Part shown: piece by piece, positions 1 to 64,000 of the stretch
How positions within the stretch are numbered: position 1 is the first letter of the stretch
Layout of the letters: the number at the start of each line of letters is the position of its first letter
Translations under genes and position numbers: made by a program
Notes under the pieces: generated by a model
What the model was told of the DNA's origin: nothing
Database searches by the model: none
What the model saw: the letters and a program-made list of their open reading frames with translations, nothing else
Assembly: GCF_000685275.1 (NCBI RefSeq)
Contig: NZ_ARYK01000009.1
Span: forward strand, 1 to 64,000
Source of the DNA: Hyphomonas johnsonii MHS-2
GTDB taxonomy: Bacteria; Pseudomonadota; Alphaproteobacteria; Caulobacterales; Hyphomonadaceae
DNA length: 64,000 nucleotides
Reading direction: 5' to 3'

Positions 1-894
1 GACGCAATAATGCAGGATGCCGTCGACGTCGTAGATCGGGTCTTCGTGCGTGGTGGCATGGCTGGTTTCGAAGCACCCGCCCTGGTCGATGGCGATGTCG
101 ACCAGCACGGCGCCCGGCTTCATGGTCGAAAGCTGCGCGCGCGAGACCAGCTTGGGGGCGGACGCGCCGGGGATCAGCACGGCGCCGATCACGAGGTCGG
201 CTTCCTTGACGGCTTCAGCGAGGCTGTGGGCGGTGGAATACATGGTCTTCACCGAGCCGCGGAACTGTTCGTCCAGTTCGGCGAGGCGGTTATTGTCGCG
301 GTCGAAGATGGTGACATCGGCGCGCATGCCGACCGCGATTTCCGCCGCGTGGGTGCCGGAGACGCCGCCGCCGATAATGATGACTTTCGATGGAGCCACG
401 CCGGGCACGCCGCCGAGCAGGATGCCGCGTCCGCGCGTCGTGCGCATCAGGGCCCAGGCCGCGACCTGCATCGACATGCGGCCAGCCACCTGGCTCATCG
501 GGCGGAGCAGCGGCAGGCCGCCGTCATCGTCGGTCACGGTCTCGTAGGCGATGGCGAGGCAGCCGGACTTCATCAGGCCGGCGGCCTGGACGGGGTCTGG
601 CGCCAGGTGGAGGTAGGTGAAGAGGGTGTGGGCGGGGGTGAGGCGCGCCGTTTCTTCGGGCTGGGGCTCCTTGACCTTCACGATCAGTTCGCTGGCAGCG
701 AAGACGATATCGGCATCGGGCAGGATTTTTGCGCCGACAAGGGTGTACGCCTCGTTCGGGAAGCCCGACCCGAGCCCGGCGCCGGACTGGACGTTGACCT
801 CGTGGCCGGCGCGCGTGAGTTCGCTGACGCTTTCCGGTGTCAGACCGACACGGGATTCCTGTTTCTTGATTTCCGTTGGAACGCCTATGCGCAT
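1..894 (-). CDS. ald: Alanine dehydrogenase (3' end cut by window edge)
   Basis: Catalyses reversible NAD-dependent oxidative deamination of L-alanine to pyruvate and ammonia (EC 1.4.1.1) in the cytoplasm. The 298 codons present begin MRIGVPTEIK and contain the family hallmarks VKVKEPQPEE, FTYLHLAPDP, AYETVTDDDG, the Rossmann glycine loop IIIGGGVSGTHAAE around residue 170, and VDIAIDQGGCFETS near the cut end. The usual family length is about 370 residues, so roughly the last 70 lie beyond base 1. Start 894 is chosen because AGGAG lies 8 bases upstream. The related PntA transhydrogenase subunit is less likely because the GGLPLL and DQGGCFE motifs are of Ald type. Confidence 0.93.
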   Translation of the reverse strand, partial: MRIGVPTEIKKQESRVGLTPESVSELTRAGHEVNVQSGAGLGSGFPNEAYTLVGAKILPDADIVFAASELIVKVKEPQPEETARLTPAHTLFTYLHLAPDPVQAAGLMKSGCLAIAYETVTDDDGGLPLLRPMSQVAGRMSMQVAAWALMRTTRGRGILLGGVPGVAPSKVIIIGGGVSGTHAAEIAVGMRADVTIFDRDNNRLAELDEQFRGSVKTMYSTAHSLAEAVKEADLVIGAVLIPGASAPKLVSRAQLSTMKPGAVLVDIAIDQGGCFETSHATTHEDPIYDVDGILHYCV

Positions 895-956
895 GATCGC
901 TCTCCTCGCGGCAAGGAATGCCTATAAACCCGGGATACGCGAAATTCCAGCCTGTG

Positions 957-2756
957 TCAGGCAGCTTCCCCGACAATCTCGTCGACGTCGATTTTTTCCT
1001 CGCCGCTGGAGGCGTCGCCAATGGCGAAGCGTTCGGCTTCTTCTTCCATCCACTCGCGGACTTCGGGTTCGGGCACGTCGAGCGTCAACAGGATGTCGGC
1101 AACCATTTCGATTCCCTTGGGCTGGCCGCCCGCGAGGTGGGCGCGCACGCCGATATCGAGATAGCGTTCCAGATCGAGGCGATTGTCGACGGCGACGAAG
1201 CGCTGGAGGTCCGGGAAGCGGCGCGTGATGGTCGGGGTGACCTCCCGGGAGACTTCGTAACGCGCGAAGCCGAGCACGACGGCGCGTGCATTGCTGCCGC
1301 CGACGGCCTCGACCAGTTTCATGTTGGACGCGTCGCCAAAGGACACCTTGTAGCCATCGGCGACCGCCGCGAGGAAGCGGTCCGGGTCTCCCTCAAGGGC
1401 GATATAGGGGATGTGGTGGTCGACGAGGGCGTCAATGGCCAGGCGACCGGCGGACGACATGCCGATGACGATGACCGGGCGGTCGGTGACGCCGGCGGGG
1501 GCCGTCTCGACGGCTGTCTTGCTGCGCTCGGCGAGGCGGCGCGAGAGGCGCACGCCGAGGCCTGCCCAGCTGGGCGCGAGCGCCAGCGACAGGGCGACCG
1601 CGGCGACAATGCTGCTCATCAGGCCGGACGAGATGCCGGCCACGATGGCGCCGAGCGACAGGACGACGAGGGTGAATTCCGAGCCCTGCGCCAGCAGGAA
1701 GGCCATCTGCGTGGCGCCCGGGACGCTCCAGCTGTTGACGCGGGCGGCGACGTATCCGAGCGCCGTCTTGACCACGAGGATGCCGACTGCGCCGAGAAGG
1801 ACCAGCCCGAGGTGGGACATCAGGGCGGGCACGTCGATGGAGAGCCCGACGCTGATGAAGAAGAAGGACAGCAGCAGGCCGCGGAACGGGCCCATCTCGG
1901 TCTGCACCTGGTGGCGGAATGGCGTGCCCGATACGGCGAGGCCGGCCAGGAAGGCGCCCAGCGTCAGCGACAGGCCGATCACCGCCGTGGCACAGGCAGC
2001 CGCCAGGACCAGCAGCAGGGTGAAGGCCGTGAAAGCCTCGTCATTGCGGGTGGCGACAAGGGTGCGGAAGACCGGGTTGATCAGGTACTTGCCGACCAGC
2101 AGGGCAGCGCCGAAGGCAATCACCGTCTGCACCAGCGACAGGCCAAGGGCGACCGCCAGGGGCACATCCCCGCCACCCAGCAGGAGATCGGAGACCAGGC
2201 CCGCGAGGCCCTGTGCCCCGACCTCTTCGCTGCCGAGGGAGCTGGCAAAGATCATCAGGAAGATGGCGACGATGTCCTGGAAGATCAGGACATGCGTGGC
2301 CGAACGGCCGATCGGGCAGGAATTCTGCTCCCGCTCGGTCAGGATCCGCGCCACGACGGCCGTGGAGGACAGGCCGAGGCTGAGACCGACAGCGATGGCG
2401 ATGGGCCAGTCGACCCCGCTCATGGCGAGGGCGGCGGCGCTGATCAGGCCGGTCAGGAACAGGTGCAGCGGCGCCAGGCGCAGGAGATCGCGGCGGCTCT
2501 CGTTCAGCTCACGCAGCGAGACGTGCATGCCGATGTCGAACAGGAGGAAGACGACGCCGAGTTCGGCCAGCAGGTGGGTGGCGCTGCTGATCTCGATCAG
2601 GCCAAGGACGCCGGGGCCGATCAGGATGCCGACCAGCAGGTAGCCGACGATCGGGCTGAGGCGCATGGCCTTGGACGCCAGCGCAGCCGACGCGCCGAAG
2701 CCGAGAAGTGTGATTGCGGGAATCAGGGCTTCGACGGGCGTCAGTTCTGCGGCCAT
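957..2756 (-). CDS. CPA2-family monovalent cation:proton antiporter (KefB/KefC-like)
   Basis: Integral membrane antiporter of 599 residues, presumably exchanging K+ or Na+ for H+ across the inner membrane. About 12 hydrophobic segments fill residues 10-400. They include the CPA2 signature GLSSTAVVARILTE and the LIFQDIVAIF segment. A C-terminal RCK/TrkA-N-like cytoplasmic domain starts near residue 425 with VIVIGMSSAGRLAIDAL, followed by an acidic tail. The nucleotide-binding loop is G-M-S-S-A-G instead of the usual GxGxxG, so ligand binding may differ from KefC. No KefF/KefG partner is adjacent. Start 2756 has a GGAG about 13 bases upstream. Substrate ion is not determinable from sequence. 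Confidence 0.88.
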   Translation of the reverse strand: MAAELTPVEALIPAITLLGFGASAALASKAMRLSPIVGYLLVGILIGPGVLGLIEISSATHLLAELGVVFLLFDIGMHVSLRELNESRRDLLRLAPLHLFLTGLISAAALAMSGVDWPIAIAVGLSLGLSSTAVVARILTEREQNSCPIGRSATHVLIFQDIVAIFLMIFASSLGSEEVGAQGLAGLVSDLLLGGGDVPLAVALGLSLVQTVIAFGAALLVGKYLINPVFRTLVATRNDEAFTAFTLLLVLAAACATAVIGLSLTLGAFLAGLAVSGTPFRHQVQTEMGPFRGLLLSFFFISVGLSIDVPALMSHLGLVLLGAVGILVVKTALGYVAARVNSWSVPGATQMAFLLAQGSEFTLVVLSLGAIVAGISSGLMSSIVAAVALSLALAPSWAGLGVRLSRRLAERSKTAVETAPAGVTDRPVIVIGMSSAGRLAIDALVDHHIPYIALEGDPDRFLAAVADGYKVSFGDASNMKLVEAVGGSNARAVVLGFARYEVSREVTPTITRRFPDLQRFVAVDNRLDLERYLDIGVRAHLAGGQPKGIEMVADILLTLDVPEPEVREWMEEEAERFAIGDASSGEEKIDVDEIVGEAA

Positions 2757-2830
2757 GCGTGGTCTGAGTCTCCCGGGGGGCTGAATTGTCCGTATCGCTT
2801 AAATCTAGGGTGATTGCGGCAAAATTACAA

Positions 2831-2862
2831 AGGCCGCCAAATCCATTTCGGATTGGCGGCCT
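2831..2862 (-). terminator. Rho-independent terminator after the TorF-like gene
   Basis: The arms AGGCCGCCAAATCC and GGATTGGCGGCCT pair with one bulged A around a short loop. On the minus strand the hairpin is followed by TTTGTAATTTT. It lies 67 bases after the stop of the porin gene and upstream of the antiporter start, so it separates the two minus-strand transcripts. Confidence 0.7.
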
Positions 2863-2928
2863 TCACGGTGCTGTGCATGGAGGAGGGCAATCACGTCCAC
2901 GCCCAGTCCGGGTGGAGATAATTTCGGC

Positions 2929-3603
2929 CTAGAGGCTTTTCGAGAGGGTCAGGACGACCCGTTCGTCGGCAATGTCGACGTCATCGACATCGGTGCCCCA
3001 ATAGCGCAGGTCGACATCAATGCCGATCGGGAGGCTGTAGGTGCCGCCGAGCGACCAGTTGGTATAGTCGCCACCGCCGTCGAAGCTGTAATTGCCGACG
3101 CTCACGTCAGCCGCGAAGGCCTCGGTGAAGCCGTAGCTTGCGGTACCCTGGACATAGACGCTTTCATTGTCGGGATCCCAGAAGACCGCGCCGCCGACGC
3201 CCACGCCGCCTTCGAATTCGTAGCCGAGTGCGGCTTGCAGCTCGACGAAGTCGAGGTCTTCATCGTCGGCATCCGGATAGGCGTAATAGATGACGCCGAC
3301 GTCCCAGGTCACGCCATTGGCAAACTCGCTGGCGATGCCGCCGTAGAAGTCAGCTTCCAGGTTGGTGTCCGAGCTGTCCCCGAAATCCACGTTCGACGCC
3401 CATGTGCCGGCGTAGAAGATGCCGTTCGAATAGTCGAAACCGCCCGAAATGGCCGGGTCCTCGTTCGTTTGCGAAATCCCGCGCCAGACATAGTCGCTGG
3501 TAAGCGCGACATTGCCTGACCATTCGCCTTCAGCCGCAGCCGTGCCGGCGACCGCAAGGAGTGCAGCCAGGGCGACCCCCGCTCGTGATACCTTGAGTTT
3601 CAT
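2929..3603 (-). CDS. TorF-family putative porin (Gcw_chp), outer membrane
   Basis: A 224-residue secreted beta-barrel protein. A signal peptide (MKLKVSRAG, then a hydrophobic stretch ending AAAEG) is followed by the family opening GNVALTSDYVWRGISQT and alternating aromatic/polar strands ending in VVLTLSKSL. The length and strand pattern match the TorF/Gcw_chp family of small outer-membrane proteins of unknown solute specificity. Upstream in-frame codons reach 3684, but start 3603 is preferred because it opens the signal peptide directly and has GGGG about 8 bases upstream. It is monocistronic, with a terminator downstream. Confidence 0.85.
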   Translation of the reverse strand: MKLKVSRAGVALAALLAVAGTAAAEGEWSGNVALTSDYVWRGISQTNEDPAISGGFDYSNGIFYAGTWASNVDFGDSSDTNLEADFYGGIASEFANGVTWDVGVIYYAYPDADDEDLDFVELQAALGYEFEGGVGVGGAVFWDPDNESVYVQGTASYGFTEAFAADVSVGNYSFDGGGDYTNWSLGGTYSLPIGIDVDLRYWGTDVDDVDIADERVVLTLSKSL

Positions 3604-3777
3604 TGTGTATACCCCGCTTGAATTCCACTCCCCGATGGAGCGCAAGACCGAGGGTTGCCCGGGTTGCGGGCCGGGCAGAAACAAAAATCACAGGGTCAAC
3701 TGACTGAGGGCCGAACGCCAGCCTTTTGGGCACGCTTGCCGGGGTGTTGCCCGCGCTTTGTGCGGCTTCAACAAAAC

Positions 3778-4593
3778 TCAGCGGGCGACAAGCGGTGCGT
3801 AACCAAGGTGCATGCCGGCGTCCACGAGCAGCGTCTCGCCGGTGACATGGCGCGAGGCGTCGGTCAGGAAAAACACGGCAGAATCGGCGACATCGTCCGG
3901 TCCGCTGGCCACGTTCAGTGGCACGGATGCCGCGACGCCCGCCTCCATGCGCGCGTACTGGTCAGCGTCCATCGTGTCCTTGAACCAGCGCGTGCCGATG
4001 AAGCCGGGACAGATGGCGTTGACCCGGATGGCCGGTGCCAGCGCGCGGGCGAGCGACAGCGTCATCGTGTTGAGCGCGCCCTTCGTTGCCGCATAGGCGA
4101 CCGAGGAGCCGATGCCGGTGACACCGGCAATCGACGAGACATTGAGCACGGCGGCGGCCCGGCCCGACTGGGCATGGCTGGCGACGAGCAGGTCGCGGCA
4201 GGCCTGCATCACCAGGAAAGGGCCGACGACGTTGACGGCATAGGTGGCGAGGAAATCGTCGCGGGAGAGTGCATTCAGGTCTGAATGGTCGCGGGCGTGG
4301 CGCGTGATCCCGGCATTGTTGACGAGAATATCCAGCCGGCCGTGCGTGGCGGCGGCCTCGGCCAGCGTTGCGCACCCGGCTTCGGTCGAGACGTCCGCCT
4401 GGACAAGGCGGGCCTGCGCACCGAGCGCCTGGCAGTCGCTGACAGTGACTTCGGCATCTTCGACCGAGCGGCTGCAATTGATGATCACGTCGGCGCCACG
4501 TTCAGCCAGCTTCAGCGCGATCGAGCGGCCAAGGCCGGTTGCCGAACCTGTGACGAGGGCGATCCGCCCGGAAAGGTCGCGTTGGTCTGCCAT
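3778..4593 (-). CDS. SDR-family NAD(P)-dependent oxidoreductase
   Basis: A classical short-chain dehydrogenase/reductase of 271 residues. It shows the cofactor loop TGSATGLGRS near residue 17, the NNAG motif, the catalytic Ser in NVSSIAG, the YAATK Tyr/Lys pair, and the ICPGFIGT segment after the active site. The substrate is unknown; members with this layout act on 3-oxoacyl or hydroxyl/keto substrates. Start 4593 has AGGAGA 9 bases upstream; a longer in-frame reading to 4650 lacks this. It is transcribed divergently from the next gene. Confidence 0.88.
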   Translation of the reverse strand: MADQRDLSGRIALVTGSATGLGRSIALKLAERGADVIINCSRSVEDAEVTVSDCQALGAQARLVQADVSTEAGCATLAEAAATHGRLDILVNNAGITRHARDHSDLNALSRDDFLATYAVNVVGPFLVMQACRDLLVASHAQSGRAAAVLNVSSIAGVTGIGSSVAYAATKGALNTMTLSLARALAPAIRVNAICPGFIGTRWFKDTMDADQYARMEAGVAASVPLNVASGPDDVADSAVFFLTDASRHVTGETLLVDAGMHLGYAPLVAR

Positions 4594-4740
4594 GTGATGA
4601 TGTCTCCTGTCCCGAATGCCTTGAAGAAGCTTGCCCTGACGTAAAGTCAAGCAGCGGGCAGGTTCAAATTGGATGCGGTTTTGTCAACCATGCGGAAACT
4701 GTTGTGGAATAAACAGGATGCGCAAGAAGAGGTTGAGCGC

Positions 4741-5688
4741 ATGGATCAGGGGTTCGAAGGCCTTATCGCGCAGATCACGAGCGTCGTGAAGGTGTCGGAG
4801 AGCGACGCCCAGCGGCTTGGCGCGGAGCTTTACCGGGCTGGCGTACGTTGCCTGAGCGACGCCGATGGCCTGTTTGCGATCAACCGCACGCTGGCCGGCA
4901 CGAACGTGATCTGGGACCGCCTGTTCGTCGCCGCGATCAAGGACCACGTCCTGTCGAATACCGAACCGAAGCACTGGGTGAGCGACGAGGATGCCATGTG
5001 GCTGATCGATCACGTCTCGCGTGACGGCGAAGCGCCGCTTGCCTCGGAAGTCGACCTGCTGCTCCAGGTGATCCGCTATGCTGAAGGGGCGTCCGAACGG
5101 CTCGGCCGGTTCGTCCTGCAGGCGGCCTGCGCGCGCATCACTGCGGCTGGCGCGGCGTCGCGCGAAGATGTCGAACGTGTCCGCCGGGCCCTCATTGTGC
5201 CGGCCACCGACCAACCCATGTGGGTGACAGGAAGCGAAGCGGAGATTCTGGTGCAGACCAATGATTCCGTTGCCTTCGCGCTGAATGATCCCTCGTGGAA
5301 CGACCTGTTCGCACGCGCCATATCGAATCACCTTGTTGCGCGGGCGCATCCCGACCCTGCCGCAGCGCAGCGCCTGCTGGCCCGTGAAACCTGTCTTGGC
5401 GACCTCCGGCCGGAGCCGGGCACGTTCTTCGAGGCGTTGACACCGGCGTTTGATGAAGGTGCCTGGTTCGAGGCGATCAGCCGGAATTCCATCAAGGCGG
5501 CCTTTGCGCGGCGCACGGCGCAGCGCTGGGCGAATGGCGACATCGATCTCGCAGAAGACGGTGAGGCCGACTGGTTCCTCCGCCGTGTCGGCCCGGACGC
5601 GAATATCAGCCTGGCAGAGCGGACGCTGATCGATTTCCTGAAGGTGGAGGCCCCCGGCCTGACACAGGGGCTGGCAGCGGCGACCTGA
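4741..5688 (+). CDS. Conserved-looking cytoplasmic protein of unknown function
   Basis: A soluble, acidic, helix-rich protein of 315 residues with no signal peptide, membrane segment or recognised catalytic motif. GC-rich third positions and steady codon use over the full length support it as a real gene. Start 4741 is favoured by AGAGG 8 bases upstream, but in-frame ATGs at 4669 and 4690 would add up to 24 residues. It ends one base before the convergent stop of the DUF2157 gene. I do not recognise the family. Confidence 0.7.
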   Translation: MDQGFEGLIAQITSVVKVSESDAQRLGAELYRAGVRCLSDADGLFAINRTLAGTNVIWDRLFVAAIKDHVLSNTEPKHWVSDEDAMWLIDHVSRDGEAPLASEVDLLLQVIRYAEGASERLGRFVLQAACARITAAGAASREDVERVRRALIVPATDQPMWVTGSEAEILVQTNDSVAFALNDPSWNDLFARAISNHLVARAHPDPAAAQRLLARETCLGDLRPEPGTFFEALTPAFDEGAWFEAISRNSIKAAFARRTAQRWANGDIDLAEDGEADWFLRRVGPDANISLAERTLIDFLKVEAPGLTQGLAAAT

Positions 5689-6654
5689 TCAGGTCCGCCG
5701 GGCCACGAAGGCGCGGGTGCCGCCGACGGCCAGCGCCACAAGCACGACCCCGCCGATCAGCAGCGTTGTCGCATTGGCGCCGAGCACCTCGAAATATTGC
5801 GTATACCCGTGGATCGCCAGGAAGACGATCGATGTGACCGACAGGAAGCCGCCGCGGCGCGCACGGAAAATCACGGCGACCAGGAACGCGGCCCAACCGA
5901 GACTGAAGACGGCTTCGGGCACCTGCAGCGCCGACTCGCGCCAGTCGTGACGATCCGACCAGTCGCGTGGCGCCAGCCAGTGCTCGCCGAGGCGGTCGCC
6001 CCAGAGCGAGCCGACCCAGAAGGCGAAATTCACCATGAACACGGCTGTGCGGGCGGCAACCGTCGTCACGAGGGCGCAGGCCGCTGCGATCCTGGGGCGC
6101 AGGGCATAGATCGCGCCTGCGAGCGCACCGAACACGATGATCGTGAAGGTCGGTTCCTCGACAAAAATGGCATAGCTGGCGTGCCAGTAGCCTGTGCCGG
6201 AGCCGAGCGTTGCGCCAAGGGCGAGGACGGCCGGCGCGGCCAGGAAGGCTGACCGGAACCACAATGCGGCGGCGCCCAGCGCCGCGGCGATGGCGAGCGC
6301 GGGATAGGCGCTGTCGACCTCGCGGAATTCCCAGCCGATCCAGCCGGCAATCCCCATTGCGCCCATGATTGCGAGGCCCGCGCCGAGGACTTTCAGCGAC
6401 GCATCCCCGTCGATCCGGCGCAGCGTCTCGGCGCCGGCGAGTGCCAGCAGCGCCAGGACGAGGCCCGTGGCGGCATTGGGAACGAGTGCAATGGTGCCGG
6501 CGGCAACCGCCAGCGCACCGAAGATCAGAAGGATATTCACCAGCAGGCTGCCCTTGTGGTCCGGCAGGGCCAGGGCCTTCAGGCGCCGGGCCTCGTCCGG
6601 GGAAATCTGGCCGGACCGGGTGAGGGCTTCAAGGTCGAGTCGGATGGCAGGCAT
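5689..6654 (-). CDS. DUF2157 domain inner-membrane protein
   Basis: A 321-residue polytopic membrane protein. The short N-terminal cytosolic helix pair (LDLEALTRSGQISPDEA) followed by many hydrophobic helices, a run of GA-rich segments and WIGWEFRE is the typical DUF2157 architecture. Function is unknown for the family. Start 6654 is preferred because it puts this N-terminal motif at residues 4-20; in-frame upstream ATGs at 6687 and further out lack a ribosome site. Its stop abuts the stop of the plus-strand gene at 5688. Confidence 0.8.
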   Translation of the reverse strand: MPAIRLDLEALTRSGQISPDEARRLKALALPDHKGSLLVNILLIFGALAVAAGTIALVPNAATGLVLALLALAGAETLRRIDGDASLKVLGAGLAIMGAMGIAGWIGWEFREVDSAYPALAIAAALGAAALWFRSAFLAAPAVLALGATLGSGTGYWHASYAIFVEEPTFTIIVFGALAGAIYALRPRIAAACALVTTVAARTAVFMVNFAFWVGSLWGDRLGEHWLAPRDWSDRHDWRESALQVPEAVFSLGWAAFLVAVIFRARRGGFLSVTSIVFLAIHGYTQYFEVLGANATTLLIGGVVLVALAVGGTRAFVARRT

Positions 6655-6801
6655 GGCTGGGCTCGCAATTTGAATGTGAGCGCTCATTAACATAATCGGG
6701 TGGCGGTGGCAAGCGGCTTGACGTTTCGGTAGTGTAGACAAGCGGGCGAAGGCCGCTTAACTGCGGGGCCACAATGATTTGCCAGCCAGGCCAGGGGTGA
6801 G

Positions 6802-8805
6802 ATGTTCAAGAAAATTCTGATTGCCAACCGGGGCGAAATTGCCGTCCGCGTCATCAAGACTTGCCGCCGTCTCGGCGTGAAAACGGTGGTTGTCTATTCC
6901 GACGCCGATGCAGGCTCGATGGCCGTCGAAATGGCCGACGAGACGGTCTATATCGGCGGGTCAGCCGCTTCTGAATCCTACCTCGTTGCCGACAAGATCA
7001 TCGATGCGGTCAAGCAGACCGGCGCCGAGGCGATCCATCCGGGGTTCGGCTTCCTGTCCGAGAACCCCGCCTTCGCCAAACGGCTGGAAAAGGAAGGCAT
7101 TGGCTGGATCGGCCCGAACGCGCACGCCATCGAGGCGATGGGCGACAAGATCAGTTCCAAGAAACTCGCCGCCGAAGCCGGCGTCTCGACCGTGCCGGGC
7201 CACATGGGCCTGATCGAGAGCACGAAAGAGGCGGTGAAGATTTCGAAGGAGATCGGCTATCCGGTGATGATCAAGGCCTCGGCCGGCGGTGGCGGCAAGG
7301 GCATCCGCGTGGCGGCCAATGACAAGGAAGTCGAAGAGGGCTTCCCGGCGGTGAAGGCCGAGGCGAAATCCTCGTTCGGCGACGACCGCGTGTTCATCGA
7401 GAAGTTCATCCTCGATCCGCGCCACATCGAGATCCAGGTGCTGGGCGACAAGCATGGCAATTGCGTCTACCTGTTCGAGCGCGAGTGCTCGATCCAGCGC
7501 CGCAACCAGAAGGTCATCGAGGAAGCGCCTTCGCCGCTGCTCGACCCCGAGACGCGCAAGAAGATGGGCGAACAGGCCGTGGCGCTGTCCAAGGCCGTCA
7601 ACTATGACAGCGCCGGCACGGTCGAGTTCGTCGTGTCGGGCAAGGACAAGGGGTTCTACTTCCTCGAGATGAATACCCGCCTGCAGGTGGAGCACCCGGT
7701 CACGGAGATGATTTCGGGGGTCGACCTGGTCGAGCAGATGCTGCTGTCGGCCTATGGCGAGAAACTGAAGATCAGGCAGTCGGACCTCAAGATCAATGGC
7801 TGGGCCGTGGAGACCCGTGTGTATGCGGAAGATCCGTATCGGAACTTCCTGCCCTCGATCGGGCGCCTCAAGCGCTTCAGCCCGCCCGCCGAAGGAAAGC
7901 TCGGCAACGGCACGGTCCGCATGGACAGCGGCGTGCGCGAAGGCGACGAGATTTCGATGTTCTACGATCCGATGATTGCCAAGCTGATCACGCACGGCAA
8001 GGATCGCGACACGGCGCTGGACACCCAGGCCGCCGCGCTCGACCGGTTCTACATCGAAGGCATCCAGGACAACATCCCGTTCATCGCTGCCGTGATGGAC
8101 GAGAAGCGGTTCCGCTCCGGCAACATTACCACGGCCTATATCAAGGACGAGTTCCCTGACGGCTTCCGCGGTGTCGAACCCACGAAGTTGCAGGAAACCC
8201 AGCTGATCGCGTCTGCGGCCTATGTCCACGGGTTCGTCTCGCGCCGCGCCCAGATGGTGTCGGGTCGCATGTCGCCGGTGCCGACCGCCCGTGAGGACTG
8301 GGTCGTGATACTGGGAGACAACCATCACCCGGTGCATCTTGAACTCGGCGAGGATGGTGACGCGCATATCACCATCAATGGCGGCAAGCCGCACGCGCTG
8401 GTCACCGACTGGCATCCCGGCCAGCACCTTGTCGAAGGCGTGTTGGACGGCAAGCCATTCGCAGTGAAGTTTGCCGACCGCACGGAAGGGTACCTGTTCC
8501 GCCATCGCGGCGTCGCCCTGCGGGCGCTCGTCTGTACACCGCAGGTTGCCGACCTGCATGCGCGCCTGCCGGTAAAGGAAAAGCCGGACACGTCGAAACT
8601 GGTCATCTCGCCGATGCCGGGCCTTGTCGTGTCGATGGACGTCGTCCTTGGCCAGGAAGTGCAGGAAGGCGAAGCGGTCTGCGTCGTCGAGGCGATGAAG
8701 ATGCAGAACATCATCCGTGCAGATGCGACCGGAACGGTGAAGGCAATCAATGTAAAGGCCGGCGAAAGCGTTGCGGCCGACGCGATCATGGTCGAGTTCG
8801 CCTGA
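6802..8805 (+). CDS. pccA: Propionyl-CoA carboxylase alpha (biotin carboxylase/biotin carrier) subunit
   Basis: A 667-residue biotin-dependent carboxylase subunit (EC 6.4.1.3) that carboxylates biotin with bicarbonate and ATP, for conversion of propionyl-CoA to methylmalonyl-CoA by the PccB partner. In order it has the biotin carboxylase N-domain (FKKILIANRGEIAVRVIKT), the ATP-grasp loop KASAGGGGKGIR near residue 160, FLEMNTRLQVEHPVTE near residue 290, a PCC-type BT linker around residues 480-590, and a C-terminal biotinyl domain with the modified lysine in VVEAMKMQNI. The MQNI context is typical of PCC, as opposed to MEHS in methylcrotonyl-CoA carboxylase. PccB is not in the window. GGGGTGAG precedes the start. 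Confidence 0.92.
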   Translation: MFKKILIANRGEIAVRVIKTCRRLGVKTVVVYSDADAGSMAVEMADETVYIGGSAASESYLVADKIIDAVKQTGAEAIHPGFGFLSENPAFAKRLEKEGIGWIGPNAHAIEAMGDKISSKKLAAEAGVSTVPGHMGLIESTKEAVKISKEIGYPVMIKASAGGGGKGIRVAANDKEVEEGFPAVKAEAKSSFGDDRVFIEKFILDPRHIEIQVLGDKHGNCVYLFERECSIQRRNQKVIEEAPSPLLDPETRKKMGEQAVALSKAVNYDSAGTVEFVVSGKDKGFYFLEMNTRLQVEHPVTEMISGVDLVEQMLLSAYGEKLKIRQSDLKINGWAVETRVYAEDPYRNFLPSIGRLKRFSPPAEGKLGNGTVRMDSGVREGDEISMFYDPMIAKLITHGKDRDTALDTQAAALDRFYIEGIQDNIPFIAAVMDEKRFRSGNITTAYIKDEFPDGFRGVEPTKLQETQLIASAAYVHGFVSRRAQMVSGRMSPVPTAREDWVVILGDNHHPVHLELGEDGDAHITINGGKPHALVTDWHPGQHLVEGVLDGKPFAVKFADRTEGYLFRHRGVALRALVCTPQVADLHARLPVKEKPDTSKLVISPMPGLVVSMDVVLGQEVQEGEAVCVVEAMKMQNIIRADATGTVKAINVKAGESVAADAIMVEFA

Positions 8806-8877
8806 AGCCCGGTTTCCACTGGAAGCGCTGCGCAAACACAGCTATCGTCCCCGGACTGGAAACTCAGGGAGGACAGC

Positions 8878-9417
8878 ATGAATCTATTTCTCAGCCCGAA
8901 CGGGCGTATCGACCAGCCGACTTACTGGCGCGGGGTGATGATCCTGTTTGCGATCAGCGCATTGCTAAGTATTATTTCCGCCTACGTATCGCCAATCCTC
9001 GGCATGCTGGGCATCGTCTTCGTCTGGCCTTGGATCGCGATCCACGTGAAGCGGTTCCATGATGCAGACATGACAGGCTGGATCACGATCGCGATGGTTG
9101 TGCTCGCGATCGTGGTATCGATCGTCCTGAGCATGATCCTGCCGGCGCTGTTCGGCGTGAACATGGCTGAGATGCAGGCGCAAATGGTCAGTGACATGGA
9201 AGATATTTCGTCGAGCAATGATCCGAGGGCGATGATGGCCTTCACGATGGAGCACACGAAAAAGATGTCGCAAGCCCAGTTGCTGCCGAACATCGTGACG
9301 ACGGCCCTGGTGACCGGCATTGTCGGGTTCGTGATGAGCCTGTTCAAGTCGACGCCCGGCCCGAACCAGTATGGTGAACCGATGGGTGCTGGCGCCGGAA
9401 CGGCCACATTCGAGTGA
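8878..9417 (+). CDS. DUF805 membrane protein (first of three)
   Basis: A 179-residue inner-membrane protein opening FLSPNGRIDQPTYWRGV, the DUF805 entry motif. Hydrophobic segments follow, with the family motif VKRFHDADMTGW near residue 58 between helices. The C-terminus ends with TPGPNQYGEP, the usual short polar tail. No biochemical role is established for the family. GGGAGGACAGC gives a good ribosome site. It follows pccA by 72 bases and ends in a strong terminator. Confidence 0.85.
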   Translation: MNLFLSPNGRIDQPTYWRGVMILFAISALLSIISAYVSPILGMLGIVFVWPWIAIHVKRFHDADMTGWITIAMVVLAIVVSIVLSMILPALFGVNMAEMQAQMVSDMEDISSSNDPRAMMAFTMEHTKKMSQAQLLPNIVTTALVTGIVGFVMSLFKSTPGPNQYGEPMGAGAGTATFE

Positions 9418-9451
9418 ATCCGAACGCGATGGCCGTTTGATCCTATCAAAG

Positions 9452-9481
9452 GAGCCGGAGGCGGTCCTCCGGCTCTTTTTT
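9452..9481 (+). terminator. Strong Rho-independent terminator
   Basis: A perfect 10-bp stem GAGCCGGAGG/CCTCCGGCTC with a CGGT loop is followed by six or more T residues. It lies 34 bases after the first DUF805 gene and separates it from the second, so the second gene needs its own promoter. Confidence 0.92.
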
Positions 9482-9569
9482 CTTGCATGGTTTTATCGTT
9501 TATTGATAAGGACCGCATAACACGCCAAACAAGGCAGCGCTTGTGCGCGGCCGCAGGAGATTTCGCCCG

Positions 9570-10106
9570 ATGGACATCAAGACTGTCCTGTTCAATCCGA
9601 ATGGACGTATTGGCCCGCGCGAGTTCGGCCAGGGCCTGATCCTGTTGACGGGTGCGATGATGATCATCCAGATTCTCCTGGCGCTGGTGTCGCCCGCTTT
9701 CGGGGTGCTGCAATGGGCGATTGTGTTTTCCTATGTCTGCGTCTTCGGCAAGCGGCTGCATGATGCCGGGCAGAGCGCATGGCTGTATCTTGCCTTCCTG
9801 GTGGGATATTTCGTTGTCTCGACCGTTTTCAGCGCCCTGCTGATGCCGATCCTGTCGCCCGACGCGCTGGCGATGCGGGGCGATTTCGAGAAGCTGGCCG
9901 AAGCTGGCGATTTCGCTGCGGCCTTCGAGGAAATCGCGAAGAATGCCGCAGAGCTTGCCCGCGAGTCCGTGGTCACGACGCTGGTGTCGTTCCTGCTGGC
10001 CAGCGGCACGCTTGGCCTGATCGCCGGGCGCCTGCCATCCGATCCTTCCACCAACCGCTACGGTCCCCCGCCGAACGGGCCGGACCAGGCCAACACCTAT
10101 TCCTGA
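9570..10106 (+). CDS. DUF805 membrane protein (second of three)
   Basis: A 178-residue paralogue of the preceding gene. It opens LFNPNGRIGPREFGQG, has hydrophobic helices, the motif GKRLHDAGQSAWLYL near residue 60, and ends PSTNRYGPPP. Start 9570 is favoured because AGGAG lies 9 bases upstream; a GTG start at 9543 would add nine basic residues before the motif. It probably shares a transcript with the third DUF805-like gene 16 bases downstream. Confidence 0.85.
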   Translation: MDIKTVLFNPNGRIGPREFGQGLILLTGAMMIIQILLALVSPAFGVLQWAIVFSYVCVFGKRLHDAGQSAWLYLAFLVGYFVVSTVFSALLMPILSPDALAMRGDFEKLAEAGDFAAAFEEIAKNAAELARESVVTTLVSFLLASGTLGLIAGRLPSDPSTNRYGPPPNGPDQANTYS

Positions 10107-10122
10107 CGCCCCTGCCGAGGAC

Positions 10123-10926
10123 ATGCCCGAGATGCACGACACGCATACGCTGATTGACCCGCACCGCCCCTGGATTGCCGACAAGCGCGATGATCCGGGC
10201 GAGATGAAGTGGCTCGAAACCCTGTTCAATCCGTTCGGCGAGACGACCAAGCTGCATTTCAGCCGGGCCTGGACATTCATGTTCCTCGGCCGCGTCCTCC
10301 TTTACATCGTGCCGACCGTCGTGGTCGCCATACTCGGCATTGCGGGCTTCCAGACCGCAGCCCTGAACGAGCCGGTCAAGCTGGGCGCCATTCCCGTGCC
10401 GGCGATGCTGCTGCCATTTGTCGTGTTCGTCCTGGTCACCGAGTTCACGTCCTTCGTGGCGCACATGCGCCGCTTTGCCGAGGCGCGCCGGTCGACCCTG
10501 CTGGCGGCCGTGGTGCTGGTTCCCTTGCTGCTCGGGCTTGGCGCCTTTGCAGGCGGCGCTGCCCTTGGCATCGGGCAGCACGAGGCCATGGCGGCCAAGG
10601 CGGCTGCCGAGCGCGAGATTGCTTCAGACCCGGTCAAGGCCGAAGCGGCCCGCAAGGAAGCCGAGGCGGCAGCGAAAGCGAACCCCGACGCAAAGGCAGC
10701 CCCACAGCGCCATGGGCCACCGTCAGAGCCGCAGACTGCGATGGAGATGGCGCTTGGCACGGGACTCGGCATGGCGATCCCGATCTGGATGCTGGCGTCG
10801 TTCTGCGTGATGCTGTGGACGCTGCTCTACGTGGCGCGGATTCCGAATGGCGGCGTCGGCACGTTCCGCACCGGCAGCGACATTCCTGAAGAACAGATCG
10901 AGGGCCGGCCCTATCAGGCGGTCTGA
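10123..10926 (+). CDS. DUF805-like membrane protein with Ala/Lys-rich insertion (third of three)
   Basis: A 267-residue membrane protein. After a polar N-terminus it has the DUF805-like entry [17 protein letters not shown] near residue 35, then hydrophobic helices and the motif [12 protein letters not shown] near residue 116. A long charged alanine/lysine-rich segment (about residues 158-205) follows before a last hydrophobic helix. The insertion distinguishes it from its two neighbours and may be a cytosolic or periplasmic coiled segment. Its 3' end overlaps the convergent lipB end by 13 bases. Confidence 0.75.
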
Positions 10927-11621
10927 AGCGGGCAGGGCACGGGCTCAAGCGAACTGGCGAAAACCTGCTCGAAGGCGTCCCTGAGGGCAATGTCGGCGTC
11001 CGCCAGGCTCGCCGGTACGCCCAGGTCAACCAGGCTGGTCACGCCATAGCGCGGGTCGGCGATGCCGCAGGGCGTGATTCCGGAGAAGTGCTCCAGGTCA
11101 GGCTCCACGTTCAGCGAAATGCCGTGATAGCTGACCCAGCGCTTCAGGCGCACGCCGATCGCGGCGATCTTGTCCTCGCGCAGCGGCCCGCCAGCCCGGG
11201 TCCGGTCAACCCATACGCCGACGCGGCCATCACGGGTGCCTGCCTCGACATTGAACGCCGCCAGCGCGGCGATGATCCAGGCCTCGAGATTCTGCACGAA
11301 AGCCCGCACGTCACGCCCGCGGGCACCGACATTCAGCATGACATACGCCACCCGCTGGCCGGGGCCGTGATAGGTGTACTGGCCGCCCCGCCCGGCATCG
11401 AACACGGGAAAGCGGCCCGGATCCTTGAGGTCTTCAGGCTTGGCGGACGTGCCGGAGGTGTAGAGCGGCGGGTGCTCGAGGAACCAGACCATTTCGCGGG
11501 CGCTGCCCTCGTGGATCGCCCGTGCGCGGGCCTCCATGACGGCAACGGCTGCCGCGTAGGGCACGGGGGCATCGGATACGGCCCAGTCGATGGCGGGAAG
11601 TTTCTGCATTGCAAGTGGCAT
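10914..11621 (-). CDS. lipB: Octanoyltransferase LipB
   Basis: Transfers the octanoyl group from octanoyl-ACP to lipoyl domains of 2-oxoacid dehydrogenases and the glycine cleavage H protein (EC 2.3.1.181), the first step of endogenous lipoate synthesis. The 235-residue sequence has the family motifs [16 protein letters not shown], the lysine in [20 protein letters not shown], and the catalytic cysteine in SGITPCGI. Its length agrees with the family. No clear ribosome site is visible at 11621; an internal ATG at 11609 is an alternative. Confidence 0.93.
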
Positions 11622-11695
11622 ATAGGCGGTAATCGGGGCTTCACAAAGGTTTGCGCGCGCCTTATACGGCCCGTCTGCCTCTATGAGACCAGTGT

Positions 11696-11780
11696 GCGGT
11701 CATGGCGGAATTGGTAGACGCGCAGCGTTGAGGTCGCTGTGGGGCAACCCGTGGAGGTTCGAGTCCTCTTGACCGCACCA
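11696..11780 (+). tRNA. tRNA-Leu (anticodon GAG)
   Basis: An 85-base class II tRNA with an encoded CCA end. The acceptor stem GCGGTCA pairs with TGACCGC (11770-11776), followed by discriminator A and CCA. The anticodon stem CAGCG/CGCTG encloses the loop TTGAGGT, giving GAG at 11730-11732. The long variable arm (GGGGCAACCC) and the T arm GGAGGTTCGAGTCCTC are intact. It should read CUC and CUU leucine codons. Confidence 0.97.
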
Positions 11781-12087
11781 GGGTATTTTCTCTGCCCGGC
11801 TCAGTGGCCTGAAAACAAACGATATTTTACGCAGGGCTTGGGCTGTGCGGGTCTGGTATCCGCATGCGGGACCGAGCGGTCGCGCCGCGTGATGCGGGAG
11901 GCGCAATGCATTCCTGCGCCAGTCCGCCGCGTTCAAGCGATTCCAGGTATCCGGCCGTCAGGCGCCAGCCGCTGCGACAAATCTCGAGGATTTCACCGCA
12001 TCCATTCGCCGTTCGCCCGATATGACGGCGATCGCTTGTTGGGATGTTGGCCGGTGCCGCGTGGCGCCCGGGGGATCAGCCCGCTTC
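11781..12087. other. Non-coding stretch between tRNA-Leu and hutU
   Basis: About 300 bases lacking a convincing gene on either strand. Short open frames crossing it are antisense to the tRNA or have no ribosome site. I see no tandem repeat, attachment-site duplication of the tRNA 3' end, or clear terminator. Confidence 0.6.
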
Positions 12088-13773
12088 CTAGAGGCCTGTC
12101 ACGGGATCCATGATGCCGGGCAGTCGGAGCCCTTTCTCGCGGGCGCAGGCGAGCGCGTCTTCGTATCCCGCATCGGCGTGGCGCATGACGCCGGATGCCG
12201 GATCGTTCCACAGCACGCGCTCGATGCGGCGGGCCGCGTCTTCCGTGCCGTCAGCGACGATGACCATGCCGGCATGCTGGGAATAGCCCATGCCGACCCC
12301 GCCACCATGATGCAGGCTGACCCATGTCGCGCCGGACGCGGTGTTGAGAAGCGCATTCAGGAGCGGCCAGTCGGAGACAGCGCTGGAGCCGTCCTTCATG
12401 GCTTCGGTTTCGCGGTTGGGGCTGGCAACCGATCCGCTGTCGAGGTGATCCCGGCCGATCACGACAGGGGCGCTCAATTCGCCGCTGGCGACCATGTCGT
12501 TGAAGGCCAGGCCCAGCCGGTGACGGTCGCCCAGGCCGACCCAGCAGATGCGGGCCGGCAGGCCCTGGAAGGCAATCCGGTCGCGGGCCATGTCGAGCCA
12601 CCGGTGCAGGTGGGTGTCGTCCGGCATCAGCTCCTTCACCTTCTGGTCCGTCTTGTAGATGTCTTCCGGATCGCCCGACAACGCGACCCAGCGAAACGGC
12701 CCCACGCCCCGGCAGAATAGCGGGCGGATATAGGCGGGAACGAAGCCCGGAAAATCAAAGGCGTTTTCGAGGCCCGCATTGAAGGCGACCTGTCGGATAT
12801 TGTTGCCATAGTCGAGTGTCGGGACGCCCGCGTTCCAGAAATCCAGCATGGCCTGGACCTGTATTTTCATCGAGGCGCAGGCGGCGCGTTCGACAGCTTT
12901 CGGATCGCTTTCCTGCTTCTCCTTCCATTCGCCTATGGTCCAACCGATGGGCAGGTAGCCGTTGATGGGATCGTGGGCAGAGGTCTGGTCCGTGACAAGG
13001 TCCGGGCGAATACCGCGGCGGACCAGTTCGGGAAAGATGTCTGCCGCGTTGCCGCAAAGGCCGACGGATTTGGCCTCGCCCGCCGCAGTCCACGTCTCGA
13101 TCAGGGCGAGCGCTTCGTCGAGACTGTCGGTTTTCTCATCGAGATACTTTGTGCGCAGGCGGAAATCGATGCTGTCCGGGTTGCATTCGACGGCGAGGCA
13201 GCAGGCCCCTGCCATGGCAGCTGCGAGAGGTTGGGCGCCGCCCATGCCGCCGAGGCCGCCAGTGAGGATCCACTTGCCCTTCAGGTTGCCATCATAGTGC
13301 TGGCGCCCGGCCTCCACGAATGTTTCATACGTGCCCTGAACAATCCCCTGCGTACCGATATAGATCCATGAGCCGGCCGTCATCTGGCCGTACATCATCA
13401 GGCCTTTCTTATCGAGTTCGTTGAAATGGTCCCAGGTCGCCCAGTGTGGCACGAGGTTGGAATTGGCAATCAGGACGCGCGGGGCATCCTTGTGCGTACG
13501 AAAGACGCCGACGGGCTTGCCGGACTGGACCAGAAGGGTCTCCTCGTCTGTCAGCGTCTTGAGAGTTTCTGTAATCCTGTCGAAGTCTGCCCATGTGCGC
13601 GCTGCCCGGCCGATCCCGCCATAGACGACAAGCTCGTCCGGGTTTTCTGCCACGTCGCGGTCCAGGTTGTTCTGGATCATCCGGAAGGGCGCTTCGGTGC
13701 TCCAGGACAGGCAGTTGAGGTCCGGGCCTGTCGGGCTCTTGATGTCGCGTCGGTTCTTCAGGGGCTTGTCCAT
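12088..13773 (-). CDS. hutU: Urocanate hydratase
   Basis: Second step of histidine breakdown: converts urocanate to 4-imidazolone-5-propanoate using tightly bound NAD+ as electrophile (EC 4.2.1.49). The 561 residues match the family. They include the glycine-rich NAD site [20 protein letters not shown] near residue 175, the [18 protein letters not shown] segment that carries the conserved active-site cysteine, and the C-terminal [18 protein letters not shown]. It is the last gene of the minus-strand hutI-hutH-hutG-hutU arm and begins one base after the hutG stop. Confidence 0.97.
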
Positions 13774-13774
13774 G

Positions 13775-14578
13775 TCAGATCTCCGTCATGAGGCTTGATT
13801 TCACCGTGTCTTCGACGGCGGTCAGGATGGTGCCCAGCAGCTGTCGCAGGGTGTTCGCGCGGCTCGCGTCATAGGCAAAGGGCGGCGCTTCCGATGCGAG
13901 ATAGCAGCGCTGGGCCAGTTCCATCTGGATGGCGTGCACGCCGTCTTCCGGGCGGCCATAGTGGCGCGTTGTCCAGCCGCCCTTGAAGCGGCCATTCACG
14001 ACGTGGCTGTATGTGGGCGATTGAGCGCAGGCGGCTGTGACGGCGGACGTGATGGCAGGGGCGCAGGTCTGTCCGCCATTGTTGCCGATATTCAGGTCTG
14101 GCAGCTGGTTGTCGAACAGGTGGGGGATTCTGGATCGGATGGAGTGGCAGTCATAAAGGACGGCCAGGCCGTGATCGGCTTTTACACGGGCGATCTCGGC
14201 TTCCAGCGCTGCGTGATAGGCGCGGTGGTATGATTCGAGGCGATGCGCGATGTCTGCTTCTGTCGGATTGGTGTGCCAGATGAGTTCGTTGTCAAACGTG
14301 CTGGTGGGCACGAGTTCGGTGGTGTTCTGGCCGGGATAGAGACTGGTGCCGCTGGGGTCGCGATTGGCATCAATCACGTAGCGGCTGAAATTGGCCCGTA
14401 CGATCGTGACATTGGCCAGCAGGCCGTCATAGAGCCGTGGCACGTGCCAGTCGGTATCGCGCAATTGCTGGCCAAGGTCATTGAGCCGGGCGAAGATATC
14501 GTCCGGAACATGGGTTCCCGAATGAGGCTGGCCCAGAATGATCGGCCCTGTGCCGCGGATGACGGTGACCGGGTTCAT
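13775..14578 (-). CDS. hutG: N-formylglutamate deformylase
   Basis: Last step of the five-enzyme route: hydrolyses N-formylglutamate to glutamate and formate (EC 3.5.1.68). The 267-residue protein shows the FGase-family motifs [12 protein letters not shown] near residue 15, [21 protein letters not shown], and the metal/substrate segment [16 protein letters not shown]. It overlaps the hutH stop by 4 bases, indicating translational coupling. Its presence with hutF shows the formylglutamate branch; the direct formiminoglutamase route is not indicated. Confidence 0.95.
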
Positions 14579-16113
14579 GCCATCAGTCCGATTGAAGACA
14601 CTCCACCGTTCACCTCACTGAGCGCTCCGCTGTCGTGGACAAGGCGCGCGAGGGCCTGGATGTCGGCGCTGACCATGCGGTCGTCATCGAGCGCGGCGCA
14701 GTGTTGCCGGATAGTGCTGATCACGCTTGTCAGGCGCTCGCTGGTTTTCAGGGGGGCGCGCAGTTCGATGCCCTGCGCACCGCACATGGCTTCAATGCCG
14801 AGAATGCCGGCCAGATTGGCGTTCATCTCGAGCAGGCGGCGCGCAGCGTGACAGGCCATGGAAACATGATCTTCCTGATTGGCTGACGTTGGCGTGGAAT
14901 CGACCGAGCGCGGATTCGAGAGCGACTTGTTCTCGCTCATCAGGGCCGCGGACGTGACTTCGGCGATCATCAGTCCGGATTTGAGGCCCGGGTCGGGCGC
15001 AAGGAAGGCCGGGAGGCCAAAGCTGAGAGCGGGGTCAACCAGCATGGCAATCCGTCGCTGGGCAATGCTGCCGATCTCGGAAATGGCGATGGCGGTCTGG
15101 TCGGCTGCGAGGGCAACCGGTTCGGCATGGAAGTTCCCGCCCGAGACGATTTCGCCATTCGACAGGACGAGGGGATTGTCGGTCGCGGCGTTGGCCTCGA
15201 TCTGCAAGGTCGCGCCGACCTGACGGAACTGATCGAGGCAGGCGCCGATAACCTGCGGGGCGCATCTCAGGCAGTACGGGTCCTGGACCCGCTCGTCGCC
15301 GCTCATGTGGCTCTCGCGGATCTCGGATCCCTGAAGGAGTTCGCGCAGGCGACGGGCACTGTCGATCTGTCCGCGATGCCCGCGCAGTTGATGGATTTCG
15401 TCGCTGAACGGTGCGCTGGACCCCATGGCGGCGTCTATGGAAAGCGCCGCCGTTGTGAGGGACGATACCGCCAGGCGCCAGGCTCCGAACAATCCGGCGA
15501 GCGCGAGTGCAGTTGATACCTGCGTGCCATTGAGCAGCGCGAGCCCTTCCTTGGCCTGCAGGTCGATGGGCGCGATGCCTTCAGCCTGCAGTGCCTTTCC
15601 CGAAGGCATTCGCTCACCGCGATACAGCACGTCACCTTCACCAATCAGGCTGGCGGCCATATGGGCGAGCGGGGCGAGGTCGCCGGATGCACCGACTGAC
15701 CCCTTGGCCGGGATGACGGGCAATATGCCGGCTTTTGCCATGTCCTGGATCAGGTGAATGAGTTCGGGGCGAACGCCCGATGCGCCGCGTCCGAGGGAAA
15801 TGCATTTGAGGGCCATGACCAGGTGGACGACATTGGCAGGGAGCGGATCACCGACACCCGCACAATGCGAGCGCACAAGGTTTTTCTGGAGCGCCGCAAG
15901 CTTGTCGTCGCTGATGCGGATCGAGGCGAGCTTTCCGAACCCGGTGTTCACGCCGTAGATGGCATCGCCGCCCTTGATCCGGTCGGCCAGCGTGGCGGCC
16001 GATTCCGCGACACGCGCATAGGCGGACTGATCGAGCTGGAAAGCACCGCCCTGCCGGTAGATCGCTTCGAGATCGCCGAACGAAACGTGGCCGGGATTCA
16101 GTGAAATCGTCAT
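14575..16113 (-). CDS. hutH: Histidine ammonia-lyase
   Basis: Deaminates L-histidine to trans-urocanate (EC 4.3.1.3), committing histidine to catabolism. The 512-residue sequence carries the autocatalytic MIO triad Ala-Ser-Gly at residues 142-144 within [14 protein letters not shown]. It also has the active-site YGVNTGFG at residues 53-60 and [14 protein letters not shown] near residue 415. The start overlaps the hutI stop by 4 bases (ATGA), so hutI and hutH are probably coupled. Confidence 0.97.
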
Positions 16114-17324
16114 GTTGAAATCCCGTGCGAGAGGCGTTTGTAGAGCGGAGAGCCGCCCATCCAGTATGAAAGTTCCGAAGGGTGCCCGGCATCCCAGACT
16201 GCCAGTTCTGCCCGGGCGCCGACTGCAATCTCGCCATACTCGCCAGCCAGCCCCAGCGCCCTGGCCGCACAGCGTGTCGCGCCGGCGAGTGCCTCTTCAG
16301 GCGTCAGCGTAAACTCGGTGCAGGCCATGTTCATGGCTGTCAGGATGGATGAGATGGGCGAACTGCCCGGATTGCAGTCGGTTGCAATGGCGATATCGAC
16401 CCCATGGTGGCGCAGGGCGTCGATCGGTGGCAGCCGGGTTTCCTTCAGCGTGTAGAACGCGCCGGGAAGCAGCACGGCAACCGTGCCGGCAGCGGCAAAG
16501 GCCTCGACGTCCGTGTCGGCGAGGTATTCCAGGTGGTCGGCCGAGAGCGCCGAATAGCGGGCGGCCAACAGCGCGCCTTTCTGATCCGAGAGCTGCTCGG
16601 CGTGAAGTTTGACCGGGAGGCCCAGTGAGGACGCGGCCTTGAAGACACGTTCGATCTGGGCAGGCGTGAACGCGATGTTTTCGCAGAAGCCATCGACGGC
16701 ATCGACAAGGCCTTCGGCGGCCGCCTGGCCAAGGCCGGGGACTGCGATCTCGTCAATGTAGGCGTCCGGCCGGCCCGCATATTCAACGGGGATTGCGTGC
16801 GCTGCGAGCCATGTTGTCATGATCTTGACGGGGCGCAGCGTTTCCAGGTGACGGGCGACACGCAGCATGCGCATTTCGTCTTCAATTGTCAGTCCGTAGC
16901 CGGATTTTATTTCAACAACGGCAACGCCTTCCCGGAGCAAGGCGTCGAGGCGGCGCAATGACTGTTCGACGAGTGCGTCAAAAGTGGCGGTACGCGTTGC
17001 CGTGACGGTCGACACGATTCCGCCGCCACTGCGCGCGATCTCTTCATAACTGGCGCCACGCAAGCGCTGTTCGAATTCGCGGGCGCGGTTGCCGCCGAAG
17101 ACCAGGTGCGTGTGACAGTCGATGAGGGCGGGCGTCACGAGGCGACCCCCGAGGCGCTCCGCCGTGGCATGCCGAGTCTCCGGCGGCCTGTGCGCCAATT
17201 CGCCTGCCCAGATGATACGGCCATTCCGCACGGCGAAGGCGGCATCAGAGACAAGGCCGTAGTCTGGCACCCCCTTTTTCATCGAGGCCAGGGTGCAGTC
17301 AGAGAAAAATCTGGTTTGCGTCAT
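16110..17324 (-). CDS. hutI: Imidazolonepropionase
   Basis: Third step: hydrolyses 4-imidazolone-5-propanoate to N-formimino-L-glutamate (EC 3.5.2.7). This is a 404-residue metal-dependent amidohydrolase with the HxH metal site in [13 protein letters not shown], the [14 protein letters not shown] segment, KLHAEQLSD, and the aspartate in [10 protein letters not shown]. Start 17324 is chosen because it fits the family N-terminus; an in-frame start at 17384 would run across the shared promoter/operator region with hutF. It heads the minus-strand hut arm. Confidence 0.95.
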
Positions 17325-17355
17325 CGTTCTTGCACAACAGCCATAATTCGATATG

Positions 17356-17367
17356 TTGTATGCACAT
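17356..17367. promoter_or_regulatory. Probable HutC operator in the hutI/hutF divergent promoter
   Basis: TTGTATGCACAT contains the inverted repeat TGT-ATGC-ACA in the 65-base gap between the divergent hutI and hutF starts. HutC repressors of the GntR family bind TTGTAT-type palindromes in other Proteobacteria, and the hutC gene is the second gene of the plus arm. The site would let one repressor control both arms. Exact operator boundaries are inferred. Confidence 0.6.
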
Positions 17368-17389
17368 AATAATCTTGGACGCAAGCCGG

Positions 17390-18760
17390 ATGCCGATCAG
17401 AATAGCTGCGAAACAGATGCTGACCGCTGATGGCTGGCGGCAGGATGCGATGCTGGAAATCGGCGATGACGGCCTGATTTCAGCGATATCCGATGCGGGC
17501 CCAACTGCAGACCAGACAATTGGAATCCTGCTTCCCGCGCTGTCGAATGTGCACAGTCACAGTTTCCAGAGAGCGATGGCGGGACTGGCCGAAACGCGCG
17601 GGCCGACGGCGACCGATGACTTCTGGACGTGGCGGAAGGTCATGTACCGGTTCCTCGACATCCTCTTGCCGGACGATATCGAGGTGATCGCGGCGCAGGT
17701 TCAGATGGAGATGCTGGAAGCGGGCTTCGCTGCCCAGGCGGAGTTTCATTACCTTCACCATGCGCCGGGAGGGCAGGCCTATGCGCAAGTTGAGGAAACC
17801 TCTCTTCGCCATATGGAGGCTGCCCGGCTGACCGGAATCGGATTCACGCACTTGCCTGTGCTGTACATGCAGGGCGGCCTGGACGGGCGTGCGCTTGAGG
17901 GCGGGCAGTTGCGCTTCGGGTGTGACCTCGACGCATTCCAGGATTTGCATTCGCGGCTGGCCCGGCACTTCGCACAGGTGCCGGATGATCATGTGCTGGG
18001 TGTAGCGCCGCATTCCCTGCGTGCGGTTTCGCGCGAAGGGTTGAGCGCGGTGGTGACGCTGGCGCTGGGCAGGCCGGTGCACATCCATGCGGCAGAGCAG
18101 GTCGGTGAAGTCGAGGAAGTGCTGGAGGCGCTGGGCGCGCGCCCTGTCCGGTGGCTTCTGGACAACATGCCGGTGGACGAGCGCTGGTGCTTCATTCACG
18201 CGACACAGATGGACCCGTCCGAAACGGTGGATCTCGCGCGGTCGGGCGCCGTCGCCGGCCTGTGTCCGATCACCGAAGCCAATCTGGGCGACGGCATATT
18301 CGACGGGGCGCGGTTTTTCCAGGCGGGCGGCCGGTTCGGGATCGGTTCCGACTCGAACGTGCGGATCGCGCTGGCAGAAGAGCTGCGCATGCTGGAAGTG
18401 TCGCAAAGGCTGCGCGACAGGCGGCGGGTGATCCTGACCGATGCCGCCACGCCGTCGAACGGGCGGTACCTCTATGAGCGCGCGGCACGCGGCTCGGCGC
18501 AGGCGATCGGTCGCGACGGGGGGCGCATCGAGGTCGGTGCGCTGGCGGACCTGGTGGCGCTCCATGACGACCATCATGCGGTCTGCGGGCTCAAGCAGGA
18601 CGCGGTGCTGGATGCGTGGGTCTTTGCCGGATCGGAAGATGTCGTCAGCGACGTGTGGGCGGCCGGGCGCCACATGGTCAGCGGCGGGAAGCATGTTCAC
18701 CGCGAGAAAATCGCGCGCGCCTTTGCGCAGACGATTTTCCGTTTGAGAGGGGCCCTATGA
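17390..18760 (+). CDS. hutF: Formimidoylglutamate deiminase
   Basis: Fourth step: deiminates N-formimino-L-glutamate to N-formyl-L-glutamate and ammonia (EC 3.5.3.13). The 456-residue amidohydrolase has [18 protein letters not shown] (metal HxH), [14 protein letters not shown], the histidine in CFIHATQM, and the aspartate in [10 protein letters not shown]. Start 17390 (MPIRIAAKQ) leaves room for the operator; an ATG at 17330 would place 20 extra residues over it. The stop overlaps the hutC start (ATGA). Confidence 0.95.
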
Positions 18761-19449
18761 GCAGCCATTCACACCATACGATTCGCCAGGCCATTCTCGA
18801 TCGAATTCAGACCGGTGAGTGGGCGCTGGGCGAGCTTATCCCGGGCGAGGCCATGCTGGCGGACGAGTATGGCTGTGCCCGCACGACGATCAATCGCGCG
18901 CTGCAGGGGCTGGCGAACGATGGCGTTGTCATCCGGAAGCGCAAGGGGGGCACGCGCGTGTGCGACATGCCGGTCCGCCAGGCGAAGTTCAATATTCCGG
19001 TCGTGCGCGAGCAGGTCGAGGCGCTTGGCAGCGTGTATCGCCATCAGGTCACCCGGAGGGTCGAGAAGGCCCCGCCGACCGCCGTGCAAAAGCGGCTGGG
19101 CCTGGCGCCGGGAACCAAGTCGCTGCAGCTCGATACGGTCCATCTCGCGGACGACCGGCCATTCGCCTTCGAAACCCGCTGGGTGAACACGCGCGCGGTC
19201 CCCGCCATTCTCGATGCGCCGCTTGACGAGATCAGCGCCAATGAGTGGCTGGTGCAGACGGTGCCGTTTTCGTCAGGCGATGTCGTGTTCTGTGCCGTGA
19301 ACGCCGGCAAGGATGTGGCAGAGGCACTCGGGGCGCGTGAAGGCGCAGCGGTTTTCGTGATCGATCGGACAACGTCACTTGCCGGCGAGTTCATTACGAC
19401 GATGCAGCTGTACTATCGTGAAGGCTATCAGCTGCACTCGCAATTGTAG
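18757..19449 (+). CDS. hutC: Histidine utilization repressor, GntR/HutC family
   Basis: A 230-residue repressor expected to release its operator on binding urocanate. The N-terminal winged helix (residues 5-70) has the GntR pattern TIRQAILDRIQTGEWALGE and the recognition helix CARTTINRALQGLANDG. The C-terminal UTRA effector domain (about 85-228) includes FAFETRWVNT and the terminal MQLYYREGYQLHSQL. The start overlaps the hutF stop and has GAGAGGGG upstream, so it is co-translated with hutF. This arrangement makes autoregulation through the hutI/hutF operator likely. Confidence 0.94.
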   Translation: MSSHSHHTIRQAILDRIQTGEWALGELIPGEAMLADEYGCARTTINRALQGLANDGVVIRKRKGGTRVCDMPVRQAKFNIPVVREQVEALGSVYRHQVTRRVEKAPPTAVQKRLGLAPGTKSLQLDTVHLADDRPFAFETRWVNTRAVPAILDAPLDEISANEWLVQTVPFSSGDVVFCAVNAGKDVAEALGAREGAAVFVIDRTTSLAGEFITTMQLYYREGYQLHSQL

Positions 19450-19683
19450 TGCGCGGGATGCAGCGCGAGGCCGGTGCATCGCCCCGCCGACACGCACTAG
19501 GCGAATGGGATGTTATGCCCGACGCCTGGCATCTGCTGGCCTGTGGAAATCAAAGGGGTGTTCGCGTGATTGTGACCGCAGCCCAGCAACTACCCAGGAA
19601 TTGAAGAGAACAACGCCGCGTGTTTTCCACACATTTGCGGCGTGAAGCCACGTGCAGGAGCCATGATTGCACGGAAAATAATC

Positions 19684-19698
19684 GTCAAAACTATTGAC
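19684..19698. promoter_or_regulatory. Inverted-repeat operator, copy 1 (GTCAA-N5-TTGAC)
   Basis: The 15-mer GTCAAAACTATTGAC lies 58 bases before the VOC gene, in a 307-base non-coding gap after hutC. The same repeat with the same 5-base spacer recurs at 25800, 26277 and 35758, always upstream of genes in the accessory region. The right arm TTGACA could also serve as a -35 element here. Confidence 0.7.
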
Positions 19699-19756
19699 AA
19701 AAACGTATCCGGCAATCATCGCTATTCCGAAGACAATGCTCAACCGCGGGGATAGA

Positions 19757-20332
19757 ATGACGCATCAAAGTCATAGCAGCCCAATTCTAGGCGTTCATCA
19801 TGGCGCTTTCAGGTGCAGGGATGCCGAGCAGACTCGCTGGTTCTATGAAGACGTACTTGGATTGAAAACTGAAGGTGCGGTCATGATCGAGACCGTACCG
19901 GGGACGGGAGAGATTGACCCTTACCTGCATATATTTTTCCGCATGAAGAATGGTGAATATATTGCCTTCTTCGATGCGCCCGGATCGGCGGATCCAGATT
20001 GGTTCAAGCGGAAGCCGAGCTTCGACATGCATTGGGCCTTTGAGGTCGCAGACGAAGCCGAGATGCTGGAAATGCAGGACCGGATAAACAAGCATGGCGT
20101 ATCGGCGCTCGGCCCTGTGGACCACGGCTTCGTCAAGTCGATCTACATGTACGATCCCAATGGAATCCAGATCGAGGTGACGTGCCGCGCTCCAGACCAC
20201 GACAAGATCTTCGAAGATGAGCGGGCGTCTCTGGGCGAAGCGCTTCGCGAATGGTCAGAGCGGACCCGCGAGGTCAAGAACCAGAAGTTTGGAGCGGATG
20301 CCGTGAACAAGCGCGGGCGCGTGCGTCCTTAA
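19757..20332 (+). CDS. VOC-superfamily metalloprotein (glyoxalase/extradiol dioxygenase-like)
   Basis: A 191-residue protein with the two-module betaalphabetabetabeta fold typical of vicinal oxygen chelate enzymes. Candidate metal ligands sit at the expected places: His in LGVHHGAFRCRD (residues 14-15), His in FDMHWAFEV (about 93) and Glu in YDPNGIQIEVTC (about 151). A bound divalent metal is therefore likely. It could be an isomerase, lyase or ring-cleaving dioxygenase; the sequence does not decide. Start 19757 follows a purine-rich GGGGATAGA. It is the first gene of a probable operon with the CoA-transferase and acyl-CoA ligase. Confidence 0.85.
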   Translation: MTHQSHSSPILGVHHGAFRCRDAEQTRWFYEDVLGLKTEGAVMIETVPGTGEIDPYLHIFFRMKNGEYIAFFDAPGSADPDWFKRKPSFDMHWAFEVADEAEMLEMQDRINKHGVSALGPVDHGFVKSIYMYDPNGIQIEVTCRAPDHDKIFEDERASLGEALREWSERTREVKNQKFGADAVNKRGRVRP

Positions 20333-20371
20333 CCCTTGTCCCATGTCAACGAGAACTTCAGGAGCCGGTCG

Positions 20372-21559
20372 ATGGATCGAGAGGGCGCCCTTGCGGGATT
20401 AAAAGTCATTGAACTGGGGCAACTCATAGCAGGGCCCTTCTGCGGCCAGCTGCTGGGCGACATGGGCGCAGACGTGGTCAAGGTTGAGGCCCCCGGTGGG
20501 GGTGATCCAATGCGCAATTGGGGCAGCGGGGAGCACAAGGTCTGGTGGGACGTGATTGCGCGCAACAAGCGCTCTGTCACAGCAGATCTTCGGCGTGCGG
20601 AAGGCCAGGACCTGGTGCGCAAGCTTGTGGCAGAGGCCGACATTGTCATCGAAAACTTTCGGCCAGGAAAGCTGGAGTCCTGGGGATTGGGCCCCGAGCA
20701 GCTTCTGGAGGGGAATCCCCGGCTCATCATAGTGCGAATGTCCGGCTATGGTCAGACGGGCCCCTATGCATCACGGCCCGGATTTGGTGGTGTCGCCGAA
20801 GCGATGGGGGGATGGCGCGCGATCGTTGGCGAACCCGACCGGCCGCCCAGCCGGATGGGAGTGTCGATCGGCGACACGTTGGGAGCGACATTCGGGTGCA
20901 TGGGTGTATTGGCAGCCCTGCATGCGAGAACTCGCACGGGGCGCGGTCAGATAATTGATGTCGCGCTTTATGAGTGCGTCCTGCAGGTGATGGAGAGCCA
21001 GATCGCGGAGTATGATGTGTCGGGCCTTGTTCGCCAAAGGTCCGGGTCCATACTTCCCGGGATTGCGCCGTCCAATGTCTATCCTTGTCGTGATGGAGAA
21101 TACATGATTGCAGCCAATGCCGACGGCATATTTGCGCGATTGTGCGACACGATGGGACAGCCGGAACTCGCCCGGGATCCGAGGTTCGCCGATCATGTGT
21201 CGCGTGGACGCCACCAGTCGGACCTGGATGGAATCGTCTCAGCATGGACGGGGCAGTTCCTGATCGCCGAGCTTGAGGAGAAGATGATCGACAACGCAAT
21301 TCCTGCCGGTCGCGTTTATTCCCCCGCCGACATTGTATCTGATCCTCACATCGCAGCGCGGCAAGCCGTGGTATCGGTTCCACACGCCGTACATGGCTCG
21401 ATAAAGATGCAGAACTGCGTTCCCGTCCTGTCCGACACACCGAGCCGGATTCGGCGTTCGGCACCAACCAGGCCCGGCCAACATAATGCAGAAATATATA
21501 CGGAGCTTGGAATTGACGCATCGGATCTTCGCACGCTGGAGGCAGGCGGGGTCATTTGA
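20372..21559 (+). CDS. CaiB/BaiF family (type III) CoA-transferase
   Basis: A 395-residue family III CoA-transferase that moves CoA between acyl groups via an aspartyl-CoA mixed anhydride. It has the entry LAGLKVIELGQLIAGPFCGQLLGD (split over residues 6-29), DVVKVEAPGGGDPMR, NKRSVTADLR, the catalytic aspartate in GVSIGDTLGA near residue 165, and GRGQIIDVALYECV. Start 20372 has AGGAG 8 bases upstream; an in-frame TTG at 20336 is less likely. It sits 39 bases after the VOC gene. The acyl substrate is unknown. Confidence 0.9.
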   Translation: MDREGALAGLKVIELGQLIAGPFCGQLLGDMGADVVKVEAPGGGDPMRNWGSGEHKVWWDVIARNKRSVTADLRRAEGQDLVRKLVAEADIVIENFRPGKLESWGLGPEQLLEGNPRLIIVRMSGYGQTGPYASRPGFGGVAEAMGGWRAIVGEPDRPPSRMGVSIGDTLGATFGCMGVLAALHARTRTGRGQIIDVALYECVLQVMESQIAEYDVSGLVRQRSGSILPGIAPSNVYPCRDGEYMIAANADGIFARLCDTMGQPELARDPRFADHVSRGRHQSDLDGIVSAWTGQFLIAELEEKMIDNAIPAGRVYSPADIVSDPHIAARQAVVSVPHAVHGSIKMQNCVPVLSDTPSRIRRSAPTRPGQHNAEIYTELGIDASDLRTLEAGGVI

Positions 21560-21660
21560 AAAGGGTGCGGCGGGGAACTGTTTTGGACCCGCAACTCGTC
21601 CACGAACTGAGGGCCCGATCGCAGCGGGTTTGATTGGCTGATTGATAGAAGGCAGGCGAA

Positions 21661-23193
21661 ATGCGAATTACACAGGCCTTGGTCAGGGCAGCAACAGTGA
21701 GGTCGGAAGGGGTCGCCACCATCGATGGCGAACGCACTCATTCCTGGGATGATATCCTGCAGCGCGTGTCCCGGATTGCCGGCGCGCTTCGCACAATCGG
21801 CGTTGCCAAGGGCGACCGCGTCGCAATTCTGTCCAACAATAGTGACCGATTTTTCCAGGCCTACTTCGCCATTCCGTGGGCAGGCGGCGTGATGGTCCCG
21901 CTCAATACGAGATTGGCAGTTGCCGAACTTGATTTCCAGCTGCGTGATGCGGGTGTTGGCCTGCTTCTTTACGGCCGCGATTTTGACGAGACGGCCCGCA
22001 GGCTCAAGGCCGCAGGCGCGGTGACGCATCTCTTGCCGATGGATGAAGAACAGAAGGGCAGTTTGCCTTATGCGGCCCTGAATGGTGATCGGATGGATGA
22101 GTGCGTTGCAGAGCGCGCGAGTCTGGCGGGCATATTCTATACAGGTGGCACCACAGGTTTGCCCAAAGGGGTCATGCTGAGCCACGATAACCTGTGCACG
22201 ACAGCCATGAATCTCATGGCGGTCATTCCATTCGATGAGTCTTGCGTCAATTTGCATGCGTCTCCCATGTTCCACCTTGCAGACATCGGCATCCTGTTCT
22301 GCACCCTGTCGGGCGGCACGCATGTCTTTGTGCAGAGATTTGACGGACAGAATCTTCTGGGGGCGATGGCAGAGCATGGCGTGACACATTGCTTCACGGT
22401 TCCGGCGATCATCGACCAGATGGTGCAATCACCGCTCGTGGACACGCTTGACCTGAGCGCGCTGCGTCTTTTGGGCTATGGTGGCTCGGCGATGCCGGTC
22501 AGCAAGTATGTTGAGGCGCGGGCGCGTTTCCCGGCCGTCGATTTTATCCAGGGCTTTGGTCAGACCGAGATGCCGGCAGCGACATTCCTGTCCCCACGCG
22601 CGCATCGAGATGCGCCGGATCATGTTCTGGCGTCAGTCGGAAAGGTCTGTCCCGGCTACGAAATCCGGGTCGTCGACAAAACAGGTGCGGAAGTTCCTCG
22701 CGGGGTCACAGGCGAGATCGTGGGGCGCGGAGACAATGTCATGATGGGCTATTGGAACCGTCCCGAAGAGACCGCACAGGTCAAGCGCGCCGGTTGGCTG
22801 CACACGGGCGACGCCGGGTACATGGACGAGGCCGGTTATATTTATATAACCGACCGCCTGAAGGACATGATCATCACCGGGGCGGAAAACGTGTACTCGC
22901 AGGAAGTAGAGAATGCGCTGAATTGGCACCCGGACATTGCGGAGGCAGCTGTGATCGGCGTGCCGGACGAAAAATGGGGAGAGCGTGTCCACGCCGTGAT
23001 CGTGCTGCGTGAAGGAAAGAATGCGCCGACCGCGAAAGAAGTGGCGGATTTCTGCCGGCAACACATTGCAGGCTACAAATGCCCGAAGAGTATAGAAATT
23101 CGTTCCGAGCCCCTGCCAAGGAGCGCGGCGGGCAAGATTTTGAAAGGACCGCTTCGCGACATCTATTCTGCTCGCACCGAACGCACCACCTGA
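21661..23193 (+). CDS. Class I adenylate-forming acyl-CoA ligase
   Basis: A 510-residue AMP-binding enzyme that activates a carboxylic acid to the acyl-AMP and then the CoA thioester. Motifs: the phosphate-binding loop YTGGTTGLPKGVMLSH near residue 160, YGGSAMP and QGFGQTEM near residues 275-305, GWLHTGDAGYMDEAGY and DRLKDMIITGAENVYSQEVE near residues 380-420, and the catalytic lysine in PRSAAGKILK at the end. Length and motifs suit medium-chain or aromatic acid-CoA ligases. It follows the CoA-transferase after 101 bases. Confidence 0.92.
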   Translation: MRITQALVRAATVRSEGVATIDGERTHSWDDILQRVSRIAGALRTIGVAKGDRVAILSNNSDRFFQAYFAIPWAGGVMVPLNTRLAVAELDFQLRDAGVGLLLYGRDFDETARRLKAAGAVTHLLPMDEEQKGSLPYAALNGDRMDECVAERASLAGIFYTGGTTGLPKGVMLSHDNLCTTAMNLMAVIPFDESCVNLHASPMFHLADIGILFCTLSGGTHVFVQRFDGQNLLGAMAEHGVTHCFTVPAIIDQMVQSPLVDTLDLSALRLLGYGGSAMPVSKYVEARARFPAVDFIQGFGQTEMPAATFLSPRAHRDAPDHVLASVGKVCPGYEIRVVDKTGAEVPRGVTGEIVGRGDNVMMGYWNRPEETAQVKRAGWLHTGDAGYMDEAGYIYITDRLKDMIITGAENVYSQEVENALNWHPDIAEAAVIGVPDEKWGERVHAVIVLREGKNAPTAKEVADFCRQHIAGYKCPKSIEIRSEPLPRSAAGKILKGPLRDIYSARTERTT

Positions 23194-23276
23194 CCTCCTG
23201 CAGATTGCGATCCTGATCCGCTTGGCAATCGCGGCGAACTTACGGTAAAGACAGGGCCCAGCTACGAGGTGGCCCC

Positions 23277-23837
23277 ATGAATAACCCCTATCTCATCGTC
23301 GGTCTGCTAGAGGCGTTCGAATGGTTCGATGAAAGTCTCCAGCTGAGCCTGCGTGATCTGGGGTGGCCACAACTCACCCGTCCTGAATCCATGGTGATGA
23401 TGCATGTCCAGATGGACATTGTCAGGCCGACCGATATTGCCAGGAGCCTTCGCCTGACCCGCCAGGCCGTGCACCACACCATCGCGTCCCTGGTCGACAG
23501 GGGTGTTTTCGAGTTGGTCGACGACCCCGACGATGGCCGCATCCGGATCGTGCAACTGACAGCCATGGGAACTGCGATGCGCGGCGATGCCCAGAAAATC
23601 GTCGACAGGCTGACCAGCATCCTCACGACCCGTATCGGAAAGGCCAATATGGCCAAGCTTCGGGCCGCGCTTGACCAGGAATGGGGGGCTCCGGTTGTTG
23701 CTGGCGTCGGCACAGGTCCGTCCAGGACTTTCGCGGCGCTTCTTTTGAAATCCGCCCCCAAGCGGAGCCGTGCACCGAACCGCTCGTCGAGCCAGCGGGA
23801 CGCCCCGACAAAGAGAGCACAAAAGAACGTAAAATAA
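23277..23837 (+). CDS. MarR-family transcriptional regulator
   Basis: A 186-residue DNA-binding protein. The winged-helix core includes VRPTDIARSLRLTRQAVHHTI (recognition helix, about residues 48-68) and the wing ELVDDPDDGRIRIVQLT. The C-terminus is a basic, low-complexity tail rich in Lys/Arg/Ser after residue 150, longer than usual for MarR proteins. MarR factors usually respond to aromatic or lipophilic ligands and control adjacent genes, so the ligase operon upstream or the MFS gene downstream are natural targets. The stop overlaps a palindrome. Confidence 0.85.
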   Translation: MNNPYLIVGLLEAFEWFDESLQLSLRDLGWPQLTRPESMVMMHVQMDIVRPTDIARSLRLTRQAVHHTIASLVDRGVFELVDDPDDGRIRIVQLTAMGTAMRGDAQKIVDRLTSILTTRIGKANMAKLRAALDQEWGAPVVAGVGTGPSRTFAALLLKSAPKRSRAPNRSSSQRDAPTKRAQKNVK

Positions 23838-23844
23838 CTTTACG
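23828..23844. promoter_or_regulatory. Palindrome CGTAAA-N5-TTTACG at the MarR/MFS junction
   Basis: A perfect 6-bp inverted repeat with a 5-base spacer (CGTAAAATAACTTTACG) covers the MarR stop codon and lies 64 bases before the MFS start. A related but imperfect element, CTTACGGTAAAG, sits at 23239-23250 just before the MarR start. Together these could be operators of this MarR protein. It is unlike a terminator because the stem is short and AT-rich. Confidence 0.45.
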
Positions 23845-23907
23845 AAAGATTTGCGCCGTCTAAGCTGTCGGAAAGTCCTGTGGAGGGACGATCTGGGGGG
23901 GACGGGG

Positions 23908-25248
23908 ATGGATCATCGCACGAAGTCGACTGCTTACTCGTATTACGTGCTCGGCGTGCTCCTGGCAGCCTACATCATCGCGTTCATGGACAGGATTGCG
24001 CTCAGTCTTGCTGTGGACCCAATCAGGAGCGATCTCGGCCTGTCCGAGGTACAGATCAGCCTGCTGATCGGGCTGGCCTTCGTCATGTTGTACACGACGG
24101 CCGGCATCGTTCTCGGCCGTCTTGCTGACACCGGGAACCGGCCGCTTCTCATCATTGTCGGAATGATATTATGGTGCGCGGCAACATCGGCCTCGGGCCT
24201 GGCGACCGGATTCGGCACGCTTTTGCTGGCGCGCATTCTGGTCGGCCTTGGTGAGGCAACACTGTCACCGACATCCTACTCGCTCATCTCGAGCTATTTT
24301 CCCCCGGCGCAACTGGCGCTCGCGACAAGCATCTACACTTTGGGCATCACACTTGGCAGCGGATTGGCGACATATGTCGTTGGGATGGTCGTGGCGCATT
24401 CGGACGCGCTGAACATATTCAGCCTGCCCGATAGTACAGGCGGGTGGCGCGCAGGGTTTGTCCTGATAGGCTTGCTCGGACTGCCTTTCATCCTGTTGGT
24501 TTTCACGATTCGTGAGCCGCGCCGGACGGGTGAAAACAACGAAGGGGTGGCGCCCAGCCTGCCAGCCGTCGCCGCCCACATCCGCGAGAATATCGGCGCC
24601 TATGGGTTCATCCTGAGCGGTTATGCGATCATGTCCATGGCCGCGATTGGTGCGGTTTTTTGGGGCCCAACCTATTTCATGCGCGTGCACGGCATGGCGC
24701 AGTCAGAGGTCGGAATCTTGTTCGGCGTAGGGATGGGATTGTGCGGCACGGCAGGCCTGCTGGCGGGGGGCTGGCTCGCTGATCGCCTCTTCACTCGTTC
24801 TGTGATCGATGCGGCGCCTCGCATTGTCATGGCATCGCTTGCCATGCAGATTCCGTTTTTTGCTCTGGTCTACCTGTCTTCAGATGGGGTGATGGCGGCC
24901 AGCATGCTGGTTCCGGGACTATTCGTCATGCTTTTCCAGGGCGGGTTGCAGGGAGCGACAATTCAATTGCTCGCGCCCCGCCGGATGCGGGGCCTGATTG
25001 TCGCGATCTATTTCATGATGGCCAATATTGTCGGCATGGCGATTGGGCCTTTCCTGACGGCTTTTCTGACCGAAAAAGTCTTTGGTGATCCGCTCAAGAT
25101 CGGGGCGTCCCTTGCCGTCGTCACAACTGCGAGTTCTCTTGTCGCGATTGCGCTCATCTGGAAGGGGCTGCCAGCCTTTCGCAGATTGGCAGCTCAGACC
25201 AATGCGGGACAGTTCCAGGCACCTGTGGGTTCCACGAACCAGGCCTGA
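23908..25248 (+). CDS. Spinster-like MFS transporter
   Basis: A 446-residue permease with about 12 transmembrane helices. The opening helix YYVLGVLLAAYIIAFMDRIA and the MFS A-motif-like GRLADTGNRPLLI near residue 70 place it in the spinster-related MFS group. GLGEATLSPTSYSLISSYFP near residue 115 also fits that group. It probably moves an organic anion or hydrophobic compound across the inner membrane. Start 23908 is preceded by a G-rich Shine-Dalgarno run. The last 55 bases overlap the convergent gene on the minus strand. Its position inside the catabolic region suggests uptake of the substrate or export of an intermediate. Confidence 0.88.
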   Translation: MDHRTKSTAYSYYVLGVLLAAYIIAFMDRIALSLAVDPIRSDLGLSEVQISLLIGLAFVMLYTTAGIVLGRLADTGNRPLLIIVGMILWCAATSASGLATGFGTLLLARILVGLGEATLSPTSYSLISSYFPPAQLALATSIYTLGITLGSGLATYVVGMVVAHSDALNIFSLPDSTGGWRAGFVLIGLLGLPFILLVFTIREPRRTGENNEGVAPSLPAVAAHIRENIGAYGFILSGYAIMSMAAIGAVFWGPTYFMRVHGMAQSEVGILFGVGMGLCGTAGLLAGGWLADRLFTRSVIDAAPRIVMASLAMQIPFFALVYLSSDGVMAASMLVPGLFVMLFQGGLQGATIQLLAPRRMRGLIVAIYFMMANIVGMAIGPFLTAFLTEKVFGDPLKIGASLAVVTTASSLVAIALIWKGLPAFRRLAAQTNAGQFQAPVGSTNQA

Positions 25249-25778
25249 AACACCGAAGAGATCGTATCGGTCAGGGGCATGTCCGGCGTTCCGCTGCGTG
25301 CAGCGATGGCGTCAACAGCTTCCCCGATGTCGGGCAGGTCGAACTGGTAGATGGCCAAGTGACGGAACGGGCCCTTGGCACCGCTTGCCAAGGCGTAGCG
25401 GCGCCCCGCGTAGCACCCTGGCAGGCGCAGGCCGTCAGGAAAGTGCTGGTCCCAATACCAGGAATCAAACGCCTCATCCTGGCCGGGCTTCGCATTGGTC
25501 AACGCCAAAAGGAGGTGAGTGTAGCGGCGTTCGTCCGGAGAGCCCTCCCATGACCGGCGAGGGATGAACGGGCCTGCTCCCAGGCTTGCTCCCGGCAATG
25601 AGGAAATAGGAGCCGTGTCGCCTTCAATCGTGAGCGCAGCTCGGGCATGGGGATAGGGGCGTGCGGCCCTTTGCGAATCGCAGAGATCAAAAAGGCGGGC
25701 GTTCTCGACCAGTCCATGCGTTGCATCTGGAGCGTCGCTGAAGAAGTGAACCGCGATTGCGGACTCGATGGTTCTCAT
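25194..25778 (-). CDS. Dimeric alpha-beta barrel protein (EthD/DUF4286-like)
   Basis: A 194-residue soluble protein. The central segment TNAKPGQDEAFDSWYWDQHF followed by PDGLRLPGCYAGRRYAL is the pattern of dimeric ferredoxin-fold alpha-beta barrel proteins such as the EthD/DUF4286 group. These often act on or bind aromatic intermediates in degradation clusters. Two such half-barrels may be present, as the N-terminus also begins with a strand-like AIAVHFFSD. GGAG lies 7 bases before the start. It is divergent from the SnoaL gene across operator copy 2 and overlaps the MFS 3' end by 55 bases. Confidence 0.7.
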   Translation of the reverse strand: MRTIESAIAVHFFSDAPDATHGLVENARLFDLCDSQRAARPYPHARAALTIEGDTAPISSLPGASLGAGPFIPRRSWEGSPDERRYTHLLLALTNAKPGQDEAFDSWYWDQHFPDGLRLPGCYAGRRYALASGAKGPFRHLAIYQFDLPDIGEAVDAIAARSGTPDMPLTDTISSVFQAWFVEPTGAWNCPALV

Positions 25779-25799
25779 AAGTCGGCTCCAGTTTATTTT

Positions 25800-25814
25800 G
25801 TCATAGAATTTGAC
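25800..25814. promoter_or_regulatory. Inverted-repeat operator, copy 2 (one mismatch)
   Basis: GTCATAGAATTTGAC matches GTCAA-N5-TTGAC except for the fifth base. It lies in the 100-base divergent promoter between the barrel gene on the minus strand and the SnoaL gene on the plus strand, so it could control both. Confidence 0.65.
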
Positions 25815-25878
25815 ATTTTATGATGGTGTGAGCATCCTCGTGTCAACTCCGCAAATAGACAGAGATCGAGAGGAAACC

Positions 25879-26274
25879 ATGAATCATACCGATATGAACA
25901 CAGTGGCCGACAGCTTTTTTGCGGCTGTCGAAGCCGGGGACATTGCTGCAATCAAGTCCATGTACGATCCGGACATTCGGATCTGGCATTCGCGCGATGA
26001 GGCGAATACCGACATGGCCCAGAGCATGGAACTGCTCAGCATGTTCTTCGACCGTGTATCCGACCGAAAGTATGAAGTGCGTGCCCGTCATTTCTACGAA
26101 GGCGGGTTCATGCAGGAGCATGTGGTGCACGGGTCGATGCAGGACGGATCAAAGCTGAACTTGCCGGTGTGTTTCGTTTGTAGCCTGAGCCCGGCGGGCA
26201 AGATCCTGCGGATCGCTGAATATTGCGATTCTGCCAAGTCGCCGCTCAAGGGCGTTGCTCAACACGATGCCTAA
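25879..26274 (+). CDS. SnoaL-like (NTF2-fold) protein, paralogue 1
   Basis: A 131-residue NTF2-like protein with the SnoaL/limonene-epoxide-hydrolase fold pattern: helix VADSFFAAVEAGDIAAIKSMY, then DIRIWHSRDEANTD, EGGFMQEHVVHG and IAEYCDSAKSPL. The WHSRDEA block is shared with two paralogues at 35775-36604. Such proteins are small-molecule isomerases, hydrolases or ligand carriers; the substrate is unknown. Start 25879 has AGAGG a few bases upstream. It lies downstream of operator copy 2, and operator copy 3 begins just after its stop. Confidence 0.85.
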   Translation: MNHTDMNTVADSFFAAVEAGDIAAIKSMYDPDIRIWHSRDEANTDMAQSMELLSMFFDRVSDRKYEVRARHFYEGGFMQEHVVHGSMQDGSKLNLPVCFVCSLSPAGKILRIAEYCDSAKSPLKGVAQHDA

Positions 26275-26276
26275 AC

Positions 26277-26291
26277 GTCAAAAAATTTGAC
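26277..26291. promoter_or_regulatory. Inverted-repeat operator, copy 3
   Basis: GTCAAAAAATTTGAC, a perfect GTCAA-N5-TTGAC repeat, begins three bases after the stop of SnoaL paralogue 1 and 66 bases before the small gene that leads the SDR-hydrolase-GST-WrbA operon. Confidence 0.72.
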
Positions 26292-26356
26292 AACAAAACT
26301 CCTTCTGGTATCCCTTCTGAACCAACGGAAGATTGGGGCATAAAGGGAGGAACAAA

Positions 26357-26548
26357 ATGGACGTTCGTATGGACTGGCTGTCCGCAACGGTTTCCTTCAT
26401 GAAATGGGACCTCGCGCGCGTCCGCCCGAACCTTACCGATGAGCGTTCTTCGAGTTATGTCCTCGGCACACCCTTCGCTGCCAATAGTGAAAACATTTCG
26501 GTCGGTCCCCTGCGGGTGACCGGAATCCAGCTGAAGGTCCGAAATTGA
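26357..26548 (+). CDS. Small protein of unknown function leading the SDR operon
   Basis: A 63-residue protein (begins MDVRMDWLSATV, ends VTGIQLKVRN) with no signal peptide, no cysteines and no recognised motif. It is supported by the strong ribosome site GGGAGGAACAAA and by its stop overlapping the TTG start of the SDR gene. It may be a functional small protein or a leader whose translation sets that of the SDR gene. I do not recognise the family. Confidence 0.6.
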   Translation: MDVRMDWLSATVSFMKWDLARVRPNLTDERSSSYVLGTPFAANSENISVGPLRVTGIQLKVRN

Positions 26549-27462
26549 GCGCTGAACCTCCCGGCGTATCAGTGGTCACAGGTGGCTCATCCGGCATCGG
26601 AGCGGCCATCTGTGATCGCTTGTTATTGCGTGGAGACCGGGTGTTCAATATCGACATACTGCCGCCTGACCAAGGCGGAGCCGGAGAGTATATTCCCTGT
26701 GACATCACGGATGATGGCGCTGCTGCCGAACTGATCTCGGTGATTGGCGAACGCGCGGGATACATCACGACGCTGGTGAACAATGCCGGGGGCGCCGGCA
26801 GCCTCGCATCGCTCTCCGACATGACGACGTCCGGCTGGAGCGACACGATGGAGTTGTTGGTCTGTGCGCCCCGCCGCTTGATGACGCTCATGCTGCCGAT
26901 GCTGAAGCGGGCAGGGGGCGGCTCGATCGTCAACATCGCTTCCGTGTGTGGCCTGCAACCCGGCTGGGGTGGGGCAGCCTATTCAGTTGCCAAGGCCGCA
27001 CTCATCCACCTGACATCTGTGGGCGCCGCCGAACTCGCGGCTGACAATATCCGCGTGAATGCGATTTCGCCTGGTTTCATTCCGACGCCGCTCTTCGGCC
27101 GGACGCGTGGGCAGGCGCGCCAGGACAGCCTGGTATTACAGGACGCCATTGCGGCGCAGGCGCACGCGGCACAGCCCGTCTCTCGTAGTGGCCAGCCCGA
27201 CGACATCGCTGGCGCTGTCGCCTATCTCTCGGATTCGGAGGCTGCCTTCATCACGGGGATCAATCTCATCGTGGATGGAGGGCTGTCCCTCGCCCCCGCC
27301 CATATGTGGGATCCACACTCACAGTCGCCTGTCCTGCGCGCCATCGCCGCGGCGGGTGAGACCCTCGCAGAAAGTCGCATGCCCACGAAACCTGCGGACG
27401 GCAAGCCGGCTGTTCTGGATCGTTCGCTTCAGCAATCCGCCAAGGAGAAAAATGCCAGATGA
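26545..27462 (+). CDS. SDR-family oxidoreductase with C-terminal extension
   Basis: A 305-residue short-chain dehydrogenase/reductase. Motifs: cofactor loop TGGSSGIGAAIC near residue 13, NNAGG near residue 80, catalytic Ser in NIASVCG, the YSVAK pair, NAISPGFIPTP, and GINLIVDGGLSL. About 50 residues after the normal SDR end form a polar extension. The start is inferred to be the rare codon TTG at 26545, overlapping the stop of the small upstream gene, with GAAGG 8 bases upstream. Its stop overlaps the hydrolase ATG. Confidence 0.88.
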   Translation: MSAEPPGVSVVTGGSSGIGAAICDRLLLRGDRVFNIDILPPDQGGAGEYIPCDITDDGAAAELISVIGERAGYITTLVNNAGGAGSLASLSDMTTSGWSDTMELLVCAPRRLMTLMLPMLKRAGGGSIVNIASVCGLQPGWGGAAYSVAKAALIHLTSVGAAELAADNIRVNAISPGFIPTPLFGRTRGQARQDSLVLQDAIAAQAHAAQPVSRSGQPDDIAGAVAYLSDSEAAFITGINLIVDGGLSLAPAHMWDPHSQSPVLRAIAAAGETLAESRMPTKPADGKPAVLDRSLQQSAKEKNAR

Positions 27463-28625
27463 CCCGATACGAACGCATTCCGTACCTGATCGTCTTCAAC
27501 GAGGACACCGCCTTCAAGGATACCTATGGCGGCGCGCACGGCACCGTCGTGCTTGAAGCCCATTTGCTGAAGCCGCCGGTGCCGTCCGACACGGTCGTTA
27601 TCATGATGCACCCGATCGGTGGCGGCGCGTGGTTGCCCTTGACCGGCGCACTGGCTCGGGCCGGCATCCACGTGATCTACTGCAACAGCCGCTATCGCGG
27701 TAATGACAGTGCCCTGATTATGGAGAAGTGTGCGCTGGACCTCGGTGCGGCGGTGCGCGATGCCAAGGAGAGGCTTGGCTATTCCCGCGTGGTTTTGGGA
27801 GGTTGGAGTGGTGGCGGCGCGCTATCGCTGTTCTACCAGGCTGAAGCGCAAAACCCGACAGTGACCAGAACGCCGGCGGGCGACGAGATCGACCTGACAC
27901 AGGCGGGCCTCATCCCGGCAGACGGGATCGCCTTGCTCGCGGCGCACCTGTCAAGAAACCTCACGCTCACCGAATGGATCGACCCATCCGTTGTTGATGA
28001 ATCGCATCCGTTCGAACGTGACAGGGAGCTCAATATCTACGATCCCGGGAATCCCAACCAGCCTCCTTATTCTGCAGATTTTGTCGCGCGCTATCGCGCC
28101 GCGCAGATCGCCCGAAATCGCCGTATCACGGAAAATGTGAAGGCTGAGCTGGCCAACCTGAAAGCACAGGGCCGAGAGCATGATGAGCGGGCCTTTGTCG
28201 TTCATGGCACAATGGCAGATCCTCGCTTTCTCGACCCTCAACTCGAGCCGAGCGACCGACCGCCAAACTGGTGCATGCTGGGTGACCCGCGCCTGGCGAA
28301 TGACGGGCCAACAGGTTTGGCCCGATTTTCCACCCTGCGAAGCTGGCTGTCCCAGTGGTCCTATGACGACTCCCATGCTGACGGGCTCAAATGTGCCGCA
28401 CGCGTGAGCGTGCCGATGTTCGTGCTGGAGAACAGTGCTGACGATGCATGCACACCGAGCCATGCGGCGCGCCTCATGGCTGCGGCGGTAAATTGCGAGC
28501 AGACGCATTATCTCGTGCAGGGTGCCAGCCATTACTACGCCGGGGAAAGGGACAAGGCGGACGAAGCAGCCGGGTCCGTCTTCAGTTGGCTCGCGAAAAC
28601 ATTCCCCGGCAGCGTGAACGCATAG
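27459..28625 (+). CDS. Alpha/beta-hydrolase
   Basis: A 388-residue serine hydrolase. The nucleophile elbow GGWSGGGALSLFYQ carries Ser near residue 113. An acidic residue is offered by ENSADDAC (about residue 330) and the His by VQGASHYYAG (about 356), giving a full Ser-Asp-His triad. HPIGGGAW near residue 51 fits the oxyanion-hole strand. A large polar insertion between residues 125 and 290 probably forms a lid. It could hydrolyse an ester, lactone or C-C bond; the sequence does not tell which. The start overlaps the SDR stop by 4 bases (ATGA), with AAGGAG upstream. Confidence 0.87.
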   Translation: MTRYERIPYLIVFNEDTAFKDTYGGAHGTVVLEAHLLKPPVPSDTVVIMMHPIGGGAWLPLTGALARAGIHVIYCNSRYRGNDSALIMEKCALDLGAAVRDAKERLGYSRVVLGGWSGGGALSLFYQAEAQNPTVTRTPAGDEIDLTQAGLIPADGIALLAAHLSRNLTLTEWIDPSVVDESHPFERDRELNIYDPGNPNQPPYSADFVARYRAAQIARNRRITENVKAELANLKAQGREHDERAFVVHGTMADPRFLDPQLEPSDRPPNWCMLGDPRLANDGPTGLARFSTLRSWLSQWSYDDSHADGLKCAARVSVPMFVLENSADDACTPSHAARLMAAAVNCEQTHYLVQGASHYYAGERDKADEAAGSVFSWLAKTFPGSVNA

Positions 28626-28645
28626 TGTCGCAGAAAGTACCAGAT

Positions 28646-29302
28646 ATGGCTGACTACCACCTCTATAGTGCTGACATTTCGCCCTTTGCCCAGAGGGTGG
28701 TGATGCAGCTTGAATTCAAGCAAATTCCGTTTACGGAGAGCGTGCCGCCCGGCGGCCTGAAATCCGAGGCGTTTGCCGCGATCAGCCGGATCGGAAAGAT
28801 ACCGGTCCTTCAGGTTGGCTCCGTCCATCTTCCGGAATCGGAAGTGATCTCGGAGTTCCTGGAGCAGACGCACCCAGACCCGTCTCTTCTCCCGGATGAT
28901 CCCATGGAGCGGGCGAATTGCCGATTGATCGCGCGGATAGCCGACCTCTACATCATGGAGGCGATGGTGCCGTTGTTCGCAAACTTGTCGCGGGCGACCC
29001 GTAACCAGGAACATGTAGACCGAGCGCTTTCCGTTCTGGACCGCGGGCTTGGTTATCTGGAGCCCTGGATCAACCCGGCAGTGCATGCGGTAGGTGGCCG
29101 ACTGACCTTGGCAGACCTCGCCGTTGCTCCAATTCTACGTTACGCAGCCGAATATCCGCCGATATTCGGGATGACGACTCCCTTCGGTGAACGCCCAAAT
29201 GTTTCATCGTATTATGATCGCTGCCGGGAACATGCTCTTATCGACAGCGGACTGAGCCGGATCGAAGCCGGATGGCAAGCGCTCAGGCGCAAACCCCAGT
29301 AA
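28646..29302 (+). CDS. Glutathione S-transferase family protein
   Basis: A 218-residue protein with an N-terminal thioredoxin-like domain (residues 1-80) and an all-helical C-terminal domain. The [15 protein letters not shown] segment positions the candidate catalytic Ser. GKIPVLQVG with the cis-proline, and [15 protein letters not shown] with the Ser that binds gamma-glutamyl, complete the glutathione site. In a catabolic cluster it may isomerise a maleyl-type intermediate or cleave an ether or halide. GTG at 28625, overlapping the hydrolase stop by one base, is an alternative start giving 225 residues. Confidence 0.87.
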
Positions 29303-29324
29303 CTTGCGCAAAATGGAAAATATT

Positions 29325-29933
29325 ATGTCCCGAAAAATCCTTGTACTGTATTATTCGGCCTTTGGTCATGTGGAGACCCTTGCCAAGGCCGTTGCGCAAG
29401 GCGCCCGGAGCGTGGAGGGCTGCGAGGTCGATCTCAAGCGCGTTCCCGAAATAGTGCCGGAGGCAGTCGCCACTGCAAGTGGCTACAAGTTGGACCAGGA
29501 TGCGCCGATCGCTGACCCGTCAGAACTGGCTGCTTATGATGCCATCGTGTTCGGTGCACCGACGCGGTTTGGTAACGTGCCCGCCCAAATGCGGAATTTC
29601 ATGGACCAGACCGGCCCGCTTTGGAAGGCGGGGAGCCTGATCGACAAGATCGGCTCCGTCTTCACGTCTACCGGCACGGGCGCGGGCAATGAATCAACCA
29701 TCCTGTCGTTCTGGCCGACTCTTGCGCATCACGGCATGATTATCGTCGGTTTGTCTTATGCCAGTACCGGGCTCTACCAAATCGACGAAATGCGCGGTGG
29801 GTCGCCGTATGGTGCAGGAACTGTTGCGGGCAATGGATCGCGTACACCCAGTCAGGTCGAACTCGGCCTGGCGCGTGATCAGGGGCAGCGCGTCGCCCAA
29901 CTTGCCGTCCGCCTGGCGCCTGAGGACAAATAG
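29325..29933 (+). CDS. NAD(P)H:quinone oxidoreductase, WrbA type
   Basis: A 202-residue FMN-dependent flavodoxin-fold enzyme that reduces quinones by two electrons, limiting semiquinone formation. It has the FMN phosphate loop [16 protein letters not shown], the [20 protein letters not shown] segment near residue 75, the [14 protein letters not shown] loop, and [13 protein letters not shown]. Length matches WrbA (about 200). It follows the GST by 22 bases and is the last gene of the operon. Its presence suggests that the pathway generates a quinone or hydroquinone. An ATG at 29313 is an alternative start. Confidence 0.9.
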
Positions 29934-30062
29934 CCTCCGGCCGGGTGTGATCATCTCAATCGACTCATGGACACGCGTGGTGGGCGATCAGCCTCCGATC
30001 CATGCGGAAACCCCTGGTCCATGACTCAGCTTGGACAGGCATCGTCCGGAACGGGGCTGGCC

Positions 30063-31712
30063 TTACGGATTTGTGCCAGTCCCGGCTTGGTGCTTGAGGT
30101 ATCCGACAATATCGCGCCGCAGCTGTGCGTCGCCGATCGGGGGTGACGCCATCGTCGTGCCAGAAATGAACGTGGATGGGTTGGCGATGAACTTGTTCAA
30201 ATTCGTGGCATCCCAGGACAGCGGCGATCCGGCCATGTTTGCTGAATAGCTGAAGTTCGCCTGACGTCCGAGCAAGCGGCCGAAAATATTGTCGAGACCT
30301 GGACCGATAGCTGCCCCCGGAATATCGTCTCCAACGCTATGGCAGCCGGAGCAGCGTTCGATGAATGCCTGCAGCCCCCGCACAGGATCGCCGGGCGTTA
30401 CGTCGATTTCATTGCCATCTGCGTCGAGCCAGATTCTGTCTGCGCGCCAGGCGCCTTCCAGCTTTTTGGCGACATGCGCCAGCTCCGAAGCGGCCGGCTC
30501 TCCCGGTTGCAGTCGCAAAAGGCGTCCATTTTCGTTGTCGGTAAGCAGATAGATGTGGTCGTCGGGTCCGGTCTTGACGTCGCGGATCCGTTCTCCAAAG
30601 CCTGTCAGCAGCCGCTCCTGCAGCACCACCCGTCCGTCTCGCATTCGGATGCGCTCCAGCTGCTTCGCGGTGAGTTGCCCGACGAAGAAATCCCCGGTCC
30701 AATCTGGATAGACGTGGCCATCATGGCGAGTGATTCCGGCTGGCGTAACCGATGGCGTCCAGACCTGGATCGGGTCAGTGATGCCTGGCTGCGTTTGCGC
30801 TGGGGCATCGAGCCCATTATTGCCGTAGGCAAAGCCCCAACTCGTCTTCGCCCAGCCGTAATTTTTACCCGGTTCGAGTTGGTTGAGTTCGTCTCCCCCC
30901 CTCGGGCCTGCTTCCGTCTCGAAAATTTTGCCTGATGTGCGGTCTTGATACAGGCCCAATGCAACGCGATGACCGAGAGTCCATATTTCGGGAGCAGCAT
31001 CGGATTGTTGAGCGAAAGGATTATTGGCGGGCACCGACCCGTCACGATTGATACGCAGCGTCTTGCCGAGATGACTGGAGAGCTTTTGCGCATTGCCGTG
31101 CCGTTCGTCCGCAATCCCAAGCAGCAGAGTTCCGTCGTTGAGAAGAATCATGCGGGTTGCGATGATTCCGACGCCAGAGCCTCCATGTGCCTGGTTTGCG
31201 TTGAAGATGCGTTCGACGTTCCGAAGAACCGTCCCCCTCAGTTCGGCCCGATACACCGCTGGCCTGCGACTTTCGAGGTTGCCTTCGGTAATGTACAAGT
31301 AGATTAGATGCGTGTTCTTGAAGTCAGGGTCGACGACGATATCGCGCAACCCATTCCAGACGCCGGGATAACTCTCGGGTACTCCCGTGACCGCGTCTAT
31401 CGTGTGGCTGGACTTTGCGACCCTCTGGAGCGTTCCGTCCTGGCAGGTGACCAGCATGGTGCCATCGGGCAGCCAGGCCATCGAGCTGGGGAACTTGAAA
31501 CCGTCCGCCAATTCCTCGATCCAGAATCCCGTCGGCTCGGAATGTGAGGCTGTCTCTAGCGCATCTGCCTGGCCAGGCTCGGCGTTTGCCTGCACTTGGT
31601 AAGTGGAGGTTGCGGCAATCGCCGCCAGGACGGAACCAGACGCCAGAAATTTCGCGGCTAGGCGGGGGCGGAAAATCTGTAAGGCGACGATTAGAAATTG
31701 ACTCTTCAGCAT
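30063..31712 (-). CDS. Secreted glucose/sorbosone-dehydrogenase-like protein fused to cytochrome c
   Basis: A 549-residue periplasmic oxidoreductase. An N-terminal signal anchor (residues 1-40) is followed by a six-bladed GSDH beta-propeller (about 60-430). The propeller has GFKFPSSMAWLPDGTMLV, AGPRGGDELNQLEPGKNYGW and GVWNGLRDIVVDPDF, typical of PQQ-dependent aldose sugar dehydrogenases. A C-terminal class I cytochrome c domain has the heme site ERCSGCHS (about 465) and a candidate axial Met in SGTTMASPP. The fusion would pass electrons from substrate to the respiratory chain. It is on the opposite strand from the SDR operon. Substrate and use of PQQ are inferred from the family. Confidence 0.87.
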   Translation of the reverse strand: MLKSQFLIVALQIFRPRLAAKFLASGSVLAAIAATSTYQVQANAEPGQADALETASHSEPTGFWIEELADGFKFPSSMAWLPDGTMLVTCQDGTLQRVAKSSHTIDAVTGVPESYPGVWNGLRDIVVDPDFKNTHLIYLYITEGNLESRRPAVYRAELRGTVLRNVERIFNANQAHGGSGVGIIATRMILLNDGTLLLGIADERHGNAQKLSSHLGKTLRINRDGSVPANNPFAQQSDAAPEIWTLGHRVALGLYQDRTSGKIFETEAGPRGGDELNQLEPGKNYGWAKTSWGFAYGNNGLDAPAQTQPGITDPIQVWTPSVTPAGITRHDGHVYPDWTGDFFVGQLTAKQLERIRMRDGRVVLQERLLTGFGERIRDVKTGPDDHIYLLTDNENGRLLRLQPGEPAASELAHVAKKLEGAWRADRIWLDADGNEIDVTPGDPVRGLQAFIERCSGCHSVGDDIPGAAIGPGLDNIFGRLLGRQANFSYSANMAGSPLSWDATNLNKFIANPSTFISGTTMASPPIGDAQLRRDIVGYLKHQAGTGTNP

Positions 31713-32311
31713 CTGCAGGTCCTCACTCGATCCGTTGACGGTTGGCGCGCCCAGTATGGCGTTTCGACTTCAAACTGCCGACCGCACCGTACGCGCGCAA
31801 GCAGGAAACGATGCAGAGCGACGCTTATCCGAAATGTGATTTAAAGGGCCTTTTCCGGCACACCCATTCGGTGCGAGAATTGCGGCCTCGTGCCAGCCGA
31901 CGTCCGTTTGAATGTGTACAGATCGACGCATCGGAACTTCACTACCAACTCGCCTGCGTGATCCGGTCGTGATTCATGCGGCAGCCATTCCGAACAACCC
32001 AGCTACCGCGACGATCAAGGGTGGGGGCAAGCAATTGCCGGGCGATGCCGGTGTTGGAAACCGCCTGCGTGGGGAAGATTCAGGATACCTCCGCCCTAAA
32101 ATTGAATGCATATTGATCTCCGCTCGTCTTCTGCTCCGTCATTTTCCTTGGCGGCGCCGTCATCTGAATTCGTTGTAAATTCGCACAAAATGTGCCATCT
32201 ATAAGCATAGAAAATACGTTTCTTGAGTGTGTGCGATTGCCATAGAGCCATGCTTGGCCTGAAATATTGCATACAATCAGGCAGATGTGACAAGCCGAGG
32301 AAGGGAAGGAA
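31713..32311. other. Intergenic region between the dehydrogenase and the IclR gene
   Basis: About 600 bases, AT-richer than flanking genes, with no convincing gene on either strand. It must hold the divergent promoters of both neighbours. The only repeat I see is the weak ATTG-CATA-CAAT at 32266-32277, 35 bases before the IclR start. The GTCAA-N5-TTGAC repeat is absent. Part may be decayed sequence. Confidence 0.55.
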
Positions 32312-33193
32312 ATGGTTGGAAGGATTGGCACTGGGGCACCCGTGCGCTCTCCGTCACGTCGGATGACGGCTGCCTCCACGAAGAGGCCCACTGCGTGTCA
32401 TTTGATCGAGATTCCGCGCGAACCAATTCCACCCAGCTTGGTCAAGTCTGCTGCGAGAGTCATGCAGATTTTTGACTTTTTCGACGAGGTCGGACGCGAA
32501 GCGAAGGCAAGTGAGATCGGAGGGCGCCTCAACTTTCCCCAGTCATCAACCTCCGTCCTTCTGAACTCGCTCGTCGAAATGGGGTTCCTGGACTATGAAG
32601 AGCGTACCCGGACGTTCTTGCCCTCTCCACGAATTGCGTTGTTGGGGAGCCGGCTGGGTGCCGGGCCGATGCGCGATGGACGGGTCATTCGTATCATGGA
32701 GGCGCTTGCGGACCGGACCGGCGAAACGATCATTCTAGCGATCCGAAATGGCCCCTACGCCCTCGACGTGAAAGTCATCCAGGGCAAGCAACCCAACGCG
32801 ATCATTATCCCGCAAGGGCAGCGTCGGTTGGCGGTACGATCTGCTGCGGGACTGGCGCTCCTGAAGGACGAGCCGGACGCATTGATCGCGGCGCTATGTC
32901 GTAGAGCCAATGCTGAATCGAATGATGATACGCGCATCGATTTGAACCAGGTTCGTGCCGATCTCGAATACACGCGAACTTACGGATATTTCTTCTCCCG
33001 CGAATTGGCGGTGGGCGGCGTGGGGGCGATCGCTGTGCCCTTGCAGACTGGCCTTGACGGAGGGAGCCGGAAATTCGCAATCGCAGTTTCAGGGCAGGTT
33101 CAGGAGATCGCGCTAAGGGAGGCGGACATCGTGAAAGCGATCAAGGATGAAATCACAAGTGGTCTGCTTCCTGAGCAATCGCCCGGTGTTTGA
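32312..33193 (+). CDS. IclR-family transcriptional regulator
   Basis: A 293-residue regulator. After a polar N-terminus of about 40 residues, a winged helix (about 43-105) shows SLVKSAARVMQIFDFFDE, the recognition-helix segment FPQSSTSVLLNSLVEMGF and the wing LDYEERTRTFLPS. The C-terminal effector domain (about 120-280) includes QRRLAVRSAAGLALL, YGYFFSRELAVGGVGAIAVP and FAIAVSGQ. IclR regulators usually control catabolic operons for carboxylic or aromatic compounds. It has the strong purine-rich ribosome site GAAGGGAAGGAA. It is one of two candidates for the factor reading the four repeated operators. Confidence 0.9.
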   Translation: MVGRIGTGAPVRSPSRRMTAASTKRPTACHLIEIPREPIPPSLVKSAARVMQIFDFFDEVGREAKASEIGGRLNFPQSSTSVLLNSLVEMGFLDYEERTRTFLPSPRIALLGSRLGAGPMRDGRVIRIMEALADRTGETIILAIRNGPYALDVKVIQGKQPNAIIIPQGQRRLAVRSAAGLALLKDEPDALIAALCRRANAESNDDTRIDLNQVRADLEYTRTYGYFFSRELAVGGVGAIAVPLQTGLDGGSRKFAIAVSGQVQEIALREADIVKAIKDEITSGLLPEQSPGV

Positions 33194-33416
33194 AGCCGTT
33201 TCGGCTTTGGTTGGGAAGCTGAGGCATGACAAGGCGAGTTGGGCCTGACGCGTTGCTTGCGAAGCTGCAGGGGGCGGGAGCTCGCCTCGCGCGTGATGAG
33301 AGAGCCGGCGTGGATGTGCCTGAGAAGCGCAATCCCGAGACGTCGCCTCTCCAGGCCGCTTTGACAATCGCTGGATAGGGTGGCGGCATTTAGACCGGTA
33401 CACGAGCCATGAAAAA

Positions 33417-33446
33417 CGGGCACCCATCTGTGTCGATGGGTGCCCG
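33417..33446 (-). terminator. Rho-independent terminator after the TonB receptor gene
   Basis: A perfect 12-bp stem, CGGGCACCCATC with GATGGGTGCCCG, closes a 6-base loop. On the minus strand it is followed by TTTTTCATGG. It begins 24 bases after the receptor stop. Confidence 0.9.
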
Positions 33447-33469
33447 CTGATGCGCACGTCAGATAGGGT

Positions 33470-35668
33470 TCAGCGCCGCAAGGTTAGCTGGACGCCCACC
33501 ACTCTGGGCTTGTCGAGAGCATAGCTCTCGCTCGTTGCATTGAAGGGCGTGCCTAGCGCGTGGCTGGCTGTCAGCTCGTTGGTCAGGTTTTGACCGATAA
33601 GTGCGACCTCCCAGTCTTCACCCACGCCTCCAATGCCGATCCGGGCGTCGATTTTGGTGAAACCGGATTGGTATGAGGCAGGGGCAAGCGTGTCATCAAG
33701 GAAGATTCCCGAGCGGTAGCTTGCCGAAATTCTGCCTGTCAGATTGAGGTTCTCAGATATGGGTCTATCAAGATCGAGCGCCGCCGTTGCCGACCATTCG
33801 GGGGCTCTGGGAACGCGTGTCCCGCCGATGTTTTCCAGGCAAGGGCCCGGGAGGCGGTTTGGATCATAGAGACAGTTCGCGCCTGGGAAATCGTCATACT
33901 TGATATCCAGGTAAGCGGCCGAGCCTCTGAAGGTAAGCGACTCATTCAGGCGGGCCATCAATTCCGCCTCCACGCCGCGCGACGTGGCGTCAGCCGCATT
34001 TCGGGTGATTGCTGCGTTGGCGATGGGGTCCCATGCGGCAACCTGTAGATTTTTGTAGTCGGTCTGGAATACAGCCAGGTTCAGCTGGGCCCGGCGATCG
34101 AAGAGGTCGAGCTTCGCGCCGGCTTCGAGTGAGGACGAGGTTTCGTCCGAATACACGAATCCGTCCTGTGTCACGACGGAAGATGCCGAGACGAAGCCGC
34201 CCGCTTTTGAGCCCTTTGCATAAGAGAGATAGAACATGCTTGGGCCGGTCAGGTACTGAAGCTGGACCGAAGGGTCGAATGCTTCTTCCTCGATCTCGCC
34301 GACCAGGTCGGTTTCGAGCCAGGTGCCTGGAACAACACCCGCGCTGGTGCGATCATAGAAGCCATTCTTTTTCTCGAACGTTCCCCTGAGGCCGCCTGTG
34401 ATCTTCCAGTTTTCAGAAAAGTCGTAGGCTGCTTGGCCATAGACAGAGACCGACGTCGTCTGCTGATCCATTATCCGGAACGATGTGCCGTCGAATGGAC
34501 CGAAAGTGATGAAGGATCGCGTGATAATCTCATCACTTTCGGCGCGGTGGAAATAAGCACCGGCGATCCAGGTAAATGCATTGTCCACGGGTGAGGTCAC
34601 CCGAATTTCCTGCGAAGCTTGCCAGAAGCTCTCGCCGAATTGCGATTTGAAGAAAGGATCTGGTGACCAGTCGCTATCCAGTTGCTTCAAGTATTCGAAG
34701 CTCGAATAACCAGAGATCGTCGTAAGGGTGTAGCCGTCCCCAAATTCGAAATTGCCAGTCAGCCCGAAATTCGCGCCATTCCCGTCATCAAACTCATCGA
34801 GCCCTGGTGTCGTGGCTCTCGTAAGTGACCTTTCGGTGCCGAAAGGAAAGCTGGACATATAGTCGCCATCGGTCTGGTAATCGAACAGGTGTCCGCGGAA
34901 AATGATCTCGCTGGCATCATTCGGTTGATAGGCAAGAGTCACGCGCCCCTGAACATTTTCTCGTTTCGGGTTCTGCTTGTCACCATTGGAGGTGTTCCGT
35001 ATCCAGCCGTCTCGGTTGGAATATCCAAGAGCGATCCTGCCCGCCAACTTGTCGGTGAGGCCCCCGGATACGACACCCGTCAGGTCAAACCCTTCGTCCC
35101 CGTCGAAGTACCCCGTGCTCCTTAGCATCCCTTCGAATTCACTTGTCGGCACATTCGTCGTGATGTTGACCGCACCAGAGGAGGTGTTCTTGCCGAAGAG
35201 CGCTCCTTGCGGACCGCGCAGCACTTCGATCCGTCCGACATCAAGGAAGTCGGTTGAGGTCTGCCGCCCGCGTCCCATGTACAAGCCGTCCATGAACAGC
35301 CCGACCGACGGCTCGAAGGCGAGATTGCTTGGGCCGGAGCCAATGCCACGGATGTACATGGAGGGGGTGCCCGGCGATGGCTGAATCGTCAGGTTCGGAA
35401 CATAATTCGTCATCTGTTCCAGATTTGCGACACCGTTCGCCGCCAGTTCTGCTCCGGACTGAACATTCGCCGAGATGGGAACGTCCTTCAGTCGCTCCTC
35501 GCGCTTTCGCGCAGTAACGACGACCTCTTCGAGCTGCAAGGAAGCCTGTTGCGGCTCTGCTTCATTGTCCGAGGCGTTCGAAGATGTTTGGGCATGGGTT
35601 GGCAAGGACCAGCCGGCCATCAAGGCTCCGATAGCGACTCCCGCAAGCCAGATTTTGTTCGTATTCAT
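33470..35668 (-). CDS. TonB-dependent outer-membrane receptor
   Basis: A 732-residue energy-coupled outer-membrane importer. A signal peptide (residues 1-26) precedes a TonB box-like segment, LEEVVVTARKREERLKDVP (about 46-64). A plug domain follows with LEQMTNYVPNLTIQ, SMYIRGIGS, VGLFMDGLYMGR and LRGPQGALFGKNT. A 22-strand beta-barrel ends with VVGVQLTLRR. This type is common in sphingomonads and Hyphomonadaceae for hydrophobic or aromatic-type substrates. Operator copy 4 lies about 90 bases upstream and a terminator lies downstream, so it is a single-gene unit of the inferred regulon. Confidence 0.93.
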   Translation of the reverse strand: MNTNKIWLAGVAIGALMAGWSLPTHAQTSSNASDNEAEPQQASLQLEEVVVTARKREERLKDVPISANVQSGAELAANGVANLEQMTNYVPNLTIQPSPGTPSMYIRGIGSGPSNLAFEPSVGLFMDGLYMGRGRQTSTDFLDVGRIEVLRGPQGALFGKNTSSGAVNITTNVPTSEFEGMLRSTGYFDGDEGFDLTGVVSGGLTDKLAGRIALGYSNRDGWIRNTSNGDKQNPKRENVQGRVTLAYQPNDASEIIFRGHLFDYQTDGDYMSSFPFGTERSLTRATTPGLDEFDDGNGANFGLTGNFEFGDGYTLTTISGYSSFEYLKQLDSDWSPDPFFKSQFGESFWQASQEIRVTSPVDNAFTWIAGAYFHRAESDEIITRSFITFGPFDGTSFRIMDQQTTSVSVYGQAAYDFSENWKITGGLRGTFEKKNGFYDRTSAGVVPGTWLETDLVGEIEEEAFDPSVQLQYLTGPSMFYLSYAKGSKAGGFVSASSVVTQDGFVYSDETSSSLEAGAKLDLFDRRAQLNLAVFQTDYKNLQVAAWDPIANAAITRNAADATSRGVEAELMARLNESLTFRGSAAYLDIKYDDFPGANCLYDPNRLPGPCLENIGGTRVPRAPEWSATAALDLDRPISENLNLTGRISASYRSGIFLDDTLAPASYQSGFTKIDARIGIGGVGEDWEVALIGQNLTNELTASHALGTPFNATSESYALDKPRVVGVQLTLRR

Positions 35669-35757
35669 ACACTCTCCTCCCGTTTTCGGCCTTTGGCGTT
35701 TCGCGCTGACCGTATTTTGACGTAACCGTTGGTGAGTCTAATCGCACGATGCAGATT

Positions 35758-35772
35758 GTCAATAAATTTGAC
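35758..35772. promoter_or_regulatory. Inverted-repeat operator, copy 4 (best-extended)
   Basis: GTCAATAAATTTGAC matches GTCAA-N5-TTGAC exactly and extends to the 21-base palindrome ATTGTCAA-N5-TTGACAAT. It lies 90 bases before the TonB receptor start and just beyond the 3' end of SnoaL paralogue 2, so it would control the receptor. Confidence 0.75.
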
Positions 35773-35774
35773 AA

Positions 35775-36188
35775 TTATTCTGTGACTGGAACGTGTTTCT
35801 GTTTCAGGCCGGCCATCGGCGACTTTGCGGAATCGAAGTATTCTGAAATCCGCTTGAAAAGTCCTTGGTCATCGAGATGCGCGATGAGCAGAACGGGAAG
35901 ACGCATCGCGGAGCCGTCCGGCATGATGCCGTGAACGACATGCTCCTGGACGAAGCCGCCATCAAAGATGTGGCGGCGTACGATCTCGAAGCGTCGGTCC
36001 TTTACCCGCGCCTTGAACATTTCCTGCATCTCGCGGTTTTGCTGGACATCGGTGTCGGCTTCGTCGCGCGAGTGCCAGATGCGCGCATCAGGGCCGTAGC
36101 AGGACACGAACGTTTCAATGTCACCTGCTTCGACGGCCCCGAAGAACCTGTCCGCAAGCTTGTCAATTTGCGCCTTCGAAAACGTCAT
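35775..36188 (-). CDS. SnoaL-like (NTF2-fold) protein, paralogue 2
   Basis: A 137-residue NTF2-like protein closely related to paralogues 1 and 3. It shares RFFGAVEAGDIETFVSCYG, DARIWHSRDEADTD, DGGFVQEHVVHG and ISEYFDSAKSPMAGL. Its start overlaps the stop of paralogue 3 by 4 bases (ATGA), so the two are co-translated. The SEYFDSAKS segment replaces AEYCDSAKS, so the conserved Cys is a Phe here. Substrate unknown. Confidence 0.85.
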   Translation of the reverse strand: MTFSKAQIDKLADRFFGAVEAGDIETFVSCYGPDARIWHSRDEADTDVQQNREMQEMFKARVKDRRFEIVRRHIFDGGFVQEHVVHGIMPDGSAMRLPVLLIAHLDDQGLFKRISEYFDSAKSPMAGLKQKHVPVTE

Positions 36189-36604
36189 GAACTTGCCTCG
36201 GTATTTGCGGGTGTGTGATCCTGGCGAAGGCCCCTGAGCGGCGACTTGTTCGAATCGCAGTATTCCGCGATGCGGCGGATCAGTCCGTTCTCATCGACGT
36301 GACAAAGGAAGCCGACGGGCAATTTGAACCTGGAGCCATCTTGCATCACGCCATGGACGACATGCTCCTGAACGAAACCACCGTCGAAATATTCCCGGCG
36401 AAGGATTTCGTACTTTCGCTCGGACACGCGTTCAAAAAAGACGCTCAGGAGTTCCTTGCTCTGCGCGATGTCGGTGTCGGCCTCATCGCGCGAGTGCCAG
36501 ATGCGCACGTCCGGATGATAGTTCGCGACAAGAGCGTCGAGATCTCCGCTCTCAACCGCCGCGAAAAATTGATCCGCGATGTGTTCGATTTGTTCTTTTT
36601 TCAT
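36185..36604 (-). CDS. SnoaL-like (NTF2-fold) protein, paralogue 3
   Basis: A 139-residue NTF2-like protein. It shares QFFAAVESGDLDALVANYH, DVRIWHSRDEADTD, DGGFVQEHVVHG and IAEYCDSNKSPLRGL with paralogues 1 and 2, and is nearest to paralogue 1 in the middle region (AQSKELLSVFFERVSERKYE). It leads a two-gene operon with paralogue 2. None of the four repeated operators lies in its upstream region. Confidence 0.85.
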   Translation of the reverse strand: MKKEQIEHIADQFFAAVESGDLDALVANYHPDVRIWHSRDEADTDIAQSKELLSVFFERVSERKYEILRREYFDGGFVQEHVVHGVMQDGSRFKLPVGFLCHVDENGLIRRIAEYCDSNKSPLRGLRQDHTPANTEASS

Positions 36605-37025
36605 GCTGTCCCTTCCTTCGGTGTTTTGCCGTCGCCCAGCTAAGCCATGATCGCCAATCGAGATTCCGATATTGCTTTAAAACGTCCCGCCCACGCTGAA
36701 TCCCACCCAGCCCGGGACGCTAAATGATATGCAATTTATTTTGAAAGGATACAGTTTTGCACGACAAATCACGTATATGTGCCAAATCAACCCTTGGTGC
36801 GATGTGATTGGATGCAAAATGCGTTTTTGAGAAAATGTTCCATGACGCGTTTCTGCTGGCTGACTGGCAGAAGGGCCGCAGAGTATTGGGGCGAAGGGCG
36901 GAGCAATCTAACCGCAGCGTTCAAGGGACTTGGTCGGGCGTTTGACTTCGCCGAGGACCATATCCTTGTTGGCTGGCTTTTCGGGATGCTGCGCCTGAGC
37001 GACGAAGCGCCCTTGGTCTTGTGGG
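36605..37025. other. Intergenic region before the dipeptidase 3' end
   Basis: About 420 bases with an AT-rich part (36650-36800) suited to promote the SnoaL pair. A 98-codon open frame on the plus strand (36779-37075) has no good ribosome site, runs into the antisense of the dipeptidase gene, and has no recognised motif, so it is not called. Confidence 0.55.
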
Positions 37026-38129
37026 TTACAGGACCTGCACTTCACGTAACACCCGCAAGCCGTTGGCGCCGATGATCCGGGAGATGTCTGCCTCCTGGAG
37101 GCCGCGCTTTCCCAGTCGGGAAATCACATCGGGAAACTGTCTGTAATTATCCCAGACCGGCATGAAGTTGGCATCCATGTCGGTGCCGATGGCGACATGC
37201 TCGATGCCGACCAGATCAACGAGTTCGAATATCCGGTCGATAAAGCCATCGAGATCCGTGATGCCGATCCCGGCCGGCCAGGCGCCGACAACGCCGCCTG
37301 TTGCCGTCACCGCTTTTGCAAGGTCGGGGCTGATGAAGCGGGCAGATTGAAGGTCTGGTGTCTGGATATGGGCATGCGAACAGATCACTGGCTTGTCCGA
37401 GGCCTCGATCATGCCGAAAGCCGTCGCCTCTGAAGCATGCGAAATATCCACAATGATGCCGGTGCGGTTCATCGCCTTGATGCAGGCCTGGCCAGACGGC
37501 GTCAGGCCGCCGTGAGTCGGAGACGCCGTTATCGTGTCGCCAAGTTCGTTACTGTGATAGTGCACCGGCGTGATGCATCGAACGCCATCAGCATGCGCTT
37601 CCGCAACGCGGCTGGCGCTGCCTTCCAGAAAATCACCGCCCTCTACCCCCAGCATGGCGCCAACCGCGCCGCTTTTGTGGATGCGCACGAGGTCATCCGC
37701 ATCCAGAATACGCTCGACCAAGCCATGCGCCACCATCGCGTCCAGGCTCGCCAATTGCGTCGCGTAACTCGCGCGTGCTTCGCCGGGATGGAATTGTCTC
37801 TTTGCAACGAGCGCGTAACCATCCTGATCGAGCACCTGCAGATCGGCGACGGCGCAGAAGACCGCCGCGCTCATTCCTCCTGCCGCCATATCGGCAACAG
37901 CGGTTTCCTCACTGGGGCCGGCCGAAATGAATGCTTCCACGGCAGGCGACAGGTTCTGCGCGCCACGAACGAAAGATCGGCCAGGGTGTGCGTGCAGATC
38001 AAAAGACGGGTGACGCGCGAGCAGGCGCCTTGCGGCGTCCTCGGTTTCCACGGGGCGCATTCCTCCCATGCACCCAGCCACAGTCACACTGGCGGCCGCG
38101 CCGGCAAGGAAATGACGTCTGGTTGGCAT
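37026..38129 (-). CDS. Membrane dipeptidase-like (M19) metallohydrolase, Tat lipoprotein
   Basis: A 367-residue exported hydrolase. A twin-arginine signal (TRRHFLAG) ends in a lipobox with Cys20 (VAGC), so it is likely a lipoprotein. The M19 pattern follows: DLHAHPG near residue 45, the bridging Glu in GVEGGDFLEG, the His in VDISHASE, ICSHAHIQT, and the Asp in IGTDMDANF. The first site reads HxH in place of the usual HxD. M19 enzymes cleave dipeptides or some lactams and amides; the real substrate is open. It adjoins the accessory region and may or may not belong to it. Confidence 0.85.
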   Translation of the reverse strand: MPTRRHFLAGAAASVTVAGCMGGMRPVETEDAARRLLARHPSFDLHAHPGRSFVRGAQNLSPAVEAFISAGPSEETAVADMAAGGMSAAVFCAVADLQVLDQDGYALVAKRQFHPGEARASYATQLASLDAMVAHGLVERILDADDLVRIHKSGAVGAMLGVEGGDFLEGSASRVAEAHADGVRCITPVHYHSNELGDTITASPTHGGLTPSGQACIKAMNRTGIIVDISHASEATAFGMIEASDKPVICSHAHIQTPDLQSARFISPDLAKAVTATGGVVGAWPAGIGITDLDGFIDRIFELVDLVGIEHVAIGTDMDANFMPVWDNYRQFPDVISRLGKRGLQEADISRIIGANGLRVLREVQVL

Positions 38130-38344
38130 GAACTGACTCCTCAGGTTTGGTGAAGGACCGGGTTAAGGCAAAGAAACAGACGATCGGGCGCCGGCTGGCG
38201 ATCCCGCGATTTCGACAAGACCCTACTATCAGGCGCTAAAGTTGGTCAGTAAACTGGCTGGGCCGAAGTTCTGCATGTTTGGTGCCTTGCGCAACCTTGT
38301 GGCCGTCACGGCGTTTGCTCCCGATCAGCACACGAGGTGGACGG

Positions 38345-38593
38345 ATGAGCGATGTTCTGGGCTACGTGGCCATGGCGACGGGGATCGTTGCCGCCGTACT
38401 GGTGTCGGCCAACCTGTCGCGCCGGATTACCGGCTACGCATTTGTCGTGTTCACACTGTCTTCGCTGGTCTGGGTCGCGGTCGGGTTCCTGAAGGGGCAG
38501 CCGCCGCTGTTGATCCAGAACATCGTGCTGACGGGCGTCAACCTGTTCGGTATTTATCGCTGGCTTATCGTGAAGGCGCCGACTGGCAGCTGA
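38345..38593 (+). CDS. Small three-helix membrane protein
   Basis: An 82-residue protein composed almost entirely of three hydrophobic helices: YVAMATGIVAAVLVSANL, TGYAFVVFTLSSLVWVAVGF, and LIQNIVLTGVNLFGIYRWL. The spacing and the QN/N/GIYRW pattern in helix 3 recall half-transporter (SemiSWEET/PQ-loop-like) proteins, but this is a weak resemblance. The ribosome site GAGGTGG lies about 8 bases before 38345. Function unknown. Confidence 0.65.
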   Translation: MSDVLGYVAMATGIVAAVLVSANLSRRITGYAFVVFTLSSLVWVAVGFLKGQPPLLIQNIVLTGVNLFGIYRWLIVKAPTGS

Positions 38594-38804
38594 TCAGGAG
38601 AACCGGCTGGGAGAACCGGGTCCGCTTGAGCCCGATGCGGTGGGTGAGGCAGGTCCACATACAGGCAAAGCCCGCAAACACCAGCGCGCAGGCGGCCTGC
38701 AGATTGCCGGACGCGGCGATGCGGCACACGTTCGCCCAGTCGCTCGGGCGACGGCGCAGGGCCTTTGGCAGAAACTGGAGGTAGGTGGCGTTGATGCGGG
38801 TCAT
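38565..38804 (-). CDS. Possible small membrane protein
   Basis: A 79-residue frame opening MTRINATYLQFLPKALRRRP, followed by a hydrophobic stretch LQAACALVFAGFACMWTCL. This composition is protein-like and unlike the frames around it, but no ribosome site is visible. It overlaps the convergent small membrane gene by 28 bases. It is the only content I can suggest for the 364 bases between 38594 and 38957. Confidence 0.35.
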   Translation of the reverse strand: MTRINATYLQFLPKALRRRPSDWANVCRIAASGNLQAACALVFAGFACMWTCLTHRIGLKRTRFSQPVLLISCQSAPSR

Positions 38805-38957
38805 GACTGGAGAACTGGCTGCACAGGAAAAAGTTCCCGCAGGTGGGCCGCGGAGCTGCGCAATCCCTGGGTCGGGCCCGGAGAGTGTTGGAACACGCGT
38901 CCGGTTCGGCGGTTGGTTGGGCGGGGGGCAGACACAAACCAAGACAGGAGAAACCCC

Positions 38958-39335
38958 ATGAACACCATGACCCACGCGCCCAACTCACTGATCAGTTCCG
39001 ACCGTGTTGAAGGCACCAATGTCTACAATGGCGAGGGTGAGAAACTCGGCTCGGTCGATTGCGTCATGCTCGACAAGGCCAAAGGCAATGTTGCCTATGC
39101 CGTGATGTCATTCGGCGGCTTCCTCGGCCTCGGCGAGAAGCGCCACCCGCTGCCCTGGCAGACCCTCAATTATGACGAGGGCAAGGAAGGCTATGTCGTC
39201 AACATGACCAAGGAGGAGCTGAAATCCGCTCCGACCCTGGACGTGAACGAGTATGATCGCCTGGCCGACCGCACCTATGGCGCCTCGGTGTTTTCCTATT
39301 ACGGCCAGACGCCCTACTGGACGCCCATCGCATAG
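38958..39335 (+). CDS. PRC-barrel domain protein
   Basis: A 125-residue cytoplasmic protein with one PRC-barrel: VEGTNVYNGEGEKLGSVDCV, then MLDKAKGNVAYAVMSFGGF, then LGEKRHPLPWQTLNYD. Stand-alone PRC-barrel proteins of this kind are often stress-induced in Alphaproteobacteria. Start 38958 has AGGAG 8 bases upstream; an upstream in-frame extension to 38640 is not protein-like. A terminator hairpin follows. Confidence 0.88.
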   Translation: MNTMTHAPNSLISSDRVEGTNVYNGEGEKLGSVDCVMLDKAKGNVAYAVMSFGGFLGLGEKRHPLPWQTLNYDEGKEGYVVNMTKEELKSAPTLDVNEYDRLADRTYGASVFSYYGQTPYWTPIA

Positions 39336-39353
39336 GGTGATTGCATATCGGAC

Positions 39354-39380
39354 AAGCCGGTGCCTTCGGGTGCCGGCTTT
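39354..39380 (+). terminator. Stem-loop with TTCG tetraloop after the PRC-barrel gene
   Basis: The 26-base element AAGCCGGTGCC-TTCG-GGTGCCGGCTT forms an 11-bp stem with two G-U pairs. It is followed by only one more T, so termination may be weak. It begins 18 bases after the stop. Confidence 0.65.
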
Positions 39381-39417
39381 CCACATCACCCCTGCAACCC
39401 GAAGGAGTGCCCGGCAC

Positions 39418-39690
39418 ATGACACAGATTTCGACGGAAAGCCTGGAAGGCCGCCTGCTGGCCCAGCGCCAGGTGCTGGCCGCGCTGATGGCGGGCCTCGC
39501 CCGGCAAGACGGGGCCGCCGGGCTCTGGGTGAAAGGCTTTCTCGATAGCGACCACCAGGTTGCCGATTCGAACGAGGATCCCGGCGCGGTGCCGGACCCG
39601 GCCTTCGCGGTCGAATTCATCATCGCCGAGGAAAAACAGCTGCTCGCCTCGGAGACCCGCCGGATCCTCGAGGCGGCCAGCCGAACCTGA
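39418..39690 (+). CDS. Small cytoplasmic protein of unknown function
   Basis: A 90-residue helical protein with the repeated pattern LEGRLLAQRQVLAALMAGLA and FIIAEEKQLLASETRRILE. No signal peptide or membrane segment. AAGGAG 12 bases upstream and consistent codon use support it. It follows the PRC-barrel gene after the stem-loop. Function not recognised. Confidence 0.65.
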   Translation: MTQISTESLEGRLLAQRQVLAALMAGLARQDGAAGLWVKGFLDSDHQVADSNEDPGAVPDPAFAVEFIIAEEKQLLASETRRILEAASRT

Positions 39691-39694
39691 CGTT

Positions 39695-39832
39695 TCAGCC
39701 GGCGTCTGCCACCTGGAAATGCTGCAGCATGTCGCGGGCCGCCGCATCGTCCGGCGCAAGCCGGGCAATCGCGCGATTGAAGTATGCCACATGGCGCTGT
39801 TCCGCCCGGAGAATATCGCCGGCGTCTGACAC
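39695..39832 (-). CDS. Possible 45-residue protein with GTG start
   Basis: A 45-residue frame on the minus strand between two plus-strand genes. It reads like a real helical protein (VSDAGDILRAEQRHVAYFN, then RAIARLAPDDAAARDM). GGAG lies 9 bases before the GTG at 39832. It shares no sequence with the neighbouring genes and ends 4 bases from the stop of the plus-strand gene. Function unknown; without homologues it remains tentative. Confidence 0.45.
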   Translation of the reverse strand: MSDAGDILRAEQRHVAYFNRAIARLAPDDAAARDMLQHFQVADAG

Positions 39833-39883
39833 CGCTAACGTCTCCGCTTGCCGAAACGGGCCAACCCCGGCAAGAACAGCGTC

Positions 39884-41266
39884 ATGACGGACACCGCCCC
39901 ACAGGCACCCCCGGCGCCCGACGCCGCAGAGATCGATGCCGCCCTCGTGGCGGACATCATCGATGCCGTTGCAGAGCGCGACACGAGGTGGCTGGCCCGG
40001 ACCCTGCAGCGCATGCACCCGGCCGACGCGGCGGATGCACTTGAACAGCTGCCCTATGACACGTTCGAAAAGGCCGTCGAACTGCTCGGTGGCGAACTGC
40101 CGCCCGACATCCTGATCGAACTGCGCGACGCCTATCGTGAAGGCGCGGTTGACGTCCTTCCGGACGCCGCCGTTGCCACTGCGCTGGACGAGCTGGATTC
40201 CGATGACGCGACGACCATCCTCGAAGATCTCGAAGATGCCCGCCGCGAACGCATCCTTGAAGACCTCGCACCGGTCGAACGGGCCCAGCTCGAACGCGGC
40301 CTGGCCTACGAGGAAGAGACCGCCGGCCGTCTCATGCAGACGGAATTCGTGGCGCTGCCCGAATTCTGGAGTGTCGGCCATGCCATCGACCATGCCCGGG
40401 CCCTCGGTGACGAATTGCCGGAAGTGTTCTACGAGGTCTACGTCACCGATCCGGGCCACAGGCTGATCGGTGTCGTCGCGCTCGCGACCCTGCTGCGCAC
40501 ACCGCGCGACGTGCTGCTGTCCGACATCATGGAAGACCCCATGTCGGACATCACCACCGACATGGACCAGGAAGAGGTCGCCTACGAATTCCAGAAATAC
40601 TCGCTGGCGTCGGCGCCGGTGAAGGACAGCGCCGGGCGGCTGGTCGGCATGATCACCGGCGATGACATGGTCGATGTCATCCAGTCGGAGAACACCGAAG
40701 ACCTGCTGTCACTGCTCAACGTGCGGTCGGCGGACGGTTCCGACACGGTATGGGACACGGTCAAGGCGCGCGCCCCCTGGCTGGGCGTCAACCTGTTCTC
40801 CGCCTTCATTGCTTCGGGGATCATTTCCATCTTCCAGGGCACGATCGAAAAGATCGTTGCGCTGGCCGTCCTGATGCCAGTCGTGGCGGCGCTGGGCGGC
40901 AATGCCGGCAGCCAGGGCCTCGCCGTGACGGTGCGGGCGATTGCCGAACGCCACCTCGATGGCGGCGCGGCCCGGCGCGCGGTGTTTCGTGAGGTCGCCA
41001 GCGGCCTTGTCAACGGCCTGATCTTTGCCGTGGGTGTCGGGGTGATCGCGCTGATCTGGTTCCGCCAGGTTGACCTGGCGCTGGTCATTGCGGCGTCAAT
41101 GCTCGCCACCTTCATCTGGGCCGGCTTCTCCGGAATCCTTGTTCCCCTCGGCCTGAAGCGCCTCGGCGCCGACCCGGCGGTGGCCTCGTCAGTATTCGTT
41201 CTGACATTGACCGACGTGATGGCATTCTTCAGCTTTCTCGGGCTCGCGTCGCTGGTTCTCCTGTAA
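39884..41266 (+). CDS. mgtE: Magnesium transporter MgtE
   Basis: A 460-residue homodimeric Mg2+ channel of the inner membrane. An N-terminal acidic helical domain (residues 30-130) contains RMHPADAADALEQLP and repeats. Two CBS domains (about 135-260) include LSDIMEDPMSDITTDMDQEE and GMITGDDMVDVI. The five-helix pore domain has the selectivity segment VVAALGGNAGSQGLAVTVRA near residue 345. The length suits the family (about 450). ATG 39884 is used; a TTG at 39848 would add 12 residues. Free Mg2+ bound between the cytosolic domains is known to close the channel in the family. Confidence 0.95.
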   Translation: MTDTAPQAPPAPDAAEIDAALVADIIDAVAERDTRWLARTLQRMHPADAADALEQLPYDTFEKAVELLGGELPPDILIELRDAYREGAVDVLPDAAVATALDELDSDDATTILEDLEDARRERILEDLAPVERAQLERGLAYEEETAGRLMQTEFVALPEFWSVGHAIDHARALGDELPEVFYEVYVTDPGHRLIGVVALATLLRTPRDVLLSDIMEDPMSDITTDMDQEEVAYEFQKYSLASAPVKDSAGRLVGMITGDDMVDVIQSENTEDLLSLLNVRSADGSDTVWDTVKARAPWLGVNLFSAFIASGIISIFQGTIEKIVALAVLMPVVAALGGNAGSQGLAVTVRAIAERHLDGGAARRAVFREVASGLVNGLIFAVGVGVIALIWFRQVDLALVIAASMLATFIWAGFSGILVPLGLKRLGADPAVASSVFVLTLTDVMAFFSFLGLASLVLL

Positions 41267-41306
41267 ACAGGGCGATTTTGGGCTGAATTTCGCGAGTCAG
41301 GCGAAC

Positions 41307-41322
41307 GGGCGCGCCATTTGCA
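41307..41322 (+). promoter_or_regulatory. Probable sigma-54 (-24/-12) promoter of spmX
   Basis: GGGCGCGCCATTTGCA matches the sigma-54 consensus TGGCACG-N4-TTGCA at all positions except the first and fifth. The diagnostic GG and GC are 10 bases apart. It lies 50 bases before the spmX start, leaving a short leader. In Caulobacter, spmX is activated by TacA, a sigma-54-dependent activator, which makes this placement meaningful. No TacA enhancer site was identified. Confidence 0.65.
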
Positions 41323-41372
41323 GTGTGCTCCGCTAGTAAAAGTCCAATTGTATCAATACGGGAGCCATCTGG

Positions 41373-42614
41373 ATGGCCCGGCCCATGCGAACATCCCGGA
41401 ACGGTCTCGAACTCATCAAGAGTTTCGAGGGTTTTCGCGCACGCGCGGCCCGGCTGCCGAATGGCCGCTGGATCATCGGATACAGCCATACGGCAACAGC
41501 GCGCAGGGGGCTGACCGTCAGCGCCGGCGACGCCGAACTGATCCTGCGCCATCATGACCTCCTGCCGGTTGAGCACCTGATCGCGGACCGCGTTCTGGCC
41601 CCGCTGAGCCAGAACGAGTTCGATGCGCTTGTCTCGTTTGTGTTCAATATCGGCGTTATGGCCTTCGTCGCATCGGATGTCCTAGCCCACCTGAACACCG
41701 GCGACCGGCTCCACGCCGCTGACGCCATGACCCTCTGGCGCAAGGGCAAGGTCGACAATGAACTGCGCGTGATCGACGCGCTGGTACGCCGTCGCGCCGC
41801 CGAGAAGGCGCTGTTCCTGGAGCATCCGTCAGGCCGGGCGGCCGTGGCCACCGCCCTCGTGACGCCCCAGCTTGACCTGGCCGCCGCCGTGATGCCGCCC
41901 CGTGAGCGCCCGGTCGTGGTCGAGACCCGCCTTGACGGCGACCTTGCACGCGCTGTCGAGGCTGAAACACCCGAAGCGCCCGGAACCTCGCCGCAGGCTG
42001 CTGCGCGCGCGGTGAACGAACGCCTGACCCGTATTCTGGGTGAGAATGCCCGGCTGGCCTCCGGACGGACCACACAAGCTGCCAATGACACGGCCGACAA
42101 TGACGGGCCAAGCATTGCCGAGATCACACGCGCTGTGTCCGCGCTCGCCGACCCCAACGGGACATCTGCCCCCTCTTCGGTGATCGATGTTGCCAAGGGC
42201 CCGCCGGAAGGCATCGAGCGCCGCCGGGCGCCGCGTGCGCCGGGCGGGGCCGATTTCGGCACGCCGCTGAATTTCGATGACGCTGCCCGTTCTGCCGGGC
42301 GGAGCGCGCTGGTTGACGACCTGGCCCCGGTCTCGATCAGCCAGGACGAGATCGACCGCACATTGGCGGAGAATGATGCCTTCCACGATGACACCATCTA
42401 TGAAGTGATGCGCGAGGGCTGGCCATTCGCGCTGCTCGCCGGAATCGGCTTCATCGGCTTCCTGACCGGCATCCAGCGTTTCTTCGATGCGGCACACACG
42501 CTGGTCGAGCGGACGTCCGATATCTATATCGGCCCGCTGCTTTCGCTCGGCAGCGCTGTCATCCTCGTGATTTCAGCCTACTACCTGATGCGTGTCCTCG
42601 CCCGGCGAACCTGA
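41373..42614 (+). CDS. spmX: SpmX-like stalked-pole muramidase-fold protein
   Basis: A 413-residue protein with the SpmX architecture. A GH24 lysozyme-fold domain lies at about 1-150 (LELIKSFEGFRARAARLPNG, GYSHTAT, VSFVFNIG). A long acidic, Pro/Ala-rich low-complexity region follows (about 160-345). Two C-terminal transmembrane helices are WPFALLAGIGFIGFLTGI and the stretch around LLSLGSAVILVISAYYL. In Caulobacter SpmX marks the stalked pole and recruits and activates the DivJ kinase. Catalytic Glu19 is kept, but the usual Thr of the TIGyGHT motif is Ile34 (IIGYSHT), so muramidase activity is doubtful. GGAG lies 9 bases upstream. A sigma-54 promoter precedes it. Confidence 0.85.
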   Translation: MARPMRTSRNGLELIKSFEGFRARAARLPNGRWIIGYSHTATARRGLTVSAGDAELILRHHDLLPVEHLIADRVLAPLSQNEFDALVSFVFNIGVMAFVASDVLAHLNTGDRLHAADAMTLWRKGKVDNELRVIDALVRRRAAEKALFLEHPSGRAAVATALVTPQLDLAAAVMPPRERPVVVETRLDGDLARAVEAETPEAPGTSPQAAARAVNERLTRILGENARLASGRTTQAANDTADNDGPSIAEITRAVSALADPNGTSAPSSVIDVAKGPPEGIERRRAPRAPGGADFGTPLNFDDAARSAGRSALVDDLAPVSISQDEIDRTLAENDAFHDDTIYEVMREGWPFALLAGIGFIGFLTGIQRFFDAAHTLVERTSDIYIGPLLSLGSAVILVISAYYLMRVLARRT

Positions 42615-42670
42615 CTCGTCCCGGTGGATTTTGCGCTGACAGGCCGGGCAGGCCCTGCTAATCAGGCAGC

Positions 42671-43843
42671 ATGATTGCGAACACATATCCCAGCCTGAAC
42701 TTCGATCTCGGCGAAACCGCCGACATGATCCGTGAAACCGTGGCCAGCTTTGCCCAGAACGAGATCGCGCCGCGCGCGGCAGAGATCGACCGCACCGACA
42801 CCTTCCCGCGAGACCTGTTGCCCAAGATGGGCGAACTGGGCCTGCTCGGCATCACGGTCGAGGAGGAATGGGGCGGCACCGGTCTCGGCTATCTCGAGCA
42901 TGTCGTGGCGATGGAGGAAATCTCCCGCGCGTCTGCCTCGGTCGGCCTGTCCTACGGCGCGCACTCGAACCTCTGCGTCAACCAGCTGCGCCGCTGGGGC
43001 AACGACAACCAGAAGACCCGCTACCTGCCGAAGCTGATGTCCGGCGAGCATCTCGGCGCCCTCGCGATGAGCGAGAGCGGCGCGGGGTCCGACGTCGTGT
43101 CCATGAAGCTGCGCGCAGACAAGAAGGGCGACCGTTATGTCCTCAACGGCACCAAGATGTGGATCACCAACGCGCCGGATGCCGACACGCTGGTCGTCTA
43201 TGCCAAGACCGACCCGCAAGGTGGCTCCAAGGGCATCACCGCCTTCCTGATCGAGCGCGGCTTCAAGGGTTTCTCGGTGGCCCAAAAGCTCGACAAGCTC
43301 GGCATGCGCGGGTCGGAAACCGGCGAGCTCGTGTTCGACAATTGCGAAGTGCCGGAAGAGAACGTGATGGGTCCGGTGGGCGCCGGGGCCCGCATCCTGA
43401 TGAGCGGTCTCGACTATGAGCGCGCGGTTCTCTCGGCCGGCCCCACGGGCATCATGCAGTCCTGCATGGACGTCGTTCTGCCCTATATTCACGACCGCAA
43501 GCAGTTCGGCCAGTCGATCGGCGAATTCCAGCTCGTCCAGGGCAAGCTGGCCGACATGTACGTCCAGATGAATGCGGCCAAGGCCTATGTCTATGCCGTC
43601 GCCAAGGCCTGCGACCGGGGCGAGACGGCCCGCAAGGATGCGGCCGGGGCGATCCTCTACGCGGCGGAAACCGCCACCAAGCTGGCGCTGGACGCCATCC
43701 AGCTGCTCGGCGGCAACGGCTACATCAACGAATACCCGACCGGCCGCCTGCTGCGCGACGCCAAGCTCTACGAGATTGGCGCGGGCACAAGCGAAATCCG
43801 CCGCTGGCTGATCGGGCGTGAACTGTTCGGCGAGACTGCCTGA
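42671..43843 (+). CDS. ivd: Isovaleryl-CoA dehydrogenase
   Basis: Oxidises isovaleryl-CoA to 3-methylcrotonyl-CoA with FAD, passing electrons to ETF (EC 1.3.8.4), in leucine breakdown. The 390-residue acyl-CoA dehydrogenase shows [52 protein letters not shown], and [20 protein letters not shown]. The catalytic Glu is in [15 protein letters not shown] near residue 250, the position specific to IVD. It is the first gene of the scattered liu set; mccB, the hydratase and mccA follow within 12 kb. Confidence 0.93.
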
Positions 43844-43868
43844 CGAGACAATCCGGCAGCCAAGACGC

Positions 43869-45857
43869 CTAGCCGTGGCGGCGGCGTTCTTCGGGAGCGA
43901 CCTTGAGGTTCAGGCAATCGGCGATCACTGCGATCAGTGATCGCATGTCGATTGGCTTGGCGACGTAGCCGCTGAACCCTTTTGCGATGAACTTTTCCCG
44001 ATCGCCGCGCATGGAATCTGCGGTCAGGGCGACCACCGGGATATCGGCATTCATCCCGTCACTGGCGCGCAGGCGTTCAAAGGCCTTCTGGCCATCCAGC
44101 CCGGGCATGTGAACGTCCATCAGCACAAGGTCGTAGCGACTTTTTTCCAGTTTTTCGAGCGCAATCAGCCCGTTTGCGGCTTCGTCGGGTTCGAGCTGGT
44201 TCTGCTCCAGGAACGTCCAGGCCACCCGGCGGTTGATTTCATTGTCATCCACAATGAGGATTCTTGGAAGGCGGACCTTGGGTGCCGTGGTCTCGGTGGC
44301 TTTGCCGCGATCGACGCCGGAGATTGCCTTGACGTCGCCGGTGCCCACTGCCTGGCTGGCGGGTTCAGCATCGAATTTCAGTGTAAAGACTGTGCCGCGT
44401 CCGGGTTGGCTTACGACGGAAATGTCACCGCCCATCATGCGGGCGAGCTGGCGGGCGATTGGCAGGCCAAGGCCACTGCCGCCATACTTGCGGGTAGTCG
44501 ACCCGTCTGCCTGTGCAAAGGGCTCGAAAATGCGGTCCATCTTGTCTTCGGGAATGCCGCAGCCGGTATCCGACACGTGAACGGTGACCCGGATCCGGCC
44601 GTCCTGCTTGGGCCGTGCCGTGGCCGCGATCAGCACATTGCCCTTGGCCGTGAACTTGATGGCATTGGACACCAGGTTGCTGACGCACTGGCGCACGCGT
44701 ACCGGGTCTATCTTCAGGCGCGACGGGACACTCGGGTCAACGAACAGGTCGAGGCCGATGCCCTTTTCCGCAGCAATTGACGCATAGAGCTTGCGCGTGC
44801 CGTCCAGCCGGTGGCGCAGGTCCGTATCAATGGTGGAAATATCGAGCCGGCCGGCTTCGATCTTGGAAAGGTCGAGGATGTCGTTCAGGATCGACAGCAG
44901 ATTCTGGCCGGACTCCAGGATGATGTCGACCTGCTCGCTCTGGTCCTCACGGAGGTCGGCGTGCGACAGGACTTGCGCCATGCCGAGGATGCCGTTCAGC
45001 GGTGTACGGATCTCGTGGCTCATATTGGCCAGGAATTCCGACTTCAGGTTGGTTGCGTGCTCGGCCTTGCGCAGTGCGATCTCGAGTTCGCGGGCAGTCT
45101 CGCGCTCCTCGCGAACGTCACGGGCGTGCGAGATGAAGATGTGTTCCCCTCGCGCTTCGGACCAGGCGCAGGACAGCGCACTGGACACCAGCAGTTCCCG
45201 GCCGTCCTTGGTCAACACGTTACGGTCCTGAATGTCCTGCTTGATCGTGCCCTTGAACAGCTGCCGGCCGACTTTCATGGCCATGGCCTGATCTTCCGGA
45301 CACAGGATGACGGCAGTGCTTTTCCCGTGCAGCTCGCCGGGTTCATACCCAAGCAGTTTGTGGAGCGCATCGTTGGCATAGATGATTTCGCTGGTTTCAG
45401 TGCTCAGCGTAATCCCCTGCACGGCGTGGTTGAATGCGGTGCGGAACAATTCGTAGGAATCGCGTGCCGCGTCCCGCTCATGGGCGATTTCCGTGACTTC
45501 GGCCGAACAGACGATGCAATTGTCGCCGCGCGGCAGGATGGAATAGCGCACCACGGTGCCCTGCAGATGCTTGAGGCGCCCGTCGGGAGTCGGCCGCCGG
45601 CCGGTATTTGATATTTCCTGGCGGGTGCCAGATTCAATGCAGCGCACGGATGCCGCGAATATGTCTGAACTTCCATAGGCAGGGTCCAACTCGCATGCGC
45701 GCATGCCGACCATCGTTCCACCTTCAGGGAAGATGGTCCGCTCGGCGGTTTCATTGGCAGCAACCCACTCGAAATCGATGATCCTCCCCTCGGAATTCCG
45801 GATGGGGCTGAGCTCAACAATAGCAAATGGTAACAGGTCCAGGACTGCTGCATCCAT
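43869..45857 (-). CDS. PAS-containing hybrid sensor histidine kinase
   Basis: A 662-residue soluble two-component protein with no transmembrane segment or signal peptide. Order: PAS-like region (residues 1-120), a PAS domain (about 135-250) with TSEIIYANDALHKLLGYEPG, HisKA with the phosphoacceptor His281 in NMSHEIRTPLNG, a HATPase domain with DTGCGIPEDKMDRIFEPF and GGSGLGLPIA, and a C-terminal receiver with VLMDVHMPGLDG carrying the phospho-Asp. The signal and partner phosphotransferase are unknown. GGAGG 9 bases before 45857 decides the start. Confidence 0.93.
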   Translation of the reverse strand: MDAAVLDLLPFAIVELSPIRNSEGRIIDFEWVAANETAERTIFPEGGTMVGMRACELDPAYGSSDIFAASVRCIESGTRQEISNTGRRPTPDGRLKHLQGTVVRYSILPRGDNCIVCSAEVTEIAHERDAARDSYELFRTAFNHAVQGITLSTETSEIIYANDALHKLLGYEPGELHGKSTAVILCPEDQAMAMKVGRQLFKGTIKQDIQDRNVLTKDGRELLVSSALSCAWSEARGEHIFISHARDVREERETARELEIALRKAEHATNLKSEFLANMSHEIRTPLNGILGMAQVLSHADLREDQSEQVDIILESGQNLLSILNDILDLSKIEAGRLDISTIDTDLRHRLDGTRKLYASIAAEKGIGLDLFVDPSVPSRLKIDPVRVRQCVSNLVSNAIKFTAKGNVLIAATARPKQDGRIRVTVHVSDTGCGIPEDKMDRIFEPFAQADGSTTRKYGGSGLGLPIARQLARMMGGDISVVSQPGRGTVFTLKFDAEPASQAVGTGDVKAISGVDRGKATETTAPKVRLPRILIVDDNEINRRVAWTFLEQNQLEPDEAANGLIALEKLEKSRYDLVLMDVHMPGLDGQKAFERLRASDGMNADIPVVALTADSMRGDREKFIAKGFSGYVAKPIDMRSLIAVIADCLNLKVAPEERRRHG

Positions 45858-45965
45858 GGCGAATTTCCTCCAAGCCGGCCTGCGCGTCTTGGGGCGCACT
45901 TCCGGCTGCGCGATCTTGTGGTGATGTCGGTTAATGGAATGTTGAGATTCGCGCTGACGTAGACG

Positions 45966-47762
45966 TCAGGCAGGGCAACATTTTTCAAGGATATCACTGG
46001 TTTCCAGCGCCTTGATCGCCGCGTTGTAACCCGCTTCGACGGTGGCGTCGTAAGCTTCCCAGTCGCGCAGCTGGGTGTCGATCAGATCCGGCAGGATCAG
46101 GAGGTCGGTCATATCCCATCCGAATGTGCGGTCCGAACGGATGGTTGCGGTGCGCATCAGCAGGCCCGCGATTGGCGGCGCGGCCGAAAAGCCGTGTCCG
46201 AGCACCCAGCGGAAGAATCCCGGCGGGTTGATGAATTCTTCCACGTTCAGGCCTTCGGGCTGGCGGGTCACGTCGCACCCGACGACATAGCCGCGATGCA
46301 TGTCCCGCATCACGTCGACCGGGAAATTGTTCAGCACGGCACCGTCCACCAGAACATCATGGCCATCCACCACCGGCGGCAGGATGCCGGGCAGGGAGAT
46401 TGTCGCCCGCAGGGCTTCGCGCAGCAGGCCGGTCCGGTGCAACCGCAGCGTGCCGGAGGTAAGGTTCGTCGATGTCGCGAAGAACGGGATGTCCAGGTCG
46501 CACATTTCCGATTCGCCGAAATGTTCCTTCAGGCGGGCATTCACGCGCAGGCCCTTCACCATGCCCACGACCGGCAGCGTATAGTCGCCGAGCGGGTTGG
46601 TCTCGACAAAGGCCTTTCGGATGCGCCGGTCGATCTCGTCATCGTCCCAGCCCATTGCAACGCAGGCTGCGATGACTGCCCCCATGGACGACCCGCCCGC
46701 GAAATCGATGGGGACGCCTTTCTCCCGCAGGGCGCGGATCATGCCGATATGCGAGTAGGCCCGCGCGCCGCCGCCCGACATGACGACGCCCACCGACCGC
46801 CCGCACATGACCCGGGCCAGGCGGTCGCAGCTGACGCCCTGCACGCCTGTCCAGTGGAACACGCGGCTGGCACCGGACGCTTCCAGCCATTCGACCGGCC
46901 GTGCCGCCCGCCGCTCATTGCCATGGTGCAGCAACACCACGTCGACCAGCTTGAGCGCGTGGGCGGGCGAATCATTGTCTGCCATCAGCGGGTTTGACGG
47001 GCGTGCGTCGGCGCGCCCGACCACCCAGATCCGGTCGGCCTGGCGCGACGCCAGCCGATACCAGGAATTGTTGCCGATCGTGGCCACCAGGATCACCACG
47101 TCATGGGTCAGTTCGAGGTGATCAAAGAAGGTCGACGGTTTCTCGTCGCCCATCGCCTGGTCGACGATGGCGGTCGTCTTGCCGAGGACCTTGAGCGAAT
47201 CGCGCAACGCCCGGGCACGCAGGCCGAGGTCGATGGTCGGAGAGGTCCCGACCAGGGTAAACACCTTTGGCGCGGCCTGTGTCGAACGCTGGCCGGCCCG
47301 TCCGAGGCGTTTCAGGATGACCCTGATCATCGCTTCCAGCAGTTCCGGCTCGGCCTTGACCATGCGCTGCCAGCCCTTGCGCGAGATCGCGATCACTTCG
47401 GAATCGCGGATCGCATAGACAGACCCGGTATGGGGGGCATTTTCCGGTGCGCCGTCTTCGTCGACGTCAATTCCGCCCAGGAACAGCCCCATCTCGCCAA
47501 CCGGTTCGCCGGTACGGATATGGCCAATGAACTCGTTATGGCCGTCGCCACTCTTGCGGAAAGCGCCCAGCGTGCCGGACAGGACGAAAAAGATCGAATC
47601 AGCCGGCTCGTCCGCCTCGAACAGGATGCCGCCGGCTGGCAGGGAAAACCAGCGTGCTTCCTTGCCGGCGGCCTTCATGGCGCGGGCAGGTACATCCTTC
47701 AGGAACGGGATGTTCTTCAGGGTTGGCAGGACGTCCAGGCTCATGGGTTTGAACATGCCCAT
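45966..47762 (-). CDS. Patatin-like phospholipase with cyclic-nucleotide-binding domain (NTE-like)
   Basis: A 598-residue protein. An N-terminal cNMP-binding-like domain (about 20-155) with PAGGILFEADEPADSIFFVLSG is followed by a linker domain (165-300). A patatin lipase domain (320-500) then has the oxyanion loop GGGAR (330-334), nucleophile elbow GGSSMG with Ser359, and the catalytic Asp in VDGAVLNNFP. The layout resembles neuropathy-target-esterase-type lysophospholipases. Lipid substrate and nucleotide ligand are not determinable. It is divergent from mccB. Confidence 0.9.
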   Translation of the reverse strand: MGMFKPMSLDVLPTLKNIPFLKDVPARAMKAAGKEARWFSLPAGGILFEADEPADSIFFVLSGTLGAFRKSGDGHNEFIGHIRTGEPVGEMGLFLGGIDVDEDGAPENAPHTGSVYAIRDSEVIAISRKGWQRMVKAEPELLEAMIRVILKRLGRAGQRSTQAAPKVFTLVGTSPTIDLGLRARALRDSLKVLGKTTAIVDQAMGDEKPSTFFDHLELTHDVVILVATIGNNSWYRLASRQADRIWVVGRADARPSNPLMADNDSPAHALKLVDVVLLHHGNERRAARPVEWLEASGASRVFHWTGVQGVSCDRLARVMCGRSVGVVMSGGGARAYSHIGMIRALREKGVPIDFAGGSSMGAVIAACVAMGWDDDEIDRRIRKAFVETNPLGDYTLPVVGMVKGLRVNARLKEHFGESEMCDLDIPFFATSTNLTSGTLRLHRTGLLREALRATISLPGILPPVVDGHDVLVDGAVLNNFPVDVMRDMHRGYVVGCDVTRQPEGLNVEEFINPPGFFRWVLGHGFSAAPPIAGLLMRTATIRSDRTFGWDMTDLLILPDLIDTQLRDWEAYDATVEAGYNAAIKALETSDILEKCCPA

Positions 47763-47879
47763 TCAGCGCACCTCTTTCAAAGGAAATCCCTCTGTTGTGT
47801 GTTTCAATTTCGGTTGACCGCTGCGTGACACGGCCTCCGGCCCTCGCTAAGCAAGTTTCAGGCCCATGAGGGAGGCACC

Positions 47880-49487
<1,608 letters not shown>

Positions 49488-49516
49488 GTAAGTCGTGAAT
49501 CAGTGTATGCGAAGAC

Positions 49517-50092
49517 ATGTCTGAACCTGTCGATGTCCTAGTGGCTGCCAACGCCGTAATCAGAGTAGCCAAGGTTGCTGGCCTCGATATTACTCATTTG
49601 AAATTACAGAAAATTTTGTATTTTGCCTACGCAATTTTCCTGGTCGAGGAAAATGAACGGTTGCTTGATGCAGAGTTTGAGGCGTGGCAATACGGACCTG
49701 TCATCAGAGAGCTTTATGCAGAGCTAAAGCCACGAGGAGCGTCCGAACTGGTCGATCCAATTCGAGTGGTCGACCCCGCGACGGGAGTGCCACTGCAAGA
49801 AGAAGCTGAAATTGATGAGAAAAGACTCGCCTTTTTGCAGCGAATCACTTTGTTCTATGGAAAATTGACGTCGGGTCAACTGGTAAGCAAGTCGCATGCT
49901 ACAGGAGGCCCTTGGAGCGTCACCGTTGAGGAAGCTGAGCGTGAACTCAACGTAGGCATGATAATTTCGGACGAGACGATCCGGAAGTACTACCGGCAGC
50001 AATGGCTTGGTGCCAATCTAGATACGAACACAGAGCAGAAAAAATTCGAAGATGATCACGACACCCCGATTGCCACGCGAGGATTTCGCTAA
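49517..50092 (+). CDS. Panacea-domain (SocA-like, DUF4065) protein, probable antitoxin
   Basis: A 191-residue protein with the Panacea hallmark HLKLQKILYFAYAIFLVEEN, then FEAWQYGPVIRELYAELK. This domain defines SocA of Caulobacter, the antitoxin and ClpXP adaptor for SocB, and the wider PanAT toxin-antitoxin family. It overlaps the next gene by 41 bases, typical of an antitoxin-toxin operon. Base composition is AT-richer than the liu genes on either side, suggesting horizontal gain. It is inserted between mccB and the rest of the cluster. Whether it neutralises the neighbour is an inference. Confidence 0.82.
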   Translation: MSEPVDVLVAANAVIRVAKVAGLDITHLKLQKILYFAYAIFLVEENERLLDAEFEAWQYGPVIRELYAELKPRGASELVDPIRVVDPATGVPLQEEAEIDEKRLAFLQRITLFYGKLTSGQLVSKSHATGGPWSVTVEEAERELNVGMIISDETIRKYYRQQWLGANLDTNTEQKKFEDDHDTPIATRGFR

Positions 50093-50765
50093 TTATTCTC
50101 CGCTTGCGGAGCTCTTCCAAAGGCAAGCGCTGAGCCGACATTCGACTTTTGTGCCCGACTGGACGCTGTCTCCGTTTCGGGATGCGCTCTTTGATATCTT
50201 CAACGTTCAAAACGGAATGTTCGAATTTGCCCAGATGCCATGGGAGCATGTGCGAAAGTCAATAAAGCTCCGCTGCGCGAAATACCCGAACAGTGAACAA
50301 TTGAATGTCGGGGTTGCTGAAGGTGCTTGGAACTGGGCCCAAGAAAATATGGCAATCGGAAAGGCGCATGATGCCGAGGCGGTGCCGCTGGGAGGGGGAT
50401 GGTTCCTCAACTACTGGCACGGTTTCTACGTCGTCATCGACGGCGAGGTTTTGTTACCTTTTTTTGACGCTCGCAAAGGTGCCAGCAGGGTTTCCCTTGA
50501 AGGTGCAAAACTCATTTGTTCGATCAATAGTCACTATATTGCAAGAGGTCGTTTTCGCCATGCGACCCCAGTGGTTGTTCAATTCCCAGAGCGGAGAGGC
50601 CAACGTAAAGCAAAAGTCATCCGGTTCGACAAATCGGAATTGATGAGGCGCGATTCTTTTGAGCCTATGCTTTTGCGAACAGCGGAGATGTGGCGTGAAA
50701 TCGTTCAGAGCCGTGGTCCTGGAGTCGCGCGAGAAGATCCTCGTCAGTCTGGCTTCGGTTTTTAG
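50052..50765 (+). CDS. Unknown protein paired with the Panacea gene, candidate toxin
   Basis: A 237-residue protein starting 40 bases before the Panacea stop, in another frame. Features: an N-terminal helical segment (residues 1-85), AEGAWNWAQENMAIGKAH, a hydrophobic core GGGWFLNYWHGFYVVIDGEVL with PFFDARKG (about 113-140), ICSINSHYIARGRF, and a basic C-terminal third. I recognise no family. Its place suggests the toxin half of a PanAT/SocAB-type module; a SocB identity cannot be tested here. Composition is AT-rich like its partner. Confidence 0.65.
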   Translation: MITTPRLPREDFANYSPLAELFQRQALSRHSTFVPDWTLSPFRDALFDIFNVQNGMFEFAQMPWEHVRKSIKLRCAKYPNSEQLNVGVAEGAWNWAQENMAIGKAHDAEAVPLGGGWFLNYWHGFYVVIDGEVLLPFFDARKGASRVSLEGAKLICSINSHYIARGRFRHATPVVVQFPERRGQRKAKVIRFDKSELMRRDSFEPMLLRTAEMWREIVQSRGPGVAREDPRQSGFGF

Positions 50766-50916
50766 AGCTTGAATTTCAGCGGGGCCGACGTACCGGCATC
50801 CGGATGCGATCATTACATCTGGTTCGTGAACCGTTTTTCACGCCCAATTAACGGCGTCCTGACGTATGTTCTGCTTCAACCCGTACAGGTGGCAGCAACG
50901 GGGAGGTCAGGCGCGG

Positions 50917-51228
50917 ATGGCAATGCGAACGAGTTTCCTGATGGCGGCGGCGATGATGACCGCGCTGATCGGCCATGCCGGCGAAATGCCGGACTTCTCC
51001 CAATTCGATATCGATGATGATGGTCTGATCACGGAGGATGAATATGTCTCCTACCAGACCGGTTCGCGCCGGGCGACCGAATCGGAGGCCATCGCCAAGT
51101 TCACCAAGCTGGACCTCGATCTCAATCACACCGTGACAGAGAATGAACTCGCCCGCGCCGTTGATGCTTGGCGCGGCACAGACGACAGCGAATCCGTGTC
51201 GGCCATTGAATTGGCTGATAGTCAGTAA
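50917..51228 (+). CDS. Secreted EF-hand protein
   Basis: A 103-residue protein with a signal peptide (AMRTSFLMAAAMMTALIGHA). A full EF-hand calcium loop, DIDDDGLITEDE, follows, then a second loop DLDLNHTVTENE with partial ligand set. A short tail follows residue 90. It is probably periplasmic and binds calcium. Start 50917 has GGGAGG 10 bases upstream. Function unknown. Confidence 0.82.
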   Translation: MAMRTSFLMAAAMMTALIGHAGEMPDFSQFDIDDDGLITEDEYVSYQTGSRRATESEAIAKFTKLDLDLNHTVTENELARAVDAWRGTDDSESVSAIELADSQ

Positions 51229-51249
51229 CGCGCATGACACGGGGAATGG

Positions 51250-51275
51250 GAGGGCCTGCCGGCTGGCGGGCCCTC
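51250..51275 (+). terminator. Rho-independent terminator after the EF-hand gene
   Basis: Arms GAGGGCCTGCC and GGCGGGCCCTC pair over 11 bp (one G-U) around a GGCT loop, followed by TTTCTTT. It starts 22 bases after the stop. Confidence 0.85.
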
Positions 51276-51381
51276 TTTCTTTGGTTGCCTTGCCACATGC
51301 CTAGGGGGAGTCCCGTATTGGGCCGCACCGCCTGGTCTGGCAAAAATCGTGGCAGGGGCAGGTCTCGACCCGGAGTGTGAC

Positions 51382-51966
51382 ATGACCAGAATCTGCATCA
51401 TTGACGGCCACCCGGACCCGGCGCCGCGTCACCTCATCCACGCGCTCTGCGATGCCTATGCCGAGGGTGCGGGCGAGGAAGAGCATGAGGTCACACGGAT
51501 TGATGTGGCCAGACTTGCGTTCCCGCTCATGCAGACGGCGGAGGAGTTTGCCAGCCCGCCACCTGAACCGATCCTGGCCGAGCGCGAGAAGATTGCTGCG
51601 GCCGACCACCTGTTCATCGCCTTTCCGCTCTGGCTGGGCGGCATGCCGGCGAAACTGCGCGCCTTCTTCGAACAGGCCGCGCGGGCAGAATTCTTTCTCG
51701 CCACCGGGGACAGCGAACACCAGTGGCCCATGAAGATGATGAAGGGCAAATCGGCCCGGACGGTCATCACCATGGGCATGCCGGGCCTTGTCTACCGGTT
51801 CGCCATGGATGCCGGTGCCCTGCGGGCGCTGGAGCGGGGTGTCCTTGGCATTTCCGGCTTCAGCCCGCTGCACCATACAATCCTTGGCGGTGCCGGCGAG
51901 GTTGACGCCGCCAGGTTCGAGCGCTGGTGCACCGATATGCGCATCCTTGGCCGCGAAGCCGCCTGA
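51382..51966 (+). CDS. Flavodoxin-fold NAD(P)H-dependent oxidoreductase
   Basis: A 194-residue flavoprotein of the NAD(P)H dehydrogenase (quinone) type related to MdaB/KefF. Motifs: CIIDGHPDPAPRHLIHAL at the N-terminus and HLFIAFPLWLGGMPAKLRAFFEQ near residue 80, together forming the FMN/FAD phosphate and isoalloxazine site. FSPLHHTILGG occurs near the end. Substrate unknown. GGAG lies about 9 bases before 51382. It sits between the Panacea island and the hydratase. Confidence 0.85.
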   Translation: MTRICIIDGHPDPAPRHLIHALCDAYAEGAGEEEHEVTRIDVARLAFPLMQTAEEFASPPPEPILAEREKIAAADHLFIAFPLWLGGMPAKLRAFFEQAARAEFFLATGDSEHQWPMKMMKGKSARTVITMGMPGLVYRFAMDAGALRALERGVLGISGFSPLHHTILGGAGEVDAARFERWCTDMRILGREAA

Positions 51967-52083
51967 GCGCGCTCCCGTTCGCCAAACACTTGCGATAATT
52001 GACGTTTTCCCTATTCGCTACACGCCAGCATCTCTGGCATAGTACGCCGGAACCGAACACGCTCTCACACGTCAGGACACCGT

Positions 52084-52887
52084 ATGATCGACAATGTCTA
52101 TGAAACCATCCGCCTTGAAGCCACGCCCGGGGGCCTCGTTGTCATCACCCTCAACCGGCCGGATGTGCACAATGCCTTCAATGCCGTCCTGATCGAGGAA
52201 CTGACCGACGCCTTCGACACGATCGCCGACCAGGAAACGATCCGGATGATGATCCTGCGCGGCAATGGCCCGTCCTTCTCCGCCGGGGCAGACCTCAACT
52301 GGATGAAGCGGGCCGCCGAGCTGCACACGAAAGAGGACAACGAGCACGACGCGCAAAAGCTCGCCGCGATGCTCCTGTCACTCTATGAGATGCCTCAGAT
52401 GACGCTGGCTCTCGTGCACGGCGCAGCGATGGGCGGCGGCGCCGGGCTGGTGGCCTGTTGCGACGTCGCGGTGGCCATGAAGGGTACGAAGTTCCGTTTC
52501 TCCGAGGTCCGCCTCGGTCTGACCCCGGCCACGATCAGCCCCTATGTCATCGACGCCATCGGCCCGCGCCGGGCCCGCGCCCTGTTCGTGACCGCCGAGA
52601 CCTTCGATGCCGAATATGCCGAGCGCATGGGCCTCGTGCACTATGTCGTCGATGACCAGGCCGCCATGACGGCAATGGAAGAGCATCTGGCCACGCTCGT
52701 GTTTGCTGCCGCGCCGGGCGCGATCGCAGATGCCAAGAAGCTCGTCTCGGATGTCACCGGCGAGGTCATCGACAAGGACCTTGGCCACGACACGGCGCGC
52801 CGCATTGCGGCCCGGCGGGCCTCCGACGAGGGCAAGGAAGGCATCGCGGCCTTCCTTGAGAAGCGCAAGCCTAGTTGGGGTGGGTGA
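52084..52887 (+). CDS. liuC: Methylglutaconyl-CoA hydratase (enoyl-CoA hydratase family)
   Basis: A 267-residue crotonase-fold enzyme. The oxyanion-hole motifs NGPSFSAGADLNWMK (about residue 60) and HGAAMGGGAGLVACCDVAV (about 110), the catalytic-Glu segment FSEVRLGLTPATISPYV, and the C-terminal lid are present. The context between mccB and mccA supports hydration of 3-methylglutaconyl-CoA to HMG-CoA (EC 4.2.1.18). The family alone would not give this specificity. Its 3' end overlaps the convergent membrane gene by 17 bases. Confidence 0.82.
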   Translation: MIDNVYETIRLEATPGGLVVITLNRPDVHNAFNAVLIEELTDAFDTIADQETIRMMILRGNGPSFSAGADLNWMKRAAELHTKEDNEHDAQKLAAMLLSLYEMPQMTLALVHGAAMGGGAGLVACCDVAVAMKGTKFRFSEVRLGLTPATISPYVIDAIGPRRARALFVTAETFDAEYAERMGLVHYVVDDQAAMTAMEEHLATLVFAAAPGAIADAKKLVSDVTGEVIDKDLGHDTARRIAARRASDEGKEGIAAFLEKRKPSWGG

Positions 52888-53233
52888 CGGCGTCGTCGGC
52901 GCCCGGAATCCTGCCGACAGGAATGCCAAGGTCAGTCAGGAAACTGAGCGTCGCCTCCACCGGGTTTATCCCCGTCATCTGTTCGATCTGGGTCTGGAAG
53001 AAGTAGGCCAGCACCGCGATGAGAATCACGTAGATCACGAACTGCATCAGGGATTTCAGCAAGAAGGCGCCCGCGCTGCCTGCGACAAGGCCGACGCCGC
53101 CAAGCACCAGCGCGCCGGTGATTGGCGACAGGTTGCTGACATCAGCTGCCTGCGTAAAGCCGATATAGCCGCCAACCGCAGCGCCGACGACGCCCGCAAG
53201 ACCGCTTACCTGAACTCCGGATGCATAGGCCAT
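52871..53233 (-). CDS. Small inner-membrane protein
   Basis: A 120-residue protein with three hydrophobic stretches: GLAGVVGAAVGGYIGF, ALVLGGVGLVAGSAGAFLL and FVIYVILIAVLAYFF. A polar C-terminal tail follows. Start 53233 has GAGGGGAG close upstream and begins MAYASGVQVSG; an in-frame extension to 53416 is not protein-like. Function unknown. Confidence 0.7.
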   Translation of the reverse strand: MAYASGVQVSGLAGVVGAAVGGYIGFTQAADVSNLSPITGALVLGGVGLVAGSAGAFLLKSLMQFVIYVILIAVLAYFFQTQIEQMTGINPVEATLSFLTDLGIPVGRIPGADDAVTHPN

Positions 53234-53362
53234 TTCGACTCCCCTCGATTGACTGTGGTTAATCCTTACGACAAGCCGCATGCGTAACAAAGCCGGAATT
53301 TCACCCCGGGAACGACCCGTTCCGGTCTCAAACCTGCCCCGATACAGGCCGATTGAAGCGCC

Positions 53363-54238
53363 ATGACACCGCCGCTCCCCCCGCCGCCATCCACCCCCTT
53401 GCAGCGCCGTCTGCACCTATGGCGGGCTGCGCTTCACGCCCGCTGGGTGACGGGTCCGTGGACCCAGGGCGCCTTCGAATTCCTTGCCTTCGGCATAAAG
53501 CAGGCCTGGGCCTGCCTGTTCGGCGGCGCCATGCTGGGCCTCCTGATGCTGACCTTCCTGTTCTACCCGGACAATGCCCCGGTCTCGCGATACGATTTCC
53601 TCGTCCTCGCGGCGGTGGCTATCCAGGCCGCCATGCTGCTCTCCGGACTCGAGACGTGGGAAGAGGCGCGGATCATCCTCGTCTTCCATCTGGTCGGCAC
53701 CGTGATGGAGCTGTTCAAGACCGCCCATGGCAGCTGGATCTATCCCGAGGACAGCTATCTGCGCATTGGCGCCGTGCCGCTGTTTTCAGGCTTCATGTAC
53801 GCGGCCGTCGGATCCTACCTCGCCCGCGTCTGGCGCATTTTCGCCTTCCGCTTCACCCACTTTCCGCCGCTCTGGCTGCAGGGCATGCTGGCCGTGACTG
53901 TCTATGTGAACTTCTTTGCCCATCACTGGCTGCCGGACATTCGCGTCGTGCTGTTTGCTGCGACGCTGCTCATCTATGGCCGCTGCTGGGTTTTCTTCCG
54001 TCCGGACGTCGCATATCGCAGCATGCCCCTGGTGGTCGGCTTCCTGCTGGTTGCGCTGTTCATCTGGTTTGCGGAAAACCTCGGCACCTTTGCCCGCGCC
54101 TGGGCCTATCCCGGGCAGGAGGACGGCTGGGAAATCGTCTCCCTTGCCAAGCTCGGGTCGTGGTATCTCCTGATGATCATCAGTTTCGTGCTGGTCGCCA
54201 CGGTACACCGAGCGCGCGCCGACAGGGCTATCGGCTAG
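53363..54238 (+). CDS. DUF817 integral membrane protein
   Basis: A 291-residue protein with about eight transmembrane helices. The DUF817 motifs FEFLAFGIKQAWACLFGGAM, LVGTVMELFKTAHGSW with IYPEDSYLRIGAVPLFSGFM, and YVNFFAHHWLPDIR are clear. The family (YoaT-like) has no assigned function; buried Asn/His/Trp suggest a transport or redox role. It is convergent with the small secreted protein at 54228-54623 (11-base overlap). Confidence 0.82.
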   Translation: MTPPLPPPPSTPLQRRLHLWRAALHARWVTGPWTQGAFEFLAFGIKQAWACLFGGAMLGLLMLTFLFYPDNAPVSRYDFLVLAAVAIQAAMLLSGLETWEEARIILVFHLVGTVMELFKTAHGSWIYPEDSYLRIGAVPLFSGFMYAAVGSYLARVWRIFAFRFTHFPPLWLQGMLAVTVYVNFFAHHWLPDIRVVLFAATLLIYGRCWVFFRPDVAYRSMPLVVGFLLVALFIWFAENLGTFARAWAYPGQEDGWEIVSLAKLGSWYLLMIISFVLVATVHRARADRAIG

Positions 54239-54623
54239 CATCCACGCACGGTTCGTAGAACTTGCCGGGATCGAAGTAGAGCGTCACGAGCAGGCCTTTC
54301 AGCGCATTGGCATCAAGGCCAACCGCTTCGGCGCCGGCATAGAATGCGTCATCGGTTTCCTTCGGACTGCCCTGGTAATAGGCGGCCCAGAGCCGCATCA
54401 AGCGGTCGCGACCATCCGCCGCCTCGATCCAGTGCGAGACTTCCGCCTTCGCGCACTTGCAGAACGGCCTGGCCTTCTTTTTCGCGACGCCTCGGTCGGT
54501 CACGTCGACCACGCACTGCTTTTCCCAGGCCCTGGCGACGGATTTCTCGCTTTTCGGTGTGGCGGCAGCGGTGCCTGCGGCAAGCAGGGCGGCAGCGAAA
54601 ATCAGGGCGGGCAGTCGGAGCAT
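54228..54623 (-). CDS. Secreted protein of unknown function
   Basis: A 131-residue protein with a signal peptide (LRLPALIFAAALLAAGTAAA) and a mature helical domain containing four Cys residues: QCVVDV, FCKCAKAEVS and YEPCVDASR. The spacing suggests two disulfides. No catalytic motif. The first ATG at 54623 opens the signal peptide. Confidence 0.7.
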   Translation of the reverse strand: MLRLPALIFAAALLAAGTAAATPKSEKSVARAWEKQCVVDVTDRGVAKKKARPFCKCAKAEVSHWIEAADGRDRLMRLWAAYYQGSPKETDDAFYAGAEAVGLDANALKGLLVTLYFDPGKFYEPCVDASR

Positions 54624-54724
54624 GGCGCGTTCCTTCGGTCAGGTCCGTGATTGCGGCGAGCCTAGGCAGCGTCCTGCTGCGGCGCAACTTGTCTTTTCAG
54701 GCAAAATCGGCTCTTGCTGCGGCC

Positions 54725-56629
54725 ATGATCAAAAGCCTACTCATCGCCAATCGGGGCGAAATCGCCTGCCGCATCATGGCCACCTGCCGTGACCTAGGCA
54801 TTCGCACCATCGCCGTCTATTCCGATGCTGACGCCGCCGCGAAACACGTTCGCGAGGCCGACGAGGCCGTGCATATCGGCCCGGCCCCTGCTGCCGACAG
54901 CTATCTGCGGGCCGATCGCATCCTCGCCGCCGCCAAGGCGGCCGGTGCGGACGCTATCCATCCCGGCTACGGCTTCCTCTCGGAGAATGCCGAATTCGCC
55001 GAGGATGTTCGCAATGCCGGCCTTGTCTGGGTCGGCCCGCCGCCCGGGGCGATTCGCTCGATGGGCCTGAAGGATGAAGCCAAGCGCATTGCGGAAGAGG
55101 CGGGCGTGCCCGTGCTGCCCGGCTATCGCGGCGAGGCGCAGGACCTGAAGACACTGACAGCAGCCGCAAAGGACGTGGGCTACCCATTGCTCATCAAGGC
55201 GATCGCTGGCGGTGGCGGGCGCGGCATTCGCCTCGTCACCAAGGCCTCCGCGCTGAAGGACGAACTTGAAAGCGCGGTCCGTGAAGCGACCAACGCATTC
55301 GGCGATGGCCGCGTCATGCTGGAAAAACTGGTCGAACAACCCCGTCATATCGAAGTCCAGGTCTTCGGTGACAGCCACGGCAACGTGGTCCACCTGTTCG
55401 AGCGCGACTGCTCGCTCCAGCGTCGCCGCCAGAAAGTGCTGGAAGAGGCCCCCGCACCCGGCATGCCGGATGACGTGCGCGCCGCCATGACGGATGCCGC
55501 CGTGAAACTGGCCGCCGCCGTCAAGTACGAAGGGGCAGGGACGGTGGAGTTCATCGTCGATGGCAGCCGCCCGCTCAGCGTCGACAGCTTCTGGTTCCTC
55601 GAAATGAACACTCGGCTGCAGGTCGAACACCCTGTCACCGAGATGGTCACCGGAACAGATCTCGTCGAATGGCAGCTGCACGTCGCCAGCGGCGGCGAAC
55701 TGCCTCTCGCGCAGGACGAGATCACGCTTCGCGGGCATGCCATCGAAGCGCGCATCTGCGCCGAAGACCCGTCCGAAGGCTTCCGCCCCGGCGCGGGCCT
55801 GATCCTCGAATTCGGCCTTCTGGAGCCGATTGATGGTGAACTCATCCGCTGGGACACCGGCTTTGAAACCGGAGATCGCGTGCCCTCTGCTTACGATTCC
55901 ATGATCGCCAAGCTGATCGTCTCGGGCGACGACCGGGATGAGGCCGTCGACCGCCTGATCGACACGCTTGCCCACACGCAGCTTGTCGGCGTGCCATCGA
56001 ATGCCGGTTTCCTGCGCCGCTGCGCCATGTCGGATGCCTTCCGGGACGCGACCCATCATGTGAACTGGATTGCCGAGCAGGGTGACGCGCTCACCGCTGC
56101 GCCGGACGAACACGAACTGGCCTCGATCCTCGCCGTCAGCGACATCCAGCTCGACGCCCCCGGCGCCGCCCAGCCCTGGGACGTCAAGGACGGCTGGCGC
56201 ATGAATGCTTTACCCATGCACAAGGCTGCCGTGGCTGTCGGCGGCGATGCCGACTGGATCGACCCCGACGCCTTCGACCTGCCCGAAGACATCCCGCTGC
56301 CCTACGTTACCGACCTCTCCCCCCGCCGCTACGCCGTCACCACGGCAGGCGACAGCGTACTGGTCGAGGTGCCGGACTATGACGCCGATGTTGAAGCGCT
56401 GCTTGGCGGCGATGCCGTGAAGGCCCCGATGCCCGGCAAGATCATCGCGATGAACGTGAAAGCGGGCGATACGGTCACCCACGGCCAGACGCTCGCCGTC
56501 ATGGAAGCCATGAAGATGGAACACTCACTGGCCGCGCCGCGCGACGGCGTGGTGAAATCCGTCTCCGGCACAGTCGGCGAACAGGTCGCCGATGGTGTGG
56601 TCCTGGTGCAGCTGGTGGAGGAGGCCTAA
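54725..56629 (+). CDS. mccA: 3-Methylcrotonyl-CoA carboxylase alpha (biotin) subunit
   Basis: The 634-residue biotin carboxylase/carrier subunit of MCC (EC 6.4.1.4), partner of MccB. Order: biotin carboxylase N-domain (IKSLLIANRGEIACRIMAT), ATP-grasp with KAIAGGGGRGIR near residue 160, FLEMNTRLQVEHPVTEMV near 290, a BT linker, and the biotinyl domain with the modified lysine in VMEAMKMEHS near residue 600. MEHS is the MCC-type sequence, in contrast to MQNI in pccA. The start is taken at 54725; an in-frame extension to 54344 reads through antisense sequence. The stop overlaps gltX by 4 bases. Confidence 0.92.
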   Translation: MIKSLLIANRGEIACRIMATCRDLGIRTIAVYSDADAAAKHVREADEAVHIGPAPAADSYLRADRILAAAKAAGADAIHPGYGFLSENAEFAEDVRNAGLVWVGPPPGAIRSMGLKDEAKRIAEEAGVPVLPGYRGEAQDLKTLTAAAKDVGYPLLIKAIAGGGGRGIRLVTKASALKDELESAVREATNAFGDGRVMLEKLVEQPRHIEVQVFGDSHGNVVHLFERDCSLQRRRQKVLEEAPAPGMPDDVRAAMTDAAVKLAAAVKYEGAGTVEFIVDGSRPLSVDSFWFLEMNTRLQVEHPVTEMVTGTDLVEWQLHVASGGELPLAQDEITLRGHAIEARICAEDPSEGFRPGAGLILEFGLLEPIDGELIRWDTGFETGDRVPSAYDSMIAKLIVSGDDRDEAVDRLIDTLAHTQLVGVPSNAGFLRRCAMSDAFRDATHHVNWIAEQGDALTAAPDEHELASILAVSDIQLDAPGAAQPWDVKDGWRMNALPMHKAAVAVGGDADWIDPDAFDLPEDIPLPYVTDLSPRRYAVTTAGDSVLVEVPDYDADVEALLGGDAVKAPMPGKIIAMNVKAGDTVTHGQTLAVMEAMKMEHSLAAPRDGVVKSVSGTVGEQVADGVVLVQLVEEA

Positions 56630-57969
56630 GCCGCCTTCAGCCGTTTGAACGCCCGCTCGCGCCCGATCAGCGGCATCAGGCTTGCCATGTCAGGCCCATG
56701 TTCCTGACCGGTCAGCGCCTTGCGCAGGGTCATGAAAAGGGCCTTGCCCTTGCGCCCCGTCGCGGCCTTCACGGCATTGGTCCACTCGCTCCAGGTCTCG
56801 GCGGTCAGGTCGCCGGCCGGCAACAGGTCAGCCGCCTGCAGCACGAAGTCCCTGTCCTCGGCATCGACCAGCGGTGGCACGTCACCGAACACGGTCCCGA
56901 CCCAGGCCTTTACCTCCGGCAGCAGGGAACAGTTCTGGCGCACGACGGTCCAGAACGCCTCGTCGGCCGCTTTCGGGTCGATCGCCGTCAACCGGTCCTT
57001 CACCGCATCAAATGGCAAGCCGTGCAGAATGGTCGCGTTCAGCGACAGGAGGTCCGCCTCGTCAAACCGGGCTGGCGCCCGGCCGATCTTGGCGAAATCG
57101 AATTCCCTGGCCAGTTCGTCGAGGCTCGTGCGCGCCTCGACATTGTCCGACGTGCCGATCTTGGCCAGCAGGCTGGTAATCGCCATCGGCTCATAGCCCT
57201 GCGCGCGCAGTTCGCCCATCGACAGCGAGCCAAGCCGTTTCGACAGGCCCTGTCCGTCAGCGCCGATCAGCAGCGGCGTATGCGCCATCTGCGGCGCCGT
57301 ACCGCCCAGCGCGTGGAAGATCTCGATCTGCGCGCCGGAATTGGTGACATGGTCCTCGCCGCGCACGACATGCGTGATACCGGCGTCAATATCGTCCACC
57401 ACCGAAGGCAGCGTGTAGAGATAGCTGCCGTCCTCGCGGATCAGCACGGGGTCTGACAGGCTCGATGTGTCGATGCTCTGTGGCCCGCGCACCAGGTCGT
57501 CCCAGTCCACCCGGTTGCCGGACAGCTTGAAGCGCCAGTGCGGTTTCACGCCATCGGCTTCCAGCTTGGCTTTCTCGGCGTCGCTCAGGTCCAGCGAAGC
57601 GCGGTCATAGACGGGTGGACGCCCGCGCGAGAGGGCGATCTTGCGCTTGCGCTCCAACTCGTCGGCGCTCTCATAGGCTGCATAGAGCAGGCCCATCTCC
57701 TTCAGGCGAGCGGCGGCCTTGTCATATTCGGCAAACCGGTCCGACTGGCTGAACGTGTCGGCCCAGACAAGGCCCAGCCATGTCAGGTCCTCGCGCAGGC
57801 CGTCTTCATAGGCCTTGGTCGAGCGTTCGACGTCCGTATCGTCGATGCGCAGGATGAATTTCCCACCCTGCGCCTGCGCAAACAGCCAGTTGATCAGGGC
57901 CGTTCGCACGTTTCCGACGTGCAGGCGTCCTGTCGGCGATGGGGCAAAGCGGACAATTGGGTGGGTCAT
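56626..57969 (-). CDS. gltX: Glutamyl-tRNA synthetase
   Basis: Charges tRNA-Glu, and perhaps tRNA-Gln (EC 6.1.1.17). This class I synthetase of 447 residues has the HIGH-type sequence VRFAPSPTGRLHVGNVRTAL, FILRIDDTDVERS, the GEDHVTNSGAQIEIF segment, and the KMSKS-type loop QGLSKRLGSLSM. The length is slightly short for GltX (about 465). Alphaproteobacteria commonly carry two paralogues, and the second is not in the window. Start 57969 is used; a start at 58020 would add 17 residues before the HIGH module. Confidence 0.95.
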   Translation of the reverse strand: MTHPIVRFAPSPTGRLHVGNVRTALINWLFAQAQGGKFILRIDDTDVERSTKAYEDGLREDLTWLGLVWADTFSQSDRFAEYDKAAARLKEMGLLYAAYESADELERKRKIALSRGRPPVYDRASLDLSDAEKAKLEADGVKPHWRFKLSGNRVDWDDLVRGPQSIDTSSLSDPVLIREDGSYLYTLPSVVDDIDAGITHVVRGEDHVTNSGAQIEIFHALGGTAPQMAHTPLLIGADGQGLSKRLGSLSMGELRAQGYEPMAITSLLAKIGTSDNVEARTSLDELAREFDFAKIGRAPARFDEADLLSLNATILHGLPFDAVKDRLTAIDPKAADEAFWTVVRQNCSLLPEVKAWVGTVFGDVPPLVDAEDRDFVLQAADLLPAGDLTAETWSEWTNAVKAATGRKGKALFMTLRKALTGQEHGPDMASLMPLIGRERAFKRLKAA

Positions 57970-58104
57970 GGGCGTTGTTTTCCAGTCAGGTGAAGCCGCT
58001 TTCGACATCAAATTACTCAAAAAGCCAAGGCATAGGCGTCACAATCTTGCTATTGTTTATGCTAATCATGGGCCTCCAAGCGAGTCGCCCGAAGGAGCAT
58101 GGAC

Positions 58105-58911
58105 ATGAAATTAGGCTGGTATGCTGCCGCTGCTGTATTGCTGGCCGCCTGTGGGCAGGCAAACAACGCGCCGCAGGAGAGCGATATTGTCGAAATAGAC
58201 GACGCAACCCTCGACGAAGCGCCGGCGCTGGCCCGCGAATACGTCCCGCCCGACTATTCCAAGATCACGAGCTATGGCGACGACTGGTATCTCAGCCCCG
58301 GCTGGCCCGGCGAGTACCCGGCCGGTTTCGTGATCCTCGACGCTGACGTCACGGTCGACGGGCGCACAGCCCCCGACCACACCAAGCCGCAGGACAAGGC
58401 CTGCAGCCTGCCGCAATTTGCCAATTACCAGCTCTGGAACAACAAGCGTGTCGCGGCAGACGAACTGGAATTCTTCGTCGCGACGAAGACCTTTCCGGTC
58501 ACCCTGACCCAGGATGCCAACGTGGAATATGTCAGCGACGCCGGCATGCAGGTGCTGGAAATGAAGCGCGGCGACCAGTTGACCTACCTTCGCTATCTCG
58601 GTGAGGGCTTCGCGATCCTGTCACGCGACGGCACTGAATATGACATCAACGAAGCCGAGCTGATGGATATTTCCGATATTCGCGACAGCAAGGGCGAGGA
58701 GGATGAGTGGATCCGCGTCACCTGCGGTGACGGCACGCGGGCCTGGCTGCTCTATGATGACGTGATCGCCGAGCCCGGCATCGTGCCTTCGCCGATCACC
58801 GGCTATGGCGATGCTGCCGACATCCTGCCCGATCAGGTCGAGGCGATCCGGGCCGAGGCTGAGGCCAATGCGGCTGCGGCGGCCGCCATGGCGGACGAGC
58901 CGTTCGAATAG
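58105..58911 (+). CDS. Lipoprotein of unknown function
   Basis: A 268-residue protein with a lipoprotein signal whose lipobox LAAC places Cys16 at the mature end. The mature part is acidic, with YVPPDYSKITSYGDDWYLSP, a repeated-looking beta-rich middle, and an Ala/Glu-rich C-terminal helix. ATG at 58105 has AAGGAG at 7 bases; ATG at 58099 leaves only one base from the same site. Function not recognised. Confidence 0.7.
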   Translation: MKLGWYAAAAVLLAACGQANNAPQESDIVEIDDATLDEAPALAREYVPPDYSKITSYGDDWYLSPGWPGEYPAGFVILDADVTVDGRTAPDHTKPQDKACSLPQFANYQLWNNKRVAADELEFFVATKTFPVTLTQDANVEYVSDAGMQVLEMKRGDQLTYLRYLGEGFAILSRDGTEYDINEAELMDISDIRDSKGEEDEWIRVTCGDGTRAWLLYDDVIAEPGIVPSPITGYGDAADILPDQVEAIRAEAEANAAAAAAMADEPFE

Positions 58912-58913
58912 GT

Positions 58914-60152
58914 TCAGGTGTGCGGCACCGGAACGCGCTCAATCGCAATGGCTGACAGCTGTGGCTGCAGCGCCAGCATCAGTGCGCTGGCCGCTAGGGT
59001 GTAGGCGCCCATGAACAGCAGCTGGAGCGGGAATCCAATCCCCAGGTCGATCAGGTATCCGGTGACCAGCGGGGAAACCGCCGACGCCCCCACGACGATG
59101 GCAAAGGTCAGCGCGCGAATTTCGCCCAGGAATTTCGGTCCGAACAGTTCCGGCCACAAGGCGCCGGCGATTGCCCCGTCAAACCCGGCGGTGATACCGA
59201 TCAGGATCATCATCGGAAGCACGATCCAGAAGCCGTCCACCTGTGAAACGCCGATCAGGGCCAGCGCCATCGGGACCAGATAGACAGGCAGCAGACGGTG
59301 CGCGCTGAACCGGTCGATCAGGCCGCCGCAGAGCAGCGAAGAGGCGACCTGGACCAGTGCGAAAACCGAGAAGGTCGCCGCATAATTGGCCGAGTCCCAG
59401 TGCTTCACGTCCATCAGGTGCAATTGGTGGAACAGCAGGCTGGTCAGCATGAAGGACGGGCAGAGCACGCCCGCCAGCAAGATCCAGAAGGCTGGTGATC
59501 GCAGAACCTGTGCGCGTCGCCAGCTCCGCTTTTCGCTTTGCATGTCTGCGTCCGGCGTGCTCGCCACGCCTGACGGCACGCGTTCGTGCGACAACAGCAC
59601 GAACAGGACCGGCACCGCCACCAGCAGCATCACGGCCGCTGCGAGAATCCACAGCTGGCGATACCCGAACATGGCCATCACCGTCACGGCCAGCGCTGGT
59701 GTCGACGCGATACCGGCGGCATAGCCGAGTGAGACGATGCTGATTGCCCGGCCACGCCTGGCTTCGAACCAGCGGCCCGTCGCTGTCATCGCCACCTGGC
59801 TCATCATGCCCTGTCCGAACAGGCGCAGCGCCAGGAAGGCAAAGAACAGCATCCACACCGCCTGCACCATGGCCATCAGCAGGCAGGCGGCGGCCAACCC
59901 GCATGCCGTGATGATGGCCGCCGTGCGGGTCGTCACCCGGTCCACGATACGCCCGAATTCCAAAAGGATGATCGCGCTCGCGGTTGTCGCCAGCGCATAG
60001 ACGAGGCCGATGCCGCCATGATTGAGGCCGAACCGCTCCATCAGGTCGGTATTCGACAGCGAGATGAAATAGGTCTGGCCGAAGCTCGATGCCAGCGTCA
60101 GCAGGAACCCTGCCAGCAGCCACCGCGCTTCGACGCGCAGGAAATTGAACAT
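58914..60152 (-). CDS. MFS transporter
   Basis: A 412-residue permease with about 12 hydrophobic helices. The loop RIVDRVTTRTAAIITACGL near residue 67, MLFFAFLALRLFGQGMMSQVAM near residue 105 and the C-half counterpart GLIDRFSAHRLLPVYLVP support the family and resemble oxalate/monocarboxylate-type carriers. Substrate unknown. It begins opposite to the lipoprotein and ends 2 bases from its stop. Start 60152. Confidence 0.85.
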   Translation of the reverse strand: MFNFLRVEARWLLAGFLLTLASSFGQTYFISLSNTDLMERFGLNHGGIGLVYALATTASAIILLEFGRIVDRVTTRTAAIITACGLAAACLLMAMVQAVWMLFFAFLALRLFGQGMMSQVAMTATGRWFEARRGRAISIVSLGYAAGIASTPALAVTVMAMFGYRQLWILAAAVMLLVAVPVLFVLLSHERVPSGVASTPDADMQSEKRSWRRAQVLRSPAFWILLAGVLCPSFMLTSLLFHQLHLMDVKHWDSANYAATFSVFALVQVASSLLCGGLIDRFSAHRLLPVYLVPMALALIGVSQVDGFWIVLPMMILIGITAGFDGAIAGALWPELFGPKFLGEIRALTFAIVVGASAVSPLVTGYLIDLGIGFPLQLLFMGAYTLAASALMLALQPQLSAIAIERVPVPHT

Positions 60153-60231
60153 GCTCAGGGCACCTTTGATCCGGTGAGTTATAGGCCGGTCAATCCATAG
60201 TAGTGAAGGGGGTGCGCTGAAACGGGGGCTT

Positions 60232-61890
60232 TCAGTCGTCCCGGAACCGGTTCGTGATCGGATAGCGCCGGTCGCGGCCGAAATTCTTGCCGCCGACTTT
60301 CACCCCTGGCGGCGCCTGACGCCGCTTGTATTCCGCGATGTAAAGCAGATGCTCGATGCGGCGCACGATTGTCGCGTCATGGCCCCGCGCCACGATGTCG
60401 TCGACATCCTCTTCCTGGTCCACGAGCCCACGCAATATGTCGTCCAGGACCTCGTACGGCGGCAGGTTGTCATCGTCGCGCTGGTCTTCGCGCAGTTCGG
60501 CCGAGGGGGGCTTGGTGATGATCCGTTCGGGTATGACCTCTCCACCCGGCCCCAGCGCGCCGCGCGGTATGGCCGTGTTGCGCCATTTCGCCAGCTCGAA
60601 CACTTCGGTCTTGTAGAAATCCTTGAGCGCATTGTAGCCGCCGCACATGTCACCGTACAACGTTGCATAGCCGACCGCCATTTCGCTCTTGTTGCCCGTC
60701 GTCACCACCATGTGGCCGAACTTGTTGGACAGTGCCATCAGCGTCACCGCCCGCAGGCGCGACTGGATGTTCTCCTCGGTCGTGTCCGGCTGTGTCCTGG
60801 CGAACTGTTCGCTGAGCATTTCGTCCAGCGCATCGACACCTGGACGGATGTTGATGATGTCATACCTGCAGCCCAGCATCTTCGCGCAGGCCTTGGCATC
60901 GTCCAGGCTGTCACTGCTGGTGTATTTCGACGGCATCATCACGCACCACACGCGCTCTGCGCCCAGCGCGTCCACCGCCATCGCCGCCGTCAGCGCCGAG
61001 TCGATTCCGCCGCTCATGCCCAGCACCACGCCCGGGAACCGGTTCTTGTTGACATAGTCGCCCAGCGCCAGCACCGCCGCGCGATATTCCGCCTCCCAGC
61101 CCGTGGTCAGCGTGGCGACGGCATCAGAGCTGAAACGGTGCGTTTTCGCGTCATAGGTCACTAGCGCCGTGCCGGTCTCGAAGTCGCCCATCAGCTGGTG
61201 TTCGGTCCCGTCATGGTCGACCGCATAGCTCGATCCGTCGAAGACCAGTTCGTCCTGTCCGCCCACCTGGTTGACGAACAGGTAGGGCACGCCGGTCTTG
61301 CGCCAGGCCGAGAAGGTGGTGTGGCGTTCCGTCTGAACCGCGCGGCGCCAGGGTGAGCCATTCGGCACGATCAGCATCTCTGCCCCTGCTTCATGCAGTG
61401 CCGACGGCACGCGCGGGAACCAGATGTCCTCGCAGATCGCGACGCCGACGCGGATGCCGTTGAACGTGAACACCGGCATTTCGCCCGTGCCAGGGTCGAA
61501 GATCCGCTTTTCGTCGAACACGCCGTAATTTGGCAGTTCGCGCTTGTCATAGCGGCCGGCGATCTGCCCGTCCTGCAACAGGACGCAGGCATTGTGCAGC
61601 TTGCCGTCAGCGGCCCAGGGTGACCCGATCAGCACGGCCGGCCCGCCCGCCGTCTCTTCGCCCAGCAATTCCACTGCCGCCATGGACAGTTCAACCGCCG
61701 AGGGCTTCAGCACCAGGTCTTCCGCCGGATAGCCAAGGATGAACAGTTCGCTCAGGACCAGCAGGTCGGCCCCCGCTTCCCGCGCCTCGACATAGGCTTG
61801 CCGCGCCAGTGCCAGGTTACCCTTGATGTCGCCAACCACGGGGTTCAGCTGCGCCGCGAGAATTTTCAGGTCTTTGCTCATATTGAGCAT
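60232..61890 (-). CDS. nadE: Glutamine-dependent NAD+ synthase
   Basis: Final step of NAD synthesis: amidates NaAD to NAD+ with ATP, using ammonia made from glutamine (EC 6.3.5.1). The 552-residue two-domain protein has an N-terminal nitrilase-type glutaminase with Glu in LLVLSELFILGYP, Lys in YDKRELPNYGVFDE, and Cys in VGVAICEDIWFPR. A C-terminal synthetase has the P-loop VLGMSGGIDSALTAAMAV near residue 300 and GNKSEMAVGYATLYGDMCGG. Start 61890 is taken; ATG 61881 is an alternative. Confidence 0.95.
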   Translation of the reverse strand: MLNMSKDLKILAAQLNPVVGDIKGNLALARQAYVEAREAGADLLVLSELFILGYPAEDLVLKPSAVELSMAAVELLGEETAGGPAVLIGSPWAADGKLHNACVLLQDGQIAGRYDKRELPNYGVFDEKRIFDPGTGEMPVFTFNGIRVGVAICEDIWFPRVPSALHEAGAEMLIVPNGSPWRRAVQTERHTTFSAWRKTGVPYLFVNQVGGQDELVFDGSSYAVDHDGTEHQLMGDFETGTALVTYDAKTHRFSSDAVATLTTGWEAEYRAAVLALGDYVNKNRFPGVVLGMSGGIDSALTAAMAVDALGAERVWCVMMPSKYTSSDSLDDAKACAKMLGCRYDIINIRPGVDALDEMLSEQFARTQPDTTEENIQSRLRAVTLMALSNKFGHMVVTTGNKSEMAVGYATLYGDMCGGYNALKDFYKTEVFELAKWRNTAIPRGALGPGGEVIPERIITKPPSAELREDQRDDDNLPPYEVLDDILRGLVDQEEDVDDIVARGHDATIVRRIEHLLYIAEYKRRQAPPGVKVGGKNFGRDRRYPITNRFRDD

Positions 61891-62006
61891 TTAGGATGGC
61901 TCGCCCCTTATGTCATCCGCTTTGAGCCTGCGCCCGCCCTTCCGCATCCCGCAAACGTCGCGCATAGTCCGGGCGGAACAGGCAATTCGGCGCGCGGGTG
62001 AGCGGC

Positions 62007-63488
62007 ATGCAGACCACAATTCGCTTCCTCTTCGTCGGCCTTTGCCTCGTGCTCGCCGCTTGCGTGTCGCCGCTGCAGCGCGATCTCAACCCGCCCGAAA
62101 TGCAGGGCGTGCGCTGGGGCCTGCTCGTCACCGACATGGACGGAAACGAACTTGCCGCCATCAACCCGGACCAGCGCTTCCTGCCGGCTTCCAACACCAA
62201 ACTGTTCACCACCGCGGCCGCCTTCCGCTGGCAGGCAGACCTCGCGGCCATGCAGCCCCGCCTCGCCACCCATGTCACCCTCGAACCTGCCACAGGCGAC
62301 GCCCCGCCAAGCCTCGTTCTCCACGGCCGCGGCGACCCGCACCTCAGCGACAGCCCCGATTGCGAGACCCGCTGCCTCGCCACGCTCGCAGACGCGGTTG
62401 CGGCCACAGGCCTTGCCGCCATCACCCATGTCATCGGCGACGATACCTGGTTTCCTGACGAGCGCTGGGGCCCCGGCTGGAGCTGGGAAGACCTGCAAAG
62501 CGACTTCGGGACCGCCACCTCGGCCCTCAGTATCAATGCCAATGCGGTCACGCTCACCGTCACGCCTGGCGCGACGATCGGTGCCCCGGCAGACGTCGCC
62601 TGGGCGGACGCCGACGCAGCCTACATGATCATCAACCAGACCATCACGGCCCCGCTGGAGCCGGCAGGCGGGGATGCAGCGGACGACCCGGAAGACGATT
62701 TCGCCATCGTGCATCTTCCCGGCACGGCCACTGTGCGTGTCTCGGGCCATGTGCCGCCGGATGCGGGGCCCCGCACCTATCGCCTCGGCCTTGACGACCC
62801 CGCCCTTGCCGCCGCGACGCGCTTCAGCGCCCTGTTGCAGGCGCGCGGCATGCGCGTGGAGGGGGAGGCGCTCGCCCGGCACCGCTCGTCCACCGCCACA
62901 CCCCCACCAGACGCGGCTCTCACCTCACTCGCCCCCGAAACCCTGCCGCTTGCCGCGCTGCCGCCGCTCTCCCTTGCCGATGCACTGACCGAAATCTCGA
63001 AGGACAGCCAGAATCTCTATGCCGAAATCCTGCTGCGTCACCTTGGGCGTATCAGCGAGGACGGGACGGCCAAGGCCGGGCTCGCCCGCGTCGAGGTGCT
63101 GCTGGCCGAGGCAGGCGCTGCCCCGAACGGGTACGATTTCTTCGACGGGTCCGGCCTGTCAGTCTACAACCGCGTCAGCCCGCGGACGATCGTTGCGCTG
63201 CTGCGCCATGCCGCCACGCAGGACTGGGGCGCGGCGTGGCGCGAGACCTTGCCCATTGGCGGCGTCGACGGTTCGCTGCGTCACCGCTTCCGGGGCACGC
63301 TCCTCGAAGGGAAGATTGTCGCCAAGACCGGCACCCTCAAGGGCACCAACGCCCTCTCCGGCTACATGACCGCAGCCAGCGGCCAGACCCTGGTCTTCTC
63401 GATCATCGCCAACGACCGGCCACTGGCGGTGCCGTCAGCCGTACTGGTCATGGATGCCGCGCTCGTGAGGATCGCGGAGAGGAACTGA
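62007..63488 (+). CDS. dacB: D-Alanyl-D-alanine carboxypeptidase/endopeptidase (PBP4, S13), lipoprotein
   Basis: A 493-residue cell-wall enzyme that trims stem peptides or cuts cross-links in peptidoglycan. The three S13 motifs are present: SxxK as S62-N-T-K65 in LPASNTKLFTTAAAF, SxN as S-Q-N in SKDSQNLYAE, and KTG in VAKTGTLKGTN. A lipobox LAAC places Cys19 at the mature end, so the protein is predicted to be lipid-anchored. ATG 62007 is preferred to GTG 61998, which has no ribosome site. Confidence 0.88.
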   Translation: MQTTIRFLFVGLCLVLAACVSPLQRDLNPPEMQGVRWGLLVTDMDGNELAAINPDQRFLPASNTKLFTTAAAFRWQADLAAMQPRLATHVTLEPATGDAPPSLVLHGRGDPHLSDSPDCETRCLATLADAVAATGLAAITHVIGDDTWFPDERWGPGWSWEDLQSDFGTATSALSINANAVTLTVTPGATIGAPADVAWADADAAYMIINQTITAPLEPAGGDAADDPEDDFAIVHLPGTATVRVSGHVPPDAGPRTYRLGLDDPALAAATRFSALLQARGMRVEGEALARHRSSTATPPPDAALTSLAPETLPLAALPPLSLADALTEISKDSQNLYAEILLRHLGRISEDGTAKAGLARVEVLLAEAGAAPNGYDFFDGSGLSVYNRVSPRTIVALLRHAATQDWGAAWRETLPIGGVDGSLRHRFRGTLLEGKIVAKTGTLKGTNALSGYMTAASGQTLVFSIIANDRPLAVPSAVLVMDAALVRIAERN

Positions 63489-63539
63489 ACGTCTTCCCCA
63501 CTCGCCTGGGAAGGGGGCGACAGGTCCGGACATGAAAAA

Positions 63540-63559
63540 GCCGGCGGATATCCGCCGGC
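63540..63559 (-). terminator. Palindromic terminator of the peroxiredoxin gene
   Basis: GCCGGCGGATATCCGCCGGC is a perfect 20-base palindrome. On the minus strand it is followed by TTTTTCATG. It lies 24 bases after the stop of the minus-strand peroxiredoxin and may also slow plus-strand transcription from dacB. Confidence 0.85.
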
Positions 63560-63583
63560 CTTTGCATGTCTGGCTGGTCAGCC

Positions 63584-64000
63584 TCAGCTGGGCAGCTTGG
63601 CCTTGCGCAGGTAGGGCAGGACCGCATTGAACTTGCCGAACTTGGCCGCCGCGTCGGCGTCGTTGAGGCTCGGCGGAATGATCACGTCTTCGCCGACATT
63701 CCAGTTGGCCGGGGTGGCAACCGAATATTTTGCCGCCGTCTGCAATCCGTCGAGGGCCCGCACGACTTCAGCAAAGTTGCGGCCGACATTCATCGGGTAG
63801 GTCATCGACAGCTTCAGCTTCTTGTCCGGCCCGATGATGAAAACGACGCGCACGGTCTGGCTGTTCGCCGCCGTGGCATTGTCCGGCAGGTAGGCTTCAG
63901 CGGGCAGCATGTCGAGCGCCTTGGAAACTTCCAGGCCACGGTCAGCAATGATCGGGAATCCGGCCTTGGCCCCGGCGACCTTCTCGATGTCGCCCTTCCA
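63584..64000 (-). CDS. 1-Cys peroxiredoxin (Prx6 type), 5' end cut by window edge
   Basis: The last 138 residues of a thiol peroxidase that reduces peroxides in the cytoplasm. Family features present: RVVFIIGPDKKLKLSMTYPM, VGRNFAEVVRALDGLQ, and the Prx6-type C-terminal sequence TPANWNVGEDVIIPPSL. Prx6 proteins are about 215-220 residues, so about 75-80 residues with the peroxidatic Cys lie beyond base 64000. The start is not in view. Confidence 0.9.
   Translation of the reverse strand, partial: WKGDIEKVAGAKAGFPIIADRGLEVSKALDMLPAEAYLPDNATAANSQTVRVVFIIGPDKKLKLSMTYPMNVGRNFAEVVRALDGLQTAAKYSVATPANWNVGEDVIIPPSLNDADAAAKFGKFNAVLPYLRKAKLPS

Follow-up and report, generated by a model that had tools for sequence, protein, structure and literature searches.

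A probable sigma-54 promoter of spmX in Hyphomonas johnsonii and a conserved motif in its 5' leader

Is spmX of Hyphomonas johnsonii read from the same kind of sigma-54 promoter as in Caulobacter, and if so, which activator opens that promoter, and from where? The locus lies in the first 64,000 bases of one contig, hereafter the window, in a genome of 3.62 Mb and 18 contigs. In Caulobacter, spmX is a published target of TacA (PMC7010744), as the preliminary description of this DNA had stated, and in C. crescentus an RpoN motif, GGCNC-N4-CTTGC, stands at -26 of the primary spmX start determined by 5' RACE (PMC4287350). Start site, TacA dependence and timing of spmX are all published for Caulobacter. 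The features on which the first part of the argument turns are the following.

39848 to 41266, plus strand: mgtE, the conserved upstream neighbour, whose stop ends 40 bases before the -24/-12 element
41289 to 41305, plus strand: inverted repeat TTCGCG-AGTCA-GGCGAA directly before the -24 box, from the sequence and a count of its position
41307 to 41322, plus strand: sigma-54 -24/-12 element of spmX, GGGCGCGCCATTTGCA, from the sequence and its conserved position in spmX loci
41334 +/- 2, plus strand: predicted transcription start of spmX, placed by the motif at -26 in C. crescentus spmX
41373 to 42614, plus strand: spmX, 413 aa, with a lysozyme-like domain, two C-terminal hydrophobic stretches (by eye) and SpmX as its best NCBIfam match

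The -24/-12 element before spmX

The best NCBIfam match of the open reading frame at 41373-42614 is the SpmX model NF051871, with 206.7 bits against a cut-off of 700, and it is because of this best match, the lysozyme-like domain and the mgtE neighbour together that we take the frame as SpmX. A homologue of mgtE stands upstream of spmX in 40 of 41 Caulobacteraceae-type loci and in all 39 Hyphomonadaceae loci compared; the single locus lacking one has only 311 bases of upstream sequence, and two loci have mgtE at a distance of about 1 kb. Further along the window, a patatin-like phospholipase (45966-47762, minus strand) combines a cyclic-nucleotide-binding domain with an NTE-type P-loop-like stretch, and is adjoined by a hybrid kinase at 43869-45899.

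Within the element, the -24 GG occupies 41308-41309 and the -12 GC 41320-41321, with ten bases between them, and the ATG at 41373 follows the element after a gap of 50 bases; the spacing and distance given in the preliminary description are both correct in the sequence. Its term "near-consensus" is fair as well, since the element agrees with TGGCACGNNNNTTGCW at 10 of its 12 specified positions. Taken singly, however, the element does not rise above chance: with up to three mismatches, TGGCACGNNNNTTGCW has 85 matches in the window against 118 expected from shuffles, and 11 of these 85, the spmX element among them, have two mismatches. These figures favour a chance match, in which case spmX would be read from some other promoter or from mgtE. 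Since single-site statistics are not significant, they are not used here as evidence, and the weight rests on position and conservation.

SpmX was found in 98 of 105 Hyphomonadaceae genomes, and one spmX upstream region per genome was examined (n=98). A site agreeing with the consensus at 9 or more of 12 positions, starting at -70 to -48 from the start codon, is present in 86 of these loci, and the remaining 12 carry a site of 7 or 8 of 12 in the same place. As a control, 31 other stretches of 22 positions in the same loci gave counts of 0 to 4, except for one with 23, which covers the spmX start codon, where the conserved codons read TGGCCCG...ATGC. GG-N10-GC with TTGCA stands at the element's place in every one of the 98. 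Out of 80 further spmX loci, 39 were omitted as Hyphomonadaceae already sampled, many on identical contigs, and 41 were counted for the promoter, two of which (L163 and L165) carry Hyphomonadaceae in their title. Within this set, from Caulobacter, Phenylobacterium, Brevundimonas, Aquidulcibacter and relatives, GG-N10-GC is found in 40 loci, as in C. vibrioides with TGGCGCCGACCTTGCG, and is missing in L149 alone. Across 51 non-redundant segments, G2, G3, T12, T13, G14 and C15 are invariant, and the 26 spacer columns between the promoter and a second conserved motif, in the leader, average 0.15 bits. This shows that Caulobacter and the budding Hyphomonas share, at an unchanged place, the transcriptional switch of the polarity gene spmX, and by its sequence and position the Hyphomonas element is the predicted counterpart of the mapped C. 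crescentus spmX promoter. The presence of the site in all 98 family loci and in 40 of 41 others, like the start mapped in Caulobacter (PMC4287350), argues against a chance match, which we regard as extremely improbable.

The AGGSGAA block of the inverted repeat before the -24 box has the same position in 32 of 41 Hyphomonas loci, is one base off in 2 of 40 Caulobacteraceae-type loci, and is at that position in none of the 57 other Hyphomonadaceae. In 31 of 41 Hyphomonas loci a GANTC (CcrM-type) site was also seen no more than 45 bp ahead of the -24 box, mostly at -21 or -23; it was seen in 1 of the 57 other Hyphomonadaceae, and four control stretches in the Hyphomonas loci gave 0 to 7. In the window this GANTC lies at 41294-41298, a spot that differs from that of most Hyphomonas relatives. 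Methylation control of the spmX promoter through GANTC is possible.

TacA and the rest of the circuit

The genome holds one match to rpoN (E 1.5e-69) and eight to PF00158, four of them strong (E 1.3e-34 or better) and four weak (E 1.2e-6 or worse). We assume the latter to be other AAA proteins, and our census of activators rests on the four strong ones: a TacA-like protein (L002), PspF (L003), NtrX (L004) and an NtrC-like protein (L005). PspF and NtrX both exceed their own NCBIfam cut-offs, and none of the four strong matches reaches the cut-off of the FlbD model, though rpoN is present. L002, encoded on contig 3, is a protein of 521 aa with receiver, AAA and Fis-type HTH domains; it is 62% identical over its full length to its match in C. 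vibrioides OR37, the next best activator reaching 50% over the AAA part, and its recognition helix, GIGRSTLYRKVRE, is identical to that of Caulobacter TacA. It ends in Ala-Gly, the C-terminal ClpXP signal described for TacA (PMC7010744), while 6 of 11 other Hyphomonas TacA proteins examined end in Ala-Ser. On these comparisons L002 is the predicted TacA orthologue, and of the genes that the preliminary description had proposed to look for, both rpoN and tacA are accounted for. In the family, a TacA match at E <= 1e-60 was obtained in 104 of 105 genomes, with at least 68% identity for the best match in 100, four of these being partial. Five genomes have no orthologue-strength match (G001, G013, G025, G051 and G102), G013 and G102 being judged by the listed E-value alone.

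The sigma-54 activators of Caulobacter are listed as NtrC, NtrX, FlbD and TacA, with GAFTGA in FlbD and TacA only (PMC10274813). Among the four strong activators of H. johnsonii, GAFTGA occurs in L002 and PspF only, so that TacA is the sole GAFTGA-bearing sigma-54 activator common to both genomes, and by this elimination we infer that it is the activator of spmX here. Could PspF, or several activators, open a sigma-54-dependent promoter here instead? Its score above the NCBIfam cut-off and its GAFTGA would allow for this, but PspF is a membrane-stress activator with an HTH unlike that of TacA. Furthermore, it stands outside the activator list published for Caulobacter in PMC10274813, and yet Caulobacter has the same promoter; we consider a role for PspF very improbable. 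That the element is the spmX promoter for sigma-54 RNA polymerase, and that TacA opens it, is on the other hand highly probable.

Upstream of TacA, the 503-aa protein L016 (contig 7) has a 43% full-length match to one OR37 protein, its other OR37 matches covering the kinase core only. Pfam places DHp, CA and one receiver domain in it, and an alignment with Caulobacter rows adds the pseudo-receiver. L016 is, by this match, the putative ShkA orthologue, and a ShkA match at E <= 1e-62 was found in 101 of 105 family genomes. In Caulobacter ShkA, the DDR linker motif between the receiver domains holds the kinase inactive before c-di-GMP is bound, and changes in the motif free it from c-di-GMP (PMC7010744). 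All 3 Caulobacteraceae rows have this motif; the 30 Hyphomonadaceae proteins examined, ten of them from Hyphomonas, all lack it (a protein present twice in the alignment was counted once). H. johnsonii ShkA has EDE in its place. The tyrosine that we take as the c-di-GMP contact Y338 is retained in the rows of Ponticaulis and Hirschia and replaced by Trp in those of Hyphomonas and Henriciella. As the DDR motif is missing, the input to the relay may differ, and c-di-GMP may feed it differently in Hyphomonadaceae than in Caulobacter. ShkA of Hyphomonas and many relatives (L016, L347-L367) has Gly-Ala-Ala at its C-terminus, a possible ClpXP signal.

On the output side, L011 is a candidate DivJ by profile coverage only: its match spans positions 8-521 of the 531 in the DivJ model, with 204.9 bits, below the cut-off of 1000. 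L010 scores higher on this model (252.5 bits), through the kinase core alone. The earlier suggestion that the TacA-SpmX-DivJ circuit, or its control logic, is retained is therefore borne out for the promoter, rpoN and the predicted TacA and ShkA orthologues, but does not extend to the DDR motif of ShkA, and the divJ search proposed with it yields a candidate of nearly full coverage whose score stays under the DivJ cut-off. Neither G001 nor G013, small genomes of 2.2 and 2.5 Mb, yields a match to SpmX, to ShkA at E <= 1e-62 or to TacA at orthologue strength. The further absences (SpmX in 5 genomes, TacA in 3, ShkA in 2) do not coincide, and several of the assemblies are incomplete.

The leader motif and other possible targets

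Past the predicted start, a second block of conservation lies in the 5' leader.

41349 to 41366, plus strand: leader motif TGTATC-AATACG-GGAGCC, from logos and spacing in 138 loci

Outside Hyphomonas this motif is mostly an inverted repeat, TGTNYC-N5-GGNNCA, as in TGTCTC-AAACT-GGGTCA of Caulobacter and TGTCCC-AAACC-GGAGCA of Henriciella. Over the 138 loci, all 8 fixed positions of the dyad are matched in 61, 7 in 23, 6 in 52 (38 of these being Hyphomonas) and fewer in 2. In the 51 non-redundant segments the dyad carries, on average, about 1 bit in each column, as the promoter does, by a calculation whose dyad columns were shifted by one. In Hyphomonas, all 41 rows keep TGTNYCA and GGGA; the right half, GGGAGC or similar, is 1 bp out of register and overlaps the ribosome-binding GGAG, and by the dyad profile none of the 41 loci reaches the score of the other genera. 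In some Caulobacter and Phenylobacterium loci, L168 and L177 among them, the spacer also shows, by eye, a short inverted repeat before the dyad, for instance ACGCATCCGCGT or GGGCGCATGCGCCC.

The NtrC-type enhancer site has the consensus TGCACC-N5-GGTGCA. The leader dyad lies 27-30 bp past the -12 GC in 127 of the 138 loci, 26 in 2, 35 in 1 and 17-18 in 8, although its position was taken as the best match in a 26-position stretch with ties given to the usual distance, which somewhat favours a steady spacing. The simplest reading is that the motif would be a protein site tied to the promoter, with TacA as first candidate, and we infer that the stretch at 41349-41366 is, or derives from, the DNA site of the activator. 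A conserved enhancer upstream, which the preliminary description had proposed to seek in relatives, did not emerge: a profile scan from -330 to -20 gave no enrichment of sites of the leader-dyad type, and the activator-like motif is the one downstream of the start. The profile was trained on non-Hyphomonas leader dyads, which makes its counts in the leader circular, so that only the low counts elsewhere inform. Six of 40 Hyphomonas loci do score upstream, at -178 or -181, inside mgtE codons.

A bound protein at about +16 to +32, directly past the start, could also block the polymerase, and the motif might then be the operator of a repressor, or of TacA acting negatively, that ends the spmX burst. 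The tight spacing to the promoter, 27-30 bp in most loci, fits an operator equally; against it stand the NtrC-like shape, TG..YC-N5-GG..CA, and the fact that no spmX repressor was found in the open-licence literature. We hold an operator to be somewhat unlikely.

Alternatively, the motif may act in the RNA, as a hairpin or a translation signal near the ribosome-binding site. It overlaps GGAG in Hyphomonas and Henriciella, and the start codon follows it at a distance of 24-26 in all 41 Hyphomonas loci and of 17-25 in all 57 loci from other Hyphomonadaceae. The eight loci with 17-18 bp, all from the genus that holds Henriciella, bear on this directly. There the dyad is about 11 bp, or one helical turn, closer to the promoter, as a phased site would be, while its distance to the start codon is an unchanged 20-21; a leader element explains these loci as well as a phased site does, and this unchanged distance raised our estimate for an RNA element and lowered that for a downstream activator site. 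Conversely, pairs 3-15 and 4-14 do not covary, with 12 and 7 Watson-Crick pairs against 13.2 and 13.8 expected from shuffling. Moreover, GGGTCA of the Caulobacteraceae-type set is no ribosome-binding site, and in that set the dyad stands anywhere from 16 to 39 before the first in-frame start codon but, in 39 of 40 loci, 27-29 from the promoter. An RNA element is accordingly possible, but in our estimate unlikely.

Two kinds of scan were run for further sites. Exact GGCNCGNNNNTTGCA occurs 12 times in the H. johnsonii genome against 5 for the reversed control; spmX and a PilZ gene stood out among the 12, several others lying inside open frames. A similar consensus scan of C. vibrioides OR37 gave 136 places against 106 in the control, and among 30 of these 136 that were examined, the best dyad from -250 to +100 exceeded the 99% background level in one (L299), so that no TacA regulon is drawn from the consensus scan. 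The second scan, in 12 genomes, used a composite profile that joins the promoter to the leader motif and was trained on loci of spmX with this arrangement. Here spmX is the top match in 9 genomes and is missed in 3, and in H. johnsonii itself it reaches 28.1 bits with the next match at 11.2. Over all genomes the profile gave 34 matches. The 9 at spmX score from 16.2 to 29.4 bits and the remaining 25 reach up to 16.5 bits; the best of these others thus exceeds the weakest spmX, and the composite profile does not separate the two groups. Eight of the 25 were examined, and none is promoter-like in the manner of spmX except L257.

Two places deserve mention as observations. The PilZ gene encodes a PilZ-domain protein of 108 aa (contig 3, about 82105-82494, minus strand; L309 / L317), with a sigma-54-like GGCGCGCTATTTGCA 66 bases before its ATG. 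Of 30 Hyphomonas orthologues read, 29 carry GG-N10-GC with at least 8 of 12 positions in the 200 bp before the gene, at varying distance and as a count without control windows. The gene is possibly a second sigma-54 target; a leader dyad at this promoter was dropped as support, being found in only part of the loci and weak by profile. At L257, in Phenylobacterium haematophilum, a sigma-54-like GGTGCATCGCTTGCA is followed 27 bp past its GC by a full dyad, TGTACC-AGAAC-GGCACA, before an open frame (15.4 bits), and this place is possibly another target of the activator of the spmX promoter. A likeness of the gene that follows to the PilZ gene came down to five shared residues and was dropped.

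Proposed mechanism and comparison with known systems

In the mechanism that we propose, phosphorylated TacA, whose gene (L002) is on another contig, would open the spmX promoter for sigma-54 polymerase, SpmX would be produced as a burst when the swarmer cell becomes a stalked cell, and SpmX would then gather DivJ at the old pole. We further suggest, tentatively, that across the Caulobacterales TacA binds downstream of the spmX start, at +16 to +32, with a dyad phased by whole helical turns, and activates from inside the leader, and that in the Hyphomonadaceae this is joined to a ShkA without the c-di-GMP lock; this combined reading is possible, though we regard it as doubtful. If it is true, TacA bound in the leader may be cleared by, or may block, the very polymerase that it releases, and the same spmX promoter answers to a different input in Hyphomonadaceae. 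In the open-licence literature, which leaves out most subscription journals, we found no leader dyad, no TacA motif and no TacA control in Hyphomonas, and the leader motif provides a concrete candidate for the TacA site.

The nearest system by genus is the SpmX-DivJ module of Hyphomonas neptunium, where the foci of DivJ need SpmX and DivJ forms no distinct foci when SpmX is absent (PMC7200025). A term search of the main text of that paper did not return TacA, RpoN or ShkA, so that promoter control is not treated in that text.

With the C. crescentus spmX promoter, the present locus shares the gene, the neighbour mgtE and a -24/-12 element in the corresponding place, as well as rpoN, the TacA recognition helix and the distance of the leader motif from the -12 GC. 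The elements themselves read GGCNC-N4-CTTGC there (PMC4287350) and GGCGCG-N3-TTTGCA here. Hyphomonas differs in its imperfect leader dyad and in having a further palindrome ahead of the -24 box, and the H. johnsonii genome in a ShkA without DDR and in PspF but no FlbD among the activators found. Compared with an NtrC-type site, the leader dyad of most non-Hyphomonas loci has the same geometry, TG-N2-YC-N5-GG-N2-CA, but its place is past the start, at about +16 to +32, and its half-sites are TGTCYC and TGACCC rather than TGCACC.
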